Positions 1 to 64,000 of a stretch of 64,000 nt of DNA are shown here, one piece after another. The position numbers were made by a program, and so were the translations under genes. The stretch is from the NCBI RefSeq assembly GCF_029581275.1, contig NZ_CP120742.1, positions 966,501 through 1,030,500 on the forward strand, given 5' to 3'. Below the pieces are notes generated by a model. The model was not told where the DNA came from. It saw nothing but the letters and a program-made list of their open reading frames with translations, and made no database searches. This stretch comes from Micromonospora sp. WMMD1155. Its GTDB lineage: Bacteria; Actinomycetota; Actinomycetes; Mycobacteriales; Micromonosporaceae. Numbering within the stretch: position 1 is the stretch's first letter; each line of letters opens with the position of its first letter.

Positions 1-802
1 GGATGTTGCCGTTGCCGAAGAGCAGGGGCTCGGTGAAGAGCTGCATGCCGCCGATCGTGGACAGAATGACCACGAAGATGAAGGTGGGCTTGAGCATGGG
101 CAGGGTGATCTGCCAGAACTGCCGCCACGGGCTGGCGCCGTCGATCTCCGCGGCCTCGTAGAGGTCCTTCGGGATCGCCTGCATGCCGGCGAGCAGGATC
201 AGGGTGTTGTACCCGGTCCACCGCCAGTTGACCATCGTCGAGATGGCGAACCAGGAGCTCCACCGCTGCGAGTCCCAGTCGACGGCGTCGACGCCGACGA
301 GGCTCAGCAGCCAGTTGAACAGGCCGAACTCCCGCTGGAACAGCATCCCGAAGACGATCGCGACAGCGGCCACCGACACCACGTTCGGTACGAAGATGGC
401 CATCCGGAAGAAGGTCTTGGCACGCAGGAACGTCTTGTTGAGCAGGTTCGCCAGGAAGAGGGCGAGCAACAACTGCGGGATGGTCGACAGGGCGAAGATG
501 CCGAACGTGTTGACCAGCGCGTTCCAGAAGTACTCGTCGTTCACCAGCCGGGTGTAGTTGTCGAAGCCGATGAACGAGTGGTCGCCGATCATGTCCCAGT
601 CGTGCAGCGACATCCAGGCGGTACGCGCCATCGGGTACAACCCGAACACGCCGAAGATCACAAAGAACGGTGCGATGTAGAGGTACGGCGAGTACTTGAC
701 GTCGAGACGGTTGAGTAACCTTCCCCGGTTACGTCGGGAAGAGACGTCGGGAGAGGGCGGTGCTGCTGGCGACGGCGGCGCCGTCGTGGCCGACAGGCTC
801 AT
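1..802 (-). CDS. cebF: Sugar ABC transporter permease (CebF-like), 3' end cut by window edge
   Basis: Inner-membrane permease of a carbohydrate ABC importer (MalF/CebF type). Reading on the minus strand from ATG at 800-802, a Ser/Pro/Arg-rich N-tail is followed by several hydrophobic segments and the EAA loop EAAEIDGASPWRQFWQITLP, which docks the ATPase. The ORF is still open at base 1, so the C-terminus is missing. A GGAA-type ribosome-binding site lies about 7 bases before the ATG. It follows the binding-protein gene with a 109-base gap that holds a strong hairpin. The family call is secure. The ceb assignment rests on the upstream operators and gene order, so the sugar (cellobiose or cello-oligosaccharides) is inferred. 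Confidence 0.85.
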   Translation of the reverse strand, partial: MSLSATTAPPSPAAPPSPDVSSRRNRGRLLNRLDVKYSPYLYIAPFFVIFGVFGLYPMARTAWMSLHDWDMIGDHSFIGFDNYTRLVNDEYFWNALVNTFGIFALSTIPQLLLALFLANLLNKTFLRAKTFFRMAIFVPNVVSVAAVAIVFGMLFQREFGLFNWLLSLVGVDAVDWDSQRWSSWFAISTMVNWRWTGYNTLILLAGMQAIPKDLYEAAEIDGASPWRQFWQITLPMLKPTFIFVVILSTIGGMQLFTEPLLFGNGNI

Positions 803-868
803 ACGAATTTCCTTTTCCAGCGAGGCCCGGGGGCCCTCGCGCAGGGCGCTACGCGGAGGGGACCGGCC

Positions 869-898
869 GGTGGCGTCCGGGGAGTCCCGGACGCCACC
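869..898. terminator. Perfect 13-bp hairpin between binding protein and permease
   Basis: Arms 869-881 and 886-898 are exact reverse complements around a 4-base loop. It sits just downstream of the binding-protein stop, inside the same transcription unit as the permease. Such hairpins often act as partial terminators or 3' stabilisers that make the binding protein more abundant than the permeases. No U-run follows in either direction. Confidence 0.6.
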
Positions 899-911
899 AG
901 CGGGGAATCAC

Positions 912-2198
912 TCAGAAGGCACCCTGAGTCTTTGCGTCCTTCGTGAACTGCTCCCAGGCCTTCGCCTTGTCGGCCTGCCCGTTCTCGAACGCCCGCAGAG
1001 CCGGCTCGAACGCGTTCTCCTTCACCGCCTGGTGCTTCGGACCCAGGTGGGTCGGCTGGATCTTGGCGACGCTCTCACCGAAGATCTTGCCGGTCGGCGC
1101 GTTGCTGAAGTACTCGTTGGTGTAGCCGATGAACGCCTCGTTCTTCAGCGCCTCCAGGTTGGTCGGCAGCGGGCCCTTGAGCTTGAAGGCCTCCACCTGG
1201 CTCTTGGCGTTGGTGAGGAACTCGGCGAGCTTCGCCGCCTCCTTCGGGTACTTGCTCTGCTCGGGAACCGCGAGCCACGAGCCACCCCAGTTACCGCCGC
1301 CACCCGGCACGGACGCGACGTCCCACTTGCCCTTGTTGGCCGGACCGGAGTTGTCCGAGACGATGCCGAGCATCCAGGACGGGCAGAAGGTGACCGCGAA
1401 GGTGCCCTGCTTGAAGCCACCCGACCACTCCGGCGACCAGGTCTGCGCCTTGGCCGAGATGTCCGCCATCGAGGTGGCGGTGTCCCAGGCGTTCTTCACC
1501 GCGGGGCTGGTGTCCGCGATGATGTTGTTCTCCTTGTCGTAGAACAGATCACCGTTGCCCTGGAACATCACGCCGTTGGAGACGGCGGTGATCGAGTCGA
1601 CGAACGCCTTGCCGGTGGCCTGCTTGTACTTCAGGCCGGCGTCGTGGAAGCCCTTCCAGTCCGACCAGAGCGCCGACACCTGGTCACGCTCGGTGGGCAG
1701 GCCGGCCGCCTGGAACAGATCCTTGCGGTAGCAGACGGCGAGGCTGCCGACGTCCGTCGGCAGGCCGATCAGCCGGCCGTCGGGCGACTTGCCCAGCTCC
1801 CACTTCCAGGGCAGGTATTCCTTCGAGTGGTCGGCGACCAGCGGGTTGAGGTCGGCCCAGTTGCGCGGGTTCGTCTTGAACTCGTTGAGGATGCCCTCTT
1901 CCAGGGCGGTGACGTCCGCCGCGCCCTTGCCGGTGGCCAGGTAGCGGACCAGCTTCGGCCGGTACTCGCTGAGCTGCGCGGTCTTGCGCAGCTCGACCTT
2001 GATGCCGGTCTCCTTCTCGTACTGCTTGACGAGCTCGTCGTAGCCGAACTCGCTGAAGGTGTCGACGACCAGCTTGGCGGGCTTCTCGCCGGCAGCCGGC
2101 TCGTCGTCGTCCTTGCCGCAGGCCGCGAGACCGCCGATTGCGGTGATCGCGGCCAGGGCAGCGGCCGCCAGGCGGGTACGCCGCGTGGTGACACTCAT
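912..2198 (-). CDS. cebE: Extracellular sugar-binding lipoprotein (CebE-like)
   Basis: Substrate-binding lipoprotein of the carbohydrate ABC importer, 428 residues. The N-terminus has a twin Arg/Lys start, a hydrophobic stretch and the lipobox GGLAAC with the lipidated Cys at residue 27, then an acidic linker. The mature part begins VDTFSEFGYDELVKQYEKET, typical of family 1 solute-binding proteins and reminiscent of Streptomyces CebE. I chose ATG 2196-2198 because it starts the signal peptide and is preceded by GAGGGG; an upstream in-frame ATG at 2255 would add an unlikely Pro-rich tail. The promoter lies between two LacI-family operators about 100-160 bases upstream. Function as a sugar-binding protein is near certain; cellobiose specificity is inferred. 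Confidence 0.88.
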   Translation of the reverse strand: MSVTTRRTRLAAAALAAITAIGGLAACGKDDDEPAAGEKPAKLVVDTFSEFGYDELVKQYEKETGIKVELRKTAQLSEYRPKLVRYLATGKGAADVTALEEGILNEFKTNPRNWADLNPLVADHSKEYLPWKWELGKSPDGRLIGLPTDVGSLAVCYRKDLFQAAGLPTERDQVSALWSDWKGFHDAGLKYKQATGKAFVDSITAVSNGVMFQGNGDLFYDKENNIIADTSPAVKNAWDTATSMADISAKAQTWSPEWSGGFKQGTFAVTFCPSWMLGIVSDNSGPANKGKWDVASVPGGGGNWGGSWLAVPEQSKYPKEAAKLAEFLTNAKSQVEAFKLKGPLPTNLEALKNEAFIGYTNEYFSNAPTGKIFGESVAKIQPTHLGPKHQAVKENAFEPALRAFENGQADKAKAWEQFTKDAKTQGAF

Positions 2199-2296
2199 GC
2201 GCTGACCCCTCTTTCCGGTGGTGAGGCTGGGTGGTTGTGGTGGGGGGTGTCTCATCGCGCCAGGCCGGGGATGCGTGAGTGACCCATGCCACCTCC

Positions 2297-2308
2297 GGGA
2301 GCGCTCCC
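2297..2308. promoter_or_regulatory. CebR/CelR-type operator 1
   Basis: A perfect 12-bp palindrome GGGAGCGCTCCC. It matches the core of TGGGAGCGCTCCCA, the published binding site of the LacI-family repressors CebR (Streptomyces) and CelR (Thermobifida). It overlaps the predicted transcription start of the binding-protein gene, so a bound repressor would block initiation and cellobiose-like inducers would relieve it. The repressor gene is not in this window. Confidence 0.75.
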
Positions 2309-2311
2309 ATG

Positions 2312-2340
2312 AGATTGCCGTCGGGTAACGGGAGTGTCAA
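2312..2340 (-). promoter_or_regulatory. Predicted sigma-70-type promoter of the sugar transporter operon
   Basis: On the minus strand, -35 TTGACA (2335-2340) is separated by exactly 17 bases from -10 CAATCT (2312-2317). The expected start point near 2305 falls inside operator 1. The second operator lies just upstream of the -35 box, so the promoter is bracketed by operators. Confidence 0.7.
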
Positions 2341-2348
2341 TAGGGCGA

Positions 2349-2362
2349 TGGGAGCGTTCCCA
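2349..2362. promoter_or_regulatory. CebR/CelR-type operator 2
   Basis: The sequence TGGGAGCGTTCCCA differs at one base from the 14-bp CebR/CelR consensus palindrome. It lies upstream of the -35 box, 52 bases centre to centre from operator 1, which would suit cooperative binding or looping by a LacI-family repressor. Confidence 0.72.
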
Positions 2363-2530
2363 GATCGTTACCGCGCGCCTCACAGGCCCCACCCGTCCCC
2401 ACCGAAGCCCACCCTGACCAGCCCTTTCAACTCGGGTGATCAAAGGATTTCGGTCAGAAATCGCCCTGCCGCCGACGCGAACGTCTTGATCGACAGGGCG
2501 GACGCACACCGGTCGGCGCCCGGGGTGTGG

Positions 2531-3094
2531 TCAGCAGAAGCGGCGGAGGAGGGTGGTCGAACGCTCGGCGTCGAAGCGGGACGGGTCGAAGGTGGCGCCC
2601 GCCCAGTCACGCAGCAGCGCCAGCCGGGGGTCGGCGAGATCGGCCGGCGCGGCCTGGTCGTCCAGGGCGACCAGAAGCGCGCGATAGCCCAGCGGCCCGC
2701 CGATACCCTCCGGCGGGCAGGCCCGCTCGCCGGCCAGACAGACCGGGTACCGCTCGTCGGGGTCGACGGTCAGCGCGTCCTCCACGACCAGGTCGTGCTC
2801 CCACCAGTCGCCGAAGTCGTACGTGTAGGAGAACCGGCTGCCCTTGCCGAGCACCGCGTCCAGCCGCACGTCCAACTCGTCGTGCAGCCCCAACTCACCG
2901 TCCGGGTCGGGCTCGCCGTACTGCACGGCGTCGATCTCGAACGAGTGCAGGTGGCAGTCCCGCCACCCCATCGCGTGCTGCACCACCCGGTGCAGCCGGT
3001 CCAGCGTGTAGCCGGCCGGCACGAGCACCCGCCGCCACACCGGTGGGCGGACGCTGGCCAGGGACATCTTCAGCTGGAAGATCTGACGCGGCAT
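2531..3094 (-). CDS. Plasmid pRiA4b ORF-3-like protein
   Basis: A 187-residue protein of the pRiA4b ORF-3 family, recognised from the N-terminal pattern RPPVWRRVLVPAGYTLDRLH, then SFSYTYDFGDWWEHDLV-like and CLAGERACPPEGIGGP segments. The family is widespread and sometimes rides on IS1096-type elements, but its molecular role is not established. ATG 3092-3094 is preceded by GGGAGGAC. It is the same strand as the sugar operon but has no obvious link to it, and no transposase is nearby. The family call is confident; function unknown. Confidence 0.85.
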   Translation of the reverse strand: MPRQIFQLKMSLASVRPPVWRRVLVPAGYTLDRLHRVVQHAMGWRDCHLHSFEIDAVQYGEPDPDGELGLHDELDVRLDAVLGKGSRFSYTYDFGDWWEHDLVVEDALTVDPDERYPVCLAGERACPPEGIGGPLGYRALLVALDDQAAPADLADPRLALLRDWAGATFDPSRFDAERSTTLLRRFC

Positions 3095-3128
3095 GCTGTC
3101 CTGTCCTCCCGCGGCTTAGGCTGCGAGC

Positions 3129-3248
3129 ATGATCTGCCGCGCGTGCCGGGCCCGGCGACACGACGACTGCCCGGGCCGGAACTGGTGCGACTGTCAGCAC
3201 CGTACCGAAGAACCGACCCCTCCGGTCACCGGTCCGGCCGGCGAATGA
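3129..3248 (+). CDS. 39-residue Cys-rich (zinc-ribbon-like) small protein, leaderless
   Basis: A short ORF beginning MICRACRARRHDDCPGRNWC with Cys at C-x2-C, C and C-x-C spacing, ending HRTEEPTPPVTGPAGE. The spacing suggests a single metal site. The stop TGA overlaps the ATG of the RibD-like gene (ATGA at 3245-3248), implying translational coupling. A -10 box TAGGCT (3117-3122) ends 7 bases before the A of the ATG and there is no Shine-Dalgarno, the geometry of a leaderless mRNA. I recall similar tiny Cys-rich ORFs in other actinomycetes but cannot name a family. Role unknown. Confidence 0.6.
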   Translation: MICRACRARRHDDCPGRNWCDCQHRTEEPTPPVTGPAGE

Positions 3249-3991
3249 CCGTCGGAATCCCGATCCGCCGACTCTGGCCCGAGCCGTCGGCACAGCCACT
3301 CGACGACACCACGTTGACCGCCCTCTACGGCCGCGACGACCAGCCCCGACTGCGGGTCAACTTCGTCTCCAGCCTGGACGGCGCGGTGAGCGTCGACGGC
3401 TACTCCGCCGGGCTCTCCGGCGAGCCGGACAAGCGCGTGTTCGGCCTGCTGCGGATGGTCTGCGACGCGCTGGTGGTGGCCGCCGGCACGCTGCGCCACG
3501 AGGGATACCGGGCGATCCGCCTCAACGAGACCCGGCGCGCCTGGCGTCGGGTCAACGGCCTGGTGGAGTACCCGACCCTGGTGGTCGTCTCCGGCTCCCT
3601 CGACCTGGACCCTGCTCAGGCCGCCTTCGCCGACGCGCCGACCCGACCGATCGTGCTCACCCACGCCCACGCCGAGCCACCGCCCGGCCTCACCGACGTC
3701 GCCGACCTGCTGCGCTGCGGCACCGACCGGGTCGACCTTGCCGCCGGCCTCGCCGCGCTGCACGGGCGCGGGCTGACCCAACTGCTCTGCGAGGGCGGGC
3801 CGCACCTGTTCGGCGCGCTCACCGCCGCCGACCTCGTGGACGAGTTGTGTCTGACCGTCTCTCCCCTGCTCGCCGGAGCGGGGCCGGGCCGGATCACCGC
3901 CGGCGACACCGCCCCACCCCGGCACCTGCCGTTGCGCCACGTGCTCGCCGCCGACGACGGCGTCCTCATGCTCCGCCACGCCCGCCCGTAA
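3245..3991 (+). CDS. RibD C-terminal / dihydrofolate-reductase-fold reductase (pyrimidine reductase family)
   Basis: A 248-residue protein with the RibD-C/DHFR fold: RVNFVSSLDGAVSVDG near residue 40, then a nucleotide-binding segment LLCEGGPHLFGAL. RibD-C enzymes use NAD(P)H to reduce the ribosyl group of a pyrimidine in riboflavin synthesis, but stand-alone actinobacterial members often act on other substrates and the deaminase domain is absent here. The longer reading frame upstream is non-coding; ATG 3245 is chosen because it overlaps the stop of the small Cys-rich gene. Fold confident, substrate unknown. Confidence 0.85.
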   Translation: MTVGIPIRRLWPEPSAQPLDDTTLTALYGRDDQPRLRVNFVSSLDGAVSVDGYSAGLSGEPDKRVFGLLRMVCDALVVAAGTLRHEGYRAIRLNETRRAWRRVNGLVEYPTLVVVSGSLDLDPAQAAFADAPTRPIVLTHAHAEPPPGLTDVADLLRCGTDRVDLAAGLAALHGRGLTQLLCEGGPHLFGALTAADLVDELCLTVSPLLAGAGPGRITAGDTAPPRHLPLRHVLAADDGVLMLRHARP

Positions 3992-4009
3992 CGGGCCGTC
4001 ACCCGGCCA

Positions 4010-4031
4010 CACACCCACTGTCGCGGGTGTG
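4010..4031. terminator. Weak hairpin downstream of the RibD-like gene
   Basis: CACACCC (4010-4016) pairs with GGGTGTG (4025-4031) around an 8-base loop, 18 bases after the stop. There is no U-run, which is usual in high-GC actinomycetes. It separates this unit from the HerA operon. Confidence 0.35.
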
Positions 4032-4139
4032 ACGGACCAGGGTGTCGTCCGCCGCGTCGCGTGGCGACCTGTCGTACTCCTCGGGCAGGATGCACAGCAT
4101 GCTTCCCCACCATGCTGCCCGACCGACCCACCTCGCCCG

Positions 4140-5894
4140 ATGACCGACGCCGACCTCGACAGCCCCGGCGAGGCGGTCGGGCGGGTGCTGGGCACCGCCG
4201 ACGCCACCCCGTTGCAGTTCTGGACGGCCGTGGCGCCGGGCAGCTACCTGCAGCTCGACGACGTGGTGGTGACCCGGCGGGAGCTGCCCGACCGGGAGCC
4301 GGTGACGATCGCCGGGGTGGTCACCCAGGTCCGCGCCCGGCACGAGGGCGCCCAGTTCGACTCGGACGTCTTCGCCATCGCCGACGGCACGCTGCCGGCG
4401 CAGGTGCAGGAGGCGGCCGAGATCACCACCACGCGCGTCGACCCGGAGCTGTACGTGCCGCCGACGCCGGGCATGGTGGTGCACCGGGCCGAGGGTGACG
4501 CCCGGGCGCGCGCGCTGCACTTCGACCGGATGGAGCGACGCATCCCGATGGGGATGGGCCGCGACGGGGTCCCGGTCTACCTCAACGCCGACTTCCTCGA
4601 CGGCAGCCGGGGCGCGCACGTCTCCATCTCCGGCATCTCCGGTGTGGCGACGAAGACCAGCTTCGCCACCTTTCTGCTCTACTCGGTGTTCCGCTCCGGC
4701 GTGCTGGGAGGCGACGCGGTCAACGCCAAGGCGCTGATCTTCAACGTCAAGGGCGAGGACCTGCTCTTCCTCGACCACCCCAACACCCGTCTGGACGAGC
4801 CCACCCGCGCGGCGTACGCGAAGCTGGGCCTCAACGCCGGCGCGTTCCCGGACGTGCGGGTGTACGCCCCGCCCCGGGTCGGCGACGCGGCCGGCACACC
4901 GGATGTGAGCAGCCGGCTCACCGGTGTCGACTCGTTCTACTGGACGCTCAGCGAGTTCTGCTCCGACCGCCTCCTGCCGTACGTCTTCGCCGACGCCGAC
5001 GACGAACGCCAGCAGTACACGATGGTGGTCCACTCGGTGGCGGCGCACCTGGCCCGCTACGCCCAGCCGGCCGACGGCGGAGTGAGCATCGACGGGGTGC
5101 GCCTCGGCTCCTACGGCGACCTGGTGGACCACATCGTCGACCAACTCAACGACGACGAGACCCGCTCCGACTGGGCGGGCAGCGCGGTCGGTCTGGGCAC
5201 CGTCAACGCGTTCGCCCGGCGGTTGATCGGCAGTAAGAAGGACCTCGCCCGGCTGATCCGTGGCGACCTGGCGACCCGCCGCCCGCACTCGATCAACACC
5301 AGCGAGTCCGCGCAGGTCACCGTGGTCGATCTGCACAACCTCCCGGACCGGGCGCAGCGGTTCGTGGTCGGTGTGACGCTGAAGAGCGAGTTCGAGCGCA
5401 AGGAGAAGGCCGGCACCGCGAAGCCGCTGCTCTTCGTCGTCCTGGACGAGCTCAACAAGTACGCCCCCCGGGAGGGCTCCTCGCCGATCAAGGAGGTGCT
5501 GCTCGACATCGCCGAGCGGGGCCGCTCGCTCGGGGTGATCCTGATCGGCGCGCAGCAGACGGCGAGCGAGGTGGAGCGGCGGATCGTCACGAACTCGGCG
5601 ATCCGGGTGGTCGGCCGGCTCGACCCGGCCGAGGCGTCCCGCCCGGAGTACGGCTTCCTCCCGCCCGCCCAGCGTCAGCGGGCGCTGCTGGCCAAGCCGG
5701 GCACCATGTTCGTCAACCAGCCGGACATCCCGGTGCCGCTCTGCCTGGAGTTCCCGTTCCCGGCCTGGGCCACCCGGGTCTCCGAGGCGGGTCGGGCACC
5801 ATCGGAGACGCTGCGCTCGATCACCCAGTCCGCCGACCCGTTCGCCGTGGTGGGCTCCGGCGGCGGCAGCACCGACGACGACATCCCGTTCTAG
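4140..5894 (+). CDS. herA: HerA-family DNA translocase/helicase ATPase
   Basis: A 584-residue HerA/FtsK-superfamily ATPase. The N-terminal third is a HAS-barrel-like beta domain; the P-loop region is GISGVATKTS (G165-S174, Lys172) and Walker B is LLFVVLDELNKYAP (Asp436-Glu437), followed by IAERGRSLGVILIGAQQTAS, a typical HerA segment. The P-loop lacks the usual GK pair but keeps Lys-Thr-Ser. HerA pumps DNA and partners with the NurA nuclease in end resection; a NurA-like gene lies four genes downstream in the same operon. No clear ribosome-binding site precedes ATG 4140, so the start is less certain than the family. Confidence 0.82.
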   Translation: MTDADLDSPGEAVGRVLGTADATPLQFWTAVAPGSYLQLDDVVVTRRELPDREPVTIAGVVTQVRARHEGAQFDSDVFAIADGTLPAQVQEAAEITTTRVDPELYVPPTPGMVVHRAEGDARARALHFDRMERRIPMGMGRDGVPVYLNADFLDGSRGAHVSISGISGVATKTSFATFLLYSVFRSGVLGGDAVNAKALIFNVKGEDLLFLDHPNTRLDEPTRAAYAKLGLNAGAFPDVRVYAPPRVGDAAGTPDVSSRLTGVDSFYWTLSEFCSDRLLPYVFADADDERQQYTMVVHSVAAHLARYAQPADGGVSIDGVRLGSYGDLVDHIVDQLNDDETRSDWAGSAVGLGTVNAFARRLIGSKKDLARLIRGDLATRRPHSINTSESAQVTVVDLHNLPDRAQRFVVGVTLKSEFERKEKAGTAKPLLFVVLDELNKYAPREGSSPIKEVLLDIAERGRSLGVILIGAQQTASEVERRIVTNSAIRVVGRLDPAEASRPEYGFLPPAQRQRALLAKPGTMFVNQPDIPVPLCLEFPFPAWATRVSEAGRAPSETLRSITQSADPFAVVGSGGGSTDDDIPF

Positions 5895-5912
5895 CTGGGG
5901 GCCGGCACACCC

Positions 5913-7061
5913 ATGAAGATCCTGCACACCTCCGACTGGCACGTGGGAAAGGTGCTCAAGGGGCAGTCCCGGGCCGAGGAGCACAAGGCCGTGCTGGCCG
6001 GGGTGATCGACATCGCCCGTGCCGAGCAACCGGATCTGGTGATCGTCGCCGGTGATCTCTACGACACCGCCGCGCCCACCTCGGAGGCGACCCGTCTGGT
6101 CACCCGGGCGTTGACCGCGCTACGGCGTACCGGCGCGGACGTGGTGGCGATCGGTGGCAACCACGACAACGGGCCGGCGTTGGACGCGCTGCGGCCGTGG
6201 GCCGAGGCCGCCGGCATCACGCTGCGCGGCGGGGTACGGGAGAATCCGGACGAGCACGTGATCGACGGCACCACCGCCGGCGGCGAGCGGTGGCGGCTGG
6301 CCGCGCTGCCGTTCCTGTCCCAGCGGTACGCGGTGCGCGCCCTGGAGATGTACGAGCTGACCGCGGCGGAGACCAACCAGACGTACGCCGACCACCTGGG
6401 CCGGGTGCTGGAGCGACTGACCGAGGGTTTCACCGAACCGGACCGGGTGCACCTGGTCACCGCGCACCTGACGGTGACCGGCGCGTCCACCGGCGGCGGC
6501 GAACGCGACGCGCACACGGTGCTGGGCTACGCCGTTCCGGCCACCGTCTTCCCGGCGACCGCGCACTACGTGGCGTTGGGTCACCTGCATCGGGCGCAGC
6601 GGGTCGTCGGCCCCTGCCCGGTGCGCTACAGCGGCAGCCCGCTCGCCGTCGACTTCGGCGAGCAGGAGAACGTCCCGTCGGTGACGATCGTCGAGGTGAC
6701 GGCCAGCAGCGCCGCCCGGGTGCGGGAGGTGCCGGTGACCGCGGCGAGCGCGCTGCGGACGGTGCGGGGCACCCTGGCCCAGCTCGCCGAGATCGAGGCG
6801 CCGGACGCCTGGCTGCGGGTGTACGTGCGGGAGCAACCCCGCGCCGGTCTGCGCGAGGAGGTCCAGGAGTTGCTCCCCCGGGCCCTGGAGATCCGGATCG
6901 ACCCGGAGCTGTTGGCCGCGCCGGGCAGTGGCGCGCGCATCGCGCAGCGGTCGGGGCGTTCACCCCGGGAGTTGTTCGCCGACTACCTGGACAGCCGGGG
7001 CCACGCCGACGAGGGCGTCCAGGAACTCTTCGACGAGCTCTTCGAGGAGGTCGATCACTGA
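5913..7061 (+). CDS. sbcD: Exonuclease SbcCD subunit D (Mre11-like)
   Basis: A 382-residue calcineurin-like metallophosphoesterase, the nuclease of SbcCD. All five metal-binding motifs are visible: SDWHVG (residues 7-12), AGDLYDTAAP, GGNHDNGP, TAHLTVTG and LGHLHRAQ. It degrades DNA ends and hairpins together with SbcC. It starts 18 bases after the HerA gene and its TGA shares one base with the SbcC ATG (TGATG at 7059-7063), so the subunits are translationally coupled. Length is normal for the family. Confidence 0.96.
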   Translation: MKILHTSDWHVGKVLKGQSRAEEHKAVLAGVIDIARAEQPDLVIVAGDLYDTAAPTSEATRLVTRALTALRRTGADVVAIGGNHDNGPALDALRPWAEAAGITLRGGVRENPDEHVIDGTTAGGERWRLAALPFLSQRYAVRALEMYELTAAETNQTYADHLGRVLERLTEGFTEPDRVHLVTAHLTVTGASTGGGERDAHTVLGYAVPATVFPATAHYVALGHLHRAQRVVGPCPVRYSGSPLAVDFGEQENVPSVTIVEVTASSAARVREVPVTAASALRTVRGTLAQLAEIEAPDAWLRVYVREQPRAGLREEVQELLPRALEIRIDPELLAAPGSGARIAQRSGRSPRELFADYLDSRGHADEGVQELFDELFEEVDH

Positions 7062-9535
7062 TGCGTCCGATGCGCCTGGACATGGCCGGGTTCACGGTCT
7101 TCCGCGACGAGACCACAGTCGACTTCACCGACGCCGACTTCTTCGCCCTGATCGGCCCGACCGGCTCGGGCAAGTCCACGGTGCTGGACGCGATCTGCTT
7201 CGCGCTCTACGGCACGGTGCCCCGCTGGGGTGGGGCACGGGGGCTGGCCAACGCCCTCGCGCCGTCGGCGTCCGAGGCCCGGGTGCGGTTGGTCTTCGAG
7301 TCCGGTGGGGCCCGCTACGTGGCGACCCGGGTGGTCCGGCGGGACGGCCGGGGCAACGTCAAGACCGCGAACGCCGGGTTGCAGGTGATGCCCGCCGGTT
7401 TCGACGTCACCAAACTGGACACCGGGTTGAGCCCGGACGACCTCGGTGAGGTGGTGGCGGGCACCCCGGCCGAGATGGAGCAGGCGGTACTGGACGCGGT
7501 GGGGCTGCCGTACGAGCAGTTCACCAGCTGTGTGGTGCTGCCACAGGGGCAGTTCGCCGATTTCCTGCACGCGAAGCCGGCGACCCGGCAGCAGATCCTG
7601 GTGAACCTGCTGGGCCTGGGCGTCTACGAGGACGTGCAGAAGCGGGCGACGGCGCGGGCCACGCAGGCGGACGCCAGACTCGACGCGGTCGACCAGGTGC
7701 TCGCCGGGCTCACCGGCGTGGACGACGAGGCGTTGGCCGAGGCCGAGGCCCGGGTCGATCAGATGGCGGAGCTGTCGGCGGCGGTGACGGCCGCGGTACC
7801 GGAGCTGACGGCGGCTCGGACCGCCGCGCGGGAGGCGGCGGCGGCGCTGACCGCCCTCGACGACGAGCTGCGGGTGTTGACCGGGGTCCGCGCGCCGGGC
7901 GGGGTGGCCGAGGTGGCACGCGCGGTCACCGAGGCGCGGGCGGAGGCGGAGGCGGCGGCCACCGCCGTGTCGTTGGCGGAGGAGCGGGAGGAGAAGCTAC
8001 GCGGGGAGCTGGCCGGCGTCGGCGACGAGAGCGCGGCGCGGCTACTCCTTCGGGCGTACGACGATCGGGACCGGTTGTCCGGTGAGGCGGCCACGGTCCG
8101 CGCGGCGGTGGGCGCGGCGCACGAGGAGCACACCGTGGCGGTGGCCGCGCTGGCCGACGCTCGCACGGCGGCCGAACGGGCCGACGCCGAGTTGGAGGCG
8201 GCCTTCCGGGCGCACGAGGAGGCGAAGGCCACCGACCTGGCGGTCAGCCTGCGGGTGCACCTGCATGCCGGCGCGCCCTGCCCGGTCTGCGAGCAGCCGG
8301 TGACGCGGGTGCCGGACGTGCCCGCCGATTCGGCGGTGGCGGCCGCGACGGCGGCGGGTAAGGCGGCGCGGGCCGCGACCAAGGCGGCGCAGACGGCTGT
8401 GCAGCAACGGGACGCGGCAGCGCGTGATCTGGAGCGGCTGCTGGTGCAGGCGCGGGCCCGGCAGGAGCAGGTGGACGCCCGGTTGACCGAGCTGGACGGG
8501 CAGCTCGACGGCGTGGCGGAACCGGCCGTGTTGCGCCGGGAGTTGGCCGAGCACGCCCGGTTGCGGGGCGCCCTGGAGGAGGCCGCCACCGCGGTTCGGG
8601 CCGGCCGTGAGGCCGCGCGCCAGGCCCGCGCCGGCGTGGATGCGGCCGAGGAGCGGTTGCGGGCGGCCTGGCGGGCCTTCGACACCTCCCGCGACGGGTT
8701 GGCCCGGTTCGGTCCGCCGGCCACCGACCGGGAGGACGTGGCCGCGGCCTGGGCCACGCTGACCGGCTGGGCGACGGCCGAGGCGGACCGCCGCCGTGCC
8801 GATCGGGCCGGTCGGGCGTCGGCGGTGACCGAGGCCGAAGCCGCGGCCGCGGCCGTGCAGCGCGACCTCGCCGCCCGGTTCGCGGCCGTCGACGTGCCGG
8901 TCGGTGACGATCCGGTGCACGCCGCGACCGTCGCCGTCGAGCGGGCGGACGCCGACCGGCGGCGGCTGCGCGAGCGCCGCGAGCAGGCCCGGACGCTGCG
9001 CGAGCAGCGGGCCGTGCACGAGCGGGAGGCGCAGGTGGCGCGGGCGCTCGCCGGGCACCTGCGGGCCAACAACTTCGAGCGGTGGTTGCTGGCGGAGGCG
9101 TTGGACCTGCTGGTCGACGGCGCGTCGGGGATCCTGCGGGAGCTGTCCTCCGGCCAGTACGAGCTGGTGCACGACAAGGGCGAGTTCGTCGTCGTCGACC
9201 ACCACGACGCGGGGCTGCGCCGGGGCGTGCGCACCCTGTCCGGCGGTGAGACGTTCCAGGCGTCGTTGGCGTTGGCGTTGGCGCTCTCCGAGCAGCTCGC
9301 CGGGATGTCGACGACGGCGGCGAGTCTGGAGTCGATCGTCCTGGACGAGGGCTTCGGCACGCTCGACGCGGCCACCCTGGACACGGTGGCCGCCACCCTG
9401 GAGAACCTGGCCGCGCGCGGTGACCGGATGGTCGGTGTGGTCACCCACGTGCCGGCGCTGGCCGAGCGGATTCCGGTCCGCTTCGAGGTGCGCAAGGATG
9501 CGCGCTCGTCGCGGATCGAACGGACCGGCCGGTGA
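7061..9535 (+). CDS. sbcC: Exonuclease SbcCD subunit C (Rad50-like SMC ATPase)
   Basis: An 824-residue Rad50/SbcC ATPase. Walker A GPTGSGKST spans residues 32-40; a long Ala/Glu/Arg-rich coiled coil is interrupted by the zinc hook CPVC (Cys407, Cys410); the C-terminal lobe carries the signature LSGGETFQASLALAL (about residue 725) and Walker B with LDEGFGTLD. It tethers DNA ends and drives SbcD. ATG 7061 is preferred because it overlaps the sbcD stop; a second ATG at 7070 is possible. Its TGA overlaps the GTG of the NurA-like gene (GTGA at 9532-9535). Confidence 0.96.
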   Translation: MRPMRLDMAGFTVFRDETTVDFTDADFFALIGPTGSGKSTVLDAICFALYGTVPRWGGARGLANALAPSASEARVRLVFESGGARYVATRVVRRDGRGNVKTANAGLQVMPAGFDVTKLDTGLSPDDLGEVVAGTPAEMEQAVLDAVGLPYEQFTSCVVLPQGQFADFLHAKPATRQQILVNLLGLGVYEDVQKRATARATQADARLDAVDQVLAGLTGVDDEALAEAEARVDQMAELSAAVTAAVPELTAARTAAREAAAALTALDDELRVLTGVRAPGGVAEVARAVTEARAEAEAAATAVSLAEEREEKLRGELAGVGDESAARLLLRAYDDRDRLSGEAATVRAAVGAAHEEHTVAVAALADARTAAERADAELEAAFRAHEEAKATDLAVSLRVHLHAGAPCPVCEQPVTRVPDVPADSAVAAATAAGKAARAATKAAQTAVQQRDAAARDLERLLVQARARQEQVDARLTELDGQLDGVAEPAVLRRELAEHARLRGALEEAATAVRAGREAARQARAGVDAAEERLRAAWRAFDTSRDGLARFGPPATDREDVAAAWATLTGWATAEADRRRADRAGRASAVTEAEAAAAAVQRDLAARFAAVDVPVGDDPVHAATVAVERADADRRRLRERREQARTLREQRAVHEREAQVARALAGHLRANNFERWLLAEALDLLVDGASGILRELSSGQYELVHDKGEFVVVDHHDAGLRRGVRTLSGGETFQASLALALALSEQLAGMSTTAASLESIVLDEGFGTLDAATLDTVAATLENLAARGDRMVGVVTHVPALAERIPVRFEVRKDARSSRIERTGR

Positions 9536-10500
9536 ACGTGCGGGGCGACGCCGCGTTCTTCGTCGACTCGTGGGATCCGGCGTACGGGGCGTCGTTCGAG
9601 GCGTCCGCTTCCGGGCCGGCCGCGCCGAGCAGCGCGCAGGTCGACGCGGACGCGGAGGTGCCCGCGGTGGACTGGCGGGCGATCGGGGTACGCCCGGGGG
9701 TTCGCGCTCCCGACGTGGTGCTGCTCGTCGACGGGGTTCGCCGGATCGACGCGAGCATCTGGACGGCGGAGGCCGACGGCGGTTCGTTTCCCGGGCTGGC
9801 CGCCTCGTACGCGGCCGGGGTGGTGCGGTGCGACCTGGGCCGGGGTGCGGCGCAGTTGGCCGGCACCCGGGTGGGTCGGGGTCTGTTCACGGCGAGCCCG
9901 TCGGCGCAGGACGTGGTGGCGGGTGCGATCCGCTACCCGGTGCACCGGGTGGGTGGCACCGGTGAGCTGGGCAAGTTGCCGGCGGCGGTGCAGGCGCCGC
10001 TGACGGCGTTGGAGGTGGCGGTGTCCGACGCCGCCCGGGTCGACGGTGACCTGCTGGTGGTGGACGGCCCGTTGCGGAGTCGTCGGCAGTTGCCGCGCAC
10101 GTTGGGCTACATCAAGACCCAGCACAGCCAGTATCTCGACGCGCGGCTGACGGCGGTGGTGGTCGGTCTGGCGTCGGGTGAGCGTTCGCCGGTGTTCCGG
10201 CTCGGCACCGCCTGGGGTGGTTGGTCGTGGTATCTGCGGCTGCCGGTGGCTGTCGGTGCGCCGTGGGCGGGCATCGTCCGGGTGGAGTGCTCGGCCGACC
10301 TGCCCGTCGAGGCGGCCATCGAGTTGGCCGACCTGTCGCTGGTCACCCTGCCGCGTTTCGCCTCGACGCCGTACAAGGATCCGCGGGCTCCGCAGAACCT
10401 GATCCCGATCGCCGGCCTGGAACGACGGTTGCGCGCCCTGCTCGGTGACTCCCGGTTGCTGCACCGCGCGTTGACCGCAGCGGCCCGCGCGGCGCGGTAG
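9532..10500 (+). CDS. nurA: NurA-like DNA-end nuclease
   Basis: A 322-residue protein matching the NurA layout (RNase H-like fold): an acidic strand motif VVLLVDGVRRID (Asp67), a second DG motif LLVVDGPLRS (Asp178), then GYIKTQHSQYL and a C-terminal PYKDPRAPQNLIPIAGLERR segment that resembles the conserved NurA tail. In archaea NurA is a 5'-3' nuclease that works with HerA and Mre11-Rad50. Here it is the fourth gene of a HerA-SbcD-SbcC unit and its GTG overlaps the sbcC stop. Assignment rests on motifs plus context; activity is inferred. Confidence 0.8.
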   Translation: MNVRGDAAFFVDSWDPAYGASFEASASGPAAPSSAQVDADAEVPAVDWRAIGVRPGVRAPDVVLLVDGVRRIDASIWTAEADGGSFPGLAASYAAGVVRCDLGRGAAQLAGTRVGRGLFTASPSAQDVVAGAIRYPVHRVGGTGELGKLPAAVQAPLTALEVAVSDAARVDGDLLVVDGPLRSRRQLPRTLGYIKTQHSQYLDARLTAVVVGLASGERSPVFRLGTAWGGWSWYLRLPVAVGAPWAGIVRVECSADLPVEAAIELADLSLVTLPRFASTPYKDPRAPQNLIPIAGLERRLRALLGDSRLLHRALTAAARAAR

Positions 10501-10517
10501 ACGGGGCACCTGTCGCG

Positions 10518-11375
10518 ATGGGACGTAAACGGGCGGCCGACCGGGTGGTCGAGCAGGTGGACACCGGGCGGGCCGAGCTTGTTCCGGATCCGGACCGGGC
10601 GGGTTCGTGGACGCTGCTGCTGGACGGCGCACCACAGTCGCATGTGGACCTGACCGATCCGACCCACCTGGAGTTCGAGTACGTGCGGCGGCTGGCGGCC
10701 GCGGTGGATCTGGTCGCGCCGCCCGGTGAGCCGTTGCGGGTGCTGCACCTGGGCGGTGGTGCGCTGACCCTGCCCCGGTACGTGTCCGCCACCCGACCCG
10801 GGTCGACCCAGCGGGTGTCCGAGGTGGACGGTGCGCTGGTGGAGTTGGTGCGTCGGGCGTTGCCGTGGCCGTCCGACGCGCGGCTGCGGGTCCGGGTGCA
10901 GGACGCCCGGGCCGTGCTGACCTCCACCCGGGACGCCAGCTTCGACGTGGTGGTCGCCGACGTGTTCGCGGGTGCGCGTACCCCGGCTCATCTCACGTCG
11001 GTGGAGTACGCGGCGGAGGTGGCCCGGGTGCTGCGCCCCGCGGGGTGGTATCTGGCGAATCTGGCCGACGGTCCACCGCTGCGGTACGCCCGTGGGCAGG
11101 TCGCCACGGTCCGCTCGGTGCTACCGCAGGCGTGTCTGGTGGGCGACGCGGCGGTGTTGCGGGGCCGCCGCTACGGCAACCTGGTGCTGATGGCCGGGCG
11201 GACCACCCCGCCGGTGCCGGAGCTGACCCGGCGCGCCGCCGGCGACTGGTTCCCGGGTCGGGTGGTGGCCGGCGACGAGGTGGACCGCTTCACCAGTGGT
11301 GCCCCGATGGTCCGGGATGCCGACGCGACCGGCTCCGATCCCCCGCCTCCGGGCCTCTTCTCGGTACGCCGCTGA
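10518..11375 (+). CDS. Spermidine-synthase-like / class I methyltransferase-fold protein
   Basis: A 285-residue Rossmann-fold protein with a glycine-rich SAM-binding-like motif VLHLGGGALTLPRYVSA (about residue 75), an acidic motif VSEVDGALVELVR and FDVVVADVFAG, the pattern of spermidine synthases and related methyltransferases. No polyamine pathway genes are nearby and the aminopropyl-donor residues cannot be confirmed by eye, so I would not name a substrate. It begins 17 bases after the NurA-like gene and probably belongs to the same transcript. A run of eight T residues follows at 11420-11427, 45 bases after its stop. Confidence 0.78.
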   Translation: MGRKRAADRVVEQVDTGRAELVPDPDRAGSWTLLLDGAPQSHVDLTDPTHLEFEYVRRLAAAVDLVAPPGEPLRVLHLGGGALTLPRYVSATRPGSTQRVSEVDGALVELVRRALPWPSDARLRVRVQDARAVLTSTRDASFDVVVADVFAGARTPAHLTSVEYAAEVARVLRPAGWYLANLADGPPLRYARGQVATVRSVLPQACLVGDAAVLRGRRYGNLVLMAGRTTPPVPELTRRAAGDWFPGRVVAGDEVDRFTSGAPMVRDADATGSDPPPPGLFSVRR

Positions 11376-11652
11376 CCGTCCACCTCGCACTGACTGTGCG
11401 CTCCGACAACGACGCGGAATTTTTTTTCCGGGTTCGTTGATCCGTTCGGGGCGGCGGTGCGTACCACCGGGCGGCCCGCCTCACGGGCCGACGTTGGTGA
11501 CGGAGACCCCGGAGGTCTGCATGCATGCGGTGGCGGCCGGCTGGCATGGCGACGCGGTACGCGCTGACTGGTTGTCGGCACGGTCCTCGTCGCGGCCGAC
11601 CTCGTCTGCCCGAGGGGTCGACGCGAGGGCGACGTCTCGCCAGAATGGTCCG

Positions 11653-12213
11653 GTGACGCCGCGACCGGCGCCCGGGCGCCATCAGGCGACGTCAACCGAG
11701 GCCAGCCACTCCGACCAACTGATCAAGCTGCTCTACGCCGAGCACGCTGGTCCACTCCTGATGTTCGTCATGCGTCTCACCGGGGGGGACCGGCAGCGCG
11801 CGGAGGACATCGTCCAGGAGACGTTGCTGCGGGCCTGGCGCAACGCGCACCGCCTGGGCACGCAGGGGCAGGGCTCGTTGCGACCGTGGCTCGTCACGGT
11901 GGCCCGGCGGATCGCCATCGACGAGCACCGCAGCCAGGAGGCCCGACCGCCGGAGACCTACGACCGGGACCTGACCGCGTTCGCCGAGGCGGACAGCACC
12001 GACCGGGTGCTGCGCACGATGACCGTTGCGGACGCCCTGCGTACGCTCAGTCAGTCGCACCGGGAGATCCTGATCTCGACGTACTTCCGGGGGCGGACGG
12101 TGCCGGAGGCCGCCGAGGAGTTGGGGCTGCCGCTCGGCACCGCCAAGTCGAGGGTCTACTACGCGCTGCGCGCGCTGCGCACGGCTCTGCAGGAGCGGGG
12201 GGTGACAGAATGA
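11653..12213 (+). CDS. ECF (sigma-70 family) RNA polymerase sigma factor
   Basis: A 186-residue extracytoplasmic-function sigma factor. Region 2 shows GGDRQRAEDIVQETLLRAWR and PWLVTVARRIAIDEHR; region 4 is the helix-turn-helix VPEAAEELGLPLGTAKSRVY. It directs RNA polymerase to stress or envelope genes and would be held inactive by the downstream anti-sigma. GTG 11653 is chosen since CAGAAT (11641-11646) sits 7 bases ahead of it, a leaderless promoter pattern; upstream in-frame sequence is low-complexity. The 277 bases before it hold no other gene that I can see. The stop overlaps the next ATG (ATGA). Confidence 0.92.
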   Translation: MTPRPAPGRHQATSTEASHSDQLIKLLYAEHAGPLLMFVMRLTGGDRQRAEDIVQETLLRAWRNAHRLGTQGQGSLRPWLVTVARRIAIDEHRSQEARPPETYDRDLTAFAEADSTDRVLRTMTVADALRTLSQSHREILISTYFRGRTVPEAAEELGLPLGTAKSRVYYALRALRTALQERGVTE

Positions 12214-12992
12214 GCCGGCCGGACCACATGGACGTCGCGGCGTACGCGCTCGGTGTGCTCGACGAGCAGGATACCGAGCGGTTCGAGGAGCATCTCGCGA
12301 CCTGCTGGGCGTGCGCTGCGGAGTTGGAGACGATGGTTCCGGTGGTGGGGCTGCTCTCCGACATCGACGGCGAGACGATGATGGCGATGGAGCAGACCGC
12401 GACCGACCCGGCGCTGTTGAACCGGACGCTGGGCGCGGTCCGGGCCGACCGTCGGCGTACCCGGTTTCGTCAGATGTTGGCGACCGCCGCCGCGGTCGTG
12501 GTCTTCGGCGGTCTGACCGGTTACGGGTTCGTCAGCGTGACGGGCAACGATCCGGCGCCGGGGGTGCTCGCCGATTCGACGCCGAGCGCGCCGACCGACC
12601 CGCAGACGAGTGGGCCGACGGCGCCGCCGAGTGGCCCGGGTGTGGGTGGCACCGAGGAGGAGGGTGACCAGCTCGACGCGACCGACCCGACGACGGGTGT
12701 CCAGACGACCGTCTTCCTGGTGAAACGGGACTACGGCACCCGGATCAATTTCAGCCTGCGGAAGTTGCCCGGCCCGCGCACCTGCCGGTTGGTTGTGCTG
12801 CGCAAGAACGCCGACCCCGAGGTGATTTCCACCTGGTCCGTTCCGGACGGTGGTTACGGCACCAACGCCCGCCCGCAGGGTCTGGAGTTGAGCGCCACCA
12901 CGTCCGCCGTGGTGAGCGACATCAAGCAGCTCCAGGTGCAGTCGGTCGACGCCAACGGGGTGGCGAGTCCGCTGGTCACCGTGCCCATGTAA
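12210..12992 (+). CDS. Zinc-binding anti-sigma factor (membrane)
   Basis: A 260-residue partner of the preceding sigma factor. The N-terminal cytoplasmic domain has the zinc anti-sigma motif H-x3-C-x2-C (EEHLATCWACAAEL, residues about 28-42), a single membrane helix AAAVVVFGGLTGYGFV near residue 100, then a Pro/Thr/Ser linker and an extracytoplasmic domain. Signals outside the cell would lead to release of the sigma factor. It overlaps the sigma gene by four bases, and a strong terminator follows its stop. Confidence 0.92.
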   Translation: MSRPDHMDVAAYALGVLDEQDTERFEEHLATCWACAAELETMVPVVGLLSDIDGETMMAMEQTATDPALLNRTLGAVRADRRRTRFRQMLATAAAVVVFGGLTGYGFVSVTGNDPAPGVLADSTPSAPTDPQTSGPTAPPSGPGVGGTEEEGDQLDATDPTTGVQTTVFLVKRDYGTRINFSLRKLPGPRTCRLVVLRKNADPEVISTWSVPDGGYGTNARPQGLELSATTSAVVSDIKQLQVQSVDANGVASPLVTVPM

Positions 12993-13005
12993 GCTCGCGA
13001 ACCGT

Positions 13006-13042
13006 ATCGGCACCGGTCATTACGACAATGACCGGTGCCGAT
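13006..13042. terminator. Terminator after sigma/anti-sigma pair
   Basis: Perfect 16-bp stem: 13006-13021 pairs with 13027-13042 around the loop ACGAC, 13 bases after the anti-sigma stop. There is no U-run, as is usual for actinobacterial terminators. Confidence 0.85.
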
Positions 13043-13195
13043 CTGTCGTTGGGGGAAAAGTTCCGTGCAGGGGCGTACGGATCACCAGCCGATTCGGTTC
13101 AATCAAGGAACGTGAAATTGACCACTGTTACTTCTTCAACCTTGACAGCCCAGATCCCGTACCTATGGGTGAACTGCCGAGAATGAGGAGGGCAC

Positions 13196-13843
13196 GTGGC
13201 ACAGATGAAGCGGTCCGTCATCGTCGCGAGCGCGATGGTCGCACTAACGGCCTGCGCTCCCGCAGGTTACGACCCCGCGAACTCGAGCGCGGTCGAGCCG
13301 GTCGCCGTCGCCGCGGCCGAGCCCACCGCGTCGGTCGTACCGGAGGTCTCGGCGTCCGCTGAGGCGCCGGCCGCCGACGCGCCGCCCGCGGACGTCGAAC
13401 TGACCGAGAAGTTGACCGGCAAGAGCGTCGCCCGGATGGGCAAGGTGGTCACCGACGAGGACGGCTGGATCCTCTACCGCTTCGACAAGGACACCGCCGA
13501 CCCGCCGTCGTCGAACTGCGTCGACAAGTGCGCCGAGGTGTGGCCCCCGGCGCTGACCGACGGCAACCCGCAGCTCACCGGCGTCTCCGACGACAAGGTC
13601 GGCAGCGTGACCCGCCAGGACGGCACCCGTCAGCTCACCATCGGCGGCTGGCCCGTGTACCGCTACATCGGCGACAAGAAGCCCGGCCAGTGGAAGGGCC
13701 AGGCGGTCGGTGGCACCTGGTTCGTGGTCCAGCCGGACGGCAAGAAGAACCTGAGCTGCCTGCCCACCTCCACGCCGAAGGCCGTCGCGCCGCCGTCGGA
13801 CAGCGGTGCGAACGACGCCGGGGGTTCGGGCTACTCGTACTGA
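13196..13843 (+). CDS. Lipoprotein with PF03640-type secreted repeats
   Basis: A 215-residue lipoprotein. Signal peptide ends in the lipobox VALTAC (lipidated Cys20); after an Ala/Pro/Glu linker come two copies of the secreted repeat of unknown function: GWILYRFDKDTADPP...CAEVWPP and GGWPVYRYIGDKKPGQWKG, with the shared W-P-x-Y core. It is similar to the SCO0930-like lipoproteins of Streptomyces. GTG 13196 is chosen because GAGGAG lies 5 bases upstream; ATG 13205 is possible but badly spaced. TTGACA at 13142-13147 may be a -35 box. The neighbouring ECF sigma factor is a plausible regulator, which is an inference from position. Confidence 0.85.
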   Translation: MAQMKRSVIVASAMVALTACAPAGYDPANSSAVEPVAVAAAEPTASVVPEVSASAEAPAADAPPADVELTEKLTGKSVARMGKVVTDEDGWILYRFDKDTADPPSSNCVDKCAEVWPPALTDGNPQLTGVSDDKVGSVTRQDGTRQLTIGGWPVYRYIGDKKPGQWKGQAVGGTWFVVQPDGKKNLSCLPTSTPKAVAPPSDSGANDAGGSGYSY

Positions 13844-13970
13844 GTCCCGCACCACGAGATCACGGTGGTCGGTCGTCGCCGGGGAGGGCACGGCCGACCA
13901 CCGGTCGTACGCGGGACGTCGGCATACCGGTGGTGCCGGCGTCCCGCCCGGCACGTGGCAGAGTGGGCGG

Positions 13971-14891
13971 GTGACCGCTACCGACCCCGCCGCGACCAGG
14001 GTGTTCCGTCCCCCGGTCGGCTACCGGCTGGCAGCCTCGGTGCGCGGGCTCACGTTCAGTCCGTACGACCCGTGCGCCCGGGTCGCCGCCGGTACCTTCT
14101 GGTGGGCCACCCGCACCCCGGACGGCCCGGCCACCCTCGCTCTGCGACCGACCGGCGGCGAGTTGCTCGCGGAGGGTTACGGGCCGGGCGCCGAGCACGT
14201 CCTGGACCGGGCCGACGCGATCGCCGGGCTCCGGGACGACCTGACCGGCTTCGCCGAACTGGCGGAGGCACACCCACTCGTCGCCCGGCTGGCCCGGGAG
14301 CACCGCGGGCTCCGGATGCCGACGACCGGGCAGGTCTTCCCCCGACTGCTGCGCGCGATCTTCGAGCAGAAGGTCACCGGCAAGGAGGCATACCGGGCGT
14401 ACGCGGCGACCGTGCGGCACTTCCGGGAGCCCGCCCCCGGTCCGTTGCAGCCGCTGCTGCTGCCGCCCGAGGCCACCGCGGTGGCCGCCACCCCGTACTG
14501 GGTGTTCCACCCGTTCGGGGTGGAGCAGCGCCGGGCCGACACGCTGCGGCGCGCCGCCGCACTGGCCGATCGGTTGGAGCGCAGCGTCGACGCCGCCGAC
14601 GCCACCCGTCGGCTGACCACCATCCCGGGCATCGGACCGTGGACGGCCGCCGAGGTGGTCCGGATCGCGTACGGGGACCCGGACGCGGTGAGCGTCGGCG
14701 ACTATCACATCCCGAACACTGTCGCCTGGGCGCTCGCCGGCGAACCGAGAGGCGACGACGCCCGCATGCTGGCCCTGCTGGAGCCGTTCCGAGGCCACCG
14801 GGGACGGGTGTGTCTGCTGCTGGAGGCAGCCGGCATCCAGGCCCCGAAGTACGGCCCACGCGCGCCGATCCGCTCGTTCGCCCGCTACTGA
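13971..14891 (+). CDS. DNA-3-methyladenine glycosylase 2 family protein (AlkA-like)
   Basis: A 306-residue HhH-GPD base-excision glycosylase that flips out and removes alkylated bases. The helix-hairpin-helix is LTTIPGIGPWTAAEVVRIA and is followed by DPDAVSVGDYH, where the Asp before Tyr matches the catalytic Asp of AlkA. N-terminal part RPPVGYRLAASVRGL resembles the AlkA N-domain. GTG 13971 is chosen because CAGAGT (13959-13964) lies 7 bases upstream in leaderless geometry. There are no cysteine-rich Ada domains; it is a stand-alone enzyme. Confidence 0.88.
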   Translation: MTATDPAATRVFRPPVGYRLAASVRGLTFSPYDPCARVAAGTFWWATRTPDGPATLALRPTGGELLAEGYGPGAEHVLDRADAIAGLRDDLTGFAELAEAHPLVARLAREHRGLRMPTTGQVFPRLLRAIFEQKVTGKEAYRAYAATVRHFREPAPGPLQPLLLPPEATAVAATPYWVFHPFGVEQRRADTLRRAAALADRLERSVDAADATRRLTTIPGIGPWTAAEVVRIAYGDPDAVSVGDYHIPNTVAWALAGEPRGDDARMLALLEPFRGHRGRVCLLLEAAGIQAPKYGPRAPIRSFARY

Positions 14892-14921
14892 GGCGAACAT
14901 CGGTCGGCCCGAGGTGGTGCG

Positions 14922-15425
14922 TCAGCGGCCCGCGCAGATGCGGCGCAGGGTGCGGCCGAGCCACCACGCGTACGTGTGTTGCACGGCCCGGACCGCCGGG
15001 CCTCCGGCACGGGTGAACCAGCGGTCCGGCAGGCTGAACGCGCGTACCTCGAACCAGACCGCGCCGTCGTCCTCGCGGCTGACCACGAACGCCTCCTCGC
15101 CCCGCTCCGGGTGGCCGGGCAGCGTGCCGTAGCCGAAGCCGGCATGCGTGGAGGAGTCCTCGCTCCAGACCACCTGGCACGGCCCCCAGAGACGGGCCGG
15201 ACCCACGCCCAGACCGGCTGTCACCAGCACCCCCTCGGTGGCTCGCGGTGCGTCGGTACGCATCCGCACACCGGCGGCGCGGTGCAGCCGCCAGCTCAGC
15301 ACCGCGTTCGCGGCGGTCTCGAAGCAGCCGGCCGGCAACGGACACCGGTGGCGCAGCTGGTGGTAGCCGTCTGGCAGCGGCCCGTGCCGGGTCGCCCCCA
15401 CCTGTGGGTACGTCAGCTCGGCCAC
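14922..15425 (-). CDS. DUF1990 family protein
   Basis: A 167-residue protein of the DUF1990 family, recognised from YPQVGATRHGPLPDGYHQLR near the N-terminus, then VVWSEDSSTHAGFGYGTLPG and GEEAFVVSREDDGAVWFEV. Function of the family is unknown; it has a START/SRPBCC-like fold by prediction. GTG 15423-15425 gives a fair distance from GAGGGG; an adjacent GTG at 15428 is equally in frame. It is followed on the same strand by nothing, and preceded by another SRPBCC gene. Confidence 0.82.
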   Translation of the reverse strand: MAELTYPQVGATRHGPLPDGYHQLRHRCPLPAGCFETAANAVLSWRLHRAAGVRMRTDAPRATEGVLVTAGLGVGPARLWGPCQVVWSEDSSTHAGFGYGTLPGHPERGEEAFVVSREDDGAVWFEVRAFSLPDRWFTRAGGPAVRAVQHTYAWWLGRTLRRICAGR

Positions 15426-15508
15426 CACTCCCCCTCGACCTCGACCGGACACCGCCAGCGTACGGTCGGCGTGGACGGGCCGCCGGTCGGTGCCGGGGGC
15501 GGCTGTGG

Positions 15509-15931
15509 TCAGCCCCGCTCGCTCCGACGCCTGAGCCCGTCGGCCTCCATCCGCACGTAGCGACGCAGCATCCCGCCATACAGCCGGCCGATCAGGCCGG
15601 CCAGCGGACCGGACTGGCTGAAGGCCAGCTCGACGCGGGTGCGCCCGTCGGGCAGCGGCAGCAGCCGGTGCTCCGCCGTGGTCCGTACGCCCGCCGTCTC
15701 GGAGACCCAGACGAACCCCTGCCGATCGGTCAGCGCGGTGACCCGCCACACCGCCGGCCGCAGCTTCGGCTGCGTCAGTCGCGCCGTCGCGCCGACGGCG
15801 AGCGGTCCCGGCTCACCGCGCTCGGCCCGGGACACCGAGGCCGTCCACTCCGGCCAGCGCGGCACGTCGACGAGCACTGCCCAGACCTGCTCGACGTCGG
15901 CGTCGATCTCCGTGTCGGCCTCGAACCGCAT
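15509..15931 (-). CDS. SRPBCC family protein (polyketide cyclase/START-like)
   Basis: A 140-residue ligand-binding START-like fold: MRFEADTEIDADVEQVWAVL, VPRWPEWTASV and the C-terminal amphipathic helix LAGLIGRLYGGMLRRYVRME. Such proteins bind small hydrophobic molecules; none can be named here. ATG 15929-15931 is preceded by GGGGAGGGG. It lies 83 bases upstream of the DUF1990 gene, which may share its fold and transcript. Confidence 0.85.
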   Translation of the reverse strand: MRFEADTEIDADVEQVWAVLVDVPRWPEWTASVSRAERGEPGPLAVGATARLTQPKLRPAVWRVTALTDRQGFVWVSETAGVRTTAEHRLLPLPDGRTRVELAFSQSGPLAGLIGRLYGGMLRRYVRMEADGLRRRSERG

Positions 15932-16062
15932 CGCGTCCCCTCCCCGGCGGCGCCGGTCGCCGCTCGCCACGCATATCGACGAGGCTGCCGGGTGAATCGT
16001 GACACCGGAATCCGCCGGGTGGCCGACCACCGACCGGACCGTGGGTCCGGCGGCGCGCGGAA

Positions 16063-16275
16063 TCAGGCGGCTTCGCGCAGGTCGGCCAGGCTCAACGGGG
16101 TACGCCGGCGCAGCAGCTCCTCCAGCTCGGCCACCGAACCGACCTCGCCGAGCACGTCGCGGCCACCGCCGAACCGCTGCGGGTAACGGCGGGCCAGCCG
16201 GTAGCGGTAGCGGCCCCGGATCAGCTCGACGCTCACCCGCCACCGCCCGCAGCAGTCACAGACCCACTCGGACAC
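16063..16275 (-). CDS. Small hypothetical protein with CxCC motif
   Basis: A 70-residue basic protein starting MSEWVCDCCGRWRVSVELIR, then Arg/Tyr-rich sequence and an acidic Leu-rich C-terminus. I do not recognise a family. The Cys-x-Cys-Cys near the N-terminus could bind a metal. The GTG start lies exactly 7 bases after the last base of TACTTT (16282-16287 on the minus strand), with no Shine-Dalgarno, supporting a leaderless gene. Codon third positions are GC-rich as in its neighbours. Confidence 0.6.
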   Translation of the reverse strand: MSEWVCDCCGRWRVSVELIRGRYRYRLARRYPQRFGGGRDVLGEVGSVAELEELLRRRTPLSLADLREAA

Positions 16276-16410
16276 CTCGCGAAAGTAGCTCTGACCTGCA
16301 GGTATTCGATTCGGTCGGTGGGGACGAGAGGCACAGCGGCGGACACGCCACCCCCGGACCCAGGGTGATCTGCCTCACGGCTGTCGGTGCCGTCTGATTG
16401 ACTGGTCGCC

Positions 16411-17526
16411 GTGGACCTGCCGATCAACCCGCCGGTCGAGCCGATGCTGGCCAAGAGCGTTTCCAAGCTGCCCACCACGCCCGGGGTGACCTACGAGCCC
16501 AAGTGGGATGGTTTCCGGTGCATCGTGTTCCGCGACGGCGACGAGGTCGAGCTGTCCAGCCGGGGCGGAAAGTCGATGACCCGTTATTTCCCCGAGGTGG
16601 TCGAGCAGGCACGCCGGCAGCTGCCCGAGCGGTGCGCCGTCGACGGTGAGCTGATCGTGATCCGGCGCGACGGGCCGACCGGCCAGCCCAGGCTGGATTT
16701 CGAGCTGCTGGCCCAGCGTGTGCACCCGGCCGCGTCCCGGGTCAAGATGCTCGCCGAGACCACCCCGGCCGACTTCGTCGCGTTCGACCTGCTGGCGATC
16801 GGCGACGAGGCGCTGCTCGACCAGTCCTACCCGCGCCGCCGGGAGCGGTTGGTCGAGGCGCTGGCCGGGGTGCGTCCGCCGGTGCACGTCACCCAGGTCA
16901 CCACCGATCCGGAGACCGCGCGCCGGTGGTTCGACGTCTTCGAGGGCGCCGGGCTGGACGGGCTGATCGTCAAGCCGGCCGACCTGCCGTACGAGCCGGG
17001 CAAGCGGCTGATGTTCAAGGTCAAGCACGCCCGCACCGCCGACGCCGTGGTGGCCGGCTTCCGCTGGCACAAGTCCGGCCCGGTGGTGGGCTCGCTGCTG
17101 CTCGGCCTCTACGACGACTCCGGGGTCCTGCACCACGTGGGTGTGAGCGCGTCGTTCAGCATGGCCCGCCGGGCCGAGTTGCTCGACGAGTTGGCGCCCT
17201 ACCGGGACATCGGCGGCGAGCACCCGTGGGTGCACGGCGACCACGAGCGCGGCCAACGCATCCCGGGTGGGGTGAGCCGGTGGACCGGCACGAAGAACCT
17301 GGAGTGGGAGCCGGTGCGCCCGGAGCTGGTCGTCGAGGTGGGCTACGACGCGATGGAGGGCGAGCGGTTCCGGCACACCGCCCAGTTCGTCCGCTGGCGC
17401 CCGGACCGCGATCCCCGATCGTGCCGCTACGACCAGCTCGACCGCCCGATCCGCTTCGATGTGGACCAGGTGCTGCGTGGCGACCCGACGGCCACCGTGG
17501 ACCGGGCCGCCACCGGCTCGGCGTAG
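16411..17526 (+). CDS. ligC: ATP-dependent DNA ligase C
   Basis: A 371-residue ATP-dependent ligase. The adenylation motif I is EPKWDGFR with the nucleotide-accepting Lys31; motif III is VAFDLLAIG, motif IV DGLIVKP and motif V KRLMFKVKH. The OB-fold follows. The start VDLPINPPVEPMLAKSV is close to mycobacterial LigC. In mycobacteria LigC works with the detached polymerase Prim-PolC in excision repair; here the matching polymerase gene is 16 kb away (33128-34159). It lacks the nuclease and polymerase domains of LigD. Confidence 0.93.
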   Translation: MDLPINPPVEPMLAKSVSKLPTTPGVTYEPKWDGFRCIVFRDGDEVELSSRGGKSMTRYFPEVVEQARRQLPERCAVDGELIVIRRDGPTGQPRLDFELLAQRVHPAASRVKMLAETTPADFVAFDLLAIGDEALLDQSYPRRRERLVEALAGVRPPVHVTQVTTDPETARRWFDVFEGAGLDGLIVKPADLPYEPGKRLMFKVKHARTADAVVAGFRWHKSGPVVGSLLLGLYDDSGVLHHVGVSASFSMARRAELLDELAPYRDIGGEHPWVHGDHERGQRIPGGVSRWTGTKNLEWEPVRPELVVEVGYDAMEGERFRHTAQFVRWRPDRDPRSCRYDQLDRPIRFDVDQVLRGDPTATVDRAATGSA

Positions 17527-17557
17527 CCTGGCCGTCGACCCGACCTCGGAGGATCAC

Positions 17558-19156
17558 GTGACCCGCACCGTCGACCGCTTCCGGATGGCGTCCCGTCGCC
17601 GGGCCCGGCGTACCCTCGCCGCCTTCGTCGTCGCCGCGTCGCTCACCGCCGGCTGCACTCTGCCGGCGTTCGCGCCGCGCACCGAGGTGCAGGGCGAAGC
17701 GGCTCCGACCGGCAGCGCGCCGACCTGGCGGCCCTGCCCGGACGTGCCAGACGAACTGGTCGGGCGCGGTGCTCCGGACATGCGCTACGAGTGCGCCCGG
17801 ATCGCGGTGCCGCGCGACTGGGGCACCGGCGCCGGGGCGACGACCGGTCCGGGCACCGGGCAGACCTTCGAGATCGCCCTGCTGCGTGCCCGGTCGACGA
17901 AGCAGCGCGACCGCGTCGGATCGTTGGTGGTCAACCCGGGCGGCCCGGGCGGCTCCGGTGTCGACACCGCCGTCTACCTGTCCTTCGGCACCCAGTTCGG
18001 CGGGCTGCCCACCTCCATCACCGACCGCTTCGACATCGTCGGCTTCGACCCGCGCGGGGTCTCCCGGTCCAGCCCGGTGAAGTGCATCTCCGACGCTGAC
18101 CTGGACGCCAGTTTCGGCTTCGACCCGGATCCGTCGAGCCAGGCGGCGTTCGACGACTTCGTCGGCCTGAGTCAGCGGATCGGGCGCGGCTGCGGCGACC
18201 GTTACGGCGACCAGTTGCCGCTGTACGGCACCGAACAGGCCGCCCGCGACATGGACGCGGTGCGTGCCGCGGTGGGCGACGACAAGCTCACCTACCTCGG
18301 TTACTCGTACGGCACCCTGCTCGGCGCGACCTACGCCCAGCTCTACCCGCAGCGGGTACGGGCGCTGGTGCTCGACGGCGCGGTCGACCCGCAACAGCGG
18401 CTGGTGGAGGGTTCGGAGAGCCAGGCCCGCGGCTTCGAACGGGCCTTCACGAACTTCACCCGCTGGTGCGCGGCGAACGCCGGCCGCTGCCCGATCGCGC
18501 CGGACGCGCGCGCCGCGGTGACCTCGGCCATCGACAAGGCCAAGGTCTCTCCGGTACGCGGCAGCGACGGCCGGGAGGCCACCGCCGGTTGGGTGTTCTA
18601 CGCGGTCATCTCGTCGCTCTACACCGAGTCCGGCTGGCAGGAGCTGGCCCAGGCGATCGACCGGCTGGGCCAGGGTGACCCGAAGGACGTGTTCCGGCTC
18701 GCCGACTCGTACGCCGGCCGGGAGGACGACGGCCACTACTCGAACCTGTTCGACGCCAACCTGGCCATCAACTGCGCCGACGAGACGGAGAAGCCGAGCC
18801 GGGAGCAGATCCGGCGGTTGCAGTCCGAGTGGCGTGGGAAATATCCGCTGTTCGGGCCGGCTCTCGCGGTGGGCATGCTGAGCTGCGTCGAATGGCCCGG
18901 CGGGCGGGACCCGTACCCGACCGGCAAGGCGAACGGCGCGCCGCCGATCGTGGTGGTCGGCACCACCGGCGACCCGGCGACGCCCTACGAGCAGACTCCG
19001 CGCCTGGCCTCGATGCTGGGCGTCGGCCGGGTGCTGACCTGGGAGGGCGAGGGGCACACCGCTTACCCGCAGACCTCCTGCATCACCGACGCGGTCGACG
19101 CGTACCTGCTCGACCTGACCGTCCCCCGGGAGGGCCTGCGCTGCCCAGCGAAATGA
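17558..19156 (+). CDS. Secreted alpha/beta-hydrolase, S33-type tripeptidyl aminopeptidase
   Basis: A 532-residue lipoprotein exopeptidase. The signal peptide ends in the lipobox LTAGC (Cys33). The oxyanion-hole region is VVNPGGPGGSGVD, the nucleophile elbow GYSYGTLLG, the acid VGTTGDPATPYEQ and the catalytic His in EGEGHTAYP, followed by a Cys-containing C-terminal cap. The Streptomyces relatives release N-terminal tripeptides from proteins. GTG 17558 is chosen because GGAGGA lies 4-5 bases before it. Possible -10 TAGCCT overlaps the ligC stop. Confidence 0.9.
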   Translation: MTRTVDRFRMASRRRARRTLAAFVVAASLTAGCTLPAFAPRTEVQGEAAPTGSAPTWRPCPDVPDELVGRGAPDMRYECARIAVPRDWGTGAGATTGPGTGQTFEIALLRARSTKQRDRVGSLVVNPGGPGGSGVDTAVYLSFGTQFGGLPTSITDRFDIVGFDPRGVSRSSPVKCISDADLDASFGFDPDPSSQAAFDDFVGLSQRIGRGCGDRYGDQLPLYGTEQAARDMDAVRAAVGDDKLTYLGYSYGTLLGATYAQLYPQRVRALVLDGAVDPQQRLVEGSESQARGFERAFTNFTRWCAANAGRCPIAPDARAAVTSAIDKAKVSPVRGSDGREATAGWVFYAVISSLYTESGWQELAQAIDRLGQGDPKDVFRLADSYAGREDDGHYSNLFDANLAINCADETEKPSREQIRRLQSEWRGKYPLFGPALAVGMLSCVEWPGGRDPYPTGKANGAPPIVVVGTTGDPATPYEQTPRLASMLGVGRVLTWEGEGHTAYPQTSCITDAVDAYLLDLTVPREGLRCPAK

Positions 19157-19178
19157 TCACTGTGCGAGGCTGGTCGGC

Positions 19179-19631
19179 ATGACTGACGTGATCTACCGGG
19201 AGGCGGTCCGGGCGGACCTGCCCGCCGTCATCGCCCTGCTCGCCGACGACGTGCTGGGCAAGGCCCGTGATTTCACCGAGGTCGACGAAAAGTACGAGAA
19301 GGCGTTCGCCGACATCACCGCCGACCCGCGTAACCAGCTGATCGTCGCCGAGCAGGACGGCGAGATGGTCGGCTGCCTACAGATCACCTACATCCCCGGC
19401 CTCGGCCGGCACGGCAGCGAGCGGTCGCTGATCGAGTCGGTCCGGGTCCGCTCCGACCGTCGCGGCCAAGGGCTGGGCCGGGACCTGATGACCTGGGCGA
19501 TCGACCAGGCCCGGCAGCGCGGCTGCGCACTGGTGCAGCTCACCACCGACAAGACCCGCGCGGACGCGCACCGCTTCTACCTGGGTCTCGGTTTCGTGGC
19601 CAGTCACGAGGGCATGAAGCTGGCACTCTGA
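19179..19631 (+). CDS. GNAT family N-acetyltransferase
   Basis: A 150-residue GNAT acyltransferase. The acetyl-CoA pyrophosphate loop is RSDRRGQGLGRDLM (R/Q-x-x-G-x-G pattern); a C-terminal FYLGLGFVASHEGMKL completes the fold. The substrate is not evident. It starts 22 bases after the peptidase gene and may be co-transcribed. Confidence 0.9.
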   Translation: MTDVIYREAVRADLPAVIALLADDVLGKARDFTEVDEKYEKAFADITADPRNQLIVAEQDGEMVGCLQITYIPGLGRHGSERSLIESVRVRSDRRGQGLGRDLMTWAIDQARQRGCALVQLTTDKTRADAHRFYLGLGFVASHEGMKLAL

Positions 19632-19944
19632 CCGCGGTGCTCACCCCCGGCACGGCTCTGATGATCCCGGGTGCTGCCGCTCGCTGGCCTCTCCGCCGTG
19701 TTCGCGCGGGATTCGGCGCCGATGCCGGCCTGGGCAGCACCCTTCACCCGGACACTGTGGAGCTGATGTCGTAAACGATTCACCGACCCCCGATTCGTTT
19801 ACGACATCAGGTCCACAGCGAGCGCGGATACCATCCACCCGCCACCGCGCCAACCCCAGCAGCCGGCACCGCCGCCTGAAGCCGGCACCGCCGCCTGAAG
19901 CCCAGCGCCACCGGTCAGCCGCAGCACTCAGCCGGCACCCTCCG
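19632..19944. other. Intergenic region with long inverted repeat and 19-bp tandem repeat
   Basis: No gene is visible in these 313 bases between convergent genes. It contains a 24-bp inverted repeat (separate entry) and two perfect copies of a 19-bp unit at 19862-19880 and 19881-19899. Confidence 0.7.
19755..19818. repeat. Long inverted repeat (24-bp arms, one mismatch)
   Basis: Left arm 19755-19778 and right arm 19795-19818 are reverse complements except for one G:G pair, around a 16-base loop. The inner 16 bp match perfectly and include GTCGTAAACGA. The arms are more AT-rich than the flanks. It sits between convergent genes, so it may terminate both, but the length suggests a dispersed REP-like element. 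Confidence 0.8.
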
Positions 19945-20685
19945 TCAGCCGTCGACCAAACGGCCGTCGCGCAGGAAGAGGACCCGGTCGGCGAGGTCGA
20001 TCAGGGCCGGGTCGTGGGTGGCGACCAGGGCCGTCATGCCGCGGGCGTGTACCACCGCGCGCAGCAGGTCCATGATGGACCGGCCGGTCTCCGAGTCGAG
20101 CTGACCGGTGGGCTCGTCGGCGATGAGCAGGTCCGGCTCGTTGGCCAACGCGCGGGCCACCGCGACCCGCTGCTGCTGCCCGCCGGACAGCTCGTACGGG
20201 CGTTGCGCCGCGTGCCCGCCCAGGCCGACCAGTTCCAGCAACACCGCGACCCGCTGTTCCCGCTCGTCGGCCGGCACCTGCGCCAGCCGCAGCGGCACGC
20301 CCACGTTCTCGGCGGCGGAGAGGATCGGCACCAGCCCGAAGGTCTGGAACACGTACCCGACGGTGCCCCGGCGTAGCCGCAGCAGCTCCGCCTCACCGGC
20401 CGCTGTGACGTCGTGCCCGGCCACCACCACCTGACCACTGTCCGGCCGGTCCAGCCCTCCGACCATGTTCAGCAGGGTGGTCTTGCCGGCCCCGGACCGG
20501 CCCCGGATGGCTACCAACTCGCCACGGCCGGCGGTGAACGAGACGTCCCGCACCGCGTGTACGGCGCGCTCACCCCGGCCGAAGGTGCGGCTCACCCCAC
20601 TGACCCGGACCACCTCATCGGAGTGCTCCGAGGGCACACCCGCGAGACCGGCCGCGCCGGTCACCACCATGTCCCGACGGCTCAT
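19945..20685 (-). CDS. ABC transporter ATP-binding protein (MacB/LolD type)
   Basis: A 246-residue ATPase that powers an FtsX-type exporter. Walker A is GRSGAGKT (residues 62-69), signature LSGGQQQRVAVARAL, Walker B LLIADEPTG and the switch His in ATHDP. It is the last gene of a four-gene operon; its ATG overlaps the stop of the second ATPase (ATGA at 20682-20685). An internal ATG at 20670 is an alternative start. The operon has two ATPases and two large permeases, suggesting a heteromeric complex. Confidence 0.93.
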   Translation of the reverse strand: MSRRDMVVTGAAGLAGVPSEHSDEVVRVSGVSRTFGRGERAVHAVRDVSFTAGRGELVAIRGRSGAGKTTLLNMVGGLDRPDSGQVVVAGHDVTAAGEAELLRLRRGTVGYVFQTFGLVPILSAAENVGVPLRLAQVPADEREQRVAVLLELVGLGGHAAQRPYELSGGQQQRVAVARALANEPDLLIADEPTGQLDSETGRSIMDLLRAVVHARGMTALVATHDPALIDLADRVLFLRDGRLVDG

Positions 20686-21677
20686 GCCTGTGCTCCCCGC
20701 TCGTCCGTGGCCCGGTCACCGGGCCGTACCTGCACATGGTCGGGCTCCAGGTCGAGCCGGACCCGTTCCTTCAGCGAGAGCGCGTCGACGAACGCCGCCG
20801 GTAGCTGCATCCGGCCGTTGCGGTCCAGCACCGCGTACTCCTCGCTGACCAGCTCGGTGTTGCCGTCCGCGCCGATCCGAGCGGTCCGGCGTACCTCGGA
20901 GGCGGTCCGGCCGTCGCGGATCGCGACGGTCCGGCGGACCTGCGTGGCCACGGCGTGGTCGTGGGTGACGACCACGATGGTCACACCCAGCTCGGCGTTG
21001 ATGGTGCGCAGTGCCCCGAAGACGTCCGCGCCGGTCGCCTCGTCCAACTCACCGGTCGGCTCGTCGGCGAAGAGCACCTCCGGGTCGTTGGCGACGGCCA
21101 CCGCGACGGCGACCCGCTGCTGTTCGCCACCGCTGAGCTGCCCCGGCCGCCGGTCGGCGCAGTAGCCGACGCCGACCATGTCGAGCAGTTCCCCGGCCCG
21201 CTGCCGACGGGCCTTGCGGCCGAGTTTGCCGGCCAGCTCCATCGGCAGCTCGACGTTCTCCCGCGCGGTGAGGTACGGCAGCAGGTTGCGACCGGTCTGT
21301 TGCCAGACGAACCCGACCAGCTCCCGCCGGTAACTCAGCCGCCGCTTGGCGGACAGCGAGAGCAGGTCGTAGTCGGCCACCCGGGCGATGCCGGCGGTGG
21401 GCGTGTCCAGACCGGAGAGGATGTTGAGCAGCGTCGACTTGCCCGAGCCGGACGCACCGACGATCGCCACCAGCTCACCCCGGTCGATCACCAGGTCGAG
21501 CCCCTGCAGGGCGACCACCTCCACCCCCTCGGTCTTGAAGATGCGCACCAGGCCGTCGCAGACGATGTGCCCGCGCAGGCGGTCCTGCCCGCCGGCCCGA
21601 TCGGCGGCGCGTTGGGCGGCCCGCTGTTGCAGGTCGGCCAGGTCCGGCACCAGTGGAGTCTGGGCGGTAGCGGTCAT
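20682..21677 (-). CDS. ABC transporter ATP-binding protein with AbrB-like C-terminal extension
   Basis: A 331-residue ATPase of the same exporter. Walker A is GASGSGK (G74-K80), signature LSGGEQQRVAVAVAVA, Walker B VLFADEPTGELD and VTHDHA. After the ATPase a 50-residue tail (about 279-331) contains YAVLDRNGRMQLPAAFVDAL and LKERVRLDLEPDHVQVRP, which reads like a SpoVT/AbrB swapped-hairpin element (G-R-x-Q-L-P in place of G-R-I-T-I-P). Such a tail is unusual for this ATPase class and might regulate or dimerise it. It starts one base after the permease stop. Confidence 0.92.
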   Translation of the reverse strand: MTATAQTPLVPDLADLQQRAAQRAADRAGGQDRLRGHIVCDGLVRIFKTEGVEVVALQGLDLVIDRGELVAIVGASGSGKSTLLNILSGLDTPTAGIARVADYDLLSLSAKRRLSYRRELVGFVWQQTGRNLLPYLTARENVELPMELAGKLGRKARRQRAGELLDMVGVGYCADRRPGQLSGGEQQRVAVAVAVANDPEVLFADEPTGELDEATGADVFGALRTINAELGVTIVVVTHDHAVATQVRRTVAIRDGRTASEVRRTARIGADGNTELVSEEYAVLDRNGRMQLPAAFVDALSLKERVRLDLEPDHVQVRPGDRATDERGAQA

Positions 21678-21678
21678 C

Positions 21679-24387
21679 TCAGCTCTCCTCTCCGAGCCGA
21701 AGCACCTCTCCGAGGCGCAACCGGCGGTTGTTCAGGGCCTCGACGGCGACCGCGAAGCCGAGGGCGACCGCCCCGAGCGCGATCACCGCGGCGACCAGGC
21801 TGGGCTCGAAGGCCACCCGGACCGGCACACCGTCGGTGAACGCGGACAGGCCGAGCACCGGGTTGAGCAACAGGGGCAGCACCGCGCCGACCAGCGCACC
21901 GGTCAGCACCGACACCGCGACCAGCGGGGTCAACTCGACCAGCAGCAGCCCTCGCCACTGTCGGCGGGACAGGCCGAGGGTTCGCAGCCGGGACAGCACC
22001 TGGCCCCGGGCGCGCGCCCCGGCGAGCACGGTGAACGCGATGGCGAGCAGCCCGAGCACGCTGCCGCCCACGGCGCCGGCCACGAACCCGAACGCCAGCA
22101 CCCCGTTCGCGCCGCCGTCACCGAGATCCCGGCGGACGTCGGCACGGGTGTCGACGGTGACGCCGAACAGCCGTTCCCGCCCGGTCACCGCCCCACCACG
22201 TTGGTAGCGCTCCTGACCCTTGTCGCCGGCCTGGCGCAACACCTCCGCGTCGAGCCGGTCCCCGGCGACCAGCAGGCTGCTCGGCACGGGTGTGGTGTTC
22301 CGCTTCGGCAGCGCCTGCCAGGGCAGGATCACGAACCGGCCGCTGTCCGTCGGCACCAGCGGGAAGCTCTCCTCGGTGCCCGCGACCCGGAACTCGTAGC
22401 GCTCGCCCTGCACGGAGATGAAGGCGGAGCCGTCCAGGCCGGCCTTGGCCAGGTCGGCGGCGACCGCCGGGGAGACGATCGCCGGCAGCGCCCCCGACTC
22501 GGGCCGGGCGGTGCGCAACGCGGCCGGCACCGGCAGGTTCACCCCGGATTCGCGGGCCACGGTGTCCAACCCCGAGCCGTCGACCAGCAGCACGTCCGCC
22601 TGCCCGATCCGGGCGTCGGTGCCGAACTCGTCGACGGCCAGCCGCTCGTCGGGTTGGGCCAGCACCCGCGTGACGGCCCGGACACCCGGCAGGCCACCCA
22701 GCTCGTCCAGGGTGTCGGGGGCGAAGCGCTCCCCCCGGATCACCGCGTCGGCGGGCACGATCCGCTCGGCGGCCTGTGCCCGGCTCGCGTCGACGCCGGC
22801 GGCGACGACCGCGCAGAACGCGGCGGTGCCGATCGCCAGCACCACCACGACCAGCGGGGCGGCGACCGCAGCGCGACCGGCTCGCGCCGTGCCGAGGAAG
22901 GCGACGCTGCCCCGGGTCCGCGCGGCAAGCCGGCTGACCAACAACAACGGCCAGGGGTACGCGCGCAGCGCGAGCACCGCGGCGGCGATCGCGACGAGCA
23001 CCGGCACCGACACCAACAGCGGGTCCACCTCGCCCAGGGTGAGGCCACGTCGGCGCAGCAGCACCGCGGCGAGCCCGGCCAGCAGCAGCAGGGAGACCTC
23101 GACGGTGAGCCGACGAGCCGACGGGCGTACCCGGATCAGGTCCCGCCGGGCCGCCCCGCCGGCCGGTACGGCCATCGTCGCCAGCGGCAGCGCCAGCGTG
23201 ACGGGCACTGTCGCCGCGATGACGTACGGCGCGGTCGGGTCGGGCTCGCCGGGGAACAGCGTGCCCAGCCACCAGCCGAGCGCGGCGGCGACGGGCACCA
23301 CCAGCACGGATTCGGTGAAGCTGCGCCGGGCGCCGGCGGTGGCCGCGCCACCACGGGCGCGCAGCAGCACGAACTCGGAGCGGCGTCGGCGGATGGCGAG
23401 GCCGGCCGCGAGCACGATGAGCCCCGCCAGGGTGGCCAGTACGCCGGCCGCGATCACCGCGAGCAGGGTCCGGGCGGCGTTGATCTGGGCGGCGAACGCG
23501 CGCAACGGAACGTCGACGCCCACCGTCACCGCGAGGTCCGACGGCTTGCGGCGTTGCAGTTCCTGCAGGCCGTCGATCATCCCGTCCAGGTGGCGTGCGT
23601 CGATGGTGTCGGCGCCGAGCCGGTACCGCCAGGTGGACTGGACCGGCCAACCGGCGGCGACCCGCTTGTTCAGCGGCGACGGGGCGACGACGCCGACGAT
23701 GACGAACGGCTGGCCGTCCCCCAGCGGTTCGATGATCTGCAGAAGCTGTGGCAGTCCGTCCCAGATGCCGTTCGCGCGGTCGATCGGGCGGAACAGCCCG
23801 GACACCACCATCGGGGCGGCGTCGGTCAGGTCGCCCTTGTCGTCGGCGTTGCCGATCCGCAGTCGGCTGCCGGCCCGCAGGTTGAGCTTGCGGGCCACGT
23901 CGACGTCGAGCGCCACCTCGATCGGCCGGTCCGGCACGTACGTCTCGCTCGGCCACGCCCCCTCGACGAGGGTGCTGGCGCCCTGGATGTCGGGCACGGC
24001 CCGTAGGCCCAGGTCGACGAGCAGGTTGCGGGCCGCGAGGTCCGGCCCGACCACGCGGGCCGCCGGGGTCTCGATGGTGTACCACCGCTCGGCCACCGCC
24101 GAGCGCACCTGCGGCGGCATGTCGGCGGCCAGGGCGTCGAAGCGTGCCATCGCGTCACCCGTGGCCGTGTTTCTGAACGTCGCGGCCTGCCTGCCGGTGG
24201 TGTAGGAGATGTCCCGGCTCTCGGCCGTCCCGCTGCTCAACTGCGCCCGCAAACCCTGTTCGGCGAGACGGTTCACCAACCGGGGCACCCCGCTGATCAG
24301 CAGGGTGACCACCAGGGTCAACACCGCCAGGAGCAGGAACTGCCCGCCGTACGTCCGGACCCGCCGGACGGCCGCGCCGACGCTCAT
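21679..24387 (-). CDS. FtsX-like ABC transporter permease 2
   Basis: A 902-residue membrane protein: an N-terminal membrane helix FLLLAVLTLVVTLLISG, a large extracytoplasmic domain, a central group of helices, a second extracytoplasmic domain and a C-terminal FtsX core with LGLSRRQWRGLLLVELTPLV. This double-FtsX layout is typical of actinobacterial macrolide/lipoprotein-type exporters. ATG 24385-24387 is chosen since it overlaps the stop of the first permease and follows GGGGGAG; a longer in-frame ORF upstream is a shadow of that gene. Substrate unknown. Confidence 0.9.
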   Translation of the reverse strand: MSVGAAVRRVRTYGGQFLLLAVLTLVVTLLISGVPRLVNRLAEQGLRAQLSSGTAESRDISYTTGRQAATFRNTATGDAMARFDALAADMPPQVRSAVAERWYTIETPAARVVGPDLAARNLLVDLGLRAVPDIQGASTLVEGAWPSETYVPDRPIEVALDVDVARKLNLRAGSRLRIGNADDKGDLTDAAPMVVSGLFRPIDRANGIWDGLPQLLQIIEPLGDGQPFVIVGVVAPSPLNKRVAAGWPVQSTWRYRLGADTIDARHLDGMIDGLQELQRRKPSDLAVTVGVDVPLRAFAAQINAARTLLAVIAAGVLATLAGLIVLAAGLAIRRRRSEFVLLRARGGAATAGARRSFTESVLVVPVAAALGWWLGTLFPGEPDPTAPYVIAATVPVTLALPLATMAVPAGGAARRDLIRVRPSARRLTVEVSLLLLAGLAAVLLRRRGLTLGEVDPLLVSVPVLVAIAAAVLALRAYPWPLLLVSRLAARTRGSVAFLGTARAGRAAVAAPLVVVVLAIGTAAFCAVVAAGVDASRAQAAERIVPADAVIRGERFAPDTLDELGGLPGVRAVTRVLAQPDERLAVDEFGTDARIGQADVLLVDGSGLDTVARESGVNLPVPAALRTARPESGALPAIVSPAVAADLAKAGLDGSAFISVQGERYEFRVAGTEESFPLVPTDSGRFVILPWQALPKRNTTPVPSSLLVAGDRLDAEVLRQAGDKGQERYQRGGAVTGRERLFGVTVDTRADVRRDLGDGGANGVLAFGFVAGAVGGSVLGLLAIAFTVLAGARARGQVLSRLRTLGLSRRQWRGLLLVELTPLVAVSVLTGALVGAVLPLLLNPVLGLSAFTDGVPVRVAFEPSLVAAVIALGAVALGFAVAVEALNNRRLRLGEVLRLGEES

Positions 24388-27300
24388 CGTTCTCCCCCGA
24401 TTCGCAGCTGCACCGCCGCCACCCGCTGACGGATGCCGGTGGCGATGAACGCGCTGAAGGCGAGCGCCGCCAGCAACAGACCGACCGCGGTCAGGCCGAT
24501 CGGAACCCAGGGCAACGCGAACGCCGCCGGGGGTACCGGTCGGCCGGCGGCCGGGGTGAGGATGACCAGTGGGGCCATGGTCGCGCCGACCGCGGCGCCG
24601 AGGAGTAACCCGACTCCCACGCCGATGCCGGCGAGGAACGCCTGCTCGGCCAGGAGCGCCCGGGCCATCAGCCGGGGCGTCGCGCCGAGGGTGTGCAGCA
24701 CCGCGAACTCGCCGAGCCGCCGCCGGGCGGTGGCCCACACGTCCACCATCAGGCCGACGATGGCGAGCAGCACCGCGCCGAGCGCGGCGGCGAGCATTCC
24801 GGTACGCGAGCCCTGCCAGTACGGGTCGTCGGCGGCCGCCTCGTACACCGCCTCCCGGTCGAGCACGGTGACGCCTGGGAGTGCACCGGCCTCCTGGGCT
24901 GCGGCGTTCGCGTCGTCGGCGCCGATCCACCATTCCGGCACGGGCCGTACCGCGCCGCTGCTGCGGATCATCGCGTCGACGGCGGCCGGGAGGTCCAGCA
25001 GGACACCGTCCCCGGTGGTGGCCGGCACGGCGGCCAGCTCGCCGACCAGGCGCACCGGCAGCGTGGCCCCGGAGAGGGTCAGGTCGATGGTGTCGCCGAC
25101 GCGCAGGCTCAGCGCTTTGACGACTCCGGGGGTCATCAACACCGGTACGGGCTTGTTCTCTCCGCCGGGCACGACGGTGAACCGGGTCGACGGCTGGTAC
25201 GCGAACTGCCCGCCGGGAATCACCTCAACCGCGCGGACCGCGGCGAAGCCGGTGGCGGTGGTCGACACCGGTGTGGTTCTCGCCCCCTGCGCGGTCATCG
25301 CCCAGTCGCCGCTCAGGTCGGCCGGTTGTCTCGTGCCGTCGGCCGTCACCACCGTCAGCCCGTCCACCTGAAGCCGGTAGGAGTCGCCCGCGGCCAGCCC
25401 GCCGTCGGCCTCGAAGCCGGTCAGCCGCAGCTGCCCCTGGCTCAGGTCGGGCAGTTGCACGGTGAACGGGGTGGCTCGGCCGTCGCCGTCGGCGTCGGCC
25501 GCCGACAGCCGCAGAGCGAGCCCGTCGGGGGTGGTGACCAGCAGCGTCACCGCAACCTTCACCGACCGGGCGGCGTTGCTCACCGGGGTACGGATCGTGC
25601 CGGTGATCGCGCGCGCCCCGTCGGGCAGTTCGACGCCGGCAGGTACTCCCCGCGCATCGACCATCTTCCGGTACTGCTCCGCGGCCGAGCCGTCGCCCAG
25701 GCGGTCGGCGAGCCGGACGACACCCGGGGCGCTGGCCGGGTCGATGCCGATCACCGTGGCGGACAGATCCTCGCGGCCGACCCGGATCTCGTCCCGCCAC
25801 ACCGGCAGCACCCGGTCCACGCTCGGCAGCGCGGCGAGCTGACCGGCTCGGGTCGGCGGGGCGGCCCCGGCCCGTTCGGTGACCCGGACGTCGGCGCCGA
25901 CCGTGTGCCCGGCCTGCTCGACCTGGGACCGCTCGCCGGTGCTGATCAGAGACCAGGCCAGGGTGCTGCCGCCGACGGCGAGGGCGAGCAGCAGCACCGG
26001 GCCGGCGTGGGGACGCCGACCGGCCTGCCACATGCCGAACATGGTGGCCGTCCAGGGCCGCCGGTCGACGAACCGCTCGGCGAACCGGGTGAGCGGCGGA
26101 AGGATCCGCAGCACCAGCACCGCACCGGCCAGCACGCCGAGCGTCGGGGCGGCGACCAGCAGTGGGTCGAGCCCGAGCCGGCCACCCGAGCCGGCCAACG
26201 GTGAGGCGTACCGGCGGAGCTGCACCCAGGCGAGCACGGCGAGCGCCACGAGCACCAGGTCGACGCTCGCGCGTTGGACGCTCGCCGCCCGGTTCGGCCG
26301 GGATCGGGCGGCCATGTCGGCCACGTACGTACCGGCGCCGCGCAGCGTCGGGAGGACCATGGCGACCAGGCAGCCGGCTGCGGTGGCCGCCGCTGCCGCC
26401 CAGACCAGTGTGGTGTTGCCGCCGGCGGTGGAGAGGGACGCCGACCCGCCGGGTCGGACGAACCGCAGCGCCTCACCGGCGATCAGCGGACCGAGCACGG
26501 CGGCCGGGGCGACCACCAGGGTCGCCTCCCGGGCGGCCAGGCCGGCCAACTGCCGGCGGGCGGCTCCACGGGCCCGCAGCAGCGCGGTCTGCGGGCGGCG
26601 GTCCTCGTGCAGGAGCGCGGCGACCAGCACCAGCGCGTACCCGCCGAGCACCAGGATCAGCAACAGCGGAGTGGCCAGCGAGGAACGACCCACCAGGTCG
26701 GCACGGCCGATCCGGTCCAGCAACGTCTCCATCTTGGTCACCACCCGCCCGGAGCTGCCGAGCTGAGCGGCCTCGGGCACCGCCGACGCCGCCTCGGTGA
26801 GGGCTTTCCGCACGGCGGTGAGGTCGGCGGTGTCGACGGCACCGAGGTCCGGTCGGGCCAGCCAGGACGCCGACACCGAGCCGGGGAACGTGCTGACGAA
26901 GTCCGCCGGGTCGAGCGTGAACGGCCCGTACGAGGTGCCGGAACCGGCGCTGCCCGTTCCCACCCCGGGGGCGAGCAACCAGTACGCGTCGGTGGCGTCG
27001 CGGGGCCGCCACGTGCCGGCGAGCACCAGCTCACCGCGTCGTTCGGTGGCCCGGTCACGCACCGGGATGCGTTCCCCCACGGTGAGGCCCAGCGCGCCCG
27101 CGACCCGCTCCGGCAGGCTCACCTCGACGGGGTGCGCGCCGGGGCGGGGCCAGGCGCCGCCGGTCAGCTCGGCGTGGTCGGCGAGGTCTTCGAGCGTGGC
27201 CAGGTTCGCGAAGACCGGTTCGTCGTCCGGGCGGGGAATCTGGCCGAGGTCGCCGGTCAGCTCCCGGCCGGTGCCGTAGCGGGCGGCGGCGACGGTGACC

Positions 27301-27569
27301 GGGGCACCGGCCAGCCCGTCGGCGAACTCCGCGCGGACCGCCTTGTCCCGGGTGGCGAACTCGGCCTCGTCACGTCCACCGGAGCCGCTGACCAGGAGGC
27401 CACGCTCCTCGGCCGGCGAGGCGGCGACCAGGGCGCGCTGCCCGGCGTCCACCGCCCGGCGGTTGTAGTCGGACAGCCCGGTGACCAACGCGACGGCGAC
27501 GAGGGCGGCGATCACCGCGGCAACCAGCAGCCCTCGCGCCTCGCGGGCCCGCCTCCACACCAGCTTCAT
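24384..27569 (-). CDS. FtsX-like ABC transporter permease 1
   Basis: A 1061-residue membrane protein heading the operon, with an N-terminal helix GLLVAAVIAALVAVALV, a large extracytoplasmic domain (residues about 50-300), central helices including ATPLLLILVLGGYALVLV, a second extracytoplasmic domain and C-terminal helices around LGATPRLMARALLAEQAFLA, the conserved FtsX coupling segment. ATG 27567-27569 is preceded by GGGGAGG at 7 bases. It is paralogous in layout to the second permease. Probably moves lipids, peptides or drugs out of the cell; nothing in the sequence decides which. Confidence 0.9.
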   Translation of the reverse strand: MKLVWRRAREARGLLVAAVIAALVAVALVTGLSDYNRRAVDAGQRALVAASPAEERGLLVSGSGGRDEAEFATRDKAVRAEFADGLAGAPVTVAAARYGTGRELTGDLGQIPRPDDEPVFANLATLEDLADHAELTGGAWPRPGAHPVEVSLPERVAGALGLTVGERIPVRDRATERRGELVLAGTWRPRDATDAYWLLAPGVGTGSAGSGTSYGPFTLDPADFVSTFPGSVSASWLARPDLGAVDTADLTAVRKALTEAASAVPEAAQLGSSGRVVTKMETLLDRIGRADLVGRSSLATPLLLILVLGGYALVLVAALLHEDRRPQTALLRARGAARRQLAGLAAREATLVVAPAAVLGPLIAGEALRFVRPGGSASLSTAGGNTTLVWAAAAATAAGCLVAMVLPTLRGAGTYVADMAARSRPNRAASVQRASVDLVLVALAVLAWVQLRRYASPLAGSGGRLGLDPLLVAAPTLGVLAGAVLVLRILPPLTRFAERFVDRRPWTATMFGMWQAGRRPHAGPVLLLALAVGGSTLAWSLISTGERSQVEQAGHTVGADVRVTERAGAAPPTRAGQLAALPSVDRVLPVWRDEIRVGREDLSATVIGIDPASAPGVVRLADRLGDGSAAEQYRKMVDARGVPAGVELPDGARAITGTIRTPVSNAARSVKVAVTLLVTTPDGLALRLSAADADGDGRATPFTVQLPDLSQGQLRLTGFEADGGLAAGDSYRLQVDGLTVVTADGTRQPADLSGDWAMTAQGARTTPVSTTATGFAAVRAVEVIPGGQFAYQPSTRFTVVPGGENKPVPVLMTPGVVKALSLRVGDTIDLTLSGATLPVRLVGELAAVPATTGDGVLLDLPAAVDAMIRSSGAVRPVPEWWIGADDANAAAQEAGALPGVTVLDREAVYEAAADDPYWQGSRTGMLAAALGAVLLAIVGLMVDVWATARRRLGEFAVLHTLGATPRLMARALLAEQAFLAGIGVGVGLLLGAAVGATMAPLVILTPAAGRPVPPAAFALPWVPIGLTAVGLLLAALAFSAFIATGIRQRVAAVQLRIGGER

Positions 27570-27687
27570 CCGATGCCTCCCCTGGCCCTGGCGGGCCGAC
27601 GACCATCAAGACAGGCCATCCCCGGGGAAAGGTTCGCGCCCGTTACATGATCGTTATTGCGGGGAAGGTGCGGTCGAAGCCGGGCGG

Positions 27688-27852
27688 CTAGGTGCCGCGT
27701 CGGAGGTTGCGGATGCCGAACACCACCGAGCCGATCACCAGCAGGACGCCGATGCCCTGTAGGCCCGGGGAGTCGTCGGCCCCTCCGAGCACGACGGCGG
27801 CGACGCCGAGCGCCACCCCGAGGAGGGCGACGGCGATCAGGGCGTACCTCAT
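27688..27852 (-). CDS. Small two-helix membrane protein
   Basis: A 54-residue protein beginning MRYALIAVALLGVALGVAAV with a second hydrophobic segment GIGVLLVIGSVVFGI and a basic end LRRGT. The ATG overlaps the stop of the HTH regulator (ATGA at 27849-27852), so it is the last gene of a three-gene unit. No family recognised; probably an accessory membrane protein. Confidence 0.7.
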   Translation of the reverse strand: MRYALIAVALLGVALGVAAVVLGGADDSPGLQGIGVLLVIGSVVFGIRNLRRGT

Positions 27853-28064
27853 GGGCTCTCCTCCTCCACCCACTCCAGCAGGTCTCCCGGCTGGCAGCCG
27901 AGCACCCGGCACATGGCCTCCAGGGTGCTGAAGCGGACGGCCTTGGCGCGGCCGTTCTTGAGCACCGCCACGTTGGCCGGCGTGAGCCCGACGCGCTCGG
28001 CGAACTCGCCGACGCTCATCTTGCGCTTGGCCAACTCGACGTCGATGCGGACGACGATGGGCAT
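27849..28064 (-). CDS. Small HTH (Xre/Cro-type) transcriptional regulator
   Basis: A 71-residue DNA-binding protein consisting almost wholly of a Cro/C1-type helix-turn-helix: MSVGEFAERVGLTPANVAVL then FSTLEAMCRVLGCQPGDLLE. Such YozG-like regulators commonly follow DUF2975 membrane proteins, as here: its ATG shares a base with the DUF2975 stop (TGATG at 28062-28066). The pair probably forms a membrane-linked regulatory module. Confidence 0.9.
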   Translation of the reverse strand: MPIVVRIDVELAKRKMSVGEFAERVGLTPANVAVLKNGRAKAVRFSTLEAMCRVLGCQPGDLLEWVEEESP

Positions 28065-28543
28065 CAGATCACCGCTTCCAGGTCGCTGCGCAGCGTGGTG
28101 GCCTGCCGCAGCAGCGCACGCATCACCACCATGAGGAGCCCCAGAACGGTGACGCCCACCGTCAGGAGGAACAGCAGGAGGGGCACTCCCGGGTCGTCCG
28201 CGTTGAAGCCGACCCAGAGGAAGACGGCCACGAGCACCACCCAGGCGGCGGCGATGGCCCAGACGATCGCGTCCACCCACTTGAGGGACGCCTCGGTGAA
28301 GATGCGGTCGTTCTTGACCAGGCTGAGCAACTGCCACGTCGCGACGATGACCACCTGGACGCACAGCACCCAGAACACCGTCACGGCGGTCGCCGGCCAG
28401 CGGAGGTGGGCGTCCTCCGGCGACTGCTGCGCCATGTACGCGAACTGACCGGGCAGCGAGAGGGTCTGGAACACGACCAGCACCCCGAACAGCACCACGA
28501 GAAAGACCCTGAGAGCGGCTACCGCTCGATGCTCCGTAACCAT
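28064..28543 (-). CDS. DUF2975 membrane protein
   Basis: A 159-residue membrane protein with four hydrophobic segments (VFLVVLFGVLVVFQTLSL, TVFWVLCVQVVIVATW, AIAAAWVVLVAVFLWVGF, LLLFLLTVGVTVLGLLMV). It matches the DUF2975 family, whose members sit beside small Xre regulators. Upstream on the minus strand is TTGACT and a start point close to the ATG, in a short region with several TAGCTA-like AT-rich bases. Function unknown. Confidence 0.82.
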   Translation of the reverse strand: MVTEHRAVAALRVFLVVLFGVLVVFQTLSLPGQFAYMAQQSPEDAHLRWPATAVTVFWVLCVQVVIVATWQLLSLVKNDRIFTEASLKWVDAIVWAIAAAWVVLVAVFLWVGFNADDPGVPLLLFLLTVGVTVLGLLMVVMRALLRQATTLRSDLEAVI

Positions 28544-28574
28544 GCATCGAGTTTCGCTCGTTAGCTATCGAAAG

Positions 28575-29219
28575 TCAATCGACTCGTGAGCTAGCGCCTC
28601 CGGCCTTGGCCCCGTCGTCCACCGGTAACGGCCTGGCCTTCTGCGGGTAGAACGTCTCGTGTCGGGCCAGCATGGCGACGAACTCGACGATCTTCCGCTC
28701 GCGGGTCTCCGCCCGCTTGACCGCGTTGAGGCGGTGGATGAGGGCGAACCGGTTGGCCTTGGTGAGCACGTCGAGCATCGCCTGCGCGGCGGGCTCGGCG
28801 GCGATGGCGGCGAGGAGATCGGCCGGCACCTCCGCCTCCGACGGTGGGGCGTAGGCCACCGCCCACCGCCCGTCCGCCTTCGCCGCCTCCACCGCGGCCC
28901 GACCCGCCGGCCGCATCCGCCCCTGCTCCTCCAGCCGGGCCACGTTCGCCACGTTGCGTTGCGACCAGGAACTGCGCGACCGGCGCGGAGTGAACCGGAT
29001 CCACGAGGACTCCTCGTCCCGTTTGCGGGCCTGCCCGTCGATCCAGCCGAAACACAGGGCTTCGTCCACCGCCTGCTGCCAGGTCAGCGTCGTGACCGTG
29101 CCGCCCTTCCTGGTCAGAGCGAGCCAGACGCCGGGTGACGAGGCGTGGTTGGTCGACAACCAGGCCCGCAACGCGTCGGCGTCCGCGACGACCAACTCAG
29201 CCAGCTCGGCACTCGTCAT
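28575..29219 (-). CDS. YdeI/OmpD-associated family protein
   Basis: A 214-residue protein of the YdeI (bacteriocin-protection) family: LRAWLSTNHASSPGVWLAL, the hallmark EALCFGWIDGQARKRD and FTPRRSRSSWSQRNVANVARL. Biochemical role is unknown. Its ATG overlaps the stop of the HIT-like gene (ATGA at 29216-29219). A TAGCGT box (29226-29231, minus strand) also sits 7 bases upstream, so it could additionally be expressed from a leaderless promoter. Confidence 0.88.
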   Translation of the reverse strand: MTSAELAELVVADADALRAWLSTNHASSPGVWLALTRKGGTVTTLTWQQAVDEALCFGWIDGQARKRDEESSWIRFTPRRSRSSWSQRNVANVARLEEQGRMRPAGRAAVEAAKADGRWAVAYAPPSEAEVPADLLAAIAAEPAAQAMLDVLTKANRFALIHRLNAVKRAETRERKIVEFVAMLARHETFYPQKARPLPVDDGAKAGGASSRVD

Positions 29220-29845
29220 GCCGGCACGCTATCCCCCGGGTACGACAACCGGCGGCCACCGTGAGACTCGATCAACGCGTCCGCCACGGCGTCGGCGTCC
29301 GCGTCGGCCACGTCCGCCGGGTACTCCGGCAGCAGGTCGTCCCAGGCGACCAACCACGACCCGAACATCTGAGCCTGCCCCTCCGGCCGCGCGAAGAACC
29401 AGATGTGCAGGTGTGCGCCACCGTCGCCGAAGCGGTAGACGTGGGCCCGTGAGATGTGCGGCAGCGCCTGCACGTGGCGAGCGATGCGGGTGCTCAACAA
29501 CCCCAGCTCGGCGGCCAGCTCGTCGGGCAGATCCTCCATGTCGTGGTGCTCGAGCGGCATCAGCATGAGCACCAGCGGGACGCCCACCCCCTTGATCCGG
29601 GTCAGCCGCCAGCGCTCGTTGAACCAGATCCCCTCGTCCCGGTCGCGGCAGGCATCGCAGTCCGACGGGTCCTCGCCGTGCCGGGCCGGCTCCGGCAGCA
29701 CCGGCGGCCGCAACGGCGCCACCCGAAGTCCGTCCGGGTCGAACGGGCTGATGTCCCATCCCGTCATCCGTGCCAGGGGAAGGCGGCGCTCGCCGTCCGC
29801 GGCGGCGAGCGCGTGGTCGTAGAAGTCGTCCGGTCGCAAGGCCAT
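29216..29845 (-). CDS. HIT-like domain protein
   Basis: A 209-residue protein. A C-x2-C near residue 62 (DCDACRDRDEGIWFNERWRL) precedes LVLMLMPLEHHDMEDLPDEL and the histidine motif GGAHLHIWFFARPEG, a variant of the HIT triad (H-x-H-x-W). HIT proteins bind and hydrolyse nucleotide conjugates. The match is clear in layout but the substrate is unknown. ATG 29843-29845 is chosen over upstream in-frame codons since the Arg-rich upstream sequence looks non-coding. It is followed by the overlapping YdeI gene. Confidence 0.75.
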   Translation of the reverse strand: MALRPDDFYDHALAAADGERRLPLARMTGWDISPFDPDGLRVAPLRPPVLPEPARHGEDPSDCDACRDRDEGIWFNERWRLTRIKGVGVPLVLMLMPLEHHDMEDLPDELAAELGLLSTRIARHVQALPHISRAHVYRFGDGGAHLHIWFFARPEGQAQMFGSWLVAWDDLLPEYPADVADADADAVADALIESHGGRRLSYPGDSVPA

Positions 29846-30001
29846 GCGGCAGCCAGTAGTACGAGATGATCTACATCGGCCGGGCCGGAAGCGCCCACCT
29901 GACCGGCCGTGCTGTTCATGCGCTCTTCTCGGGAGCGCTCGTCCACCGCCTGGTGACGCAGTGACCCGACGTACCCGCACGCTCTCCACGCCGACGGCCG
30001 G

Positions 30002-31240
30002 TCACGGGCCGGCGGACGCGCTCCGGTCGCGGCCCGGGTCGTTGATCTGACGCCGGAAGGCGAGGTACGCGCTCAGGTTCACCAGCAGCATCACCAACCC
30101 GATCACCGAGGCCAGGAGTCCCACGTCCAGGCTCGGTAGTGCCACGAAGGTCAGTGCGGCGAGCACGATGGCGAAGATGTTGAGGAAGGTGAAACCCAGC
30201 ACCAGCTCGTTGAGCAGCCGGGACCGACGGTCCTGGAGTCGACCGACGAGTTGCTGGTGCAGCGTTCGGACGAAGTCGAGCCGCTCGTCCAGCGTGGTGA
30301 GGACGAGCCGGAACTTCCACTGCTGCTCCAGCGCGTTCCAGACGGTGCCGCCGGCCGCGTCGAGGTGCGCCTCCACCGACGAGTAGCCGAGCCGGAACAG
30401 GCGGATGCGGTGGTAGCCGCCCAGGATGCGCTTGGCCTGGTCTTCGAGAGCACTCATCGACAGGTCCGCGCGCCCCGGGTCGATCTGGGACAGCTCCGCC
30501 GAGAGCACCGCGTCGTAGCGCAGGGCCGCAGCCCAGCAGACGTGGTGCACGCCGGTCAACCGCGCCAGCAGCAGGGCCGGGCGCGACCCGAAGTCGTTGA
30601 CCACCGCCGTGGTGTGCGAGCCGACCCGCAACACGCCACCCCGGGCTCCGTCGGGCGTGCAGTCCACGCCGTCCGGGGTGAACTGCTCGGCGATGGCGCG
30701 CCTGCGCACCGGATCGCAGTCCGGGTCCACCCGGACGGCGAAGGTGGTGTTGGCCCAGAGGACGAACACCTCGTCCGCACCGGCCGGCGCCGGCAGGACG
30801 GCCCGCAGGAGCCGGGTCACCGCGGGCAGCATCCGCTGCACCGGCGGGGCGACTTCGGCGACCACGTCGCCGGTGCCACCGGCGATGCCGTCCGGCAGTT
30901 GGTACGTGACGCACACGAGGCCACAGTCGACGTTCCAGAGGCTGACCCGGGCCGAGACCACCTGCCACACGCCTGAGGCGGTGGTGGGCACCAGCGAGGG
31001 ATCGATCTCCTCCCCGGCCGCCCGCAGGACCTCCGGGCCACCGCTGATCTCCATGGTCGGCCGCGGCATGCTGCCGAGCAACTCGTCGAGAAGCCGTTGA
31101 CCGTAGGGCTGCAACGCGAGGTCGTCGAGGCCGTCAGTGACGCGCCAACCCGCCGGCACGTCACGTCGGGAGCCGGCCTCGGCGGACAGCTGACACGGGA
31201 AGTAGGCGACCACCCGTACCGACGTGACGTCCTTGAGCAT
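30002..31240 (-). CDS. Hypothetical protein with two C-terminal membrane helices
   Basis: A 412-residue protein I do not recognise. Residues 1-330 are soluble with no obvious motif apart from a conserved-looking stretch GYHRIRLFRLGYSSVEAHLD; the end has two membrane helices, LGFTFLNIFAIVLAALTFVA and ASVIGLVMLLVNLSAYLAF, followed by a basic tail. The topology resembles CorA-type proteins but the GMN motif is absent. ATG 31238-31240 is preceded by GGGGAGAGG. It stands alone. Confidence 0.7.
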   Translation of the reverse strand: MLKDVTSVRVVAYFPCQLSAEAGSRRDVPAGWRVTDGLDDLALQPYGQRLLDELLGSMPRPTMEISGGPEVLRAAGEEIDPSLVPTTASGVWQVVSARVSLWNVDCGLVCVTYQLPDGIAGGTGDVVAEVAPPVQRMLPAVTRLLRAVLPAPAGADEVFVLWANTTFAVRVDPDCDPVRRRAIAEQFTPDGVDCTPDGARGGVLRVGSHTTAVVNDFGSRPALLLARLTGVHHVCWAAALRYDAVLSAELSQIDPGRADLSMSALEDQAKRILGGYHRIRLFRLGYSSVEAHLDAAGGTVWNALEQQWKFRLVLTTLDERLDFVRTLHQQLVGRLQDRRSRLLNELVLGFTFLNIFAIVLAALTFVALPSLDVGLLASVIGLVMLLVNLSAYLAFRRQINDPGRDRSASAGP

Positions 31241-31597
31241 CAGCGACCTCTCCCCCGACCGACCCCCGCAGAGTATCGAGAAAGTCAACGACATCGATCA
31301 TCGCGAGCGCCAGACCGTCCCGGCGACCAACGCGGCCAGGCGGTGGCGCGACGGATCGGCATGCGCCGCGGCGGCGCTCCATGGCAGGCCTTCCCCCGCT
31401 CCACGGCAGGCCTTCCCGCTCCACGGCGAGCGACACGAGGTCGGGCTCTCGTCGGGGTCTGGTCGGGGTCTGGTCGGGGTCTGGTCACTGCCGGTCACCG
31501 CTGCTCACCGCTGGCCTCTGAGGTGGCGGAACACCGAGAGGCGCGCGAGGGCCGAGGCCACGACCTGAGTGATGCCGAGCAACCGGCATGAGTCGGC
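31241..31597. other. Intergenic region with short tandem repeats
   Basis: No gene is visible in these 357 bases. It holds three perfect copies of the 11-mer GTCGGGGTCTG at 31451-31483 with a degenerate copy just before, and a 21/22-bp imperfect repeat containing GGCAGGCCTTCCC at about 31379-31425. The right-hand part is the 3' flank of the HNH gene, the left part the promoter region of the membrane protein. Confidence 0.6.
31451..31483. repeat. 11-bp tandem repeat, three copies
   Basis: Units 31451-31461, 31462-31472 and 31473-31483 are identical (GTCGGGGTCTG). A diverged unit precedes them at 31440-31450. Likely a slippage-prone minisatellite without coding role. Confidence 0.8.
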
Positions 31598-32848
31598 CTA
31601 CGTCCGTCGGTGGTAGTGGTTGCGGCGCGGTAGTTGGTCGGGGTCGAGCCAGGCGGGCGGGATGAACTCGGGGTGACTGTCGTCGCCGAGGCGGACTGTC
31701 CACTGGCTGTGGTGGAGGTGTCGGTGGTGGTGGCCGCAGAGCAGGACGGCGTTGTCGAGGTTGGTGGGGCCGCCGTCGGCCCAGTGGTGGATGTGGTGGG
31801 CGGCGCACCAGCGTGGTGGGCGGTCGCAGCCGGGGAAGGCACATCCGCCGTCGCGTAGCACGAGGGCTCGTCGCAGTGGGCCGGTGATGAGTCGGCGTTG
31901 TCGACCCACGTCGAGGACCTGGCTCGTGCCGCCGAGGACGGCGGGCAGGATGGTGGCGTCGCAGGCGAGCCGGCGCACGGTGTCGGGGGTGAGCCGCACA
32001 CCGATGTCGAGCGTCCCGGAGCCTAGTTGCCGGGTCAGTGTGTCGTAGTCGGTGGTGACGACGATCTGGGCGGGGTCGCCGCCGTGCTCGGGTAGGTCGC
32101 CGGTGCGCAGGGCGAGTCGGCAGACGTCGGCGAGGGCGTCGTGGCGGCGTTGCCCCGGGCTGCGGGCGTCGTCGGGTCCGGCGGGTGCGCTGAGTGGGTC
32201 GATCGCGGCGCGCAGCAGACCGGCGGCCTCCGCGTCGAGGATGCCGGTGAGCCGCAGCCGCCCGTCGGTCTGCTCGGACAGGGTGAGGTGTCGGTCGCGG
32301 GTGGCGCGGGCGTCCTCGGCGGCGAGGGCAGCTTTGGCGGCGGCGTCGGCGAGGTCGGGGGCGACGTGGTCGAGGATGCGGGTGCCCATCCGACGCAGCA
32401 GGGTGGGGTCGAACTGCCCGGCCCACTCGACCAGCACGCCGACGGCCTTCTCGGCCACCTCGGCGCCCGCCGTCACCGTCACGGTGGTGGCCGTGTCGGC
32501 GATGACCCGCGCCTGCTCCACGCTGACCACCCCGCTCGCCAGCGCCTCCCGCACCGCAGGCGGTGCGACGTCGACCGAGGCCGCGAGGCCGACCAGGCGA
32601 CGCGCGGCGGCGACGTCGAGGCGCAGACGATCGCGCAACCACACTGTCGTCGAGGACGCGCCCTGCGCGACCGCGGTGCCCCGCCCGTCCAACTCCCGGA
32701 CCACCGCCAACTGCACTGCCGCCAGCCGCTGTTGCAACCGGTGGGTGGCGTCGAGCGCCGCGATCAGATCGCGCTCGGAGAGGGCCCAGGCAGCGGCGTC
32801 GGCGCAGCTCGCCACCGCACTCTCCATCCGCGCCAGCTCATCGATCAC
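31598..32848 (-). CDS. DUF222 and HNH endonuclease domain protein
   Basis: A 416-residue protein. Residues about 20-300 form the DUF222 (13E12-repeat-like) domain, and the C-terminus is an HNH nuclease: CAFPGCDRPPRWCAAHHIHH followed by WADGGPTNLDNAVLLCGHHH, with two Cys pairs for zinc. Such proteins are abundant in actinobacteria, often repeated, with unknown cellular role. GTG 32846-32848 is preferred because TAGAAT (32855-32860, minus strand) ends 7 bases ahead, a clear leaderless promoter; a TTG at 32854 is the alternative. A His-rich tail ends the protein. Confidence 0.9.
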   Translation of the reverse strand: MIDELARMESAVASCADAAAWALSERDLIAALDATHRLQQRLAAVQLAVVRELDGRGTAVAQGASSTTVWLRDRLRLDVAAARRLVGLAASVDVAPPAVREALASGVVSVEQARVIADTATTVTVTAGAEVAEKAVGVLVEWAGQFDPTLLRRMGTRILDHVAPDLADAAAKAALAAEDARATRDRHLTLSEQTDGRLRLTGILDAEAAGLLRAAIDPLSAPAGPDDARSPGQRRHDALADVCRLALRTGDLPEHGGDPAQIVVTTDYDTLTRQLGSGTLDIGVRLTPDTVRRLACDATILPAVLGGTSQVLDVGRQRRLITGPLRRALVLRDGGCAFPGCDRPPRWCAAHHIHHWADGGPTNLDNAVLLCGHHHRHLHHSQWTVRLGDDSHPEFIPPAWLDPDQLPRRNHYHRRT

Positions 32849-32923
32849 AGGCAAATTCTAGAACAGGTGTACGACAGAAACCGGCCGCGCGAAGGAGCCG
32901 AAACGACCACCCCCCGAGGGCCG

Positions 32924-33005
32924 CCAAGATCCGCACAACATCAGCGATGTTGCTGCCTCGCACGCATCAGAGGCAGCAACATCGGGGAGTTTGCCCGAAT
33001 CTTGG
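32924..33005. repeat. Large imperfect inverted repeat between divergent-end genes
   Basis: The core has a perfect 15-bp stem, 32945-32959 with 32970-32984, around a 10-base loop. Outside it CCAAGAT (32924-32930) pairs with ATCTTGG (32999-33005) and further bases between match imperfectly, giving an element of about 82 bp. Inside the left arm a smaller palindrome around CAACATC/GATGTTG could fold alternatively. Looks like a REP or miniature element. Confidence 0.75.
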
Positions 33006-33054
33006 GCGTGGGGCGTGGGGCGCGTGACTCGCCTAGCGCCGTTGCCGTGCCAGC

Positions 33055-33123
33055 CGTGAACGCGCGGACAACCCAGCCATGCCCGTGAACGCGCGGACGG
33101 CCCAGCCGTGCCCGTGATCGCAG
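33055..33123. repeat. 29-bp tandem direct repeat
   Basis: Two near-identical 29-bp units beginning CGTGAACGCGCGGAC at 33055 and 33084 differ at three positions, and a third partial unit starts at 33113. It lies in the 3' flank of the primase-polymerase gene. Confidence 0.7.
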
Positions 33124-33127
33124 AAGG

Positions 33128-34159
33128 TCAGGGACCGTCGGGGGTGCGCTTGGCGCGGCTGGGCTGCACGCGCTTGGGTTCGCCGGGCATCTTGGGATGG
33201 TCCGGCGGGTACGGCAGGTCACCCTGACCGGCGGCGGCGTCGCGGTCGGCCCATTCGAGCAGCGGGGTGATGTCCCAGGGGGCGTCGTCGATGCCGGCGT
33301 GCGGGTCGCCATGTTCGGCGAGTCGGGCCGGGACGCTGCGCAGGTCGAAGTCGTCCGGGTCGACGTCGGGCAGCTCGTCCCAGGTGACCGGGGTGGAGAC
33401 GGTGGCCCGGGCGTTGGCCCGCAGTGAGTACGCGCAGGCGATGGTGCGGTCCCGGGCCATCTGGTTGAAGTCGACGAAGACGCGGCTGCCGCGCTCCTCC
33501 TTCCACCAGGCGGTGGTCACCAGGTCGGGGTGGCGGCGTTCCACCTCCCGGGCCAGCGCGATGGTGGCCCGGCGTACCTCGGTGAACGTCCAGCGGGGCT
33601 GGATGCGCAGGTAGACGTGCACGCCCCGACCGCCGGAGGTCTTCGGCCAACCGGTCACGCCCAGCTCGTCGAGGAGCGCCCGGACCTCGCCGGCGGCCCG
33701 GGCCGCGTCGGCGAAGTCGGTGCCGGGCTGCGGGTCCAGGTCGATGCGCAGCTCGTCGGGGCGGTCGGCGTCGGCGGCCCGCACCGGCCAGGGGTGGAAG
33801 ACGATGGTGCCCATCTGCGCCGCCCAGGCCACGTGGGCCAGGTCGGCCGGGCACAGCTCCGCCGCGCTCCGACCGCTCGGAAAGGTGATCTCCGCGGTGG
33901 TGACCCACGGCGGCACCCCCCGGGTGGGCACCCGCTTCTGGAAGAACGCCTCACCCTCGATGCCCTCGGGGAAGCGTTGCAGCGTGGTGGGCCGCTGCCG
34001 CAGGGCGCGCATGATGCCGTCGCCGACCGCGAGGTAGTAGTGGAAGACATCCGCCTTGGTGAACCCCCGCTCGGGGAAGATCACCCGATCGGGACTGCTC
34101 AGCCGTACGCTGTGCCCGGCCACCTCGACCTCGGTGACCGCCGCCTTGGTGCCCGCCAT
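33128..34159 (-). CDS. LigD-type primase-polymerase domain protein (Prim-PolC-like)
   Basis: A 343-residue archaeo-eukaryotic primase-superfamily polymerase, the stand-alone equivalent of the LigD polymerase domain. Catalytic acidic pair in DELRIDLDPQPG (about residues 135-141), SGGRGVHVYLR with the conserved Ser and His, and the third Asp in VFVDFNQMARD. It fills short gaps with ribonucleotides and pairs with LigC in mycobacteria (Rv3730c beside Rv3731); here ligC is 16 kb away. ATG 34157-34159 is chosen because TATGGT (34166-34171, minus strand) lies 7 bases upstream; GTG 34177 is possible. A Lys/Arg/Pro-rich tail ends it. Confidence 0.92.
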   Translation of the reverse strand: MAGTKAAVTEVEVAGHSVRLSSPDRVIFPERGFTKADVFHYYLAVGDGIMRALRQRPTTLQRFPEGIEGEAFFQKRVPTRGVPPWVTTAEITFPSGRSAAELCPADLAHVAWAAQMGTIVFHPWPVRAADADRPDELRIDLDPQPGTDFADAARAAGEVRALLDELGVTGWPKTSGGRGVHVYLRIQPRWTFTEVRRATIALAREVERRHPDLVTTAWWKEERGSRVFVDFNQMARDRTIACAYSLRANARATVSTPVTWDELPDVDPDDFDLRSVPARLAEHGDPHAGIDDAPWDITPLLEWADRDAAAGQGDLPYPPDHPKMPGEPKRVQPSRAKRTPDGP

Positions 34160-34165
34160 CTCGCG

Positions 34166-34200
34166 ACCATATGCCACGCCCCCGACGTTCGACGTACCGT
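34166..34200. promoter_or_regulatory. Divergent pair of leaderless promoters
   Basis: On the minus strand TATGGT (34166-34171) ends 7 bases before the polymerase ATG; on the plus strand TACCGT (34195-34200) ends 7 bases before the msrB GTG. The two -10 boxes are 23 bases apart, so the two -35 regions must overlap each other's promoter and transcription in the two directions is likely competitive. Confidence 0.6.
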
Positions 34201-34206
34201 TGGGGG

Positions 34207-34611
34207 GTGAGTCTTGACGACAACGATCTGCCCCGCACCGAGGAAGAGTGGCGGGTCCGGCTGACCCCCGAGGAGTTCCACGTCCTGCGGGAGGCCGGCA
34301 CGGAGCGCCCGTGGACGGGCGAGTACGTGGACACGAAGACCCAGGGGGTCTACCACTGTCGCGCCTGCGGTCTGGAGCTGTTCTCCAGCGACACCAAGTT
34401 CGACTCGCACTGCGGCTGGCCGAGCTTCGACGACGCCATCCCGGGCCGGGTCAAGGAGATCGAGGACCGCAGTCTCGGCATGGCGCGTACGGAGATCCGG
34501 TGCGCCCGCTGCGACAGTCACCTCGGGCACGTCTTCCACGGTGAGGGTTTCACCCCGAAGGACACCCGGCACTGCGTCAACTCCATCTCGGTCCGCCTCG
34601 AACCCCGCTGA
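34207..34611 (+). CDS. msrB: Peptide-methionine (R)-S-oxide reductase
   Basis: A 134-residue MsrB that repairs oxidised methionine (R isomer). The start is VSLDDNDLPRTEEEWRVRLT; zinc ligands are CRAC near residue 48 and CARC near residue 97; catalytic context is GWPSF and RHCVNSISVRLEP with the reactive Cys in HCVNS. GTG 34207 follows a leaderless TACCGT box. Length is typical. Confidence 0.96.
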   Translation: MSLDDNDLPRTEEEWRVRLTPEEFHVLREAGTERPWTGEYVDTKTQGVYHCRACGLELFSSDTKFDSHCGWPSFDDAIPGRVKEIEDRSLGMARTEIRCARCDSHLGHVFHGEGFTPKDTRHCVNSISVRLEPR

Positions 34612-34681
34612 GCAAGGAACAAGCAGCAAGGGCAGGCGGCAAGGGCGCAAGCAAGAAGGCCCGAGAAAACCGAAGGGCCGC

Positions 34682-35260
34682 TCAGGGCGTACCCCGGAGT
34701 AGTTCGACCTCGGCGGTCCGGGACTGCTCGATGCGCCGGGCCAGGTCGCGGACCCGCTCGTTGCGGCCGACGCCGACCTGGGCCCGGGCCAGGTCGGCGG
34801 CCGACCGCTGGTGGTCCGCGAGCACCTCGCGCAGCACCCGGTCGACGTCCGGGGCGGGCGCGGTGCGCAGCCGGTCGAGCGCCGCGTCGTCGCCGTGCCC
34901 GTGATGGTGTGCGGTCGCGCTGGCGCCCGGCCCGGTGGTGGGCAACCAGCTCCGCATCGCGGCCAGCTCGTCGGCCTCGGTGGCCTCGATGGCGGCGGCC
35001 AGGGTGCGCAGCGCGTCGTCGCGCACCCGGTCCCGGGACAACCGCACGATCTGCAGGGTGCGTTCGCTGTGCCCGACCATCGTGCCGAGGAACACCAGGT
35101 CGATGCCGCTCAGCTCACCCACGGAGGCCGAACCCACGGAGACCGTGGAGCCGGCCGGGGGCGCGGGGGCCGGTTGCGGCCCGCCCGGGTCGGGCGACCC
35201 GGCGCAGGCGCTGGTGAGCAGCACTGCCGCGAGCACTGACACCAGAGGGGTACGGGGCAT
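34682..35260 (-). CDS. DUF305 lipoprotein
   Basis: A 192-residue lipoprotein. Signal peptide ends in LLTSAC (Cys19), followed by a Pro/Gly linker and the four-helix DUF305 domain: DLVFLGTMVGHSERTLQIVR, EADELAAMRSWL and a His/Gly-rich stretch, then HQRSAADLARAQ. Related ferritin-like proteins bind metals such as copper through His and Met residues; that role is inferred. ATG 35258-35260 is preceded by GGAGC. It lies convergent to msrB. Confidence 0.87.
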   Translation of the reverse strand: MPRTPLVSVLAAVLLTSACAGSPDPGGPQPAPAPPAGSTVSVGSASVGELSGIDLVFLGTMVGHSERTLQIVRLSRDRVRDDALRTLAAAIEATEADELAAMRSWLPTTGPGASATAHHHGHGDDAALDRLRTAPAPDVDRVLREVLADHQRSAADLARAQVGVGRNERVRDLARRIEQSRTAEVELLRGTP

Positions 35261-35292
35261 GCCGGTGCTCCGTTCAGGCGAGGGGGCGGCGA

Positions 35293-35320
35293 CGGGTGCG
35301 ACCCGAGGGGGCCGCACCCG
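35293..35320. terminator. Hairpin downstream of the chitin-type LPMO
   Basis: CGGGTGCG (35293-35300) pairs with CGCACCCG (35313-35320) around a 12-base loop, immediately after the LPMO stop on the minus strand. Confidence 0.5.
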
Positions 35321-35325
35321 CGCGG

Positions 35326-36066
35326 TCAGACCTGTTGCCAGAGCGCCGGTACGTTCGGCGGCTCCCAGCCGGGGATCGCGGTGTGCGCCTGCCGGCAGCG
35401 GTAGGTGGCTCCGCCGTAGGTGACCTGGTCGCCGACCTGGTACGCGCGGCCGCTCGCCCAGGTGCCGCCCTGGGTGGGCGGAGTGGTCGGCGTGGGGGTC
35501 GGGGTGGGTCGCGGGGTGGGCGTCGGGGTGGGCGTCGGGGTGGGGTTCGAGCCTCCACCGCCGATCTGCACGTCGACGCAGGAGTAGAAGGCGTTCGCCG
35601 TGTCGGAGATGTTCCACACCGCGAGGATCTTCTGCCGGCCGGTGAAGCCACCGAGGTTGACGGTGTGCGAGACGGTGGCGCCCGGCTGCTGACCGTTGCC
35701 GTTGACCACGCCGACGCGGGTGTCGCCGATCCAGTACTCCCAGTTGGCGGTGGCGTGCCGGGCGGTGTTGACCCAGGTGAAGGTCAGTGAGCTGCCGACC
35801 GAGGTGGCCGGCCAGCCGCGGCTGTCGTCGTTGAGGACGGCGAAGTGGGAGATTCCGGCGTTGCAGCTGCGCAGGCCCTTGGGCCCTTCGACGCTCTGCG
35901 GCTCGTACTTGATCTGCCCGCAGTCGGGGACCCGGCCCTGCGCGCAGAGCGCCTGGCGGCTCGGCGGGGCGGAGACGTAGCCGTGCGCCTGCGCGGGGGC
36001 GGCGACGGTGAGGGTGGCGGCGACGGCACCTGCCGCCACCAGCGGGATGGTGATTCTTCGACGCAT
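35326..36066 (-). CDS. AA10 lytic polysaccharide monooxygenase with C-terminal CBM5/12
   Basis: A 246-residue secreted copper enzyme that oxidatively cuts crystalline chitin (inferred). A 27-residue signal peptide ends APAQA, exposing His28 (HGYVSAPPSR); the second copper ligand is His104 in NTARHATANW. A Pro/Thr linker (residues about 180-205) leads to a carbohydrate-binding module starting WASGRAYQVGDQVTYGGATY, a CBM5/12 typical of chitinases. Short AA10 domains of this type are usually chitin-active. The upstream region is unusually AT-rich. Confidence 0.93.
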   Translation of the reverse strand: MRRRITIPLVAAGAVAATLTVAAPAQAHGYVSAPPSRQALCAQGRVPDCGQIKYEPQSVEGPKGLRSCNAGISHFAVLNDDSRGWPATSVGSSLTFTWVNTARHATANWEYWIGDTRVGVVNGNGQQPGATVSHTVNLGGFTGRQKILAVWNISDTANAFYSCVDVQIGGGGSNPTPTPTPTPTPRPTPTPTPTTPPTQGGTWASGRAYQVGDQVTYGGATYRCRQAHTAIPGWEPPNVPALWQQV

Positions 36067-36176
36067 CGGGGCAGCTCCTTCTCCGGGGTCCGGCGGGGTG
36101 CCCTCAAGGTAATTTAAACATTGTTAACAGTAAAGACTCTGATCGATAAATACATTGATGCTGACGGTTTTCTTCG
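36067..36176. promoter_or_regulatory. AT-rich promoter region of the chitin-type LPMO
   Basis: Between two minus-strand genes. Bases 36111-36160 contain only 13 G or C out of 50, in a window that is otherwise very GC-rich. An imperfect palindrome TTAAACATTGTTAA lies at 36114-36127. The promoter and operator of the LPMO gene should be here, but I cannot assign -10 and -35 with certainty. Confidence 0.5.
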
Positions 36177-36452
36177 TCAGAGTCGCAGCAGGCTGCCCCG
36201 GTCGTCGACCTCGTCGGCCGACTCGTCGTCCAACCACACTCCGCCGCTGCCGAGGTACCGGAACCGGTGCTCGCCCGGCGGCAGCCGCACCGTCACCGTC
36301 CGGGTGCCGTCACGGCGGGCCACCAACTCGTGCCGACCCGGCTGCCAGTCGTTGAAGGAGCCGACGACACTGACCGGCCCGGGCGGAACATCACGGGGCA
36401 GGCAGAAGGTGACCCGGGTCTGGGTGCCGAAGAGCCGGTTGCGCTTGATCAC
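36177..36452 (-). CDS. CBM48 (isoamylase N-terminal / AMPK-beta-like) domain protein
   Basis: A 91-residue single-domain glycan-binding protein: TRVTFCLPRDVPPGPVSVVG, SFNDWQPGRHELVAR, and PPGEHRFRYLGSGGVWLDDE are the classical CBM48 strands. Such domains bind glycogen or starch. GTG 36450-36452 is preferred: GGGAGG lies 6 bases before it, whereas the ATG at 36458 directly abuts the GGGAGG. The second start would add only MT. No catalytic domain is attached. Confidence 0.82.
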   Translation of the reverse strand: MIKRNRLFGTQTRVTFCLPRDVPPGPVSVVGSFNDWQPGRHELVARRDGTRTVTVRLPPGEHRFRYLGSGGVWLDDESADEVDDRGSLLRL

Positions 36453-36608
36453 TGTCATCCTCCCGGGGTCGCGGGCCGTTCACCCGGCACAACGGACAAC
36501 ACGCCGAGGCCGACACGCCGCCCACCGGCCCGAACATCGGCAATCCGCCGCACAGCCCACCGGATCGAGAGCAGTCTGTGGGTACATGTCCTGATATGGG
36601 AGGTTCTC

Positions 36609-36869
36609 GTGGCAACCTGCGAGGTCTGCGGCAACGACTACTGGATGGCGTTCGAGGTGCGCACGGTCAGCGGCGACGTGCACACCTTCGACTCGTTCGA
36701 GTGCGCGATCCACCGGCTGGCACCGATCTGCGAGCACTGCCAAATCAAGATCGTCGGGCACGGCGTCGAGGTCAACGGCCGCTTCTTCTGCTGCGGCCAC
36801 TGCGCCCGCGCAGTCGAGGGCGAGGTCGGCGCCGAGATCCGCGACGCCGTCGGCGCCCGCCCGGCCTGA
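36609..36869 (+). CDS. Small Cys-rich metal-binding protein (metallothionein-like annotation)
   Basis: An 86-residue protein with Cys pairs in ATCEVCGNDYWMAFEV, then FDSFECAIHRLAPICEHCQI and GRFFCCGHCARAVEG. The pattern suggests two zinc sites, treble-clef-like. Similar actinobacterial proteins are often labelled prokaryotic metallothionein, but that name is weakly supported. GTG 36609 is preceded by GGGAGG at 5 bases. Function unknown. Confidence 0.75.
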   Translation: MATCEVCGNDYWMAFEVRTVSGDVHTFDSFECAIHRLAPICEHCQIKIVGHGVEVNGRFFCCGHCARAVEGEVGAEIRDAVGARPA

Positions 36870-36896
36870 GCACGATCCTGCGGTACGGTCGTCCCC

Positions 36897-36938
36897 ATGC
36901 GGCCACTGCTGGGCGTCCTTCCCCCGCCGCGCTCCTGA
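36897..36938 (+). CDS. 13-residue leader peptide MRPLLGVLPPPRS upstream of the exporter
   Basis: A tiny ORF (ATG 36897, stop TGA 36936-36938) that sits 8 bases after a TACGGT -10 box (36884-36889), so it may be leaderless. Codons 9-11 encode Pro-Pro-Pro, a sequence that slows ribosomes. Its last codons overlap the first arm of a hairpin that belongs to a four-segment structure controlling the ribosome-binding site of the EamA gene. Translation is not proven; the case rests on position and structure. Confidence 0.5.
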   Translation: MRPLLGVLPPPRS

Positions 36939-37044
36939 ACGGAGCGCCGCGCCCCTCGCCGACCGGGTGACCGACCCGCTCGGCCATCTCGCCGTACGCG
37001 CTCCGTCGACGTCGTCCCCGTCAACGGCTCACCCTTCGGAGCGC
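36929..37044 (+). promoter_or_regulatory. Putative translational attenuator of the EamA exporter gene
   Basis: Four alternating complementary segments: 1 = GCGCTCC (36929-36935), 2 = CGGAGCGC (36940-36947), 3 = GCGCTCCG (36998-37005), 4 = CGGAGCGC (37037-37044). Segment 1 is within the leader ORF; segment 4 contains the GGAG Shine-Dalgarno 7 bases before the exporter GTG. With 1:2 and 3:4 paired the ribosome-binding site is hidden; a ribosome stalled on segment 1 would free segment 2 to pair with 3 and expose segment 4. All pairs are exact. Confidence 0.6.
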
Positions 37045-37048
37045 ATCC

Positions 37049-37990
37049 GTGTCCCTCTCCCGTACCGCGCGCCCGGCCGCCCCGGCGCCGGCCGTCCACC
37101 AGGCCCGCACCGGCCTGATCCAGATCACCGTCACCGGCGTGCTGTGGGGCACGACCGGCGTGGCGGTGCAACTCCTGCACGACAGCACCGGGCTCAGCCC
37201 GGTGAGCATCGGCTTCCACCGCCTCGCGATCGCCGCGCTCGTCCTGCTGGTGTGCGCCGCCGGTCACCTCCGCGCCATCCTGGCCGCCCTGCGCGCGACC
37301 CCCGTACCGCTACTGCTCACCGGTGTCGGCCTCGGCGTCTACCAGGCGCTCTACTTCGCCGCCGTGGCGTGGGCCGGGGTCAGCGTGGCCACCGTCGTCA
37401 GCCTGGGGCTGGCGCCGGTGCTCGCCGTGGCCTGGGAGTCGGCCCGCGCCCGACAGGTCCCCGGCCCGCTGCGGCTCGGCACGCTGGTCGCGGCCGTCAC
37501 CGGCCTCGTTCTGATCACCACCGCGACGGCGGATCCCGGCGCGGCGACGCCCGCCCCCCTGCTCGGCGTGCTCGCGGCGGCCGGCTCCGGCCTCGGGTAC
37601 GCGGTGACCACCCTGATCAGCCGTCAGGTGTCACAGCACACCGCGCCGATGACACTGACCACCATCTCCACCGTGATCGGCGCGCTCACCCTGGCGCCGT
37701 TCGCCCTGGTCTCCGGGATCGGCGTGCCGGTACGCCCCGACACCGTGGCACTGCTGCTGCACCTCGGCGTGATCACCACGGCGGTGGCGTACGCATTGTT
37801 CTACGCCGGGCTGCGCACCACCCCGGGGAGCGTGGCCGCCGTACTGACCCTGCTCGAACCGCTCACCGCCGCGGCGCTGGCGGTGGCGCTGCTGCACGAG
37901 CCGCTGCCGCTTCCGGTGATCGTCGGCGGGGTGCTGCTGCTCAGCGCGGTGGCCGTCAGCTACCTGGCACCTCGGCCGGGCACCCGGTGA
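37049..37990 (+). CDS. EamA/DMT-family transporter
   Basis: A 313-residue drug/metabolite transporter of the EamA family: about ten membrane helices in two repeats, beginning ITVTGVLWGTTGVAVQLL and with the second repeat at GVLAAAGSGLGYAVTTLI, ending LLEPLTAAALAVALLHEPL, the typical EamA motif. It likely exports a small molecule. GTG 37049 lies 7 bases after a GGAG embedded in the predicted attenuator hairpin, which suggests expression is controlled by translation of the upstream leader. Confidence 0.9.
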   Translation: MSLSRTARPAAPAPAVHQARTGLIQITVTGVLWGTTGVAVQLLHDSTGLSPVSIGFHRLAIAALVLLVCAAGHLRAILAALRATPVPLLLTGVGLGVYQALYFAAVAWAGVSVATVVSLGLAPVLAVAWESARARQVPGPLRLGTLVAAVTGLVLITTATADPGAATPAPLLGVLAAAGSGLGYAVTTLISRQVSQHTAPMTLTTISTVIGALTLAPFALVSGIGVPVRPDTVALLLHLGVITTAVAYALFYAGLRTTPGSVAAVLTLLEPLTAAALAVALLHEPLPLPVIVGGVLLLSAVAVSYLAPRPGTR

Positions 37991-38009
37991 TGCGGCCTAC
38001 CATCGTCGG

Positions 38010-38483
38010 GTGCCCTCGCAGACCACCGAGATCCAGACCGCCTCCTTCGCCGACCTGGACGCCCGCACCTTCCACGACCTGCTCAAGCTGCGCATCGACG
38101 TGTTCGTGGTGGAGCAGAACTGCCCGTACCCGGAACTCGACGGCCGCGACGTCGAGGACGGCACCCGGCATCTGTGGCTGACCGACCGCGGCGCGCCGCT
38201 GGCGTACCTGCGGATCCTGGCCGACCCCGACGGCACCGCGCGGATCGGTCGGGTGGTGGTGGCGCCGGAGGCGCGCGGCGGTGGGCACGCCGGCCGGTTG
38301 ATGACCGCGGCGCTGGAGGTGGTGGGCGACCGGCCCAGCGTGCTGGACGCCCAGTCGCACCTGGTCGGCTTCTACCAGCGCTTCGGCTTCACGGTCAGCG
38401 GCCCGGAGTACGTCGAGGACGGCATCCCGCACACGCCGATGCGGCGCACCGGGCGGCCCCGCGCCGACGACGCCAACCATTGA
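38010..38483 (+). CDS. elaA: GNAT acetyltransferase, ElaA family
   Basis: A 157-residue GNAT protein of the ElaA type: FHDLLKLRIDVFVVEQNCPY and PELDGRDVEDGTRHLWL are signature segments; the CoA loop is RVVVAPEARGGGHAGRLM and the end is FYQRFGFTVSGPEYVEDGIP. Substrate unknown. GTG 38010 stands 7 bases after TACCAT (37998-38003), a leaderless promoter within 20 bases of the exporter stop. Confidence 0.92.
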   Translation: MPSQTTEIQTASFADLDARTFHDLLKLRIDVFVVEQNCPYPELDGRDVEDGTRHLWLTDRGAPLAYLRILADPDGTARIGRVVVAPEARGGGHAGRLMTAALEVVGDRPSVLDAQSHLVGFYQRFGFTVSGPEYVEDGIPHTPMRRTGRPRADDANH

Positions 38484-38543
38484 CGCCTGACGATCGACCT
38501 GGCATGGTGCCGGGTAGAGCCATCGCAGGAGCCAGCGAGTGGG

Positions 38544-38566
38544 GACGGGAGTGGGCAACTCCCGTC
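38544..38566. promoter_or_regulatory. Inverted repeat upstream of the cellulose-type LPMO
   Basis: GACGGGAGT (38544-38552) pairs exactly with ACTCCCGTC (38558-38566) around GGGCA. It lies 42 bases before the LPMO ATG. It could be a regulatory hairpin or an operator; its GGGAG...CTCCC halves echo the CebR/CelR site but the centre is too long. Confidence 0.4.
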
Positions 38567-38607
38567 GGTCCGGTTGTCGTCGTCCGACCTCATCCCCCGG
38601 GGGCTCC

Positions 38608-39705
38608 ATGTCCACCCTCACCCGATCACGACGTGCGCTCTGGTTGTTCGCCGTCGTGGCGACCGCCGCGCTCCTGGTGACGACCGCGCTCACCACCACC
38701 CTGACCCGTCCCGCCTCGGCGCACGGGTCGGTCGTCGACCCGGCGTCGCGTAACTACGGCTGCTGGCAGCGCTGGGGCAGCGACTTCCAGAACCCCCGGA
38801 TGGCCACCGAGGACCCGATGTGCTGGCAGGCCTGGCAGTCCGACCCGTCCGCCATGTGGAACTGGAACGGGCTGTACCGCGAGGGCGTCGCGGGCAACCA
38901 CCAGGCGGCCGTGCCCGACGGTCAACTCTGCAGCGGCGGACGCACCCAGAGCCCCCGCTACAACGCGATGGACACCATCGGCGCCTGGAAGACCACGTCG
39001 GTGGCGAGCAGCTTCCGGCTGCGCTTCCTCGACCAGGCCCGCCACGGCGCCGACTACATCCGGGTGTACGTGACCAAGCAGGGCTTCGACGCGGCCACCC
39101 AGCCGCTGCGCTGGAGCGACCTGGAGTTGGCCGGTCAGATCGGCAACACCCCGGCCTCGCAGTGGAACCAGGACAGCGGTGGCGTCTCGATCCAGATTCC
39201 GGTCAGCGCGCCGGGGCGCAGCGGACGGCACATCGTCTACACCGTCTGGCAGGCCAGCCACCTGGACCAGTCGTACTACCTGTGCAGCGACGTCGACTTC
39301 GGCGGAACCAGCACCCCGCCTCCGACCACGCCGCCACCGACCACCCCGCCGCCCACCACTCCCCCACCCACCACCCCGCCCCCGACGACGCCGCCGCCGG
39401 CCGGGGCGTGCACGGCTACCTACCAGGTCACCGGTCAGTGGCCCGGCGGCTTCCAGGCCGAGGTGAAGGTGACCGCGGGCGGGTCAGCGACCCGGGGCTG
39501 GTCGGTGAGCTGGAACTACGGCAACGGCCAACAGGTCACGTCGTCCTGGAACGCCACGGTCAGCACCAGCGGAACGTTGGTCACCGCGCGTAACACCAAT
39601 AACAACGGCAGTCTCGCCGCCGGAGCGAGCACGACCTTCGGGTTCCTCGGCTCGTGGAACGGCAGCAACCCGGTTCCGCTGGTCACCTGCACGACGACCA
39701 GTTGA
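38608..39705 (+). CDS. AA10 lytic polysaccharide monooxygenase with C-terminal CBM2
   Basis: A 365-residue secreted copper monooxygenase. The signal peptide ends RPASA, freeing His39 (HGSVVDPASRNYGC); the second copper ligand is His146 in LDQARHGADY. Segments MCWQAWQSDPSAMWNWNGLY and IVYTVWQASHLDQSYYLC are very like Streptomyces coelicolor LPMO10B, which cleaves cellulose at C1/C4 and also chitin. A linker of PTTPP repeats (about 235-268) joins a family 2 carbohydrate-binding module that contains WPGGFQAEVKVTA and GWSVSWNY. Start ATG 38608 follows a G-rich stretch. Confidence 0.93.
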   Translation: MSTLTRSRRALWLFAVVATAALLVTTALTTTLTRPASAHGSVVDPASRNYGCWQRWGSDFQNPRMATEDPMCWQAWQSDPSAMWNWNGLYREGVAGNHQAAVPDGQLCSGGRTQSPRYNAMDTIGAWKTTSVASSFRLRFLDQARHGADYIRVYVTKQGFDAATQPLRWSDLELAGQIGNTPASQWNQDSGGVSIQIPVSAPGRSGRHIVYTVWQASHLDQSYYLCSDVDFGGTSTPPPTTPPPTTPPPTTPPPTTPPPTTPPPAGACTATYQVTGQWPGGFQAEVKVTAGGSATRGWSVSWNYGNGQQVTSSWNATVSTSGTLVTARNTNNNGSLAAGASTTFGFLGSWNGSNPVPLVTCTTTS

Positions 39706-39708
39706 TCC

Positions 39709-39750
39709 CCGTCCGGCGCCGCACCCGGGCGGGGGTGCGGCGCCGGACGG
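39709..39750. terminator. Strong bidirectional terminator between LPMO and hemQ
   Basis: Perfect 18-bp GC stem, 39709-39726 with 39733-39750, with a 6-base loop, directly after the LPMO stop and 25 bases before the hemQ stop on the opposite strand. Serves both convergent genes. Confidence 0.85.
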
Positions 39751-39774
39751 CGGGGCTCAGACGAGACGGTCGGC

Positions 39775-40476
39775 TCAGACCAGGCAGTTGACGATCTCCG
39801 CCACCGAGCGGCGGCGGCCCGTGTAGAAGGGCACCTCCTCGCGGACGTGCCGGCGGGCGCCGGACGCGCGCAGGTCCCGCATCAGGTCCACGATCCGGTG
39901 CAGCTCGTCGGCCTCGAAGGCGAGCATCCACTCGTAGTCGCCGAGCGCGAACGAGGCCACCGTGTTGGCCCGTACGTCCGGGTAGCCCCGGGCCATCTTC
40001 CCGTGCTCGGCGAGCATCTCGCGCCGCTCGGCGTCGGGCAGCAGGTACCACTCGTACGAGCGGACGAACGGGTACACGCAGATGTAGGGACGGGCCTCCT
40101 CGCCGGCCAGGAACGCCGGGATGTGGCTCTTGTTGAACTCCGCCGGTCGGTGCAGCGCCATCTGCGACCAGACCGGGGTCATCGCCCGACCCAGTGTGGT
40201 GCGGCGGAACCGCAGGTACGCGTCCTGCAACGCGTCGCTGGACGCGGAGTGCCACCAGATCATCACGTCGGCGTCGGCGCGCAGACCGGAGACGTCGTAC
40301 ACGCCCCGGACCACGACGTCCTTGCCGGCCAGCTCGTCGAAGAGGGCGACGACCTCACCGGTGACGTTGTCCCGCAGCGACGGCAGCGGGGAGCCGGCCC
40401 GGAACACCGACCACATGGTGTAGCGGATGCTGTCGTTCAGCTCCCGCAACCGGGCCGCGTTGGTCTGCTCGGTCAT
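39775..40476 (-). CDS. hemQ: Coproheme decarboxylase HemQ (chlorite dismutase-like)
   Basis: A 233-residue haem-binding protein that converts coproheme to haem b in the Gram-positive pathway. [11 protein letters not shown], then [37 protein letters not shown] (catalytic-region Tyr135) and LAEHGKMAR, whose His158 is the proximal haem ligand. The ATG overlaps the hemY stop (ATGA at 40473-40476) and is preceded by GGGAGGA. Operon order hemE-hemY-hemQ is usual for actinobacteria. Confidence 0.95.
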
Positions 40477-41891
40477 CTCGCCGATCCTCCCAGTGCTGTG
40501 ATGATCTCCTCGGCCGCCGTCTCGCCGGAGCGGACGCAGACCGGGATGCCGACGCCGTCGTAGCCGGCGCCCGCGAGGGCCACTGTGGGGTACGCGGCCC
40601 GCAACGCCGCGCGTGCGGCGGCGACCCGGTCGGCGTGCCCCGGGGCGTACTGGGGCAGCGCCCCGCCCCACCGTTGCACGTGCCCGTCGACCGGGGCGGG
40701 CAGCGGGGTGCCGAGCACTGCCGACAACTCCCGGTGCACGGTGGCCGCGAGGTCCTCGTCGGGGCGCTGGAGATGCGCCTCCTCGCCGTAGCGGCCCACC
40801 GAGGCGCGCAGCAACGCCACTCCGTCCGACCGGCGCAGGTGCCCCCACTTGGTGGTGAAGAACGTGGCCGCCTTGGTCAGCAGGCCCTCGGTGCTGGGCA
40901 CCAGGAAGCCGGACAGCTCGGGCAGCCGGGGCTGCGGCACCGCCAGGGTGACGAGCGCGACGCTCGCGTAGTCCAACTCGCCGACACCCACCGCGGCCTG
41001 CGGGGCCGGGCCGGAGAGCAGCCGGGCCGCCGGGCGTGCGGGCACCGCCAGCACCACGGCGTCCACGTCCACGAACTCCGGGTCGCGGGTCGGACCGACG
41101 GTGAGCCGCCAGCCGGAGCCGGAGCCGGTCGGGGTCAGCTCGCGCACGGCCGCGTCGCGGCGGATCGTCGCGCCGCCGGCCGTCACCGCGGCCTCGACGA
41201 GGGTGCTCAGCCCACCGACCAGGGTGCCGAAGACGGGCGCGCCGGGAGCGCGCGGCGCGGCGGCCTGCGCGGCCCGGACCGCGCCGACGAGGGTGTGCTC
41301 CACCCGGGCCGTGCGGGCCAGCGCCGGCATCGTGGTGACCAGGGACAGGTCGTCGGCACGGCCCGCGTACACGCCGCCGAGCATCGGGTCGACCAGCCGC
41401 TCGACCACCTCGTCACCGAAGCGGGACCGGACCAGGGCACCCACCGACACATCCGCGTCCGGCCCGACCAGCGGCCGACCACCGTCGGTGTCGGCGTCCG
41501 CGAGCGGGCGGGCGACAGTGGTCACCCGGTCCAGATCCCCGGGTACGCCCACCAGCGTGCCGCCCGGGATGGGGCGCAGCCCTCCGTCGACGACGAGCGC
41601 GGCCTGCCCCACCGTGGGGTGCACGATCCTCTCGGCCAGCCCGAGCCGACGGATCAGGGCCACCGCCGCGCTCTCGGCGCCCGTCGGGTCACGCATCAGG
41701 AACGATTCGGCGCCGAACTCCACCGGCTGACCGGCCAACTCACCCGTACGCAGCTTGCCGCCCAGCGCGCCGGACTGCTCGTACACCGTGATCTCGGTGC
41801 CCGTCGGCGCCCCGTCGCGCAGGCGGACCGCGGCGGCCAGCCCGGCGATCCCGCCGCCGACCACCGCCACCCGCCAGGGCCGCCGCATCAC
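40473..41891 (-). CDS. hemY: Coproporphyrinogen/protoporphyrinogen oxidase
   Basis: A 472-residue FAD enzyme that oxidises coproporphyrinogen III (actinobacterial CgoX/HemY type). N-terminal dinucleotide-binding motif [17 protein letters not shown]; substrate-binding [17 protein letters not shown]-terminal FAD contact [18 protein letters not shown]. It begins GTG-ATG at 41889-41891 and 41886-41888; I use the GTG because AGGG lies about 8 bases before it. It lies 3 bases after hemE. Confidence 0.93.
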
Positions 41892-41894
41892 CGA

Positions 41895-42992
41895 TCAGCC
41901 CTGGTCGGCCCGGCGGCTGGACAGCTCGTGCACCAGCGCGACCACCCGGGTCAGCACCTCCGGGTCGGTCTCCGGCAGCACCCCGTGGCCGAGGTTGAAC
42001 ACGTGCCCGGGGGCCGCCTTGCCCTGCTCCAGGATCCGGCGTACCTCGGCCTCCACCACCGGCCAGGGCGCGAGCAGCACCGTCGGGTCCAGGTTGCCCT
42101 GCACCGCCTTGTCCGGACCGATCCGACCGGTGGCCACGTCCAGCGGGGTACGCCAGTCGACACCGACCACGTCCGCGCCGGCCTCGCCCATCGCGCCGAG
42201 CAGCTCGGCGGTGCCCACCCCGAAGTGGATGCGCGGCACCCCGGCGGAAGCGAGCCCGCTCAGCACGGCGGTCGAGTGCGGCAGCACGAAACGGCGGTAG
42301 TCGGCCTCGGAGAGCGCACCGGCCCACGAGTCGAACAGCTGCACGGCGGACACGCCCGCGTCGATCTGCACCCGCAGGAAGGCCAGCGTCACCTCGGCCA
42401 ACCGACCGCAGAGCGCGTGCCACAGCTCGGGGTCGCCGTACATCAGGGCCTTGGTCTTCGCGTGGGTCCGCGACGGCCCACCCTCGACCAGGTAGCTGGC
42501 CAGGGTGAACGGCGCGCCGGCGAAACCGATCAGCGGGGTGTCGCCCAGCTCGGCCACCAACTGCCGGACGGCCTCGTCGACGTACGACACGTCGTCGCGG
42601 GTGATCTGGCGGATCCGCTGCACGTCGGCGGCGGCGCGGACCGGCTCGGCGACGACCGGGCCGGTGCCCGGCACGATGTCCAGGTCGATCCCGGCCGCGG
42701 CCACCGGCACCACGATGTCGCTGAACAGGATGGCCGCGTCCACGCCGTGTCGACGCACCGGCTGGAGGGTGATCTCGGTGACCAGGTCCGGACGGCGGCA
42801 CGACTCCAGCATCGGCACGGTCGCCCGGATCTCCCGGTACTCCGGCAGGGAGCGACCGGCCTGGCGCATGAACCAGACCGGGGTGTGCGGGCCGGGCCGG
42901 CGTCGGCAGGCCCGGATGAAGGGCGAGTCGGCAGGTCCGCCGGGGCGGGATTCTCCGTCTCGGGCGACAGTGCCCGTGGTGTCCGTGGTCAT
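41895..42992 (-). CDS. hemE: Uroporphyrinogen decarboxylase
   Basis: A 365-residue enzyme that removes four carboxyl groups from uroporphyrinogen III. Signature [20 protein letters not shown] with the conserved Arg, [10 protein letters not shown] with the catalytic Asp, [19 protein letters not shown], and the end [16 protein letters not shown] with the active-site His. The ATG at 42990-42992 is chosen over a long upstream extension. CACGAT lies 8 bases ahead, close to leaderless geometry. First gene of the hem operon. Confidence 0.96.
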
Positions 42993-43129
42993 CGCCGCAA
43001 TCGTGCCACGCCCACCACCCCTGACCGGGTGGGGGTGAGAGGAAGGGCACCGTTCCTTACGCCCGGTGCCCTTCACGAGCGTCGGCGCGCCGTCGAAGCG
43101 GGCGACGGACGGCGGCATAGGCTGCCGAC

Positions 43130-43702
43130 ATGGCCCCCCCGATCGCGCTCCCGGAGACGTTCGCCCGCGCGGTCGCCGGGCTGCGATCGGCGACACCCCG
43201 GCCGGAGATCACGTTGGAGGAGGTCGGGGCGCCCCAACGACTCGCCCCGTACGCGTTCGCGCTCGCCGCCACCGTGCTGCGCGACGGCGACGAGGTGGCG
43301 ACCGGGCGACTGATCCTGCTGCACGACCCGGCCGGGCACGAGGCGTGGCAGGGCACCCTGCGGTTGGTCACCTATGTGACCGCCGAATTGGAGGTCGACC
43401 TGGCCGCCGACCCGCTGCTGCCCGGGGTCGGCTGGACGTGGCTGACCGACGCGCTGGACGCCCAGGACGCACGTCACCGGGCGATCGGCGGCACGGTGAC
43501 GCAGACCATGTCGACCCGGTTCGGCGACCTCGCGGGCCCACCGACGGTCGGCGACATCGAGATTCGCGCCTCCTGGACGCCTGTCGACGACAACCTCACC
43601 GCACACCTGCTCGGCTGGTGTGTGCTCCTGGCCGACACGGCCGGCCTCCCCCCACCCGGTGTGACGGCGCTACCCAACCGCCGCCCCGCCGGCGCCGCCT
43701 GA
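43130..43702 (+). CDS. DUF3000 family protein
   Basis: A 190-residue actinobacterial protein: [40 protein letters not shown] and [20 protein letters not shown] identify DUF3000. Function unknown. It is divergent from hemE and upstream of rnd, an order conserved in related genera. ATG 43130 is 7 bases after TAGGCT (43118-43123), a leaderless promoter. Confidence 0.9.
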
Positions 43703-43705
43703 GGG

Positions 43706-43780
43706 GTTGATCATGATGTTGTGGTGGGTGGATTGCTCCTCGACGCGGCATTTGTGAGGCACCACGACTCCATGATCGAC
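43706..43780. repeat. Imperfect inverted repeat of the GTTGATCATGA family
   Basis: Left arm 43706-43726 and right arm 43760-43780 are complementary with four mismatches in 21 positions. The left arm starts GTTGATCATGATGTTGT, nearly the same as the hairpin at 45230-45291, so both belong to one family. Confidence 0.65.
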
Positions 43781-43880
43781 TGCGTCGGGGCGACTGCGCT
43801 CGGACATCCTCTGGACACGTGATCGACACACGCCGGACCGGCTGCACCCGCTCGATCTCCACGCGCACTAGGGTTGACAG

Positions 43881-45200
43881 GTGACCGACGAACCACCCCT
43901 GCGCCGTCGGCCCGCCGAAGACCTTCCGGGAAACGCACCCGAGCACCCGCCGTCGGCCCAGCCGCAGCTGGCAGGCGAGGGGGCCACCCCGGCCGACGGT
44001 GGGCCCGTTCCGCTGATCGCCCCGCGTGACGGCACCCCCGAACCGGTGGCCGCCCCGGCCGAGTTGGCCGAGGTGGTGGCCCGCTTCGCGGCGGGCACCG
44101 GCCCGGTCGCCCTGGACGCCGAACGGGCCTCCGGTTACCGCTACAGCCAACGCGCGTACCTGGTGCAACTGCGTCGCGCCGGAGCGGGCACGGCGCTGAT
44201 CGACCCGCTGCCGCTGCCGGACCTCAGCACGCTGGACGCGGCGATCGGCGACGCCGAGTGGGTGCTCCACGCGGCCAGTCAGGATCTGCCCTGCCTGGCC
44301 GAGGTGGGGCTGCGGCCACGCCGGCTGTTCGACACCGAGTTGGCCGCCCGGCTGGCTGGTTTCGAGCGGGTCGGGCTGGCCGCGCTGACCGAGCAGTTGC
44401 TCGGCTACACCCTGGAGAAGCACCATTCGGCCGCCGACTGGTCGAGTCGACCGCTGCCCGAGTCGTGGTTGACGTACGCCGCTCTCGACGTGGAGCTGCT
44501 CACCGACCTGCGCGACGCGCTCGACGCCGAGCTGACCCGGCAGGGCAAGTCGGAGTGGGCCGCCGAGGAGTTCGCCGCGCTGGTCCGCACCGGGGCGCGC
44601 CCGCCGCGGGTCCGCGCCGAGCCGTGGCGCCGCACGTCCGGCATCCACCGGCTGCGCGGCGCGCGTGCCCAGGCCCGCGTCCGCTCGATGTGGTACGCCC
44701 GGGACCAGATCGCGGCCCGGCGGGACGCCGCGCCCGGTCGGGTGTTGCCCGACTCGGCGATCATCGCCGCGGCCGAGCTGGACCCCAAGGACGAGAAGAC
44801 CCTGTTGACCCTGCCCGGTTTCGGCGGTCGGTCGGTGCGTCGACTGGCCCGCACCTGGCTCGCCGCCCTCGACGACGCCCGGCAGCTCGCGGAGGATTCG
44901 CTGCCGGTCACGCCGACGGTGGAGGGCCCGCCCCCGCCGCACCGGTGGGCCGAGCGGGACCCGGTGGCCGCCGGTCGACTGGCTCGCTGCCGGGAGGTGG
45001 TCATCCGCATCGCCGGTGAGCACAACCTGCCGCCGGAAAACCTGATCACGCCGGATTCGATCCGCCGGTTGGCGTGGACCCCGCCCGAGGTGGTGACCGA
45101 GGAGTCGGTCGCGCAGACCCTACGCGGCCTCAACGCCCGGGAGTGGCAGATCGGTCTCCTCATCCAGGACCTGACCAAGGCCCTGACCCCCACCCTCTGA
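43881..45200 (+). CDS. rnd: Ribonuclease D / HRDC domain 3'-5' exonuclease
   Basis: A 439-residue DEDDy exonuclease. Exo I is VALDAERASGYRYSQRAYLV (Asp and Glu), Exo II HAASQDLPCLAEVG (Asp), Exo III TYAALDVELLTDL (Tyr and Asp); HRDC-type helices follow from about residue 240 to the end. It trims RNA 3' ends. The disordered Pro-rich N-terminus is common in actinobacterial members. GTG 43881 is 7 bases after TAGGGT (43869-43874), a leaderless promoter. Confidence 0.93.
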   Translation: MTDEPPLRRRPAEDLPGNAPEHPPSAQPQLAGEGATPADGGPVPLIAPRDGTPEPVAAPAELAEVVARFAAGTGPVALDAERASGYRYSQRAYLVQLRRAGAGTALIDPLPLPDLSTLDAAIGDAEWVLHAASQDLPCLAEVGLRPRRLFDTELAARLAGFERVGLAALTEQLLGYTLEKHHSAADWSSRPLPESWLTYAALDVELLTDLRDALDAELTRQGKSEWAAEEFAALVRTGARPPRVRAEPWRRTSGIHRLRGARAQARVRSMWYARDQIAARRDAAPGRVLPDSAIIAAAELDPKDEKTLLTLPGFGGRSVRRLARTWLAALDDARQLAEDSLPVTPTVEGPPPPHRWAERDPVAAGRLARCREVVIRIAGEHNLPPENLITPDSIRRLAWTPPEVVTEESVAQTLRGLNAREWQIGLLIQDLTKALTPTL

Positions 45201-45229
45201 CCCATCCCACCCCCGCCCCACTCCCCTCT

Positions 45230-45291
45230 CGTTGATCATGAAGTTGTTGTCGGGACATGCCGACCCGGTGGCGACAACTTCATGATCAACG
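45230..45291. repeat. Perfect 18-bp inverted repeat of the GTTGATCATGA family
   Basis: Arms 45230-45247 and 45274-45291 are exact complements around a 26-base loop. It follows rnd and may end its transcript, but the arms are too AT-rich for a typical terminator here and share a core with 43706-43780. The gap 45201-45463 holds nothing else that I can name. Confidence 0.78.
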
Positions 45292-45463
45292 CGGCGTCGG
45301 GCACTCCCTGCGGTGTGGGGTGGGCCACAGCGGGGGGTCGGGACGGGGTTGGTTACTGGCAAGTAGCATTCTGAGGAACGTGCCCGCGCCGGCCGACCCT
45401 CATTCGGTCCGGAGTGCCGCCTGACGGCGCTGAGGCCGAATCATGGTCGAAAAGGAGGCTCAA

Positions 45464-46660
45464 GTGCCCCGTGAAGTTCGGGATGTCGTCTTCGTCGACG
45501 GCGTCCGTACCCCGTTCGGCAAGGCGGGTGGCATGTACGCCAACACCCGCGCCGACGACCTGGTGATCCGCTGCATCCGGGAACTGCTGCGGCGCAACCC
45601 GCAGCTGCCGCCGGAGCGGGTCGAGGAGGTCGCCGTCGCGGCCACCACCCAGATCGGCGACCAGGGCCTCACCATCGGCCGCACCGCCGCCCTGCTGGCC
45701 GGTCTGCCGAAGACCGTTCCCGGCTTCGCCATCGACCGGATGTGCGCCGGTGCGATGACCGCGGTGACCACCGTGGCCAGCGGCATCGCGATGGGCGCGT
45801 ACGACGTCGCCATCGCCGGTGGCGTCGAGCACATGGGCCGGCACCCGATGGGCGAGGGCGTCGACCCCAACCCGCGTATCATCGCCGAGAAGCTGGTCGA
45901 CCCGTCCGCGCTGGTCATGGGTGCCACCGCGGAGAACCTGCACGACCTGGTCCCGCACATCACCAAGGCACGCACCGACGCGTTCGCGCTCGCCTCGCAG
46001 CAGAAGACCGCCAAGGCGTACGCCAACGGCAAGCTCCAGGACGACCTGGTGCCGATGTCGATCCGCGACGCCGAGGGCGGCTGGGGTCTGGCCACCGTGG
46101 ACGAGGCCCCGCGGGACACCTCGCTGGAGAAGCTCGCCACCCTCAAGACCCCGTTCCGCCCACACGGCAAGGTGACCGCGGGCAACGCGGCCGGCCTGAA
46201 CGACGGCGCCACCGCGAGCCTGCTCGCCGACGAGGCCACCGCCCGCGAGCTGGGTCTGCCGATCGCCATGCGGCTGGTGTCGTTCGGGTTCGTCGGGGTG
46301 GAGCCGGAGGTGATGGGTGTCGGCCCGATCCCCTCGACGGAGAAGGCTCTGCGCCTCGCCGGGCTCAGCATCGACGACATCGGCCTGTTCGAGCTGAACG
46401 AGGCGTTCGCCGTGCAGGTGCTCGCCTTCCTCGACCACTTCGGCATCGCCGACGACGACGCGCGGGTCAACAAGTGGGGCGGCGCGATCGCCATCGGCCA
46501 CCCGCTGGCCTCCTCCGGCGTACGGCTGATGACCCAGCTGGCCCGCCAGTTCGCCGAGCACCCCGAGGTCCGCTACGGCCTCACCGCGATGTGCATCGGC
46601 ATCGGAATGGGCGGCACTGTCATCTGGGAGAACCCGAACTGGGAAGGTGGCGACAAGTGA
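45464..46660 (+). CDS. fadA: Acetyl-CoA acyltransferase (thiolase)
   Basis: A 398-residue thiolase for the last step of beta-oxidation. The nucleophilic Cys is in IDRMCAGAMTAV, the general bases in NEAFAVQVLA, GHPLASSGVRL and AMCIGIGMGG. GTG 45464 is chosen since AAGGAGG (45452-45458) is ideally spaced; ATG 45443 in frame has no such site. The stop overlaps the next GTG (GTGA). Confidence 0.95.
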   Translation: MPREVRDVVFVDGVRTPFGKAGGMYANTRADDLVIRCIRELLRRNPQLPPERVEEVAVAATTQIGDQGLTIGRTAALLAGLPKTVPGFAIDRMCAGAMTAVTTVASGIAMGAYDVAIAGGVEHMGRHPMGEGVDPNPRIIAEKLVDPSALVMGATAENLHDLVPHITKARTDAFALASQQKTAKAYANGKLQDDLVPMSIRDAEGGWGLATVDEAPRDTSLEKLATLKTPFRPHGKVTAGNAAGLNDGATASLLADEATARELGLPIAMRLVSFGFVGVEPEVMGVGPIPSTEKALRLAGLSIDDIGLFELNEAFAVQVLAFLDHFGIADDDARVNKWGGAIAIGHPLASSGVRLMTQLARQFAEHPEVRYGLTAMCIGIGMGGTVIWENPNWEGGDK

Positions 46661-48717
46661 AGGCACCGAACGAGGTCGTCACCAGGGCGCTGCTGCGTCA
46701 GGTGAACGTGCCGGGGCTGGACCGTCCCGCAGCCCTGATCACCCTGGACAACGGCTTCGACCACACCAAGCCGAACACCTTCGGCCCCGGCGGGTTGGCC
46801 AGTCTGGACGAGGCGATCACCGCCGCGCTCGCCGCCGACCCGGCGTTCATCGCGGTGACCGGCAAGCCGTACGTCTTCTGCGTGGGTGCGGACATCGTCG
46901 GCCTGCCGCAGCTCGCCGACCGGGCGCAGGCGCTGGAGATCGGCCGGCTCGGCCACCGGGTCTTCGCCCGACTCAAGGACAGCGCCGTGCCCACGTTCGC
47001 CTTCGTCAACGGCGCGGCGATGGGCGGCGGCCTGGAGTTGGCGTTGCACTGCCACTACCGGACGCTCTCCGGTGGCGCTGCGGCGCTGGCGCTGCCCGAG
47101 GTCTCCCTCGGTCTGGTGCCCGGCTGGGGCGGCACGCAACTGCTGCCGAACCTGATCGGCATCCCCGCCGCCACCCAGGTGATCATCCAGAACCCGCTGA
47201 TGCAGAACAAGATGCTCAAGCCGAAGCAGGCCGCCGAGCTGGGCATCGCGGACATCCTGTTGGAGCCGGTCGACTTCCTGGAGCGCTCCCTGGAATGGGC
47301 CGCCGGGGTGGTCCGGGGTCAGGTCACGGTGACCCGGCCGGAGGTCGACAAGGACATGTGGGCGGGCGTGCTCTACTTCGCCCGGGAGACCCTCAACCAG
47401 CGGCTGCACGGCGCGGTCCCGGCCGCGTACAAGGCTCTCGACCTGCTGGAGACGGCGAAGGACGGCGACTTCACCGCCGGCACCGCCGCCGAGGACGAGG
47501 CCCTCGCGGACCTGGTCTTCTCGGAGGAGCTGCGCAGCGGCCTGTACGCGTTCGACCTGGTGCAGCGGCGGGCCAAGCGCCCGGCCGGCGCGCCGGACAA
47601 GGGCCTGGCCCGCACGATCACCAAGGTCGGCATCGTCGGCGCCGGCCTGATGGCCAGCCAGTTGGCGCTGCTGTTCGCCCGCCGCCTCCAGGTGCCGGTG
47701 GTGATGACCGACCTCGACCAGTCCCGGGTGGACAAGGGTGTGGGCTACGTGCACACCCAGATCGAGAAGGCCGTCACCAAGGGCCGGATGGACAAGAACA
47801 CCGCCGCCAAGCTGTACGGCCTGGTCAGCGGCTCGGTCGACAAGAGCGCCTTCGCGGACGCGGACTTCGTCATCGAGGCGGTCTTCGAGGACCTGGGAGT
47901 CAAGAAGCAGGTCTGGGCCGAGCTGGAGAAGATCGTCTCCCCGGAGGCGGTGCTCGCCACCAACACCAGTTCGTTGTCGATCACCGAGATGGCCGCCGAG
48001 CTGGAGCACCCGGAGCGGGTGGTCGGCTTCCACTTCTTCAACCCGGTGGCGGTGCTGCCGCTGTTGGAGATCGTCCGGGGCGAGCGCACCGACGACGTCA
48101 CCCTCGCGACCGCGTTCGTGGTGGGCAAGCAGCTCAAGAAGTCGAGCGTGCTGGTGAAGGACGCTCCGGCGTTCGTGGTGAACCGCCTGCTCACCCGGTT
48201 CCTGGGCACCGTCTTCGCCGCCGTCGACGCCGGCACCCCGCTGGACGTGGCGAACAGCGCCCTGGACCCGCTGGGCCTGCCGATGCGCCCGCTCGCCCTG
48301 CTCCAACTGGTCGGGCCGGGGGTCGCGTACCACGTGGGCGGCACGCTGCACGCCGCGTACCCGGACCGGTTCTCCGCCAGCGAGAACCTCAAGCGGATCG
48401 CCGACTCGGGCCAGCCGATCGTGGTCGACGACCAGGTCAACGACGAGGTGGCCAAGCTGCTCGTCGTCGGTGACCAGCCGTTGACCGCCGAGCAGGTACG
48501 GCAGAACGCGCTCGACGCCCTCGCGCAGGAGATCCGGCTGATGCTGGACGAGGGTGTCGTCGCCGAGGCGCAGGACATCGACCTGTGCCTGATCCTGGGC
48601 GCCGGTTGGCCGTTCCACCTGGGCGGCGTCACGCCGTACCTGGACCGGACCGGCACCGCCGAGCGGGTCACCGGTCAGCGGTTCCTGCCGCGTGGGGCGG
48701 CGAGCCTGCCGGCCTGA
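46657..48717 (+). CDS. fadB: Fatty-acid oxidation trifunctional enzyme (enoyl-CoA hydratase / 3-hydroxyacyl-CoA dehydrogenase)
   Basis: A 686-residue multifunctional beta-oxidation subunit, partner of the thiolase. The crotonase part (about 1-220) has MGGGLELALHCHYR and LPEVSLGLVPGWGGTQ with both catalytic Glu residues; the NAD-binding domain starts at about 325 (VGIVGAGLMASQLALLFARR) and the hydroxyacyl dehydrogenase shows VGFHFFNPVAVLPLLEIVRG with the catalytic His. GTG 46657 overlaps the fadA stop. Length fits the actinobacterial FadB/FadJ group. Confidence 0.94.
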   Translation: MKAPNEVVTRALLRQVNVPGLDRPAALITLDNGFDHTKPNTFGPGGLASLDEAITAALAADPAFIAVTGKPYVFCVGADIVGLPQLADRAQALEIGRLGHRVFARLKDSAVPTFAFVNGAAMGGGLELALHCHYRTLSGGAAALALPEVSLGLVPGWGGTQLLPNLIGIPAATQVIIQNPLMQNKMLKPKQAAELGIADILLEPVDFLERSLEWAAGVVRGQVTVTRPEVDKDMWAGVLYFARETLNQRLHGAVPAAYKALDLLETAKDGDFTAGTAAEDEALADLVFSEELRSGLYAFDLVQRRAKRPAGAPDKGLARTITKVGIVGAGLMASQLALLFARRLQVPVVMTDLDQSRVDKGVGYVHTQIEKAVTKGRMDKNTAAKLYGLVSGSVDKSAFADADFVIEAVFEDLGVKKQVWAELEKIVSPEAVLATNTSSLSITEMAAELEHPERVVGFHFFNPVAVLPLLEIVRGERTDDVTLATAFVVGKQLKKSSVLVKDAPAFVVNRLLTRFLGTVFAAVDAGTPLDVANSALDPLGLPMRPLALLQLVGPGVAYHVGGTLHAAYPDRFSASENLKRIADSGQPIVVDDQVNDEVAKLLVVGDQPLTAEQVRQNALDALAQEIRLMLDEGVVAEAQDIDLCLILGAGWPFHLGGVTPYLDRTGTAERVTGQRFLPRGAASLPA

Positions 48718-48733
48718 CCGAACGCCACACCAC

Positions 48734-48784
48734 CGGTCGCGGTGGTCGGACCGTCCATCGTGGGCGGCCCGACCACCGCGACCG
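48734..48784. terminator. Terminator after fadAB
   Basis: Perfect 16-bp stem, 48734-48749 with 48769-48784, around a 19-base loop, 17 bases after the fadB stop, followed by TTTG. Confidence 0.8.
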
Positions 48785-48889
48785 TTTGTGATCAGCTCAC
48801 CGCCGGAAGGGCCCTCCAGCAGGGACAACGCCGTGTTCCACAACGGGTTAGGATCACGCGTTTCGCACCCCCATCTTGGAGCTGACTGA

Positions 48890-49678
48890 ATGTCCCAGCC
48901 GCCGGCCAGTCCCTACGGCCCGCCGCACGATTCCTCCAACCCGCCGCAGCACCCCGGTCAACCGGGCCAGCCCCAGCAGCCGGGCCAGCCCCAGCAGCCC
49001 GGTGGCTGGCCGCCTCCGCAGCAGCAGGGGTTCCCGCCCGCACAGCCGGGTCAGCCGTACGGTGACCCCAGCCAGTTCGCGGGCCCGCCGCCGGCGAAGA
49101 AGTCGCACGTCGGCAAGATCATCTTGATCGTGCTGGCCGTGCTGCTGGTGGTCTGCCTCGGCGGCGTGGCGGCCATCTGGTTCACGGTCAAGGACGACGT
49201 GGGCGACGTCGTCGACGCCACCAAGACCCGGCTGGTCGCACCGGCCACCCTCGCCGGCCGGCCGAAGATCACGGAGCCGGACCTGCAGGCGGCCGCCGAC
49301 CAGTTGGTCACCGAGATGAAGGCGGAGGTGCAGAACGAGACCAGCACCGTCGGCGCCTTCTACGGCGACCCGGCCAAGCAGGACCTCGTAATGATCGCGG
49401 GTGCGTCCGGCCTGCTGACGGACCCGAAGAAGGAGCTGGACGACGCGATCAACGGGCTCTCCACCGAGCTGACGCTGACCAACCTGGCGACCGTCGATCC
49501 TGGTCCGCTCGGCGGTGATGCGAAGTGCGGTGACGGCAAGGCCGAGAGCGTGCCGCTCGGTGTGTGCGTGTGGGCCGACCGGGGCAGCCTGGGCATGGTG
49601 GTCATGTACTTCAAGACCGCCGAGCAGACGAAGGCCGAGTTCGTCACGATCCGGGGCCAGGTCGAGCAGCGCTCCTGA
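48890..49678 (+). CDS. Pro/Gln-rich single-pass membrane protein
   Basis: A 262-residue protein: a Pro/Gln/Gly-rich N-terminus (about 1-70) with repeated PGQPQQPGQ, one membrane helix IILIVLAVLLVVCLGGVAAI (about 76-96) and a C-terminal extracytoplasmic domain with two Cys (AKCGDGKAESVPLGVCVWAD) likely forming a disulfide. Such proteins are common in actinomycete envelopes; function unknown. ATG 48890 has GGAG 8 bases before it and a TAGGAT -10 box at about 48849. Confidence 0.82.
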   Translation: MSQPPASPYGPPHDSSNPPQHPGQPGQPQQPGQPQQPGGWPPPQQQGFPPAQPGQPYGDPSQFAGPPPAKKSHVGKIILIVLAVLLVVCLGGVAAIWFTVKDDVGDVVDATKTRLVAPATLAGRPKITEPDLQAAADQLVTEMKAEVQNETSTVGAFYGDPAKQDLVMIAGASGLLTDPKKELDDAINGLSTELTLTNLATVDPGPLGGDAKCGDGKAESVPLGVCVWADRGSLGMVVMYFKTAEQTKAEFVTIRGQVEQRS

Positions 49679-49690
49679 GCCGTCGACGAC

Positions 49691-49726
49691 CGGGGCCCCG
49701 ACCACCCGAGGGTGGCCGGGGCCCCG
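49691..49726. terminator. Hairpin between convergent genes
   Basis: Arms 49691-49707 and 49710-49726 are complementary at 16 of 17 positions. It is 13 bases after the membrane-protein stop and 10 before the VOC stop on the other strand, so it serves both. Confidence 0.75.
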
Positions 49727-49735
49727 TGCCGACGA

Positions 49736-50155
49736 TCAGGCCGGCTCGTGGCCGTGCGCCGCGGCCCGTGCCGTCGCTGCCGCCGCCCGCTCGGCCTCGT
49801 TGCCGAGTACGCAGAACTCGTTGCCCTCCGGGTCGGCGAGCACCACCCAGCCGCCGCCGGTCGGGCTGACCCGGTCGTCCACCAGCGTCGCGCCGATCCC
49901 CAGCAGCCGCTCGACCTCCTCGGCCCGGGTGCGGTCGGCGGGTTGCAGGTCGAGGTGCAGCCGGTTCTTCACCGTCTTGCCCTCCGGCACCGCGATGAAC
50001 AGCACCTCCGGGCCGCCCGGCGGCAGGAGCATCGCCTCCGGGTCGCCGGGGAAGTCGTCGGGCTGCCGGGGGCAGTCGAAGACCTGCGCCCAGAAGCCCG
50101 CGAGGGCGTACGTGTCGTGACAGTCGATGCTGATGTTATGGATGATCGAACTCAC
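49736..50155 (-). CDS. VOC (glyoxalase-fold) family protein
   Basis: A 139-residue vicinal-oxygen-chelate protein: HNISIDCHDTYALAGFWAQV at the N-terminus, LHLDLQPADRTRAEEVERLL and WVVLADPEGNEFCVL at the end, which carries the metal-binding Glu of the fold. Substrate unknown; may be a lyase or bleomycin-resistance-like binder. GTG 50153-50155 is preceded by GGAGGA. Its start overlaps the stop of a truncated upstream copy of itself. Confidence 0.88.
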   Translation of the reverse strand: MSSIIHNISIDCHDTYALAGFWAQVFDCPRQPDDFPGDPEAMLLPPGGPEVLFIAVPEGKTVKNRLHLDLQPADRTRAEEVERLLGIGATLVDDRVSPTGGGWVVLADPEGNEFCVLGNEAERAAAATARAAAHGHEPA

Positions 50156-50298
50156 GGCTGGTCCTCCACAGTGGTGCTGCCGACACGTTCCCCGGCGCTG
50201 CGGAGCACGCAGCACCCGGCGAACACCGCCGACCAGAAACCGGCCAGGGTGTACGTGTCGTGACAGTCGAAACTGATGTTGCGGATCCGTGGATACAC
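50152..50298 (-). pseudogene. Truncated tandem duplicate of the VOC gene
   Basis: On the minus strand a GTG (50296-50298) starts 48 codons encoding RIRNISFDCHDTYTLAGFWS, which aligns with the N-terminus of the intact VOC gene, then leaves homology after about 30 residues and stops at TGA (50152-50154), overlapping the start of the intact gene (GTGA). A ribosome-binding site GGAGGGA precedes it. It is likely a remnant of a tandem duplication that may still be translated and coupled. Confidence 0.7.
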
Positions 50299-50461
50299 GG
50301 GTGGTCCCTCCACTTTCGGATGAGGACGCTCCGCCGCCCGGGGTCAGCCTGCGAAGACCCGGGGTGCGGAGTCATGACTGGTGGACATCGACGCACCCCC
50401 TTTCACTCTCCGAGCCGACCCGGTGATCTTGCCATCGGCCGAGCGCCGCCCGCAACCCCGT

Positions 50462-51637
50462 TCAGCCGACCGTCGGCACCGGCCCGGACACCGCCGGGGC
50501 GTCCGCCGACGGCAGTGTGACGGTCACCTCCAGGCCACCGCCGGGCTGCGCGATCACCTTCACCGTCCCGCCGTGCGCCGTGCAGACCGCCCGGACGATG
50601 GACAGCCCCAGGCCGGAACCACGGGCGCCGGTGCGCTCCCGGCCACCGCGCCGGAACGGCTCGAACAGGCCCGGCACGTCGGCCTGGTCCACCTCGAACC
50701 CGGTGTTGCCCACCACCAGCCAGGACCGGGCGCCGTCGGTGCCGGTACGCACCCAGAGCCGGCCGTGCAGGTGGTTGTAGCGGACCGCGTTCTCGATGAG
50801 GTTCCCGGCCAGCCGGTCGAGCAACCCCGGGTCGCCGACGACGGGCGCGGACTCCAGTGACGTCTGCACCCGCAGGCCGATCCGTTCCACCTCGCGGCGC
50901 ATCGCCGACAAGGCGTTGACGGTCCCTGCGGCGAGGTCACACTCGGTACGCCGACCCAGTTGCCGCCCGGCCTGCGCCTCGCTGCGGGCCAGCACCAGCA
51001 GCGCGTCCACCAGGCCGTTGGCGCGTTCCGAGGCGTCCCGGACCACTGTCGCCATCCGACGGTATTCGGCGGCGTCCGCGTCGTCGTCGCTGAGCGTCAC
51101 GTCGATCTCGGTCCGCATGACGGCGAGCGGGGTACGCAGCTCGTGCGAGGCGTTCGCCACGAAACGTTTCTGCGCCTCGAAGGCGGACGCGATCCGGTCC
51201 AACATGGCGTCGAACGTCTTGGCCAGCTCGGCCACCTCGTCGTCGGCGCCCGAGTAGCCGATCCGCTGGTCCAGGGTCGCCTCACCGAGCCGCTGCGCGG
51301 TCGCGGTGACCTGGTGCAACGGGCGCAGCGCCCGACCAGCCACCGCGTACGCGCCGGCCACCCCGACCACACTGACCGCCAACAGCGCGACCAGTCCCTT
51401 GGCCAGCAGCTCCCCGGAGGCGGCGTCGACGAGTTGCCGCTGCCACTGGGCCGCGTCCATCGACTCGCCGTCGGCGAGCACCACCGTCGTGCCGGGCAGC
51501 AACTCGTCGGTGGGCCGCAGCGCGTCCCGGACCAGCAGCCACGCCAGCACGACCAGGATCGCCCCCGCCCCGATCAGCAGCACCCCGTTGAGCAGTGTCA
51601 GCCGCAGTCGCAGGGTGGGCCGCAACCGGCGGCTCAC
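50462..51637 (-). CDS. Sensor histidine kinase
   Basis: A 391-residue membrane kinase: two membrane helices (GAGAILVVLAWLLV near residue 25 and GLVALLAVSVVGVAGAY near 85) enclose a short sensor loop; a HAMP domain and HisKA with phospho-accepting His in FVANASHELRTPLAV (about residue 166) precede the ATPase with NLIENAVRYN and GLGLSIVRAV. The partner regulator lies upstream on the same strand. GTG 51635-51637 follows GGAGGG; it sits inside a perfect tandem repeat. Confidence 0.93.
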   Translation of the reverse strand: MSRRLRPTLRLRLTLLNGVLLIGAGAILVVLAWLLVRDALRPTDELLPGTTVVLADGESMDAAQWQRQLVDAASGELLAKGLVALLAVSVVGVAGAYAVAGRALRPLHQVTATAQRLGEATLDQRIGYSGADDEVAELAKTFDAMLDRIASAFEAQKRFVANASHELRTPLAVMRTEIDVTLSDDDADAAEYRRMATVVRDASERANGLVDALLVLARSEAQAGRQLGRRTECDLAAGTVNALSAMRREVERIGLRVQTSLESAPVVGDPGLLDRLAGNLIENAVRYNHLHGRLWVRTGTDGARSWLVVGNTGFEVDQADVPGLFEPFRRGGRERTGARGSGLGLSIVRAVCTAHGGTVKVIAQPGGGLEVTVTLPSADAPAVSGPVPTVG

Positions 51638-51755
51638 CGTGCGCCCTCCGTTCGCGACTGCGGGGCTCGCAGACCCGGCTCACTCCTCGCGCTCACCGTG
51701 CGCCCTCCGTTCGCGACTGCGGGGCTCGCAGACCCGGCTCACTCCTCGCGCTCAC
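51633..51755. repeat. 59-bp perfect tandem repeat between regulator and kinase
   Basis: Copies 51633-51691 and 51692-51750 are identical; a third copy begins at 51751-51755. The unit carries the kinase start codon and ribosome-binding site, so the second copy holds a duplicate GTG that opens a 20-codon ORF out of frame with the kinase and ending in a TGA that overlaps the kinase GTG. It likely expands or contracts by slippage or recombination. Confidence 0.9.
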
Positions 51756-52420
51756 GAGCTCACCTCGGCGGTGCGGTAACCCGCGCCGACCACCGTCTCG
51801 ATCAGCGGCGGGTCGCCGAGCTTCTTGCGCAGCGTCATCACGGTGACCCGGACGATCGTGGTGAACGGGTCGGTGTTCGCGTCCCAGACCCGTTCCAGCA
51901 GCTCCTCGCTGGAGACCACCGCGCCACGAGCCTTGAGCAGCTCGCTGAGCACCCCGAACTCCTTGTTGGTGAGGTCGACCGGCAGGCCGGCGCGGGTGGC
52001 CACCCGACGGGCCGGGTCGAGCACCAGGTCGGCCAGTTCGAGCACCGGCGGAGCGGCCGGAGTGGCCCGGCGGCCCAACGCCTGCACCCGGGCGACCAAC
52101 TCGTCGAAGGCGAACGGTTTGGGCAGGTAGTCGTCCGCGCCGAGCTGCAACCCCTCCACCCGGTCCGCCACCGTGCCACTCGCGGTCAGCATCAACACCC
52201 GGGTCAGCGCGCCGGAGGCGGCCAGGTCGGCGCAGATCTGGTCACCGTGCACTCCCGGCAGGTCGCGGTCGAGCACCACCACGTCGTACCGCGTGACGAA
52301 CGCCGCCTCATGCCCGGCGTCTCCGTCGTACGCCACGTCGACGGCCATCCCCCGCTTGCGCAACCCGCGTGCGATCGCGTCGGCGAGGTTGCGCTCGTCC
52401 TCCACCACCAGTACCCGCAT
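51752..52420 (-). CDS. OmpR-family response regulator
   Basis: A 222-residue regulator. Receiver: VVEDERNLADAI with acidic pair, phospho-accepting Asp51 in VVVLDRDLPG, and TASG and LPKPF with the conserved Lys. The C-terminal winged helix has LTNKEFGVLSELLKARGAVV and RVTVMTLRKKLGDPP. It is the partner of the kinase downstream; the two are separated by the tandem repeat. ATG 52418-52420 is preceded by GGAGG. Target genes unknown. Confidence 0.94.
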   Translation of the reverse strand: MRVLVVEDERNLADAIARGLRKRGMAVDVAYDGDAGHEAAFVTRYDVVVLDRDLPGVHGDQICADLAASGALTRVLMLTASGTVADRVEGLQLGADDYLPKPFAFDELVARVQALGRRATPAAPPVLELADLVLDPARRVATRAGLPVDLTNKEFGVLSELLKARGAVVSSEELLERVWDANTDPFTTIVRVTVMTLRKKLGDPPLIETVVGAGYRTAEVSS

Positions 52421-52562
52421 CCCGGCCTCCTCGCTGCTGACCACCGACAACCTAGTGCCGGTCGGCAACCATCGTCCCTCGCCGCCCGCACCGGTCGGCG
52501 TTGCGGACCATCTCGGCGTACGCGATGCTGTCCGGCGGCACCGAGCGACGGACGGACCTGGA

Positions 52563-53681
52563 ATGACGATCGCGGCACCACCCACCCGGCGGGACATCGT
52601 GTACCGGGTCTTCCACCTGCCGGCCGACGGCGCGTTCGACGGCGACGAGGGCGGTGTCGACGGGCGGAGCACCTGGACGTCACCTCCGGTGCCGGTGGGC
52701 TTCACCGTCGCCGAGGTCGTGCCGTCCTGGACCGCCGACACCCCGGACGGCTGCTGGATCGAGGTCGAGCTGCGCGGCTGGCACGACGACGCCCCCGCCA
52801 CCGGCTGGTATCGGCTGGCCCGCTGGGCCGCCGACGACCGGGCGGTACGACGCACCTCGATACCCGGGCAGCGCGACGGAGACGCCGCCGTCGACACCGA
52901 CACGCTGGTCGTGGCCGGTGCGATGGTCACCGGTTGGCAGGCGCGGGTGACCCGGTGCCGACCGGTCGGCGCCCCGACCGGACCGGTGCTGCGCAGCTTC
53001 GGCGCGGTCGCCACCGGCCCCGCGCTGACCGGCCCGACCGACGCGTCGGCGCCCGCCTCGTCCGCCGCCCGTGGGCGGGTGCTGGACGTCCCCCGCTACT
53101 CGCAGCGGCTGCACGCCGGCCGGTACCCGCAGTGGGGCGGGGGTGGCGACTCCTGGTGCAGCCCCACCTGCACCTCGATGGTGCTCGCCTACTGGGGCCT
53201 CGGGCCGACGGAGGAGCACTACGCCTGGGTGCAGCCGCCCGGCCCGCGCCCGGTGGTGGTGCACGCCGCCCGGCACTGCTACGACCACGCGTACGCCGGG
53301 GCCGGCAACTGGCCGTTCAACACCGCGTACGCCGGTCGGTTCGGGGTGGACGCGTTCGTCACCCGGCTCCGGTCGCTGGCCGAGGCGGAGGCGTTCGTCG
53401 CGGCCGGCGTCCCGCTGATCGTGTCCGCCGCGTTCCGGGCCGACGAGGTGCCGGGTCTCGCCTACGACACCCGGGGGCACCTCATGGTGCTGGTGGGCTT
53501 CACCGACGACGGCGACCCGGTGCTCAACGACCCGTACGCCCCGGACGACGACGGCGTCCGCCGTACCGTGCCCCGGCAGCCGTTCGAGGCGGTCTGGCAG
53601 CGTGGCAGCGGCGGCGTGGCGTACGTGCTGCGACCCCCGTCGGTGCCGCTGCCCCCGCCGCCCGCCCAGGCGAACTGGTAG
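52563..53681 (+). CDS. C39-like peptidase family protein
   Basis: A 372-residue protein with a papain-like C39 peptidase domain in the second half: catalytic Cys199 in GDSWCSPTCTSM, His in YDTRGHLMVLVGF and Asp in VLNDPYAPDDDG. The N-terminal half is a beta-rich domain (VFHLPADGAFDGDEGG and later WIEVELRGWH) of unknown role. No signal peptide is clear. Members without an ABC transporter may process other proteins. It ends one base before the stop codon of the convergent propeller gene. Confidence 0.82.
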   Translation: MTIAAPPTRRDIVYRVFHLPADGAFDGDEGGVDGRSTWTSPPVPVGFTVAEVVPSWTADTPDGCWIEVELRGWHDDAPATGWYRLARWAADDRAVRRTSIPGQRDGDAAVDTDTLVVAGAMVTGWQARVTRCRPVGAPTGPVLRSFGAVATGPALTGPTDASAPASSAARGRVLDVPRYSQRLHAGRYPQWGGGGDSWCSPTCTSMVLAYWGLGPTEEHYAWVQPPGPRPVVVHAARHCYDHAYAGAGNWPFNTAYAGRFGVDAFVTRLRSLAEAEAFVAAGVPLIVSAAFRADEVPGLAYDTRGHLMVLVGFTDDGDPVLNDPYAPDDDGVRRTVPRQPFEAVWQRGSGGVAYVLRPPSVPLPPPPAQANW

Positions 53682-54965
53682 TCACCGGCGCAACTGCCAC
53701 AGCCGGTAGGTACCGGGGCCCACGCACAGCAGGTGGGAGTCGGTCACCTGACAATCCCCGGTGGCATCGCGCAGCACGTCGAGTTTGCGTACCGTCCCGG
53801 CTCGCATATCCACCTCACCGACGACCACCCCGCCATCGGGGTGCTTGCGGACGGTCGTCAGCGGACCGCCCCGATCCCGTCGGTACAGGTCCCACTGGCC
53901 CAGGACGGCCACCTCCTGACCGGTGGGCGCGTCCAGCACGACGAAGCGGCCAGGCGAATCCCCGCCGCCGACCACGTTGGCCAGCAGCCGATCCTCGGCC
54001 CCCCACGCCCACCCCCAACGATCGCTGCTCCAGCGCACCTCGCCGGTGGCGGGGTCGAGCGCCTGCAGCTGGTTGGCACCGGTGCGCAAACACAGGACGG
54101 GGCCACAGTCCAGCGCGAAGTCGACGGTCACGTTCGGGCGGATCCAGCGCCGGTCGAGCTGGTCCAGGCCGTACGCGGTGACCGCGCCCGAACCCCGGTC
54201 GATGACCAGCAGGAGGTCGTTCAGCACCTCCAGCCCGAATCGCCCACCATCGGCTGGTCGCAGGTCGGCGCGAGCCAGCACCGCTCCGGTGGTCGCATCG
54301 CGTACCTCCGTCGGCCCGTCCGGCGGGTTCAGGATCAGCCGATCGATCCCGCGCTCGGTCTCGCGGAAGGTGATCTCGGCGGTGGTCGCGGGCAACTGCC
54401 ACCGCACGGTGCCGCAGCAGGGGTCGACCACGCGCAGGACGCTCGGCTCGCTCTCGCCGCCGGCACGCAGCAGGAGGTTGCCGTCGGCCAGTCGGTTGGC
54501 GCCGGCCGGTTGCTGCCACCGGTACGCGCCGGTCGCCCGGTCCAGCGCGATGGTCGTCACGTCCCGGCCTCGCGGGCCGATCTCAAACCCGGTGACGACC
54601 AGCAACTCGCCCAGCGGGAAGATCCCCCAGTACCGGGCGTCCGCCGACAGCGGCGCCTGCCAGGCCGGCTCGCCGCCGGGCAGCCGATACGCCGCCAGTC
54701 GCCGCTGCTGCAGGTTGGACGTGCTGGTCGGCTCGATCACCACGGCGAGGTCCCCGTCGACGAGCACGTCGGCCCCGGGCTGCGCCGGCAGCGTCACCAC
54801 GGATCGCCGGGGCTGCGGCGCACCGGCGGCGGCGAGGGTGAGCAGCGCGAGCAGGGCGACCAGCGCCACGCGCAGCTGCCGACCGTTGGCGCGAGGTGGG
54901 CGGGGCGACGGGTCCGGGTCCGGGCCGTGCCGCAGCACACCGAGGTCGATCACCGAGTCGCTCAT
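53682..54965 (-). CDS. Membrane-anchored PQQ-like beta-propeller protein B
   Basis: A 427-residue protein: short cytoplasmic tail MSDSVIDLGVLRHGPDPD, one membrane helix ALVALLALLTLAAAG (about 39-53), then a propeller domain with repeated blade motifs such as LDRATGAYRWQQ, ALDPATGEVRWSSD and VVDPCCGTVRWQL (PQQ/WD-like repeats). Such proteins are often scaffolds at the cell surface. ATG 54963-54965 is chosen since it overlaps the stop of its paralogue (ATGA). Both share the Ile-Asp/Glu-Leu-Gly N-terminus. Function unknown. Confidence 0.82.
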   Translation of the reverse strand: MSDSVIDLGVLRHGPDPDPSPRPPRANGRQLRVALVALLALLTLAAAGAPQPRRSVVTLPAQPGADVLVDGDLAVVIEPTSTSNLQQRRLAAYRLPGGEPAWQAPLSADARYWGIFPLGELLVVTGFEIGPRGRDVTTIALDRATGAYRWQQPAGANRLADGNLLLRAGGESEPSVLRVVDPCCGTVRWQLPATTAEITFRETERGIDRLILNPPDGPTEVRDATTGAVLARADLRPADGGRFGLEVLNDLLLVIDRGSGAVTAYGLDQLDRRWIRPNVTVDFALDCGPVLCLRTGANQLQALDPATGEVRWSSDRWGWAWGAEDRLLANVVGGGDSPGRFVVLDAPTGQEVAVLGQWDLYRRDRGGPLTTVRKHPDGGVVVGEVDMRAGTVRKLDVLRDATGDCQVTDSHLLCVGPGTYRLWQLRR

Positions 54966-56236
54966 CGGGTCAACCGCCACAGCGCGGTGGTGCCGTCGAG
55001 GCGCTGACAGAGCAGCATCGGCAGGGACGCCTGGCAGCTGCCGGCGATGGCCGGCAACACGTCGACGATCCGCGCCCGGTGGGCCACCAGATCCAGCTCG
55101 GCGACGACCATCCGGCCGTCGTCACCCGACCGCGTCCCGACCAGGGGAGCGTCCGGCCCGAGCACCTGCATCAGGGCCCACGGGCCCAGCTCGGTGCGCA
55201 CCCGCCCCGTCGCCGCGTCCCACACCTCGTAACCCCGACCGGGTCTGGCCATCAGCAACTGACCATGCCGGACGTCCGCCAGGTTGTTCGGACCGGAGTC
55301 CGACCACCGTACGACGCCGGTGGCCGGATCGAGCACCTGGAGGCCACCGGTCTGCGGTACCGCGCAGAGCAGATCCGCGCAGGCGAACACGAACGAGATC
55401 AACGGCACCTCGGCCGTCCACAGTGGTTGCAGGTAGGCCAGCCGGTAGGCGATCAGGCGCGTGCTGCCGGGTGGGACGAGCAACAGCAGGTCGTCGACGA
55501 CCCACACCCGCTGGTACGCCGCCCGGTCACCGGGCAGCGTGTCGATGCCGCGCAGCAGGCGGCCCGTGCCGGCGTCGTACACCTGCACCTCGCCGGTCGG
55601 TTGCAGGAGCACGAACTGGTCGATCTGGCCGTCTCGACGGTGGTAGGCGGGATTGCTGGGTGCCGGGATCGACATCGACCAGAGCACCCGCCCGGTGCCG
55701 GGATCGACCCGGCCCATCGCGCCCTCCCGGTCTCCCCGGTTCTCGGTCAGCAGCAGGCCGCCCTGGGCGATCGGCTGGGGACCACCGGGGTGCTGCCAGC
55801 GCCGCTGGCCGGTCGCGCTGTCGTAGGCGGTGGTCTCGAACACTCCGTCGTCGTTGACCGCCATCGCCAACACCAGCCCCTGCTCGACCCGGACGTCGAG
55901 GTAGTCACCGAGGCGGGCCAGCGGGGCCTGCCACCGCCTATGCACGCCCGCACCGGTCCGGGACGGCTGGGCGTACGCGGTCAGGTACCGCTCCCCCTCC
56001 GGTGCCGGCGGGTCGACCACGAAGACGCTGTCGCCGCCGAGGTACGCAGTGGACGTCCGCACCGCCGGCACCACGCTCACCACCTGCTGCGGCACCGGTG
56101 TCGCAGCGGCCAGCAGCACCAGGGCGAGGACCAGCACCGCCACGCTGCGCAGCGGGCGGCCGGCAGCGCGCGGTCGACGGACCGTGGGCGTCGACGAGGC
56201 TTCGTCCCGGACCTCGCCCAGCTCGATGATCGACAA
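54962..56236 (-). CDS. Membrane-anchored PQQ-like beta-propeller protein A
   Basis: A 424-residue paralogue of the next gene, with the tail LSIIELGEVRDEASS, a membrane helix SVAVLVLALVLLAAAT and blades AYDSATGQRRWQH, RVDPGTGRVLWSM and VLDPATGVVRWSD. I chose TTG 56234-56236 because GGAAGGA is 6 bases upstream and the N-terminus then lines up with the paralogue; a GTG at 56254 in frame is the alternative. The two genes overlap by four bases and probably act together. Confidence 0.75.
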   Translation of the reverse strand: MSIIELGEVRDEASSTPTVRRPRAAGRPLRSVAVLVLALVLLAAATPVPQQVVSVVPAVRTSTAYLGGDSVFVVDPPAPEGERYLTAYAQPSRTGAGVHRRWQAPLARLGDYLDVRVEQGLVLAMAVNDDGVFETTAYDSATGQRRWQHPGGPQPIAQGGLLLTENRGDREGAMGRVDPGTGRVLWSMSIPAPSNPAYHRRDGQIDQFVLLQPTGEVQVYDAGTGRLLRGIDTLPGDRAAYQRVWVVDDLLLLVPPGSTRLIAYRLAYLQPLWTAEVPLISFVFACADLLCAVPQTGGLQVLDPATGVVRWSDSGPNNLADVRHGQLLMARPGRGYEVWDAATGRVRTELGPWALMQVLGPDAPLVGTRSGDDGRMVVAELDLVAHRARIVDVLPAIAGSCQASLPMLLCQRLDGTTALWRLTR

Positions 56237-56336
56237 CAAGCGTCCTTCCGTCACCCCTGGTCACCGTCCGGCAAACCGGCCGTGGGTGCACCGGCCCGGC
56301 AAAAGCGACGGAACCGGGCCTGTACGATGGCCCGTC

Positions 56337-58247
56337 GTGGCCGTGCCGGTGGTAGACCCTTCGCTGAATCCCCTGACCGACGCCGACCCGGCCGAGGCCG
56401 AGTCGCCCCGACGGCCTCGACGCCGTCCGGCCCGAGCCGACCTGTTCGCCCTCGGAGCCTATGTGCTGCTGGGCGTCTTCGTCTGCCTCAACTACTGGGG
56501 TGACGTCAACGGCCGGGTCTCCTCGCACCTGCCCACCGACCACAGCTGGTTCGAGTGGCTGTTCGCGCACGGCGCGTACTCCGTGCGGCACCTGGAGAAT
56601 CCGCTGTTCACGGCCCGGCAGAACGCCCCGGACGGGGTGAACATGATCGCCAACACCTCGCTGCTCGGGGTGACCCTGCCGCTGGCCCCGCTGACCATGC
56701 TGCTCGGCCCCCAGGTGATGTACGCGCTCTACCTGGGTGGAGCGCTGGCCGCCACCGCCGGCACCGGCTACTGGATGCTCTCCCGCCACCTGGTGCGCTC
56801 CCGCGCGGCGGCGTTCGTCGGCGGCGCGTTCCTCGGCTTCGCGCCGGGAATCGTCCACCACGCCAACGGCCAACCCAACTTCGTGTCCAACTTCCTGCTG
56901 CCGCTGATCGTGGTGCGGGTGCTGCGTCTCGGTGAGCCGGGCCGGTGGCGGCGCAACGGACTGGTGCTCGGCGCGCTGGTGACGTACCAGATCTTCATCA
57001 ACGAGGAGATGCTGCTCCTCACCGCCCTGGCCTGCCTGGTCGTCGTGCTCGCGTACGCCGTGCAGCGCCCGGCCGCCACCCGGGCCGCCGCCGGCACGTT
57101 CCTGGCCGGGCTCGGCGTCGCCGGCGGGCTCGCCCTGGTGCTCGCCGCGTACCCGATCTGGTTCCAGTTCAACGGTCCACAGTCCTACCGGGGCCTGCAG
57201 GGCGGCGTCTTTCACAACTGGGGCGAGGACTTGGTCGCCTTCGTCACCTTCGCCCGCGACACCTGGGCCGGTGACCCGGCGGTGGAGAAGACGATCGGGT
57301 TGACCGAGCAGAACACCTGGTTCGGCTGGCCGCTGGTGCTGCTGACGGTGGTCGCCCTGGTGCTGCTCGTCCGCCGCTCACTTCCCGCCCGGATCGCCGC
57401 GGTGCTGATCGTCGTCTTCACCGTGGCGTCGATCGGGCCCCGGGTGCGGTTCGACGGCGTCGAGACGGATGTGCGCGGCCCGTGGTCGTACGTGCCGGAC
57501 GACCTGCCGCTGGTCGAGATGATGATGCCGACCCGGTTGACGCTCGTGGTGGCCGCCGCGGTGGGCGTCCTGCTCGCCCTGACCTGGGACGCCGCGCACC
57601 GCCAGGGACGCCCGGTGGCCGACCGACCGCGGGTGCCGGCGCAGCGCGCGGGCGACGCGGTCGCGGCGACTCCCGACGACACCGGGGCCGGAGACCAGCC
57701 CGCGCCGGTCGCGACCCGTCGCCGCTGGCTGCGCCCGGTGGGGTACGCGGCGGTCGCCCTCGCCGTGCTGCCGCTCTTCCCCCGGCCGTTGCCGGCCCAG
57801 CAGATCGACCCGCCACCGCACTTCATCACCTCGGGTGGTTGGCGGCCGTACGTGCCGGCGGGCCGGACCCTGGTGCCGGTGCCGATCCCGAGCAACGTGC
57901 ACGGCCTGCCCACGTTGCGCTGGAGCGCGCTGACCGGGCAGGAGTTCCCGATCCCGGGCGGCTACTTCATCGGCCCGAACGAGGTCGGCGAGGGGGTCTT
58001 CGGCGCGCCGAACCGGCCCACCAGCACGCTCGTCTACTCCACGATGGACAAGGACGCGGTCCCGGTGCTGACCGAGGAGAACCGCCGCCAGGCCGTCGAG
58101 GATCTGCGGTTCTGGCGGGCGTCGGTGGTGGTTCTCGGGGCGCACCCACGCGAGGCGGTGCTGCGTGAGCTGGTCACCGGCCTGATCGGGCCGCCGCAGC
58201 GGGTCGACGACGTCTGGGTCTGGGACGTCCGCGCCCTGGTGGGCTGA
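56337..58247 (+). CDS. GT-C-like multi-pass membrane protein 1
   Basis: A 636-residue integral membrane protein with about ten helices, followed by a soluble C-terminal domain. After the first helix comes LPTDHSWFEWLFAHGAYSVR, and then APDGVNMIANTSLLGV, a motif shared with two neighbouring paralogues; the Asp in the first extracytoplasmic loop is where GT-C glycosyltransferases keep a catalytic acid. It probably transfers a sugar from a lipid carrier, which is inference. GTG 56337 is 9 bases after TACGAT (56323-56328). It meets its paralogue stop to stop with no gap. Confidence 0.75.
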   Translation: MAVPVVDPSLNPLTDADPAEAESPRRPRRRPARADLFALGAYVLLGVFVCLNYWGDVNGRVSSHLPTDHSWFEWLFAHGAYSVRHLENPLFTARQNAPDGVNMIANTSLLGVTLPLAPLTMLLGPQVMYALYLGGALAATAGTGYWMLSRHLVRSRAAAFVGGAFLGFAPGIVHHANGQPNFVSNFLLPLIVVRVLRLGEPGRWRRNGLVLGALVTYQIFINEEMLLLTALACLVVVLAYAVQRPAATRAAAGTFLAGLGVAGGLALVLAAYPIWFQFNGPQSYRGLQGGVFHNWGEDLVAFVTFARDTWAGDPAVEKTIGLTEQNTWFGWPLVLLTVVALVLLVRRSLPARIAAVLIVVFTVASIGPRVRFDGVETDVRGPWSYVPDDLPLVEMMMPTRLTLVVAAAVGVLLALTWDAAHRQGRPVADRPRVPAQRAGDAVAATPDDTGAGDQPAPVATRRRWLRPVGYAAVALAVLPLFPRPLPAQQIDPPPHFITSGGWRPYVPAGRTLVPVPIPSNVHGLPTLRWSALTGQEFPIPGGYFIGPNEVGEGVFGAPNRPTSTLVYSTMDKDAVPVLTEENRRQAVEDLRFWRASVVVLGAHPREAVLRELVTGLIGPPQRVDDVWVWDVRALVG

Positions 58248-60050
58248 TCAGCCGACCTGGTTCCGCACGTCCCACACCCACCCGCCGTCCACCGGGCGAC
58301 CCGGCCCGAGCAGGTCGTCGACGGTCCGCCGGACCGGGTCTGCGTTGGGCAGCGGGCCGAGCACCACGACGGCGGCCCGCCAGTGCCGCAGGTCCTCGAC
58401 GGCCCGGCGGCGGTCGAGGTCGGTCAGCACGGGCACCGCGCCGGTCTCGGCGACCCGGCGCAGCAGCACCGACGTGGGCCGGTCCGGCGCACCCCAGCGG
58501 GCCGCCGGGTCGTCCGGGCCGCTGGGGCCGATGAAGTAGCCGCCCGGCGCGCTGAACGCCAGCCCGCTACGGGCGGACCAGAGCATCACCGGGCTCCGCG
58601 CCGCGCCGGTCACCGGCGGTACGGCGACCAGCGTGCGACCCGGCGGCACCAGGGACCGCCACCCGCCGTCCGCGACGAACCCGGGCACCGGGTTGACCGG
58701 CACCACCCGGATCGGCGTCGGCACCAACGGCAGCAACACGGCGGCCACCGCCCCGGCCCACAGCAACCGCACCGGCAGCCCGGGGGCAGCCGACAGCCGA
58801 CGCGCCCCGCGGACCCGGTCCAGGGAGAGCGCCACCAGGACACCCAGCACCGGTACGCAGACCAGCGCGAACCGGGCCGGCACCGCGAGGTCGAGCAGGG
58901 GCAGCCCGGCGACCAGCCGGTACGGCCCGGGGATGCCGGTGGCGGTGCCGTCGACCCGCAGCTCGGTGCCGAGGGAGAGCAGGGCGAACACCAACCCACA
59001 GCCGGCCAGGGCGCGAACCAGCGGTCGCCGCCACAGCCAGATCACGATCACCACGGCGAGCACCAGCAACCCCGGGCCGAAGAACGAGTTCTCCTCGGTC
59101 GGGTTCGGCGAGAGCAACCCCGGGAGCCAGTCGTCGCCGAGTACGGTCTGCCGCGCCGACGCGGTGAACGACGCGGCGTCCAACTGGAAGGCGTGCGCGG
59201 CGAACGCCATCCCCGAGTAGTGCTGCGGGCCGTAGAACTGGAACCACACGGGGTACGCCAGCAGCACCGTCGCGACACCGGCCGCCACCGCCAGTCGGCC
59301 GAACAGGGCCGGTGCGAGCCGCCGGGCGGCCACCCGGTCGGCGAGCGCGTAGCCGAGCGCGAACACCCCGGCCGCGAGCGCCAGGAAGACCAGCACCTCC
59401 TCGCCGATGAAGACCTGCCAGACCAGCAGCAGCCCGAGGACGATGCCGGGTCGCCACACTCCGGCCAGCCGGTGCGGCCCGTCCGAGGTGGGCCGGAACA
59501 CCACCGCGAGGATCGCGGGCACCAGGAACTGCGCGGCGATGTGCAGGTGCGCGCCCGCCTGGGCGATCATGCCCGGGGCGAAACCGCAGACCAGGCCACC
59601 CACCGCGGCTGCGGCCCGGGTGGTGACCAGGCGGCGGCGCAGCAGCGCGTACCAGGCCGAGGCGGTGCCGGCGAGGCAGCAGACGACAGCCACGCAGAAC
59701 GCGACCTGCGAGCCGAAGAGCAGCGTCACCGGGGTCAACGGGACGCCCAGGCCGAGCACCGAGGTGTTCGCCATCAGGTTCACCCCGTCGGGGGAGTTCA
59801 ACAGGGCGCTGTAGAGCGGGTTCTCCCAGTCGACGACGGCGTGCGCCGCGTGGGCCAGCATCCACTCGAAGAGGATCTGGTCGCCCGCCTGGTGGAACAG
59901 CCGCCACTGGTACCCCCACTGCGCGCTGGTCAGCACGACGGCGAGCGTCAGGTAGCCGGTCACCACCAGCAGGTCCCGGAGCCGGTCCGGACGGGGTGTA
60001 CGGGCCTCGGTCGCGGGCGCCTCGGTCGGGGACGCCGTCCCGGTGGTCAT
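58248..60050 (-). CDS. GT-C-like multi-pass membrane protein 2
   Basis: A 600-residue paralogue with the same plan: N-tail, helix LVVTGYLTLAVVLTSAQW, loop AGDQILFEWMLAHAAHAV, the motif SPDGVNLMANTSVLGLGVPL, further helices and the C-terminal soluble domain with GGYFIGPSGPDD and VWDVRNQVG. The Asp after the first helix is conserved. ATG 60048-60050 shares a base with the stop of the third paralogue (TGATG), so they form an operon. Substrate unknown. Confidence 0.75.
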   Translation of the reverse strand: MTTGTASPTEAPATEARTPRPDRLRDLLVVTGYLTLAVVLTSAQWGYQWRLFHQAGDQILFEWMLAHAAHAVVDWENPLYSALLNSPDGVNLMANTSVLGLGVPLTPVTLLFGSQVAFCVAVVCCLAGTASAWYALLRRRLVTTRAAAAVGGLVCGFAPGMIAQAGAHLHIAAQFLVPAILAVVFRPTSDGPHRLAGVWRPGIVLGLLLVWQVFIGEEVLVFLALAAGVFALGYALADRVAARRLAPALFGRLAVAAGVATVLLAYPVWFQFYGPQHYSGMAFAAHAFQLDAASFTASARQTVLGDDWLPGLLSPNPTEENSFFGPGLLVLAVVIVIWLWRRPLVRALAGCGLVFALLSLGTELRVDGTATGIPGPYRLVAGLPLLDLAVPARFALVCVPVLGVLVALSLDRVRGARRLSAAPGLPVRLLWAGAVAAVLLPLVPTPIRVVPVNPVPGFVADGGWRSLVPPGRTLVAVPPVTGAARSPVMLWSARSGLAFSAPGGYFIGPSGPDDPAARWGAPDRPTSVLLRRVAETGAVPVLTDLDRRRAVEDLRHWRAAVVVLGPLPNADPVRRTVDDLLGPGRPVDGGWVWDVRNQVG

Positions 60051-62182
60051 CACACCGAACGGTCGGTCAGCGCCCGAACGTCCCACACCCAGACGTCCAA
60101 CTCCTGGCGGCCGGGGCCGACCAGATCCTCGACGGCACGTCGTAGCGGCTCGGAGTTCTGCTGACGGACCGGGAGCACCAGGATCGCGGCCCTCCAGTGG
60201 CGCAGTTCGTCGGTGAAGCGACGCCGCTGCCGGTCGTCGAGCTTCGGCGTACGCCCGGTGGTCGCCACCTCCTCCAGCATCTGACCCACACCGCTGGGTC
60301 GGCCGCCGAACCGACCCCGGTCGCCGGTGTTGCCGTTGCGCGGGGCGAGGAAGTAACCGCCGGGGATCTTGAAGTCGAGGTTGGTCGCCGCCGCCCAGCG
60401 CATGCCGTGCGTGTTGCCCATGCTGGGCACCGGAATCGGCACCAGCGTCTGGTCCGGTCCGACGTACGCCCGCCAGCGGTCGGCCGTGATGAAGTCCGGC
60501 ACCGGCGGACGGGAGACCATCCGCAGTGGCATCGGAGCGATCGGCAGCAGCGCGAACGCCAGGCCCGCCGCGGTGAGCGTCCGAACGGTACGCCGGTCGG
60601 CCGGGCGCAGCGCCCAGGCCCGCTCGACGGCGAGCGCGAGCAGCAGACCGACCACCACGCTGGTGATCAGGCCGAACCGGGTGGGCACCACCGCGTCCAG
60701 CAGCGGCAGGTGCACCAGGAACTGCCACGGCCCGGTGAACAGCTCCCGGTCCCACCAGGAGACCCGCTCACCGAGGGAGAGCACGGCGAAGAACACGCCG
60801 GTCGCCGCGAGCGCCCGGACGATCATCTCCCGGCGTAGCCAGACCACGATGCCGATGGCGATCATCGCCAGGCTCCAACCGAAGAAGGCGTTCTCCTCGG
60901 AGTAGTTCGGCGCCAGGTTGATGTTGGCCCGCTGGTTGCCGCCGAGGGTGGGCGAGCCCTGGGCGAAGAAGGCCGCGATGTCGTTGCCGTAGTCGCGTAC
61001 CGCGTCGCTGAGCCCGTGGTACGCCATCGGCCCCGCGAACTGCACGTACAGGGGGTACGCCAGCAGCGCCCCGGCCAGCAGCGCGCAGGTCAGCACACCG
61101 ACGCCGAGCGGTCGCCACGCCGCCCGCCAGCGGGCCGGCTCCTGAGCGAGCACCGCGAGCAGGAACACCCCGCAGGCCAGCGCGGTGAAGAGCAGGATCT
61201 CCTCGTTGATGAACGCCTGCGCGGTGACCAGCAGGGCGAGCAACGCCCCGTCCCGGATCGGCCGACCGGACCGGGTGAGCACCAGCACCCGCCAGATGAT
61301 GAACGGCAGCAGGAACTGACTGATGATGTTCGGGTGCCAACTCGCGTGCGACAGCATCGCGGGCGAGAAACCGCAGAACCAGCCGCCCACCGCGGCGGCG
61401 AGCGGGGTGCGCACCAGGTGGCGGGAGAGCATCAGGTACCAGGCCATCGCGGTTCCGGCGAGGCCGAGCGTCACCAGCACCACGAAGGAGACCGCCGGCC
61501 CGAAGAGCAGCGTCACCGGGACCATCGGGATACCCAGTGCCAGTACCGCCGTGTTGGCCATCAGGTTGACGCCGTCGGGGTAGTTGAACTGCTCGGTGTA
61601 GAACGGATACTCCCCGTGCAGCACCACGCGTACCGAGTGGGCGAGGAAGAACTGCACCTGGGCCGGGTCACCGGTGTAGAGCGACGCCACCCGACCGGAC
61701 GGGTCCAGCCAGATCCGGCTGGTGACCCAGAGCGCGGCGAGCAGGAACAACCCGCCCACGGCGAGGTGCTGTCGCCGCCGGCTCCAGCGATGCCACCAGC
61801 GGTTGGTCGCCACCGCCTCCGCGTCGTCGGCGGCCGCTCCGGGCTCGACCGGCGCCGCGTCCTCGACCGGAGCGTCCGGCTCGACCGGAGCGTCCGGCTC
61901 GACCGGAGCGTCCGGCTCGACCGGAGCGTCCGGCTCGACCGGCACTACGGGTTCGGCCGGGGCGTCCGGGGTCGTGGTGGGGGCCGGCGCGGTGGCGTCG
62001 GTCGTCGCGGCGAGCGCCGCGCCGGAGGCGGGCGGCGACTCGGCCGGGGCGGTGGACGTGCCGGTCAGGGCGGCGGGGCCGGCGAGGATGCCGACAGGTG
62101 TGCGGTAGTTCACCAGTTCGTCGGGGCCGGCGGCGGCCTCCGGGTGCGGCGCGGGCAGGGCCCGGGACTCGGCAGGCGTCAC
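60050..62182 (-). CDS. GT-C-like multi-pass membrane protein 3, with repeat-rich N-terminus
   Basis: A 710-residue paralogue. A disordered N-terminus of about 120 residues contains VEPDAP repeats (encoded by an 18-bp tandem repeat), followed by helix HLAVGGLFLLAALWVTS, loop YTGDPAQVQFFLAHSVRVVL, the motif YPDGVNLMANTAVLALGIPM, more helices and a soluble C-terminal domain ending VWDVRALTDRSV. GTG 62180-62182 lies 10 bases downstream of a TAGACT box (62192-62197, minus strand). First gene of the two-gene operon. Confidence 0.75.
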   Translation of the reverse strand: MTPAESRALPAPHPEAAAGPDELVNYRTPVGILAGPAALTGTSTAPAESPPASGAALAATTDATAPAPTTTPDAPAEPVVPVEPDAPVEPDAPVEPDAPVEPDAPVEDAAPVEPGAAADDAEAVATNRWWHRWSRRRQHLAVGGLFLLAALWVTSRIWLDPSGRVASLYTGDPAQVQFFLAHSVRVVLHGEYPFYTEQFNYPDGVNLMANTAVLALGIPMVPVTLLFGPAVSFVVLVTLGLAGTAMAWYLMLSRHLVRTPLAAAVGGWFCGFSPAMLSHASWHPNIISQFLLPFIIWRVLVLTRSGRPIRDGALLALLVTAQAFINEEILLFTALACGVFLLAVLAQEPARWRAAWRPLGVGVLTCALLAGALLAYPLYVQFAGPMAYHGLSDAVRDYGNDIAAFFAQGSPTLGGNQRANINLAPNYSEENAFFGWSLAMIAIGIVVWLRREMIVRALAATGVFFAVLSLGERVSWWDRELFTGPWQFLVHLPLLDAVVPTRFGLITSVVVGLLLALAVERAWALRPADRRTVRTLTAAGLAFALLPIAPMPLRMVSRPPVPDFITADRWRAYVGPDQTLVPIPVPSMGNTHGMRWAAATNLDFKIPGGYFLAPRNGNTGDRGRFGGRPSGVGQMLEEVATTGRTPKLDDRQRRRFTDELRHWRAAILVLPVRQQNSEPLRRAVEDLVGPGRQELDVWVWDVRALTDRSV
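61863..61934. repeat. 18-bp coding tandem repeat, four perfect copies
   Basis: Four identical 18-bp units beginning TCGACCGGAGCGTCCGGC code for repeated VEPDAP within the disordered N-terminus of the third GT-C-like protein; a fifth partial copy follows. Copy number probably varies between strains. Confidence 0.85.
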
Positions 62183-62337
62183 AGTCGGCGGAGTCTACCG
62201 GAGCAACGAAAAAGCACTAAAGCCCCGGTGTGGTCCAATGTGGCGAGTTCGGCGGCGGGCAACTGAGGGTTCGCGTCGGACATCTCGTACTATGGCGCTT
62301 TCCGACAGCGACGGTGAAGCGATCGGGGGCGGGCCAG

Positions 62338-63534
62338 GTGACTCCAGGCCGTCGGTACGGCAGGGCGCTTCCCGTCCTGCTCAGCGCGCTGCTGGTCAGC
62401 ACGGCCTGCGGCCCGGTGGCCGAGCGGAAGTCGCAGGACCTGCGGGTCGGGTACGACACCCTGGACGGGGCGTTGGCCGTCTGGCCGCCCCGGGGTGACC
62501 TGTCGGCCGACGCCACGGCGACGACAGCCGTCACCCGGGCCGTCCGCGACTGGCGCTCACCGGACGACGACCGGGCGCACCTCCCCTCGTCCGGCATCCT
62601 CTTCTCCGGTCGGGTGGACAGCGCCCCGTTGGCTCTGGTGGCCGCCGACGTGCCCGGTGAGAGCGCCTCCTGGCTGCTGCAACTCACCCGCGACGGCGAC
62701 CGGTACGCGGTGACCCGCGCCACCGAGTACACCGACCCGGGTTACCTCGTCTACTCCGACGTGCTGCCGGTGCAGACCGCGGCCGGCCGGCGCTACCTGG
62801 TCTCCGCTCGGGTGCAGACGCTGGTCGGGCCGCAGGATCGAACGTTGGCCGTGGCGGACGGTCTCAGCGCGCCGGTGGAGGTGCCGTCCTGCACGGCCGT
62901 CGGGGTGACCGCGACCCTGCGCAGCACCGAGTCGCTGCCCCGGGGCCGGGCCGCCGACCGGCTACTCGACCTGGGCACCGGCACCGTCGATCCGCGTTAT
63001 CCGCTGGTCCGCGACGAGTCGGGCACGGGGCGGCGGGCACTGACCGGCCTGGACACCTGCGTGTTGGCCGGGGACCGTGGCCCGTTCGGCAGCATCCCGC
63101 GCCGGATCGGCGACCGGGACGCGCCGCGTTCGGTGCCGACGTCCTGGCCGATGGCGAAGCTCACCGTCCGCTCGCTCGGCGAGGTCGCCCTCGGAGGTGG
63201 CGAGGCAGCCGAGTTGCAGCAGCTCAGCTGGGACACCGACGCCGGGGCGATGACCGCGGTGGTCTACCGACCGGCCGACGGGAGCGCGCCGGTCGTCTCC
63301 CCCGCCGACCGGGCCACCCCGTTGCAGGCGTACCAACTGCCGGTCCCCGGTCAACCGCTCGTGGTGCTCAGCTGGCGGCCCACCCGGGACAGCTCCCTGT
63401 CGGTGCCGCCGGGCACTCCGCTGCTCGTCGAGCGGCCCGGCCTGGCGGTCATCCCCAGCCCGTCCCGTTCCCAGACCTACAGCCTCGCCAACACCGACAA
63501 GACCCACTACCGCTCGGTGAAACCAGCCGACTAA
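62338..63534 (+). CDS. Lipoprotein of unknown function
   Basis: A 398-residue lipoprotein: basic N-terminus, hydrophobic LPVLLSALLVS and lipobox VSTAC with Cys24. The rest, all beta-rich with VPSCTAV and GLDTCVLAG Cys residues, has no recognisable family. GTG 62338 is taken as it begins the signal peptide; the upstream frame has none. A TACTAT -10 box at 62288-62293 lies on the intergenic side shared with the divergent GT-C-like operon. Confidence 0.78.
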   Translation: MTPGRRYGRALPVLLSALLVSTACGPVAERKSQDLRVGYDTLDGALAVWPPRGDLSADATATTAVTRAVRDWRSPDDDRAHLPSSGILFSGRVDSAPLALVAADVPGESASWLLQLTRDGDRYAVTRATEYTDPGYLVYSDVLPVQTAAGRRYLVSARVQTLVGPQDRTLAVADGLSAPVEVPSCTAVGVTATLRSTESLPRGRAADRLLDLGTGTVDPRYPLVRDESGTGRRALTGLDTCVLAGDRGPFGSIPRRIGDRDAPRSVPTSWPMAKLTVRSLGEVALGGGEAAELQQLSWDTDAGAMTAVVYRPADGSAPVVSPADRATPLQAYQLPVPGQPLVVLSWRPTRDSSLSVPPGTPLLVERPGLAVIPSPSRSQTYSLANTDKTHYRSVKPAD

Positions 63535-63558
63535 CCCCACCCCGACCCGTACGACGCG

Positions 63559-63592
63559 ACGGCGGGCGTCCCCGGGAGGGAGCGCCCGCCGT
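63559..63592. terminator. Bidirectional terminator between lipoprotein and dxs
   Basis: Ten exact base pairs between 63559-63568 and 63583-63592, extended inward by TCCC/GGGA with a bulged G. Located between convergent genes. Confidence 0.7.
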
Positions 63593-63604
63593 GCGTTGAT
63601 CGGG

Positions 63605-64000
63605 TCAGTTCTGCGCGGCCGCGTCGCTCGGGGTCAGGCGGTCCGGCGTGGCGTCCAGGCCGGAGATCCAGCCGGTGACGTCGCGCGCCACGTCCTGAGC
63701 GGTCAGGCCCAGGTCAGCGAGGATCTGCGCCCGCGTGCCGTGCGGGTGCCAGTCGGCCGGCACACCCAGGTCCTTCAGCGGCACCCGGACGTCGGCGTCA
63801 CGCATCGCCTGGGCGAGCGCGTCGCCCACCCCGCCGACCCGTACGCCGTCCTCGACGCTGACCACGAGCCGGTGCCGGGCGGCCAGGTCGACCAGCTCCG
63901 CCGGGACCGGACGCACCCAGCGCGGGTCGACCACAGTGACTCCGTAGCCCTGCTCGGCGACCCGGGCGGCCACCTCCATGCCCAACTGGCCGAACGAGCC
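63605..64000 (-). CDS. dxs: 1-deoxy-D-xylulose-5-phosphate synthase, C-terminal part
   Basis: The last 131 residues of DXS, the first enzyme of the MEP isoprenoid pathway, cut by the window edge. GMEVAARVAEQGYGVTVVDP and RWVRPVPAELVDLAARHRLV are typical transketolase C-terminal (domain III) segments; VSVEDGVRVGGVGDALAQAM and DLGVPADWHPHGTRAQILAD follow. Terminates at TGA 63605-63607. Confidence 0.94.
   Translation of the reverse strand, partial: GSFGQLGMEVAARVAEQGYGVTVVDPRWVRPVPAELVDLAARHRLVVSVEDGVRVGGVGDALAQAMRDADVRVPLKDLGVPADWHPHGTRAQILADLGLTAQDVARDVTGWISGLDATPDRLTPSDAAAQN

What the first reader, a model, noticed from the sequence alone, without database searches (positions are those of the whole stretch)
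36884..37049. Four-segment translational attenuator with a Pro-Pro-Pro leader peptide upstream of an EamA exporter
Seen directly: a TACGGT box, a 13-codon ORF ending in LPPPRS, and four complementary segments (36929-36935, 36940-36947, 36998-37005, 37037-37044) that alternate exactly. Segment 4 holds the exporter's GGAG and segment 1 lies inside the leader ORF. Known from erm and cat leaders: a stalled ribosome on segment 1 frees the ribosome-binding site. Here the Pro-Pro-Pro run gives a natural pause point. The signal could be a translation inhibitor, loss of EF-P activity or a metabolite exported by the EamA protein. I know of no described attenuator for an EamA gene of this kind.
Basis: partly seen in the sequence, partly recalled or inferred. 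Interest (0 to 1): 0.75.

Follow-up and report, generated by a model that had tools for sequence, protein, structure and literature searches.

The report
Pro-Pro leader switch for exporter genes
A tiny peptide with two prolines near its end is encoded just ahead of one family of exporter genes in many actinobacteria, and the RNA is predicted to fold so that a ribosome pausing there would switch the exporter on; we found no description of it, and what would trigger the pause is unknown.

Summary
In detail: -10 box, 13-codon ORF (MRPLLGVLPPPRS) and four exactly alternating complementary segments lie where stated. Relatives make it a family. With a clean EamA profile, 105 of 170 EamA loci carry a leaderless short uORF with Pro-Pro (genus 45 of 48, best family hits 26 of 28, order 22 of 30, class 9 of 44, weak family hits 3 of 20; three loci repeat); only five other leaderless short ORFs turned up. 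A DNA pattern demanding no proline hit 97 stretches in a collection of 84,980 species genomes: EamA follows in 51, all 51 read PPRS-stop, 50 have the leaderless start. Constant are two adjacent prolines, usually two codons before the stop; not a third proline, not Arg-Ser. With a ribosome mask the sequestered RBS is predicted to open about 100- to 250-fold (median; absolute openness stays low) when the P site is at or just before Pro-Pro, and in the median to close again at the stop; in leaders of other layouts it opens from further upstream too. Best reading: a translational attenuator worked by a Pro-Pro pause. Signal unknown. Eight searches of an open-access library listed no description.

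The parts
36884..36889 (+). -10 box TACGGT; predicted transcription start at or next to the leader ATG, so the leader ORF is probably leaderless
   Evidence: of 36 rows tried, 34 (own genome included) have TACGGT 6-7 nt before the leader ATG; the rule failed for L006 (leader deleted) and L040 (TAGGTT). In one search a TANNNT box 5-8 nt upstream was a search condition; only 14 of 490 non-EamA ORFs had any short ORF meeting it. No match to the sigma-70 consensus scan. The leaderless-promoter rule is recalled.
36897..36938 (+). leader ORF, MRPLLGVLPPPRS stop
   Evidence: M-[RQ]-P, V7 and the last two prolines are kept in the 34 rows; amino-acid changes lie mostly at codons 4-5, single ones at 2, 6, 8 and 9. 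Codons 3, 7, 8 and 10 vary synonymously in 20 distinct sequences (those rows were picked by a peptide pattern)
36921..36929 (+). Pro codons 9-11; the last two (36924-36929) are the constant Pro-Pro and the predicted pause site
   Evidence: codon usage, distance to the stop; mask scan
36929..36935 (+). segment 1, GCGCTCC, last base of Pro 11 and codons Arg-Ser; complement of the RBS segment
36940..36947 (+). segment 2, CGGAGCGC
36958..36984 (+). central hairpin between segments 2 and 3
   Evidence: predicted fold only
36998..37005 (+). segment 3, GCGCTCCG
37037..37044 (+). segment 4, CGGAGCGC, holding the RBS GGAG (37038-37041)
37049..37990 (+). EamA/DMT-family exporter gene, GTG start, 313 aa
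   Evidence: PF00892 E 5.6e-31; TIGR00950, below its cut-off

Best explanation
It is a translational attenuator run by a short leader peptide that pauses the ribosome at Pro-Pro. The mRNA starts at the leader ATG (inferred). Without a pause the ribosome runs on to the stop codon, covers segments 1 and 2, and the exporter's RBS is locked in the 3:4 helix (or, with no ribosome, also in 1:4 with 2:3 nested inside). When the ribosome is held with the P site at or just before the Pro-Pro pair, it covers segment 1 only; segment 2 pairs with 3, segment 4 is released and EamA is translated. Shown here: conservation of leader, Pro-Pro position and pairing logic, and the predicted shift in RBS openness. 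Inferred: that the ribosome really pauses there, that the pause is conditional, and that the trigger is a small molecule which slows Pro-Pro bond formation at the peptidyl transferase centre and is a substrate of the exporter (feed-forward induction).
For: Pro-Pro leader in 45 of 48 genus, 26 of 28 best-family, 22 of 30 order, 9 of 44 class and 3 of 20 weak-family EamA loci, against 5 leaderless short ORFs without Pro-Pro in these 170 loci; L241, L257 and L260 repeat genus loci. Pattern scan without Pro codons: 51 of 51 EamA-linked hits end PPRS, 50 of 51 have a leaderless start, 0 of 46 other hits do. Control: of 490 ORFs not called EamA, 14 have a leaderless short ORF and 2 end in PPx1-3; both are the EamA leaders of L095 and L121, mis-assigned. 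Among 84 distinct Pro-Pro peptides, two codons follow the last Pro in 72; all four Pro codons are used. Mask scan of 56 leaders: median unmasked RBS openness 2e-6; median gain 10^2.2, 10^2.3 and 10^2.0 with the P site three, two and one codons before the last Pro, 10^1.1 at it, about 1x one and two codons after it; with 3' footprints of +12, +14 and +18 the peak stays within four codons of the last Pro and the value two codons after it stays near 1x. Window: 9.5e-7 free; 1.7e-4, 2.0e-4 and 2.4e-4 with codon 8, 9 or 10 in the P site; 3e-5 at codon 11; 7e-7 to 8e-7 at codons 12-13. Shuffled downstream regions: median gain 10^0.34 against 10^2.78 (24 leaders, Mann-Whitney p 2e-6). Leader-downstream chimeras: 10^0.99 against 10^2.89 (18 leaders, Wilcoxon p 0.0045). 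Segments 2 and 3 differ together between clades: 65 of 68 CGGAGCG leaders have CGCTCCG, 16 of 19 CGGGGCG leaders have CGCCCCG. Leader presence clusters on the EamA tree: 8 changes against 31.5 shuffled. ApdA/ApdP arrest with Pro in the P site and Pro in the A site, the same register (PMC10951233, passages).
Against: No expression, TSS or ribosome-profiling data. Predicted openness stays low in absolute terms with the ribosome masked in (2.4e-4 in the window; 0.000 as printed even with 2:3 enforced, because a small local hairpin forms at the RBS), so the model shows a shift, not a clean on-state. The opening is not sharply confined to Pro-Pro outside the PPRS layout: in the 20 leaders without a PPRS end the median gain is already 10^1.4 to 10^2.5 with the P site five to eight codons before the last Pro, against 10^2.9 at two before it; it falls only after Pro-Pro, and 7 of 20 still gain over 10x there. 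In the 27 not chosen by pattern, 9 of 27 gain over 10x one or two codons after it; six leaders with a third codon have a median gain of 10^1.5 at that codon. Individual leaders are rarely decisive: on average 23% of a leader's own shuffles reach its gain; 4 of 18 leaders gain less than their chimera median, two of them losing openness. L006, L041, L042, L158 and 35 of 44 class-level EamA loci lack the leader by this rule. Segment 3 was chosen as the best complement of segment 2, and near-copies of one species are counted.
Confidence: 0.75

Rival explanations
1. Amino-acid type attenuator: the ribosome waits at the proline codons when prolyl-tRNA is scarce, or when a prolyl-tRNA synthetase inhibitor or proline analogue is present, and the exporter removes that compound.
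For: Short leader peptides with one to six regulatory codons, most of them said to be leaderless, are described in Streptomyces lividans (PMC8079986, passages). A ribosome waiting at Pro 10 or 11 (P site at codon 9 or 10) would open the RBS just as well.
Against: The cases in that paper precede biosynthesis, uptake or tRNA-ligase genes, not exporters, but its authors looked only upstream of amino-acid genes. The prolines are adjacent and at a nearly fixed distance from the stop (adjacency was a search condition there, but only 5 leaderless ORFs lacked it against 105 with it). No terminator-like site.
Confidence: 0.17
2. General sensor of slow Pro-Pro synthesis (EF-P shortage or translation stress) without a dedicated small molecule.
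For: Consecutive prolines are the classical EF-P-dependent pause (titles in a reference list; the rest recalled). Peptide N-termini differ between clades, so the prolines alone may suffice.
Against: In the one layout scanned across genomes, the leaderless ORF precedes EamA in 50 cases and no other gene (0 of 46 other hits); other layouts were not scanned for other genes. Residues before Pro-Pro are not free: V/I at -4 in 57 of 84 and L/T/I at -3 in 66 of 84, though clades with many members weigh in this.
Confidence: 0.17
3. No regulated pause: leader translation or the structure only sets a constant level, or the leader serves re-initiation.
For: No inducer is known. L006 lost the whole leader and keeps the gene behind the -10 box. 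In leaders without PPRS a ribosome almost anywhere before Pro-Pro is predicted to open the RBS, so plain leader translation could matter there.
Against: In the median a ribosome that has reached the last codons leaves the RBS as closed as no ribosome; the leader stop lies 110 nt from the GTG. Conservation of the Pro-Pro position would be unexplained.
Confidence: 0.12
4. Chance inverted repeats in GC-rich DNA.
For: Four-way 7-mers occur in 5 of 6386 tiled stretches of the window.
Against: Conservation in five named actinobacterial orders and in unlike sequence solutions.
Confidence: 0.01

Closest known systems
erm/cat-type translational attenuators (ErmCL, ErmBL)
   Same: Short leader ORF, sequestered RBS, stalled ribosome frees the RBS by alternative pairing (recalled, and passages of PMC13410324)
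   Different: Probably leaderless leader mRNA, Pro-Pro in place of a drug-specific peptide motif, exporter of the EamA/DMT family, inducer unknown
RAPP arrest peptides (ApdA, ApdP; SecM group)
   Same: Stall before a Pro-Pro bond, Pro in the P site and Pro in the A site (PMC10951233, passages)
   Different: No R-x-P-P in any of 84 peptides, which have 8-16 residues and so no room for an export signal (recalled as part of those peptides); downstream gene is not a protein-localisation factor
Leader peptides of Streptomyces amino-acid attenuators (leuL, trpL, ilvL, metL, thrL)
   Same: Short, mostly leaderless ORFs of similar length in actinobacteria (PMC8079986, passages)
   Different: Those lie before amino-acid biosynthesis, uptake or tRNA-ligase genes, several with a terminator; here no terminator-like site and an exporter
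Metabolite-dependent arrest peptides TnaC and SpeFL, and the orthosomycin-sensing uORF of Mangano et al. 2022
   Same: A small molecule holds the ribosome on a leader peptide (recalled; of Mangano et al. only reference-list entries were seen; the paper is not held)
   Different: No ligand known here; whether the orthosomycin uORF is related could not be checked

Membership tests
Translational attenuator (erm/cat type), as a mechanism class | Short leader ORF directly upstream on the same transcript | tested here: met
   the shared transcript is inferred
Translational attenuator (erm/cat type), as a mechanism class | RBS of the downstream gene sequestered by default | tested here: met
   Predicted openness 9.5e-7 in the window, median 2e-6 over 56 leaders; computed, not probed
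Translational attenuator (erm/cat type), as a mechanism class | Ribosome stalled at the leader's sensor codons releases the RBS, ribosome at the stop does not | tested here: inconclusive
   Computed: median shift 100-250x and back, but absolute openness stays low and other layouts open from further upstream too
Translational attenuator (erm/cat type), as a mechanism class | Induction by a ribosome-targeting drug | not testable with these tools
   Needs an expression assay
RAPP arrest peptides | R-x-P-P motif | tested here: not met
   0 of 84 distinct peptides
Amino-acid transcription attenuator | Intrinsic terminator after the leader | tested here: not met
   0 terminator-like sites at 36500-37200 by a T-run rule
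Amino-acid transcription attenuator | Codons of one amino acid in the leader, matching the downstream pathway | tested here: inconclusive
   Two to four adjacent Pro codons; downstream gene is an exporter of unknown substrate
Rfam RNA families | Match at the curated threshold | tested here: not met
   0 matches in the window and in 8 related loci

The most novel reading that the evidence does not exclude
The Pro-Pro leaders are one class of ligand-dependent arrest peptides, spread over several actinobacterial orders, in which the ribosome itself senses an as yet unidentified natural product or metabolite that blocks Pro-Pro bond formation, and the EamA exporter downstream expels that compound. 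The leaders would then be ready-made reporters for finding the compound and the exporter's substrate.
Probability: 0.35. Interest if true: 0.9.

Novelty: new variant of a known kind. Interest (0 to 1): 0.72.

Why it matters
It gives a whole orphan exporter subfamily a testable way to find its substrate: whatever makes ribosomes pause at these prolines may be what is exported. It also adds an exporter-linked, probably leaderless group to the Pro-Pro arrest peptides, which in the papers seen here serve mainly protein localisation, and supplies many natural variants for asking what besides Pro-Pro makes a pause conditional.

Tried and rejected
Covariation inside the same-layout clade: 25 rows, segments nearly invariant, so little power. 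Rfam: nothing. Conserved neighbours as a clue to the substrate: ten flanking proteins from seven loci gave DAHP synthase, DUF5954, YceI, an FAD oxidoreductase, DUF885 or no match; DUF5954 is shared by the two Thermomonosporaceae loci and YceI by the two Geodermatophilaceae loci, otherwise they differ. Ten stretches next to class-level EamA genes gave alpha/beta hydrolase (two loci), GNAT, DUF427, a glycosyl hydrolase with lectin domain, GyrI-like or no match (L203 and L216 there have the leader, and three stretches were arbitrary slices). PDB: two distant hits, 5i20 and 7b0k. PADLOC: nothing. Transcription attenuation: no terminator-like site. Class pattern scan of 394 genomes: three hits, the own leader, one inside a coding region (L050) and one EamA leader in another family (L051).

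A flaw found and repaired: the first EamA profile included two rows, L045 and L046, that later looked like wrong translations (very long branches); L045-L048, L071, L095 and L121 then appeared leaderless. Counts were redone with a profile built from alignment A1 (its 17 rows all come from leader-bearing loci), and those are reported; the 51 EamA calls among the pattern hits did not change. The tree still holds L045, L046 and L095, and eight rows were labelled by hand as having the leader; it was not rebuilt. In one search Pro-Pro was a selection condition; two peptides of 29 and 19 residues were dropped there. In one search, 56 leaders were used: one per distinct peptide, with a recognisable RBS and leader length of 80-240 nt. 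In one search two near-duplicates were dropped. In one search, 87 of 92 rows could be tallied. Which loci were examined: genus, the best 48 places listed; family, the 28 new loci of the 30 returned plus 20 weaker places picked by hand; class, the 30 loci plus 14 of the 24 further places, picked by hand; order, the 30 loci.

Full report
WHAT IS THERE. The leader ORF runs 36897-36938 and encodes MRPLLGVLPPPRS. TACGGT ends 7 nt before its ATG and no RBS-like run precedes it, so it is probably translated from a leaderless mRNA (the promoter rule is recalled; the sigma-70 consensus scan finds no promoter). Segment 1 is mainly the Arg-Ser codons, segment 4 is the RBS of the EamA gene that starts with GTG at 37049 (PF00892). 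All four pairings are Watson-Crick over 7-8 bp, and the two complete folds, 1:2 with 3:4 and 1:4 with 2:3, are nearly equal in energy (-72.6 and -71.8 kcal/mol). Both close the RBS.

IS IT MORE THAN CHANCE. By itself moderately so: 1 of 5000 shuffles and 5 of 6386 window stretches (some may overlap the site) match it, z = -2.15. The relatives decide it. EamA homologues were fetched by protein similarity, and a leaderless short ORF was sought upstream of each with one rule (TANNNT, 5-8 nt, start codon, 7-30 codons). With a clean EamA profile: genus 45 of 48, best family hits 26 of 28, weak family hits 3 of 20, class 5 of 30 and 4 of 14, order 22 of 30 loci have such an ORF with Pro-Pro; five leaderless ORFs without Pro-Pro were found in those 170 loci. 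L174 has a Pro-Pro ORF without the box. L241, L257 and L260 in the order set repeat genus loci, and L197 repeats L051. The weak family hits and the 14 further class loci were picked by hand. Of 490 ORFs not called EamA in the pattern-scan loci, 14 had a leaderless short ORF; the only two ending in Pro-Pro plus one to three residues were the EamA leaders of L095 and L121.

AN INDEPENDENT SCAN. The pattern CGCTCCTGANNGGRGCG, 80-110 bases, GGAGCG demands no proline codon and no exporter. It matched 97 stretches in genome contigs. EamA follows in 51; in all 51 the codons before the stop are Pro-Pro-Arg-Ser, and in 50 a -10 box and start codon make a short leaderless ORF (L113 is cut by a contig end). 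Of the other 46, one reads PPRS (L143, the end of a longer reading frame) and none has the leaderless start. The 51 belong to Micromonospora (25), Actinoplanes (9), Actinomadura (5), Amycolatopsis (3), unnamed Streptosporangiaceae (3), Thermomonospora (2), Prauserella, Goekera, Modestobacter and Quadrisphaera (one each). Some Micromonospora records are evidently the same species as loci in the other sets.

WHAT IS CONSTANT. Among 84 distinct peptides of up to 17 residues (chosen for Pro-Pro), the last proline is followed by two codons and the stop in 72, by three in 11 and by one in 1. A third proline stands before the pair in 52. Arg-Ser, codons that also match the RBS, follows in about half; other clades end PPVA, PPVR, PPATR, PPAR and so on. 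All four proline codons are used. Residues at -4 and -3 are mostly V/I and L/T/I. No peptide has R-x-P-P. In the window's clade the peptide holds over 34 rows, with changes mostly at codons 4-5, while codons 3, 7, 8 and 10 vary synonymously (rows picked by a peptide pattern). One leader has only 8 codons (MRLAPPAR) and in 19 the last proline is codon 9, which makes a sensor deep in the exit tunnel less likely and points to the peptidyl transferase centre (inference).

HOW IT MOST LIKELY WORKS. A ribosome was modelled as a stretch that cannot pair, and the chance that the RBS is unpaired was computed for each codon in the P site. In the window it rises from 9.5e-7 to 1.7e-4, 2.0e-4 and 2.4e-4 with codons 8, 9 and 10 in the P site, is 3e-5 at codon 11 and back at 7e-7 to 8e-7 at codons 12 and 13. 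Over 56 leaders the median gain is 10^2.2, 10^2.3 and 10^2.0 at three, two and one codons before the last proline, 10^1.1 at the last proline, and near nil one or two codons after it or five and more before it; 30-38% of leaders still gain over 3x just after it, and six leaders with a third codon have a median of 10^1.5 there. With 3' footprints of +12, +14 and +18 the peak stays within four codons of the last proline. The 27 leaders not chosen by DNA pattern peak in the same place (10^2.7 at two before) and fall to 10^0.1-10^0.2 after it, but their gain is broader upstream; in the 20 without a PPRS end it is already 10^1.4 to 10^2.5 five to eight codons before the last proline. For these the model says that a ribosome before or at Pro-Pro opens the RBS and one beyond it closes it, not that Pro-Pro is the only opening position. 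Shuffling the downstream region removes most of the gain (10^0.34 against 10^2.78 in 24 leaders, though on average 23% of a leader's own shuffles reach its value), and swapping downstream regions between species reduces it (10^0.99 against 10^2.89 in 18 leaders; 4 of 18 go the other way), so leader and downstream region appear to have evolved together. Segments 2 and 3 differ together between clades: 65 of 68 CGGAGCG leaders have CGCTCCG and 16 of 19 CGGGGCG leaders have CGCCCCG, the rest being G-U variants and one mismatch; segment 3 was picked as the best complement and rows are redundant, which flatters this.

The reading is that a pause before or at Pro-Pro opens the RBS and that a ribosome which runs on to the stop closes it. 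Even so the computed openness stays low (2.4e-4; printed 0.000 with 2:3 enforced), so the on-state is not shown. That Pro-Pro arrest leaves Pro in the P site and Pro in the A site is known for ApdA and ApdP (PMC10951233, passages seen). That the pause happens, is conditional, and has the exporter's substrate as its trigger is inferred.

DISTRIBUTION AND HISTORY. On an EamA tree of 109 rows, 71 with the leader, the label needs 8 changes against 31.5 when shuffled (three rows are probably faulty translations). Relatives without the leader may use other control: several carry a TTGTC-GACAA-like palindrome at the start (seen by eye), untested. In L006 the whole leader is gone and the gene sits directly behind the -10 box. 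Neighbouring genes are shared within families at most.

IN PRINT. Eight searches combining EamA or DMT, leader peptide, attenuation, uORF, polyproline or Pro-Pro, leaderless, ribosome stalling and related terms listed no paper that, by title and start of abstract, describes it; (EamA, leader peptide, attenuation together) found none at all, the others listed 12 to 15 of 14 to 524 papers, so unlisted ones were not seen, and most subscription papers are not in that library. The Streptomyces lividans study (PMC8079986, passages) reports eight leader peptides, none of those seen being this one, and its main text does not contain EamA or DMT. Rfam has no match.

VERDICT. A real, widespread and, as far as these searches reach, undescribed family of Pro-Pro leaders before one exporter subfamily, best read as a translational attenuator; mechanism supported by comparison and computation, trigger unknown. 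On recheck the confidence in the mechanism was lowered from 0.8 to 0.75 and interest from 0.73 to 0.72 because of the broader opening seen.

Noticed in passing
L006 (G056:C20), about position 1482 of its reverse strand: The whole leader region is missing and the EamA GTG follows the TACGGT box after 9 nt: a natural deletion that would make the exporter leaderless, or an assembly error.
   Followed up: partly
L198, L199, L201, L202, L204, L207, L209, L210, L212, L215, just before the EamA start: EamA relatives without the leader carry, by eye, a palindrome such as TTGTC-x-GACAA or ATTGTGTAACAAT near the start (imperfect in L210), suggesting repressor control in place of attenuation.
   Followed up: no
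L044, L157, L161, L162, L167, L175: A sub-group (leaders such as MLFLIVSPPPPSR and MPRFVLSPPVAR) in which the predicted fold pairs the RBS with early codons of the leader ORF in one long stem, a different layout for the same logic.
   Followed up: partly
L181, L183, L186, L203, L205, L206, L216: Leaders of distant EamA relatives share a Trp (Trp-His in all but L186) five or six residues before the first proline of the run (for example MNYHWHKVLPPLSA), perhaps a ligand-specific part of the nascent peptide.
   Followed up: no
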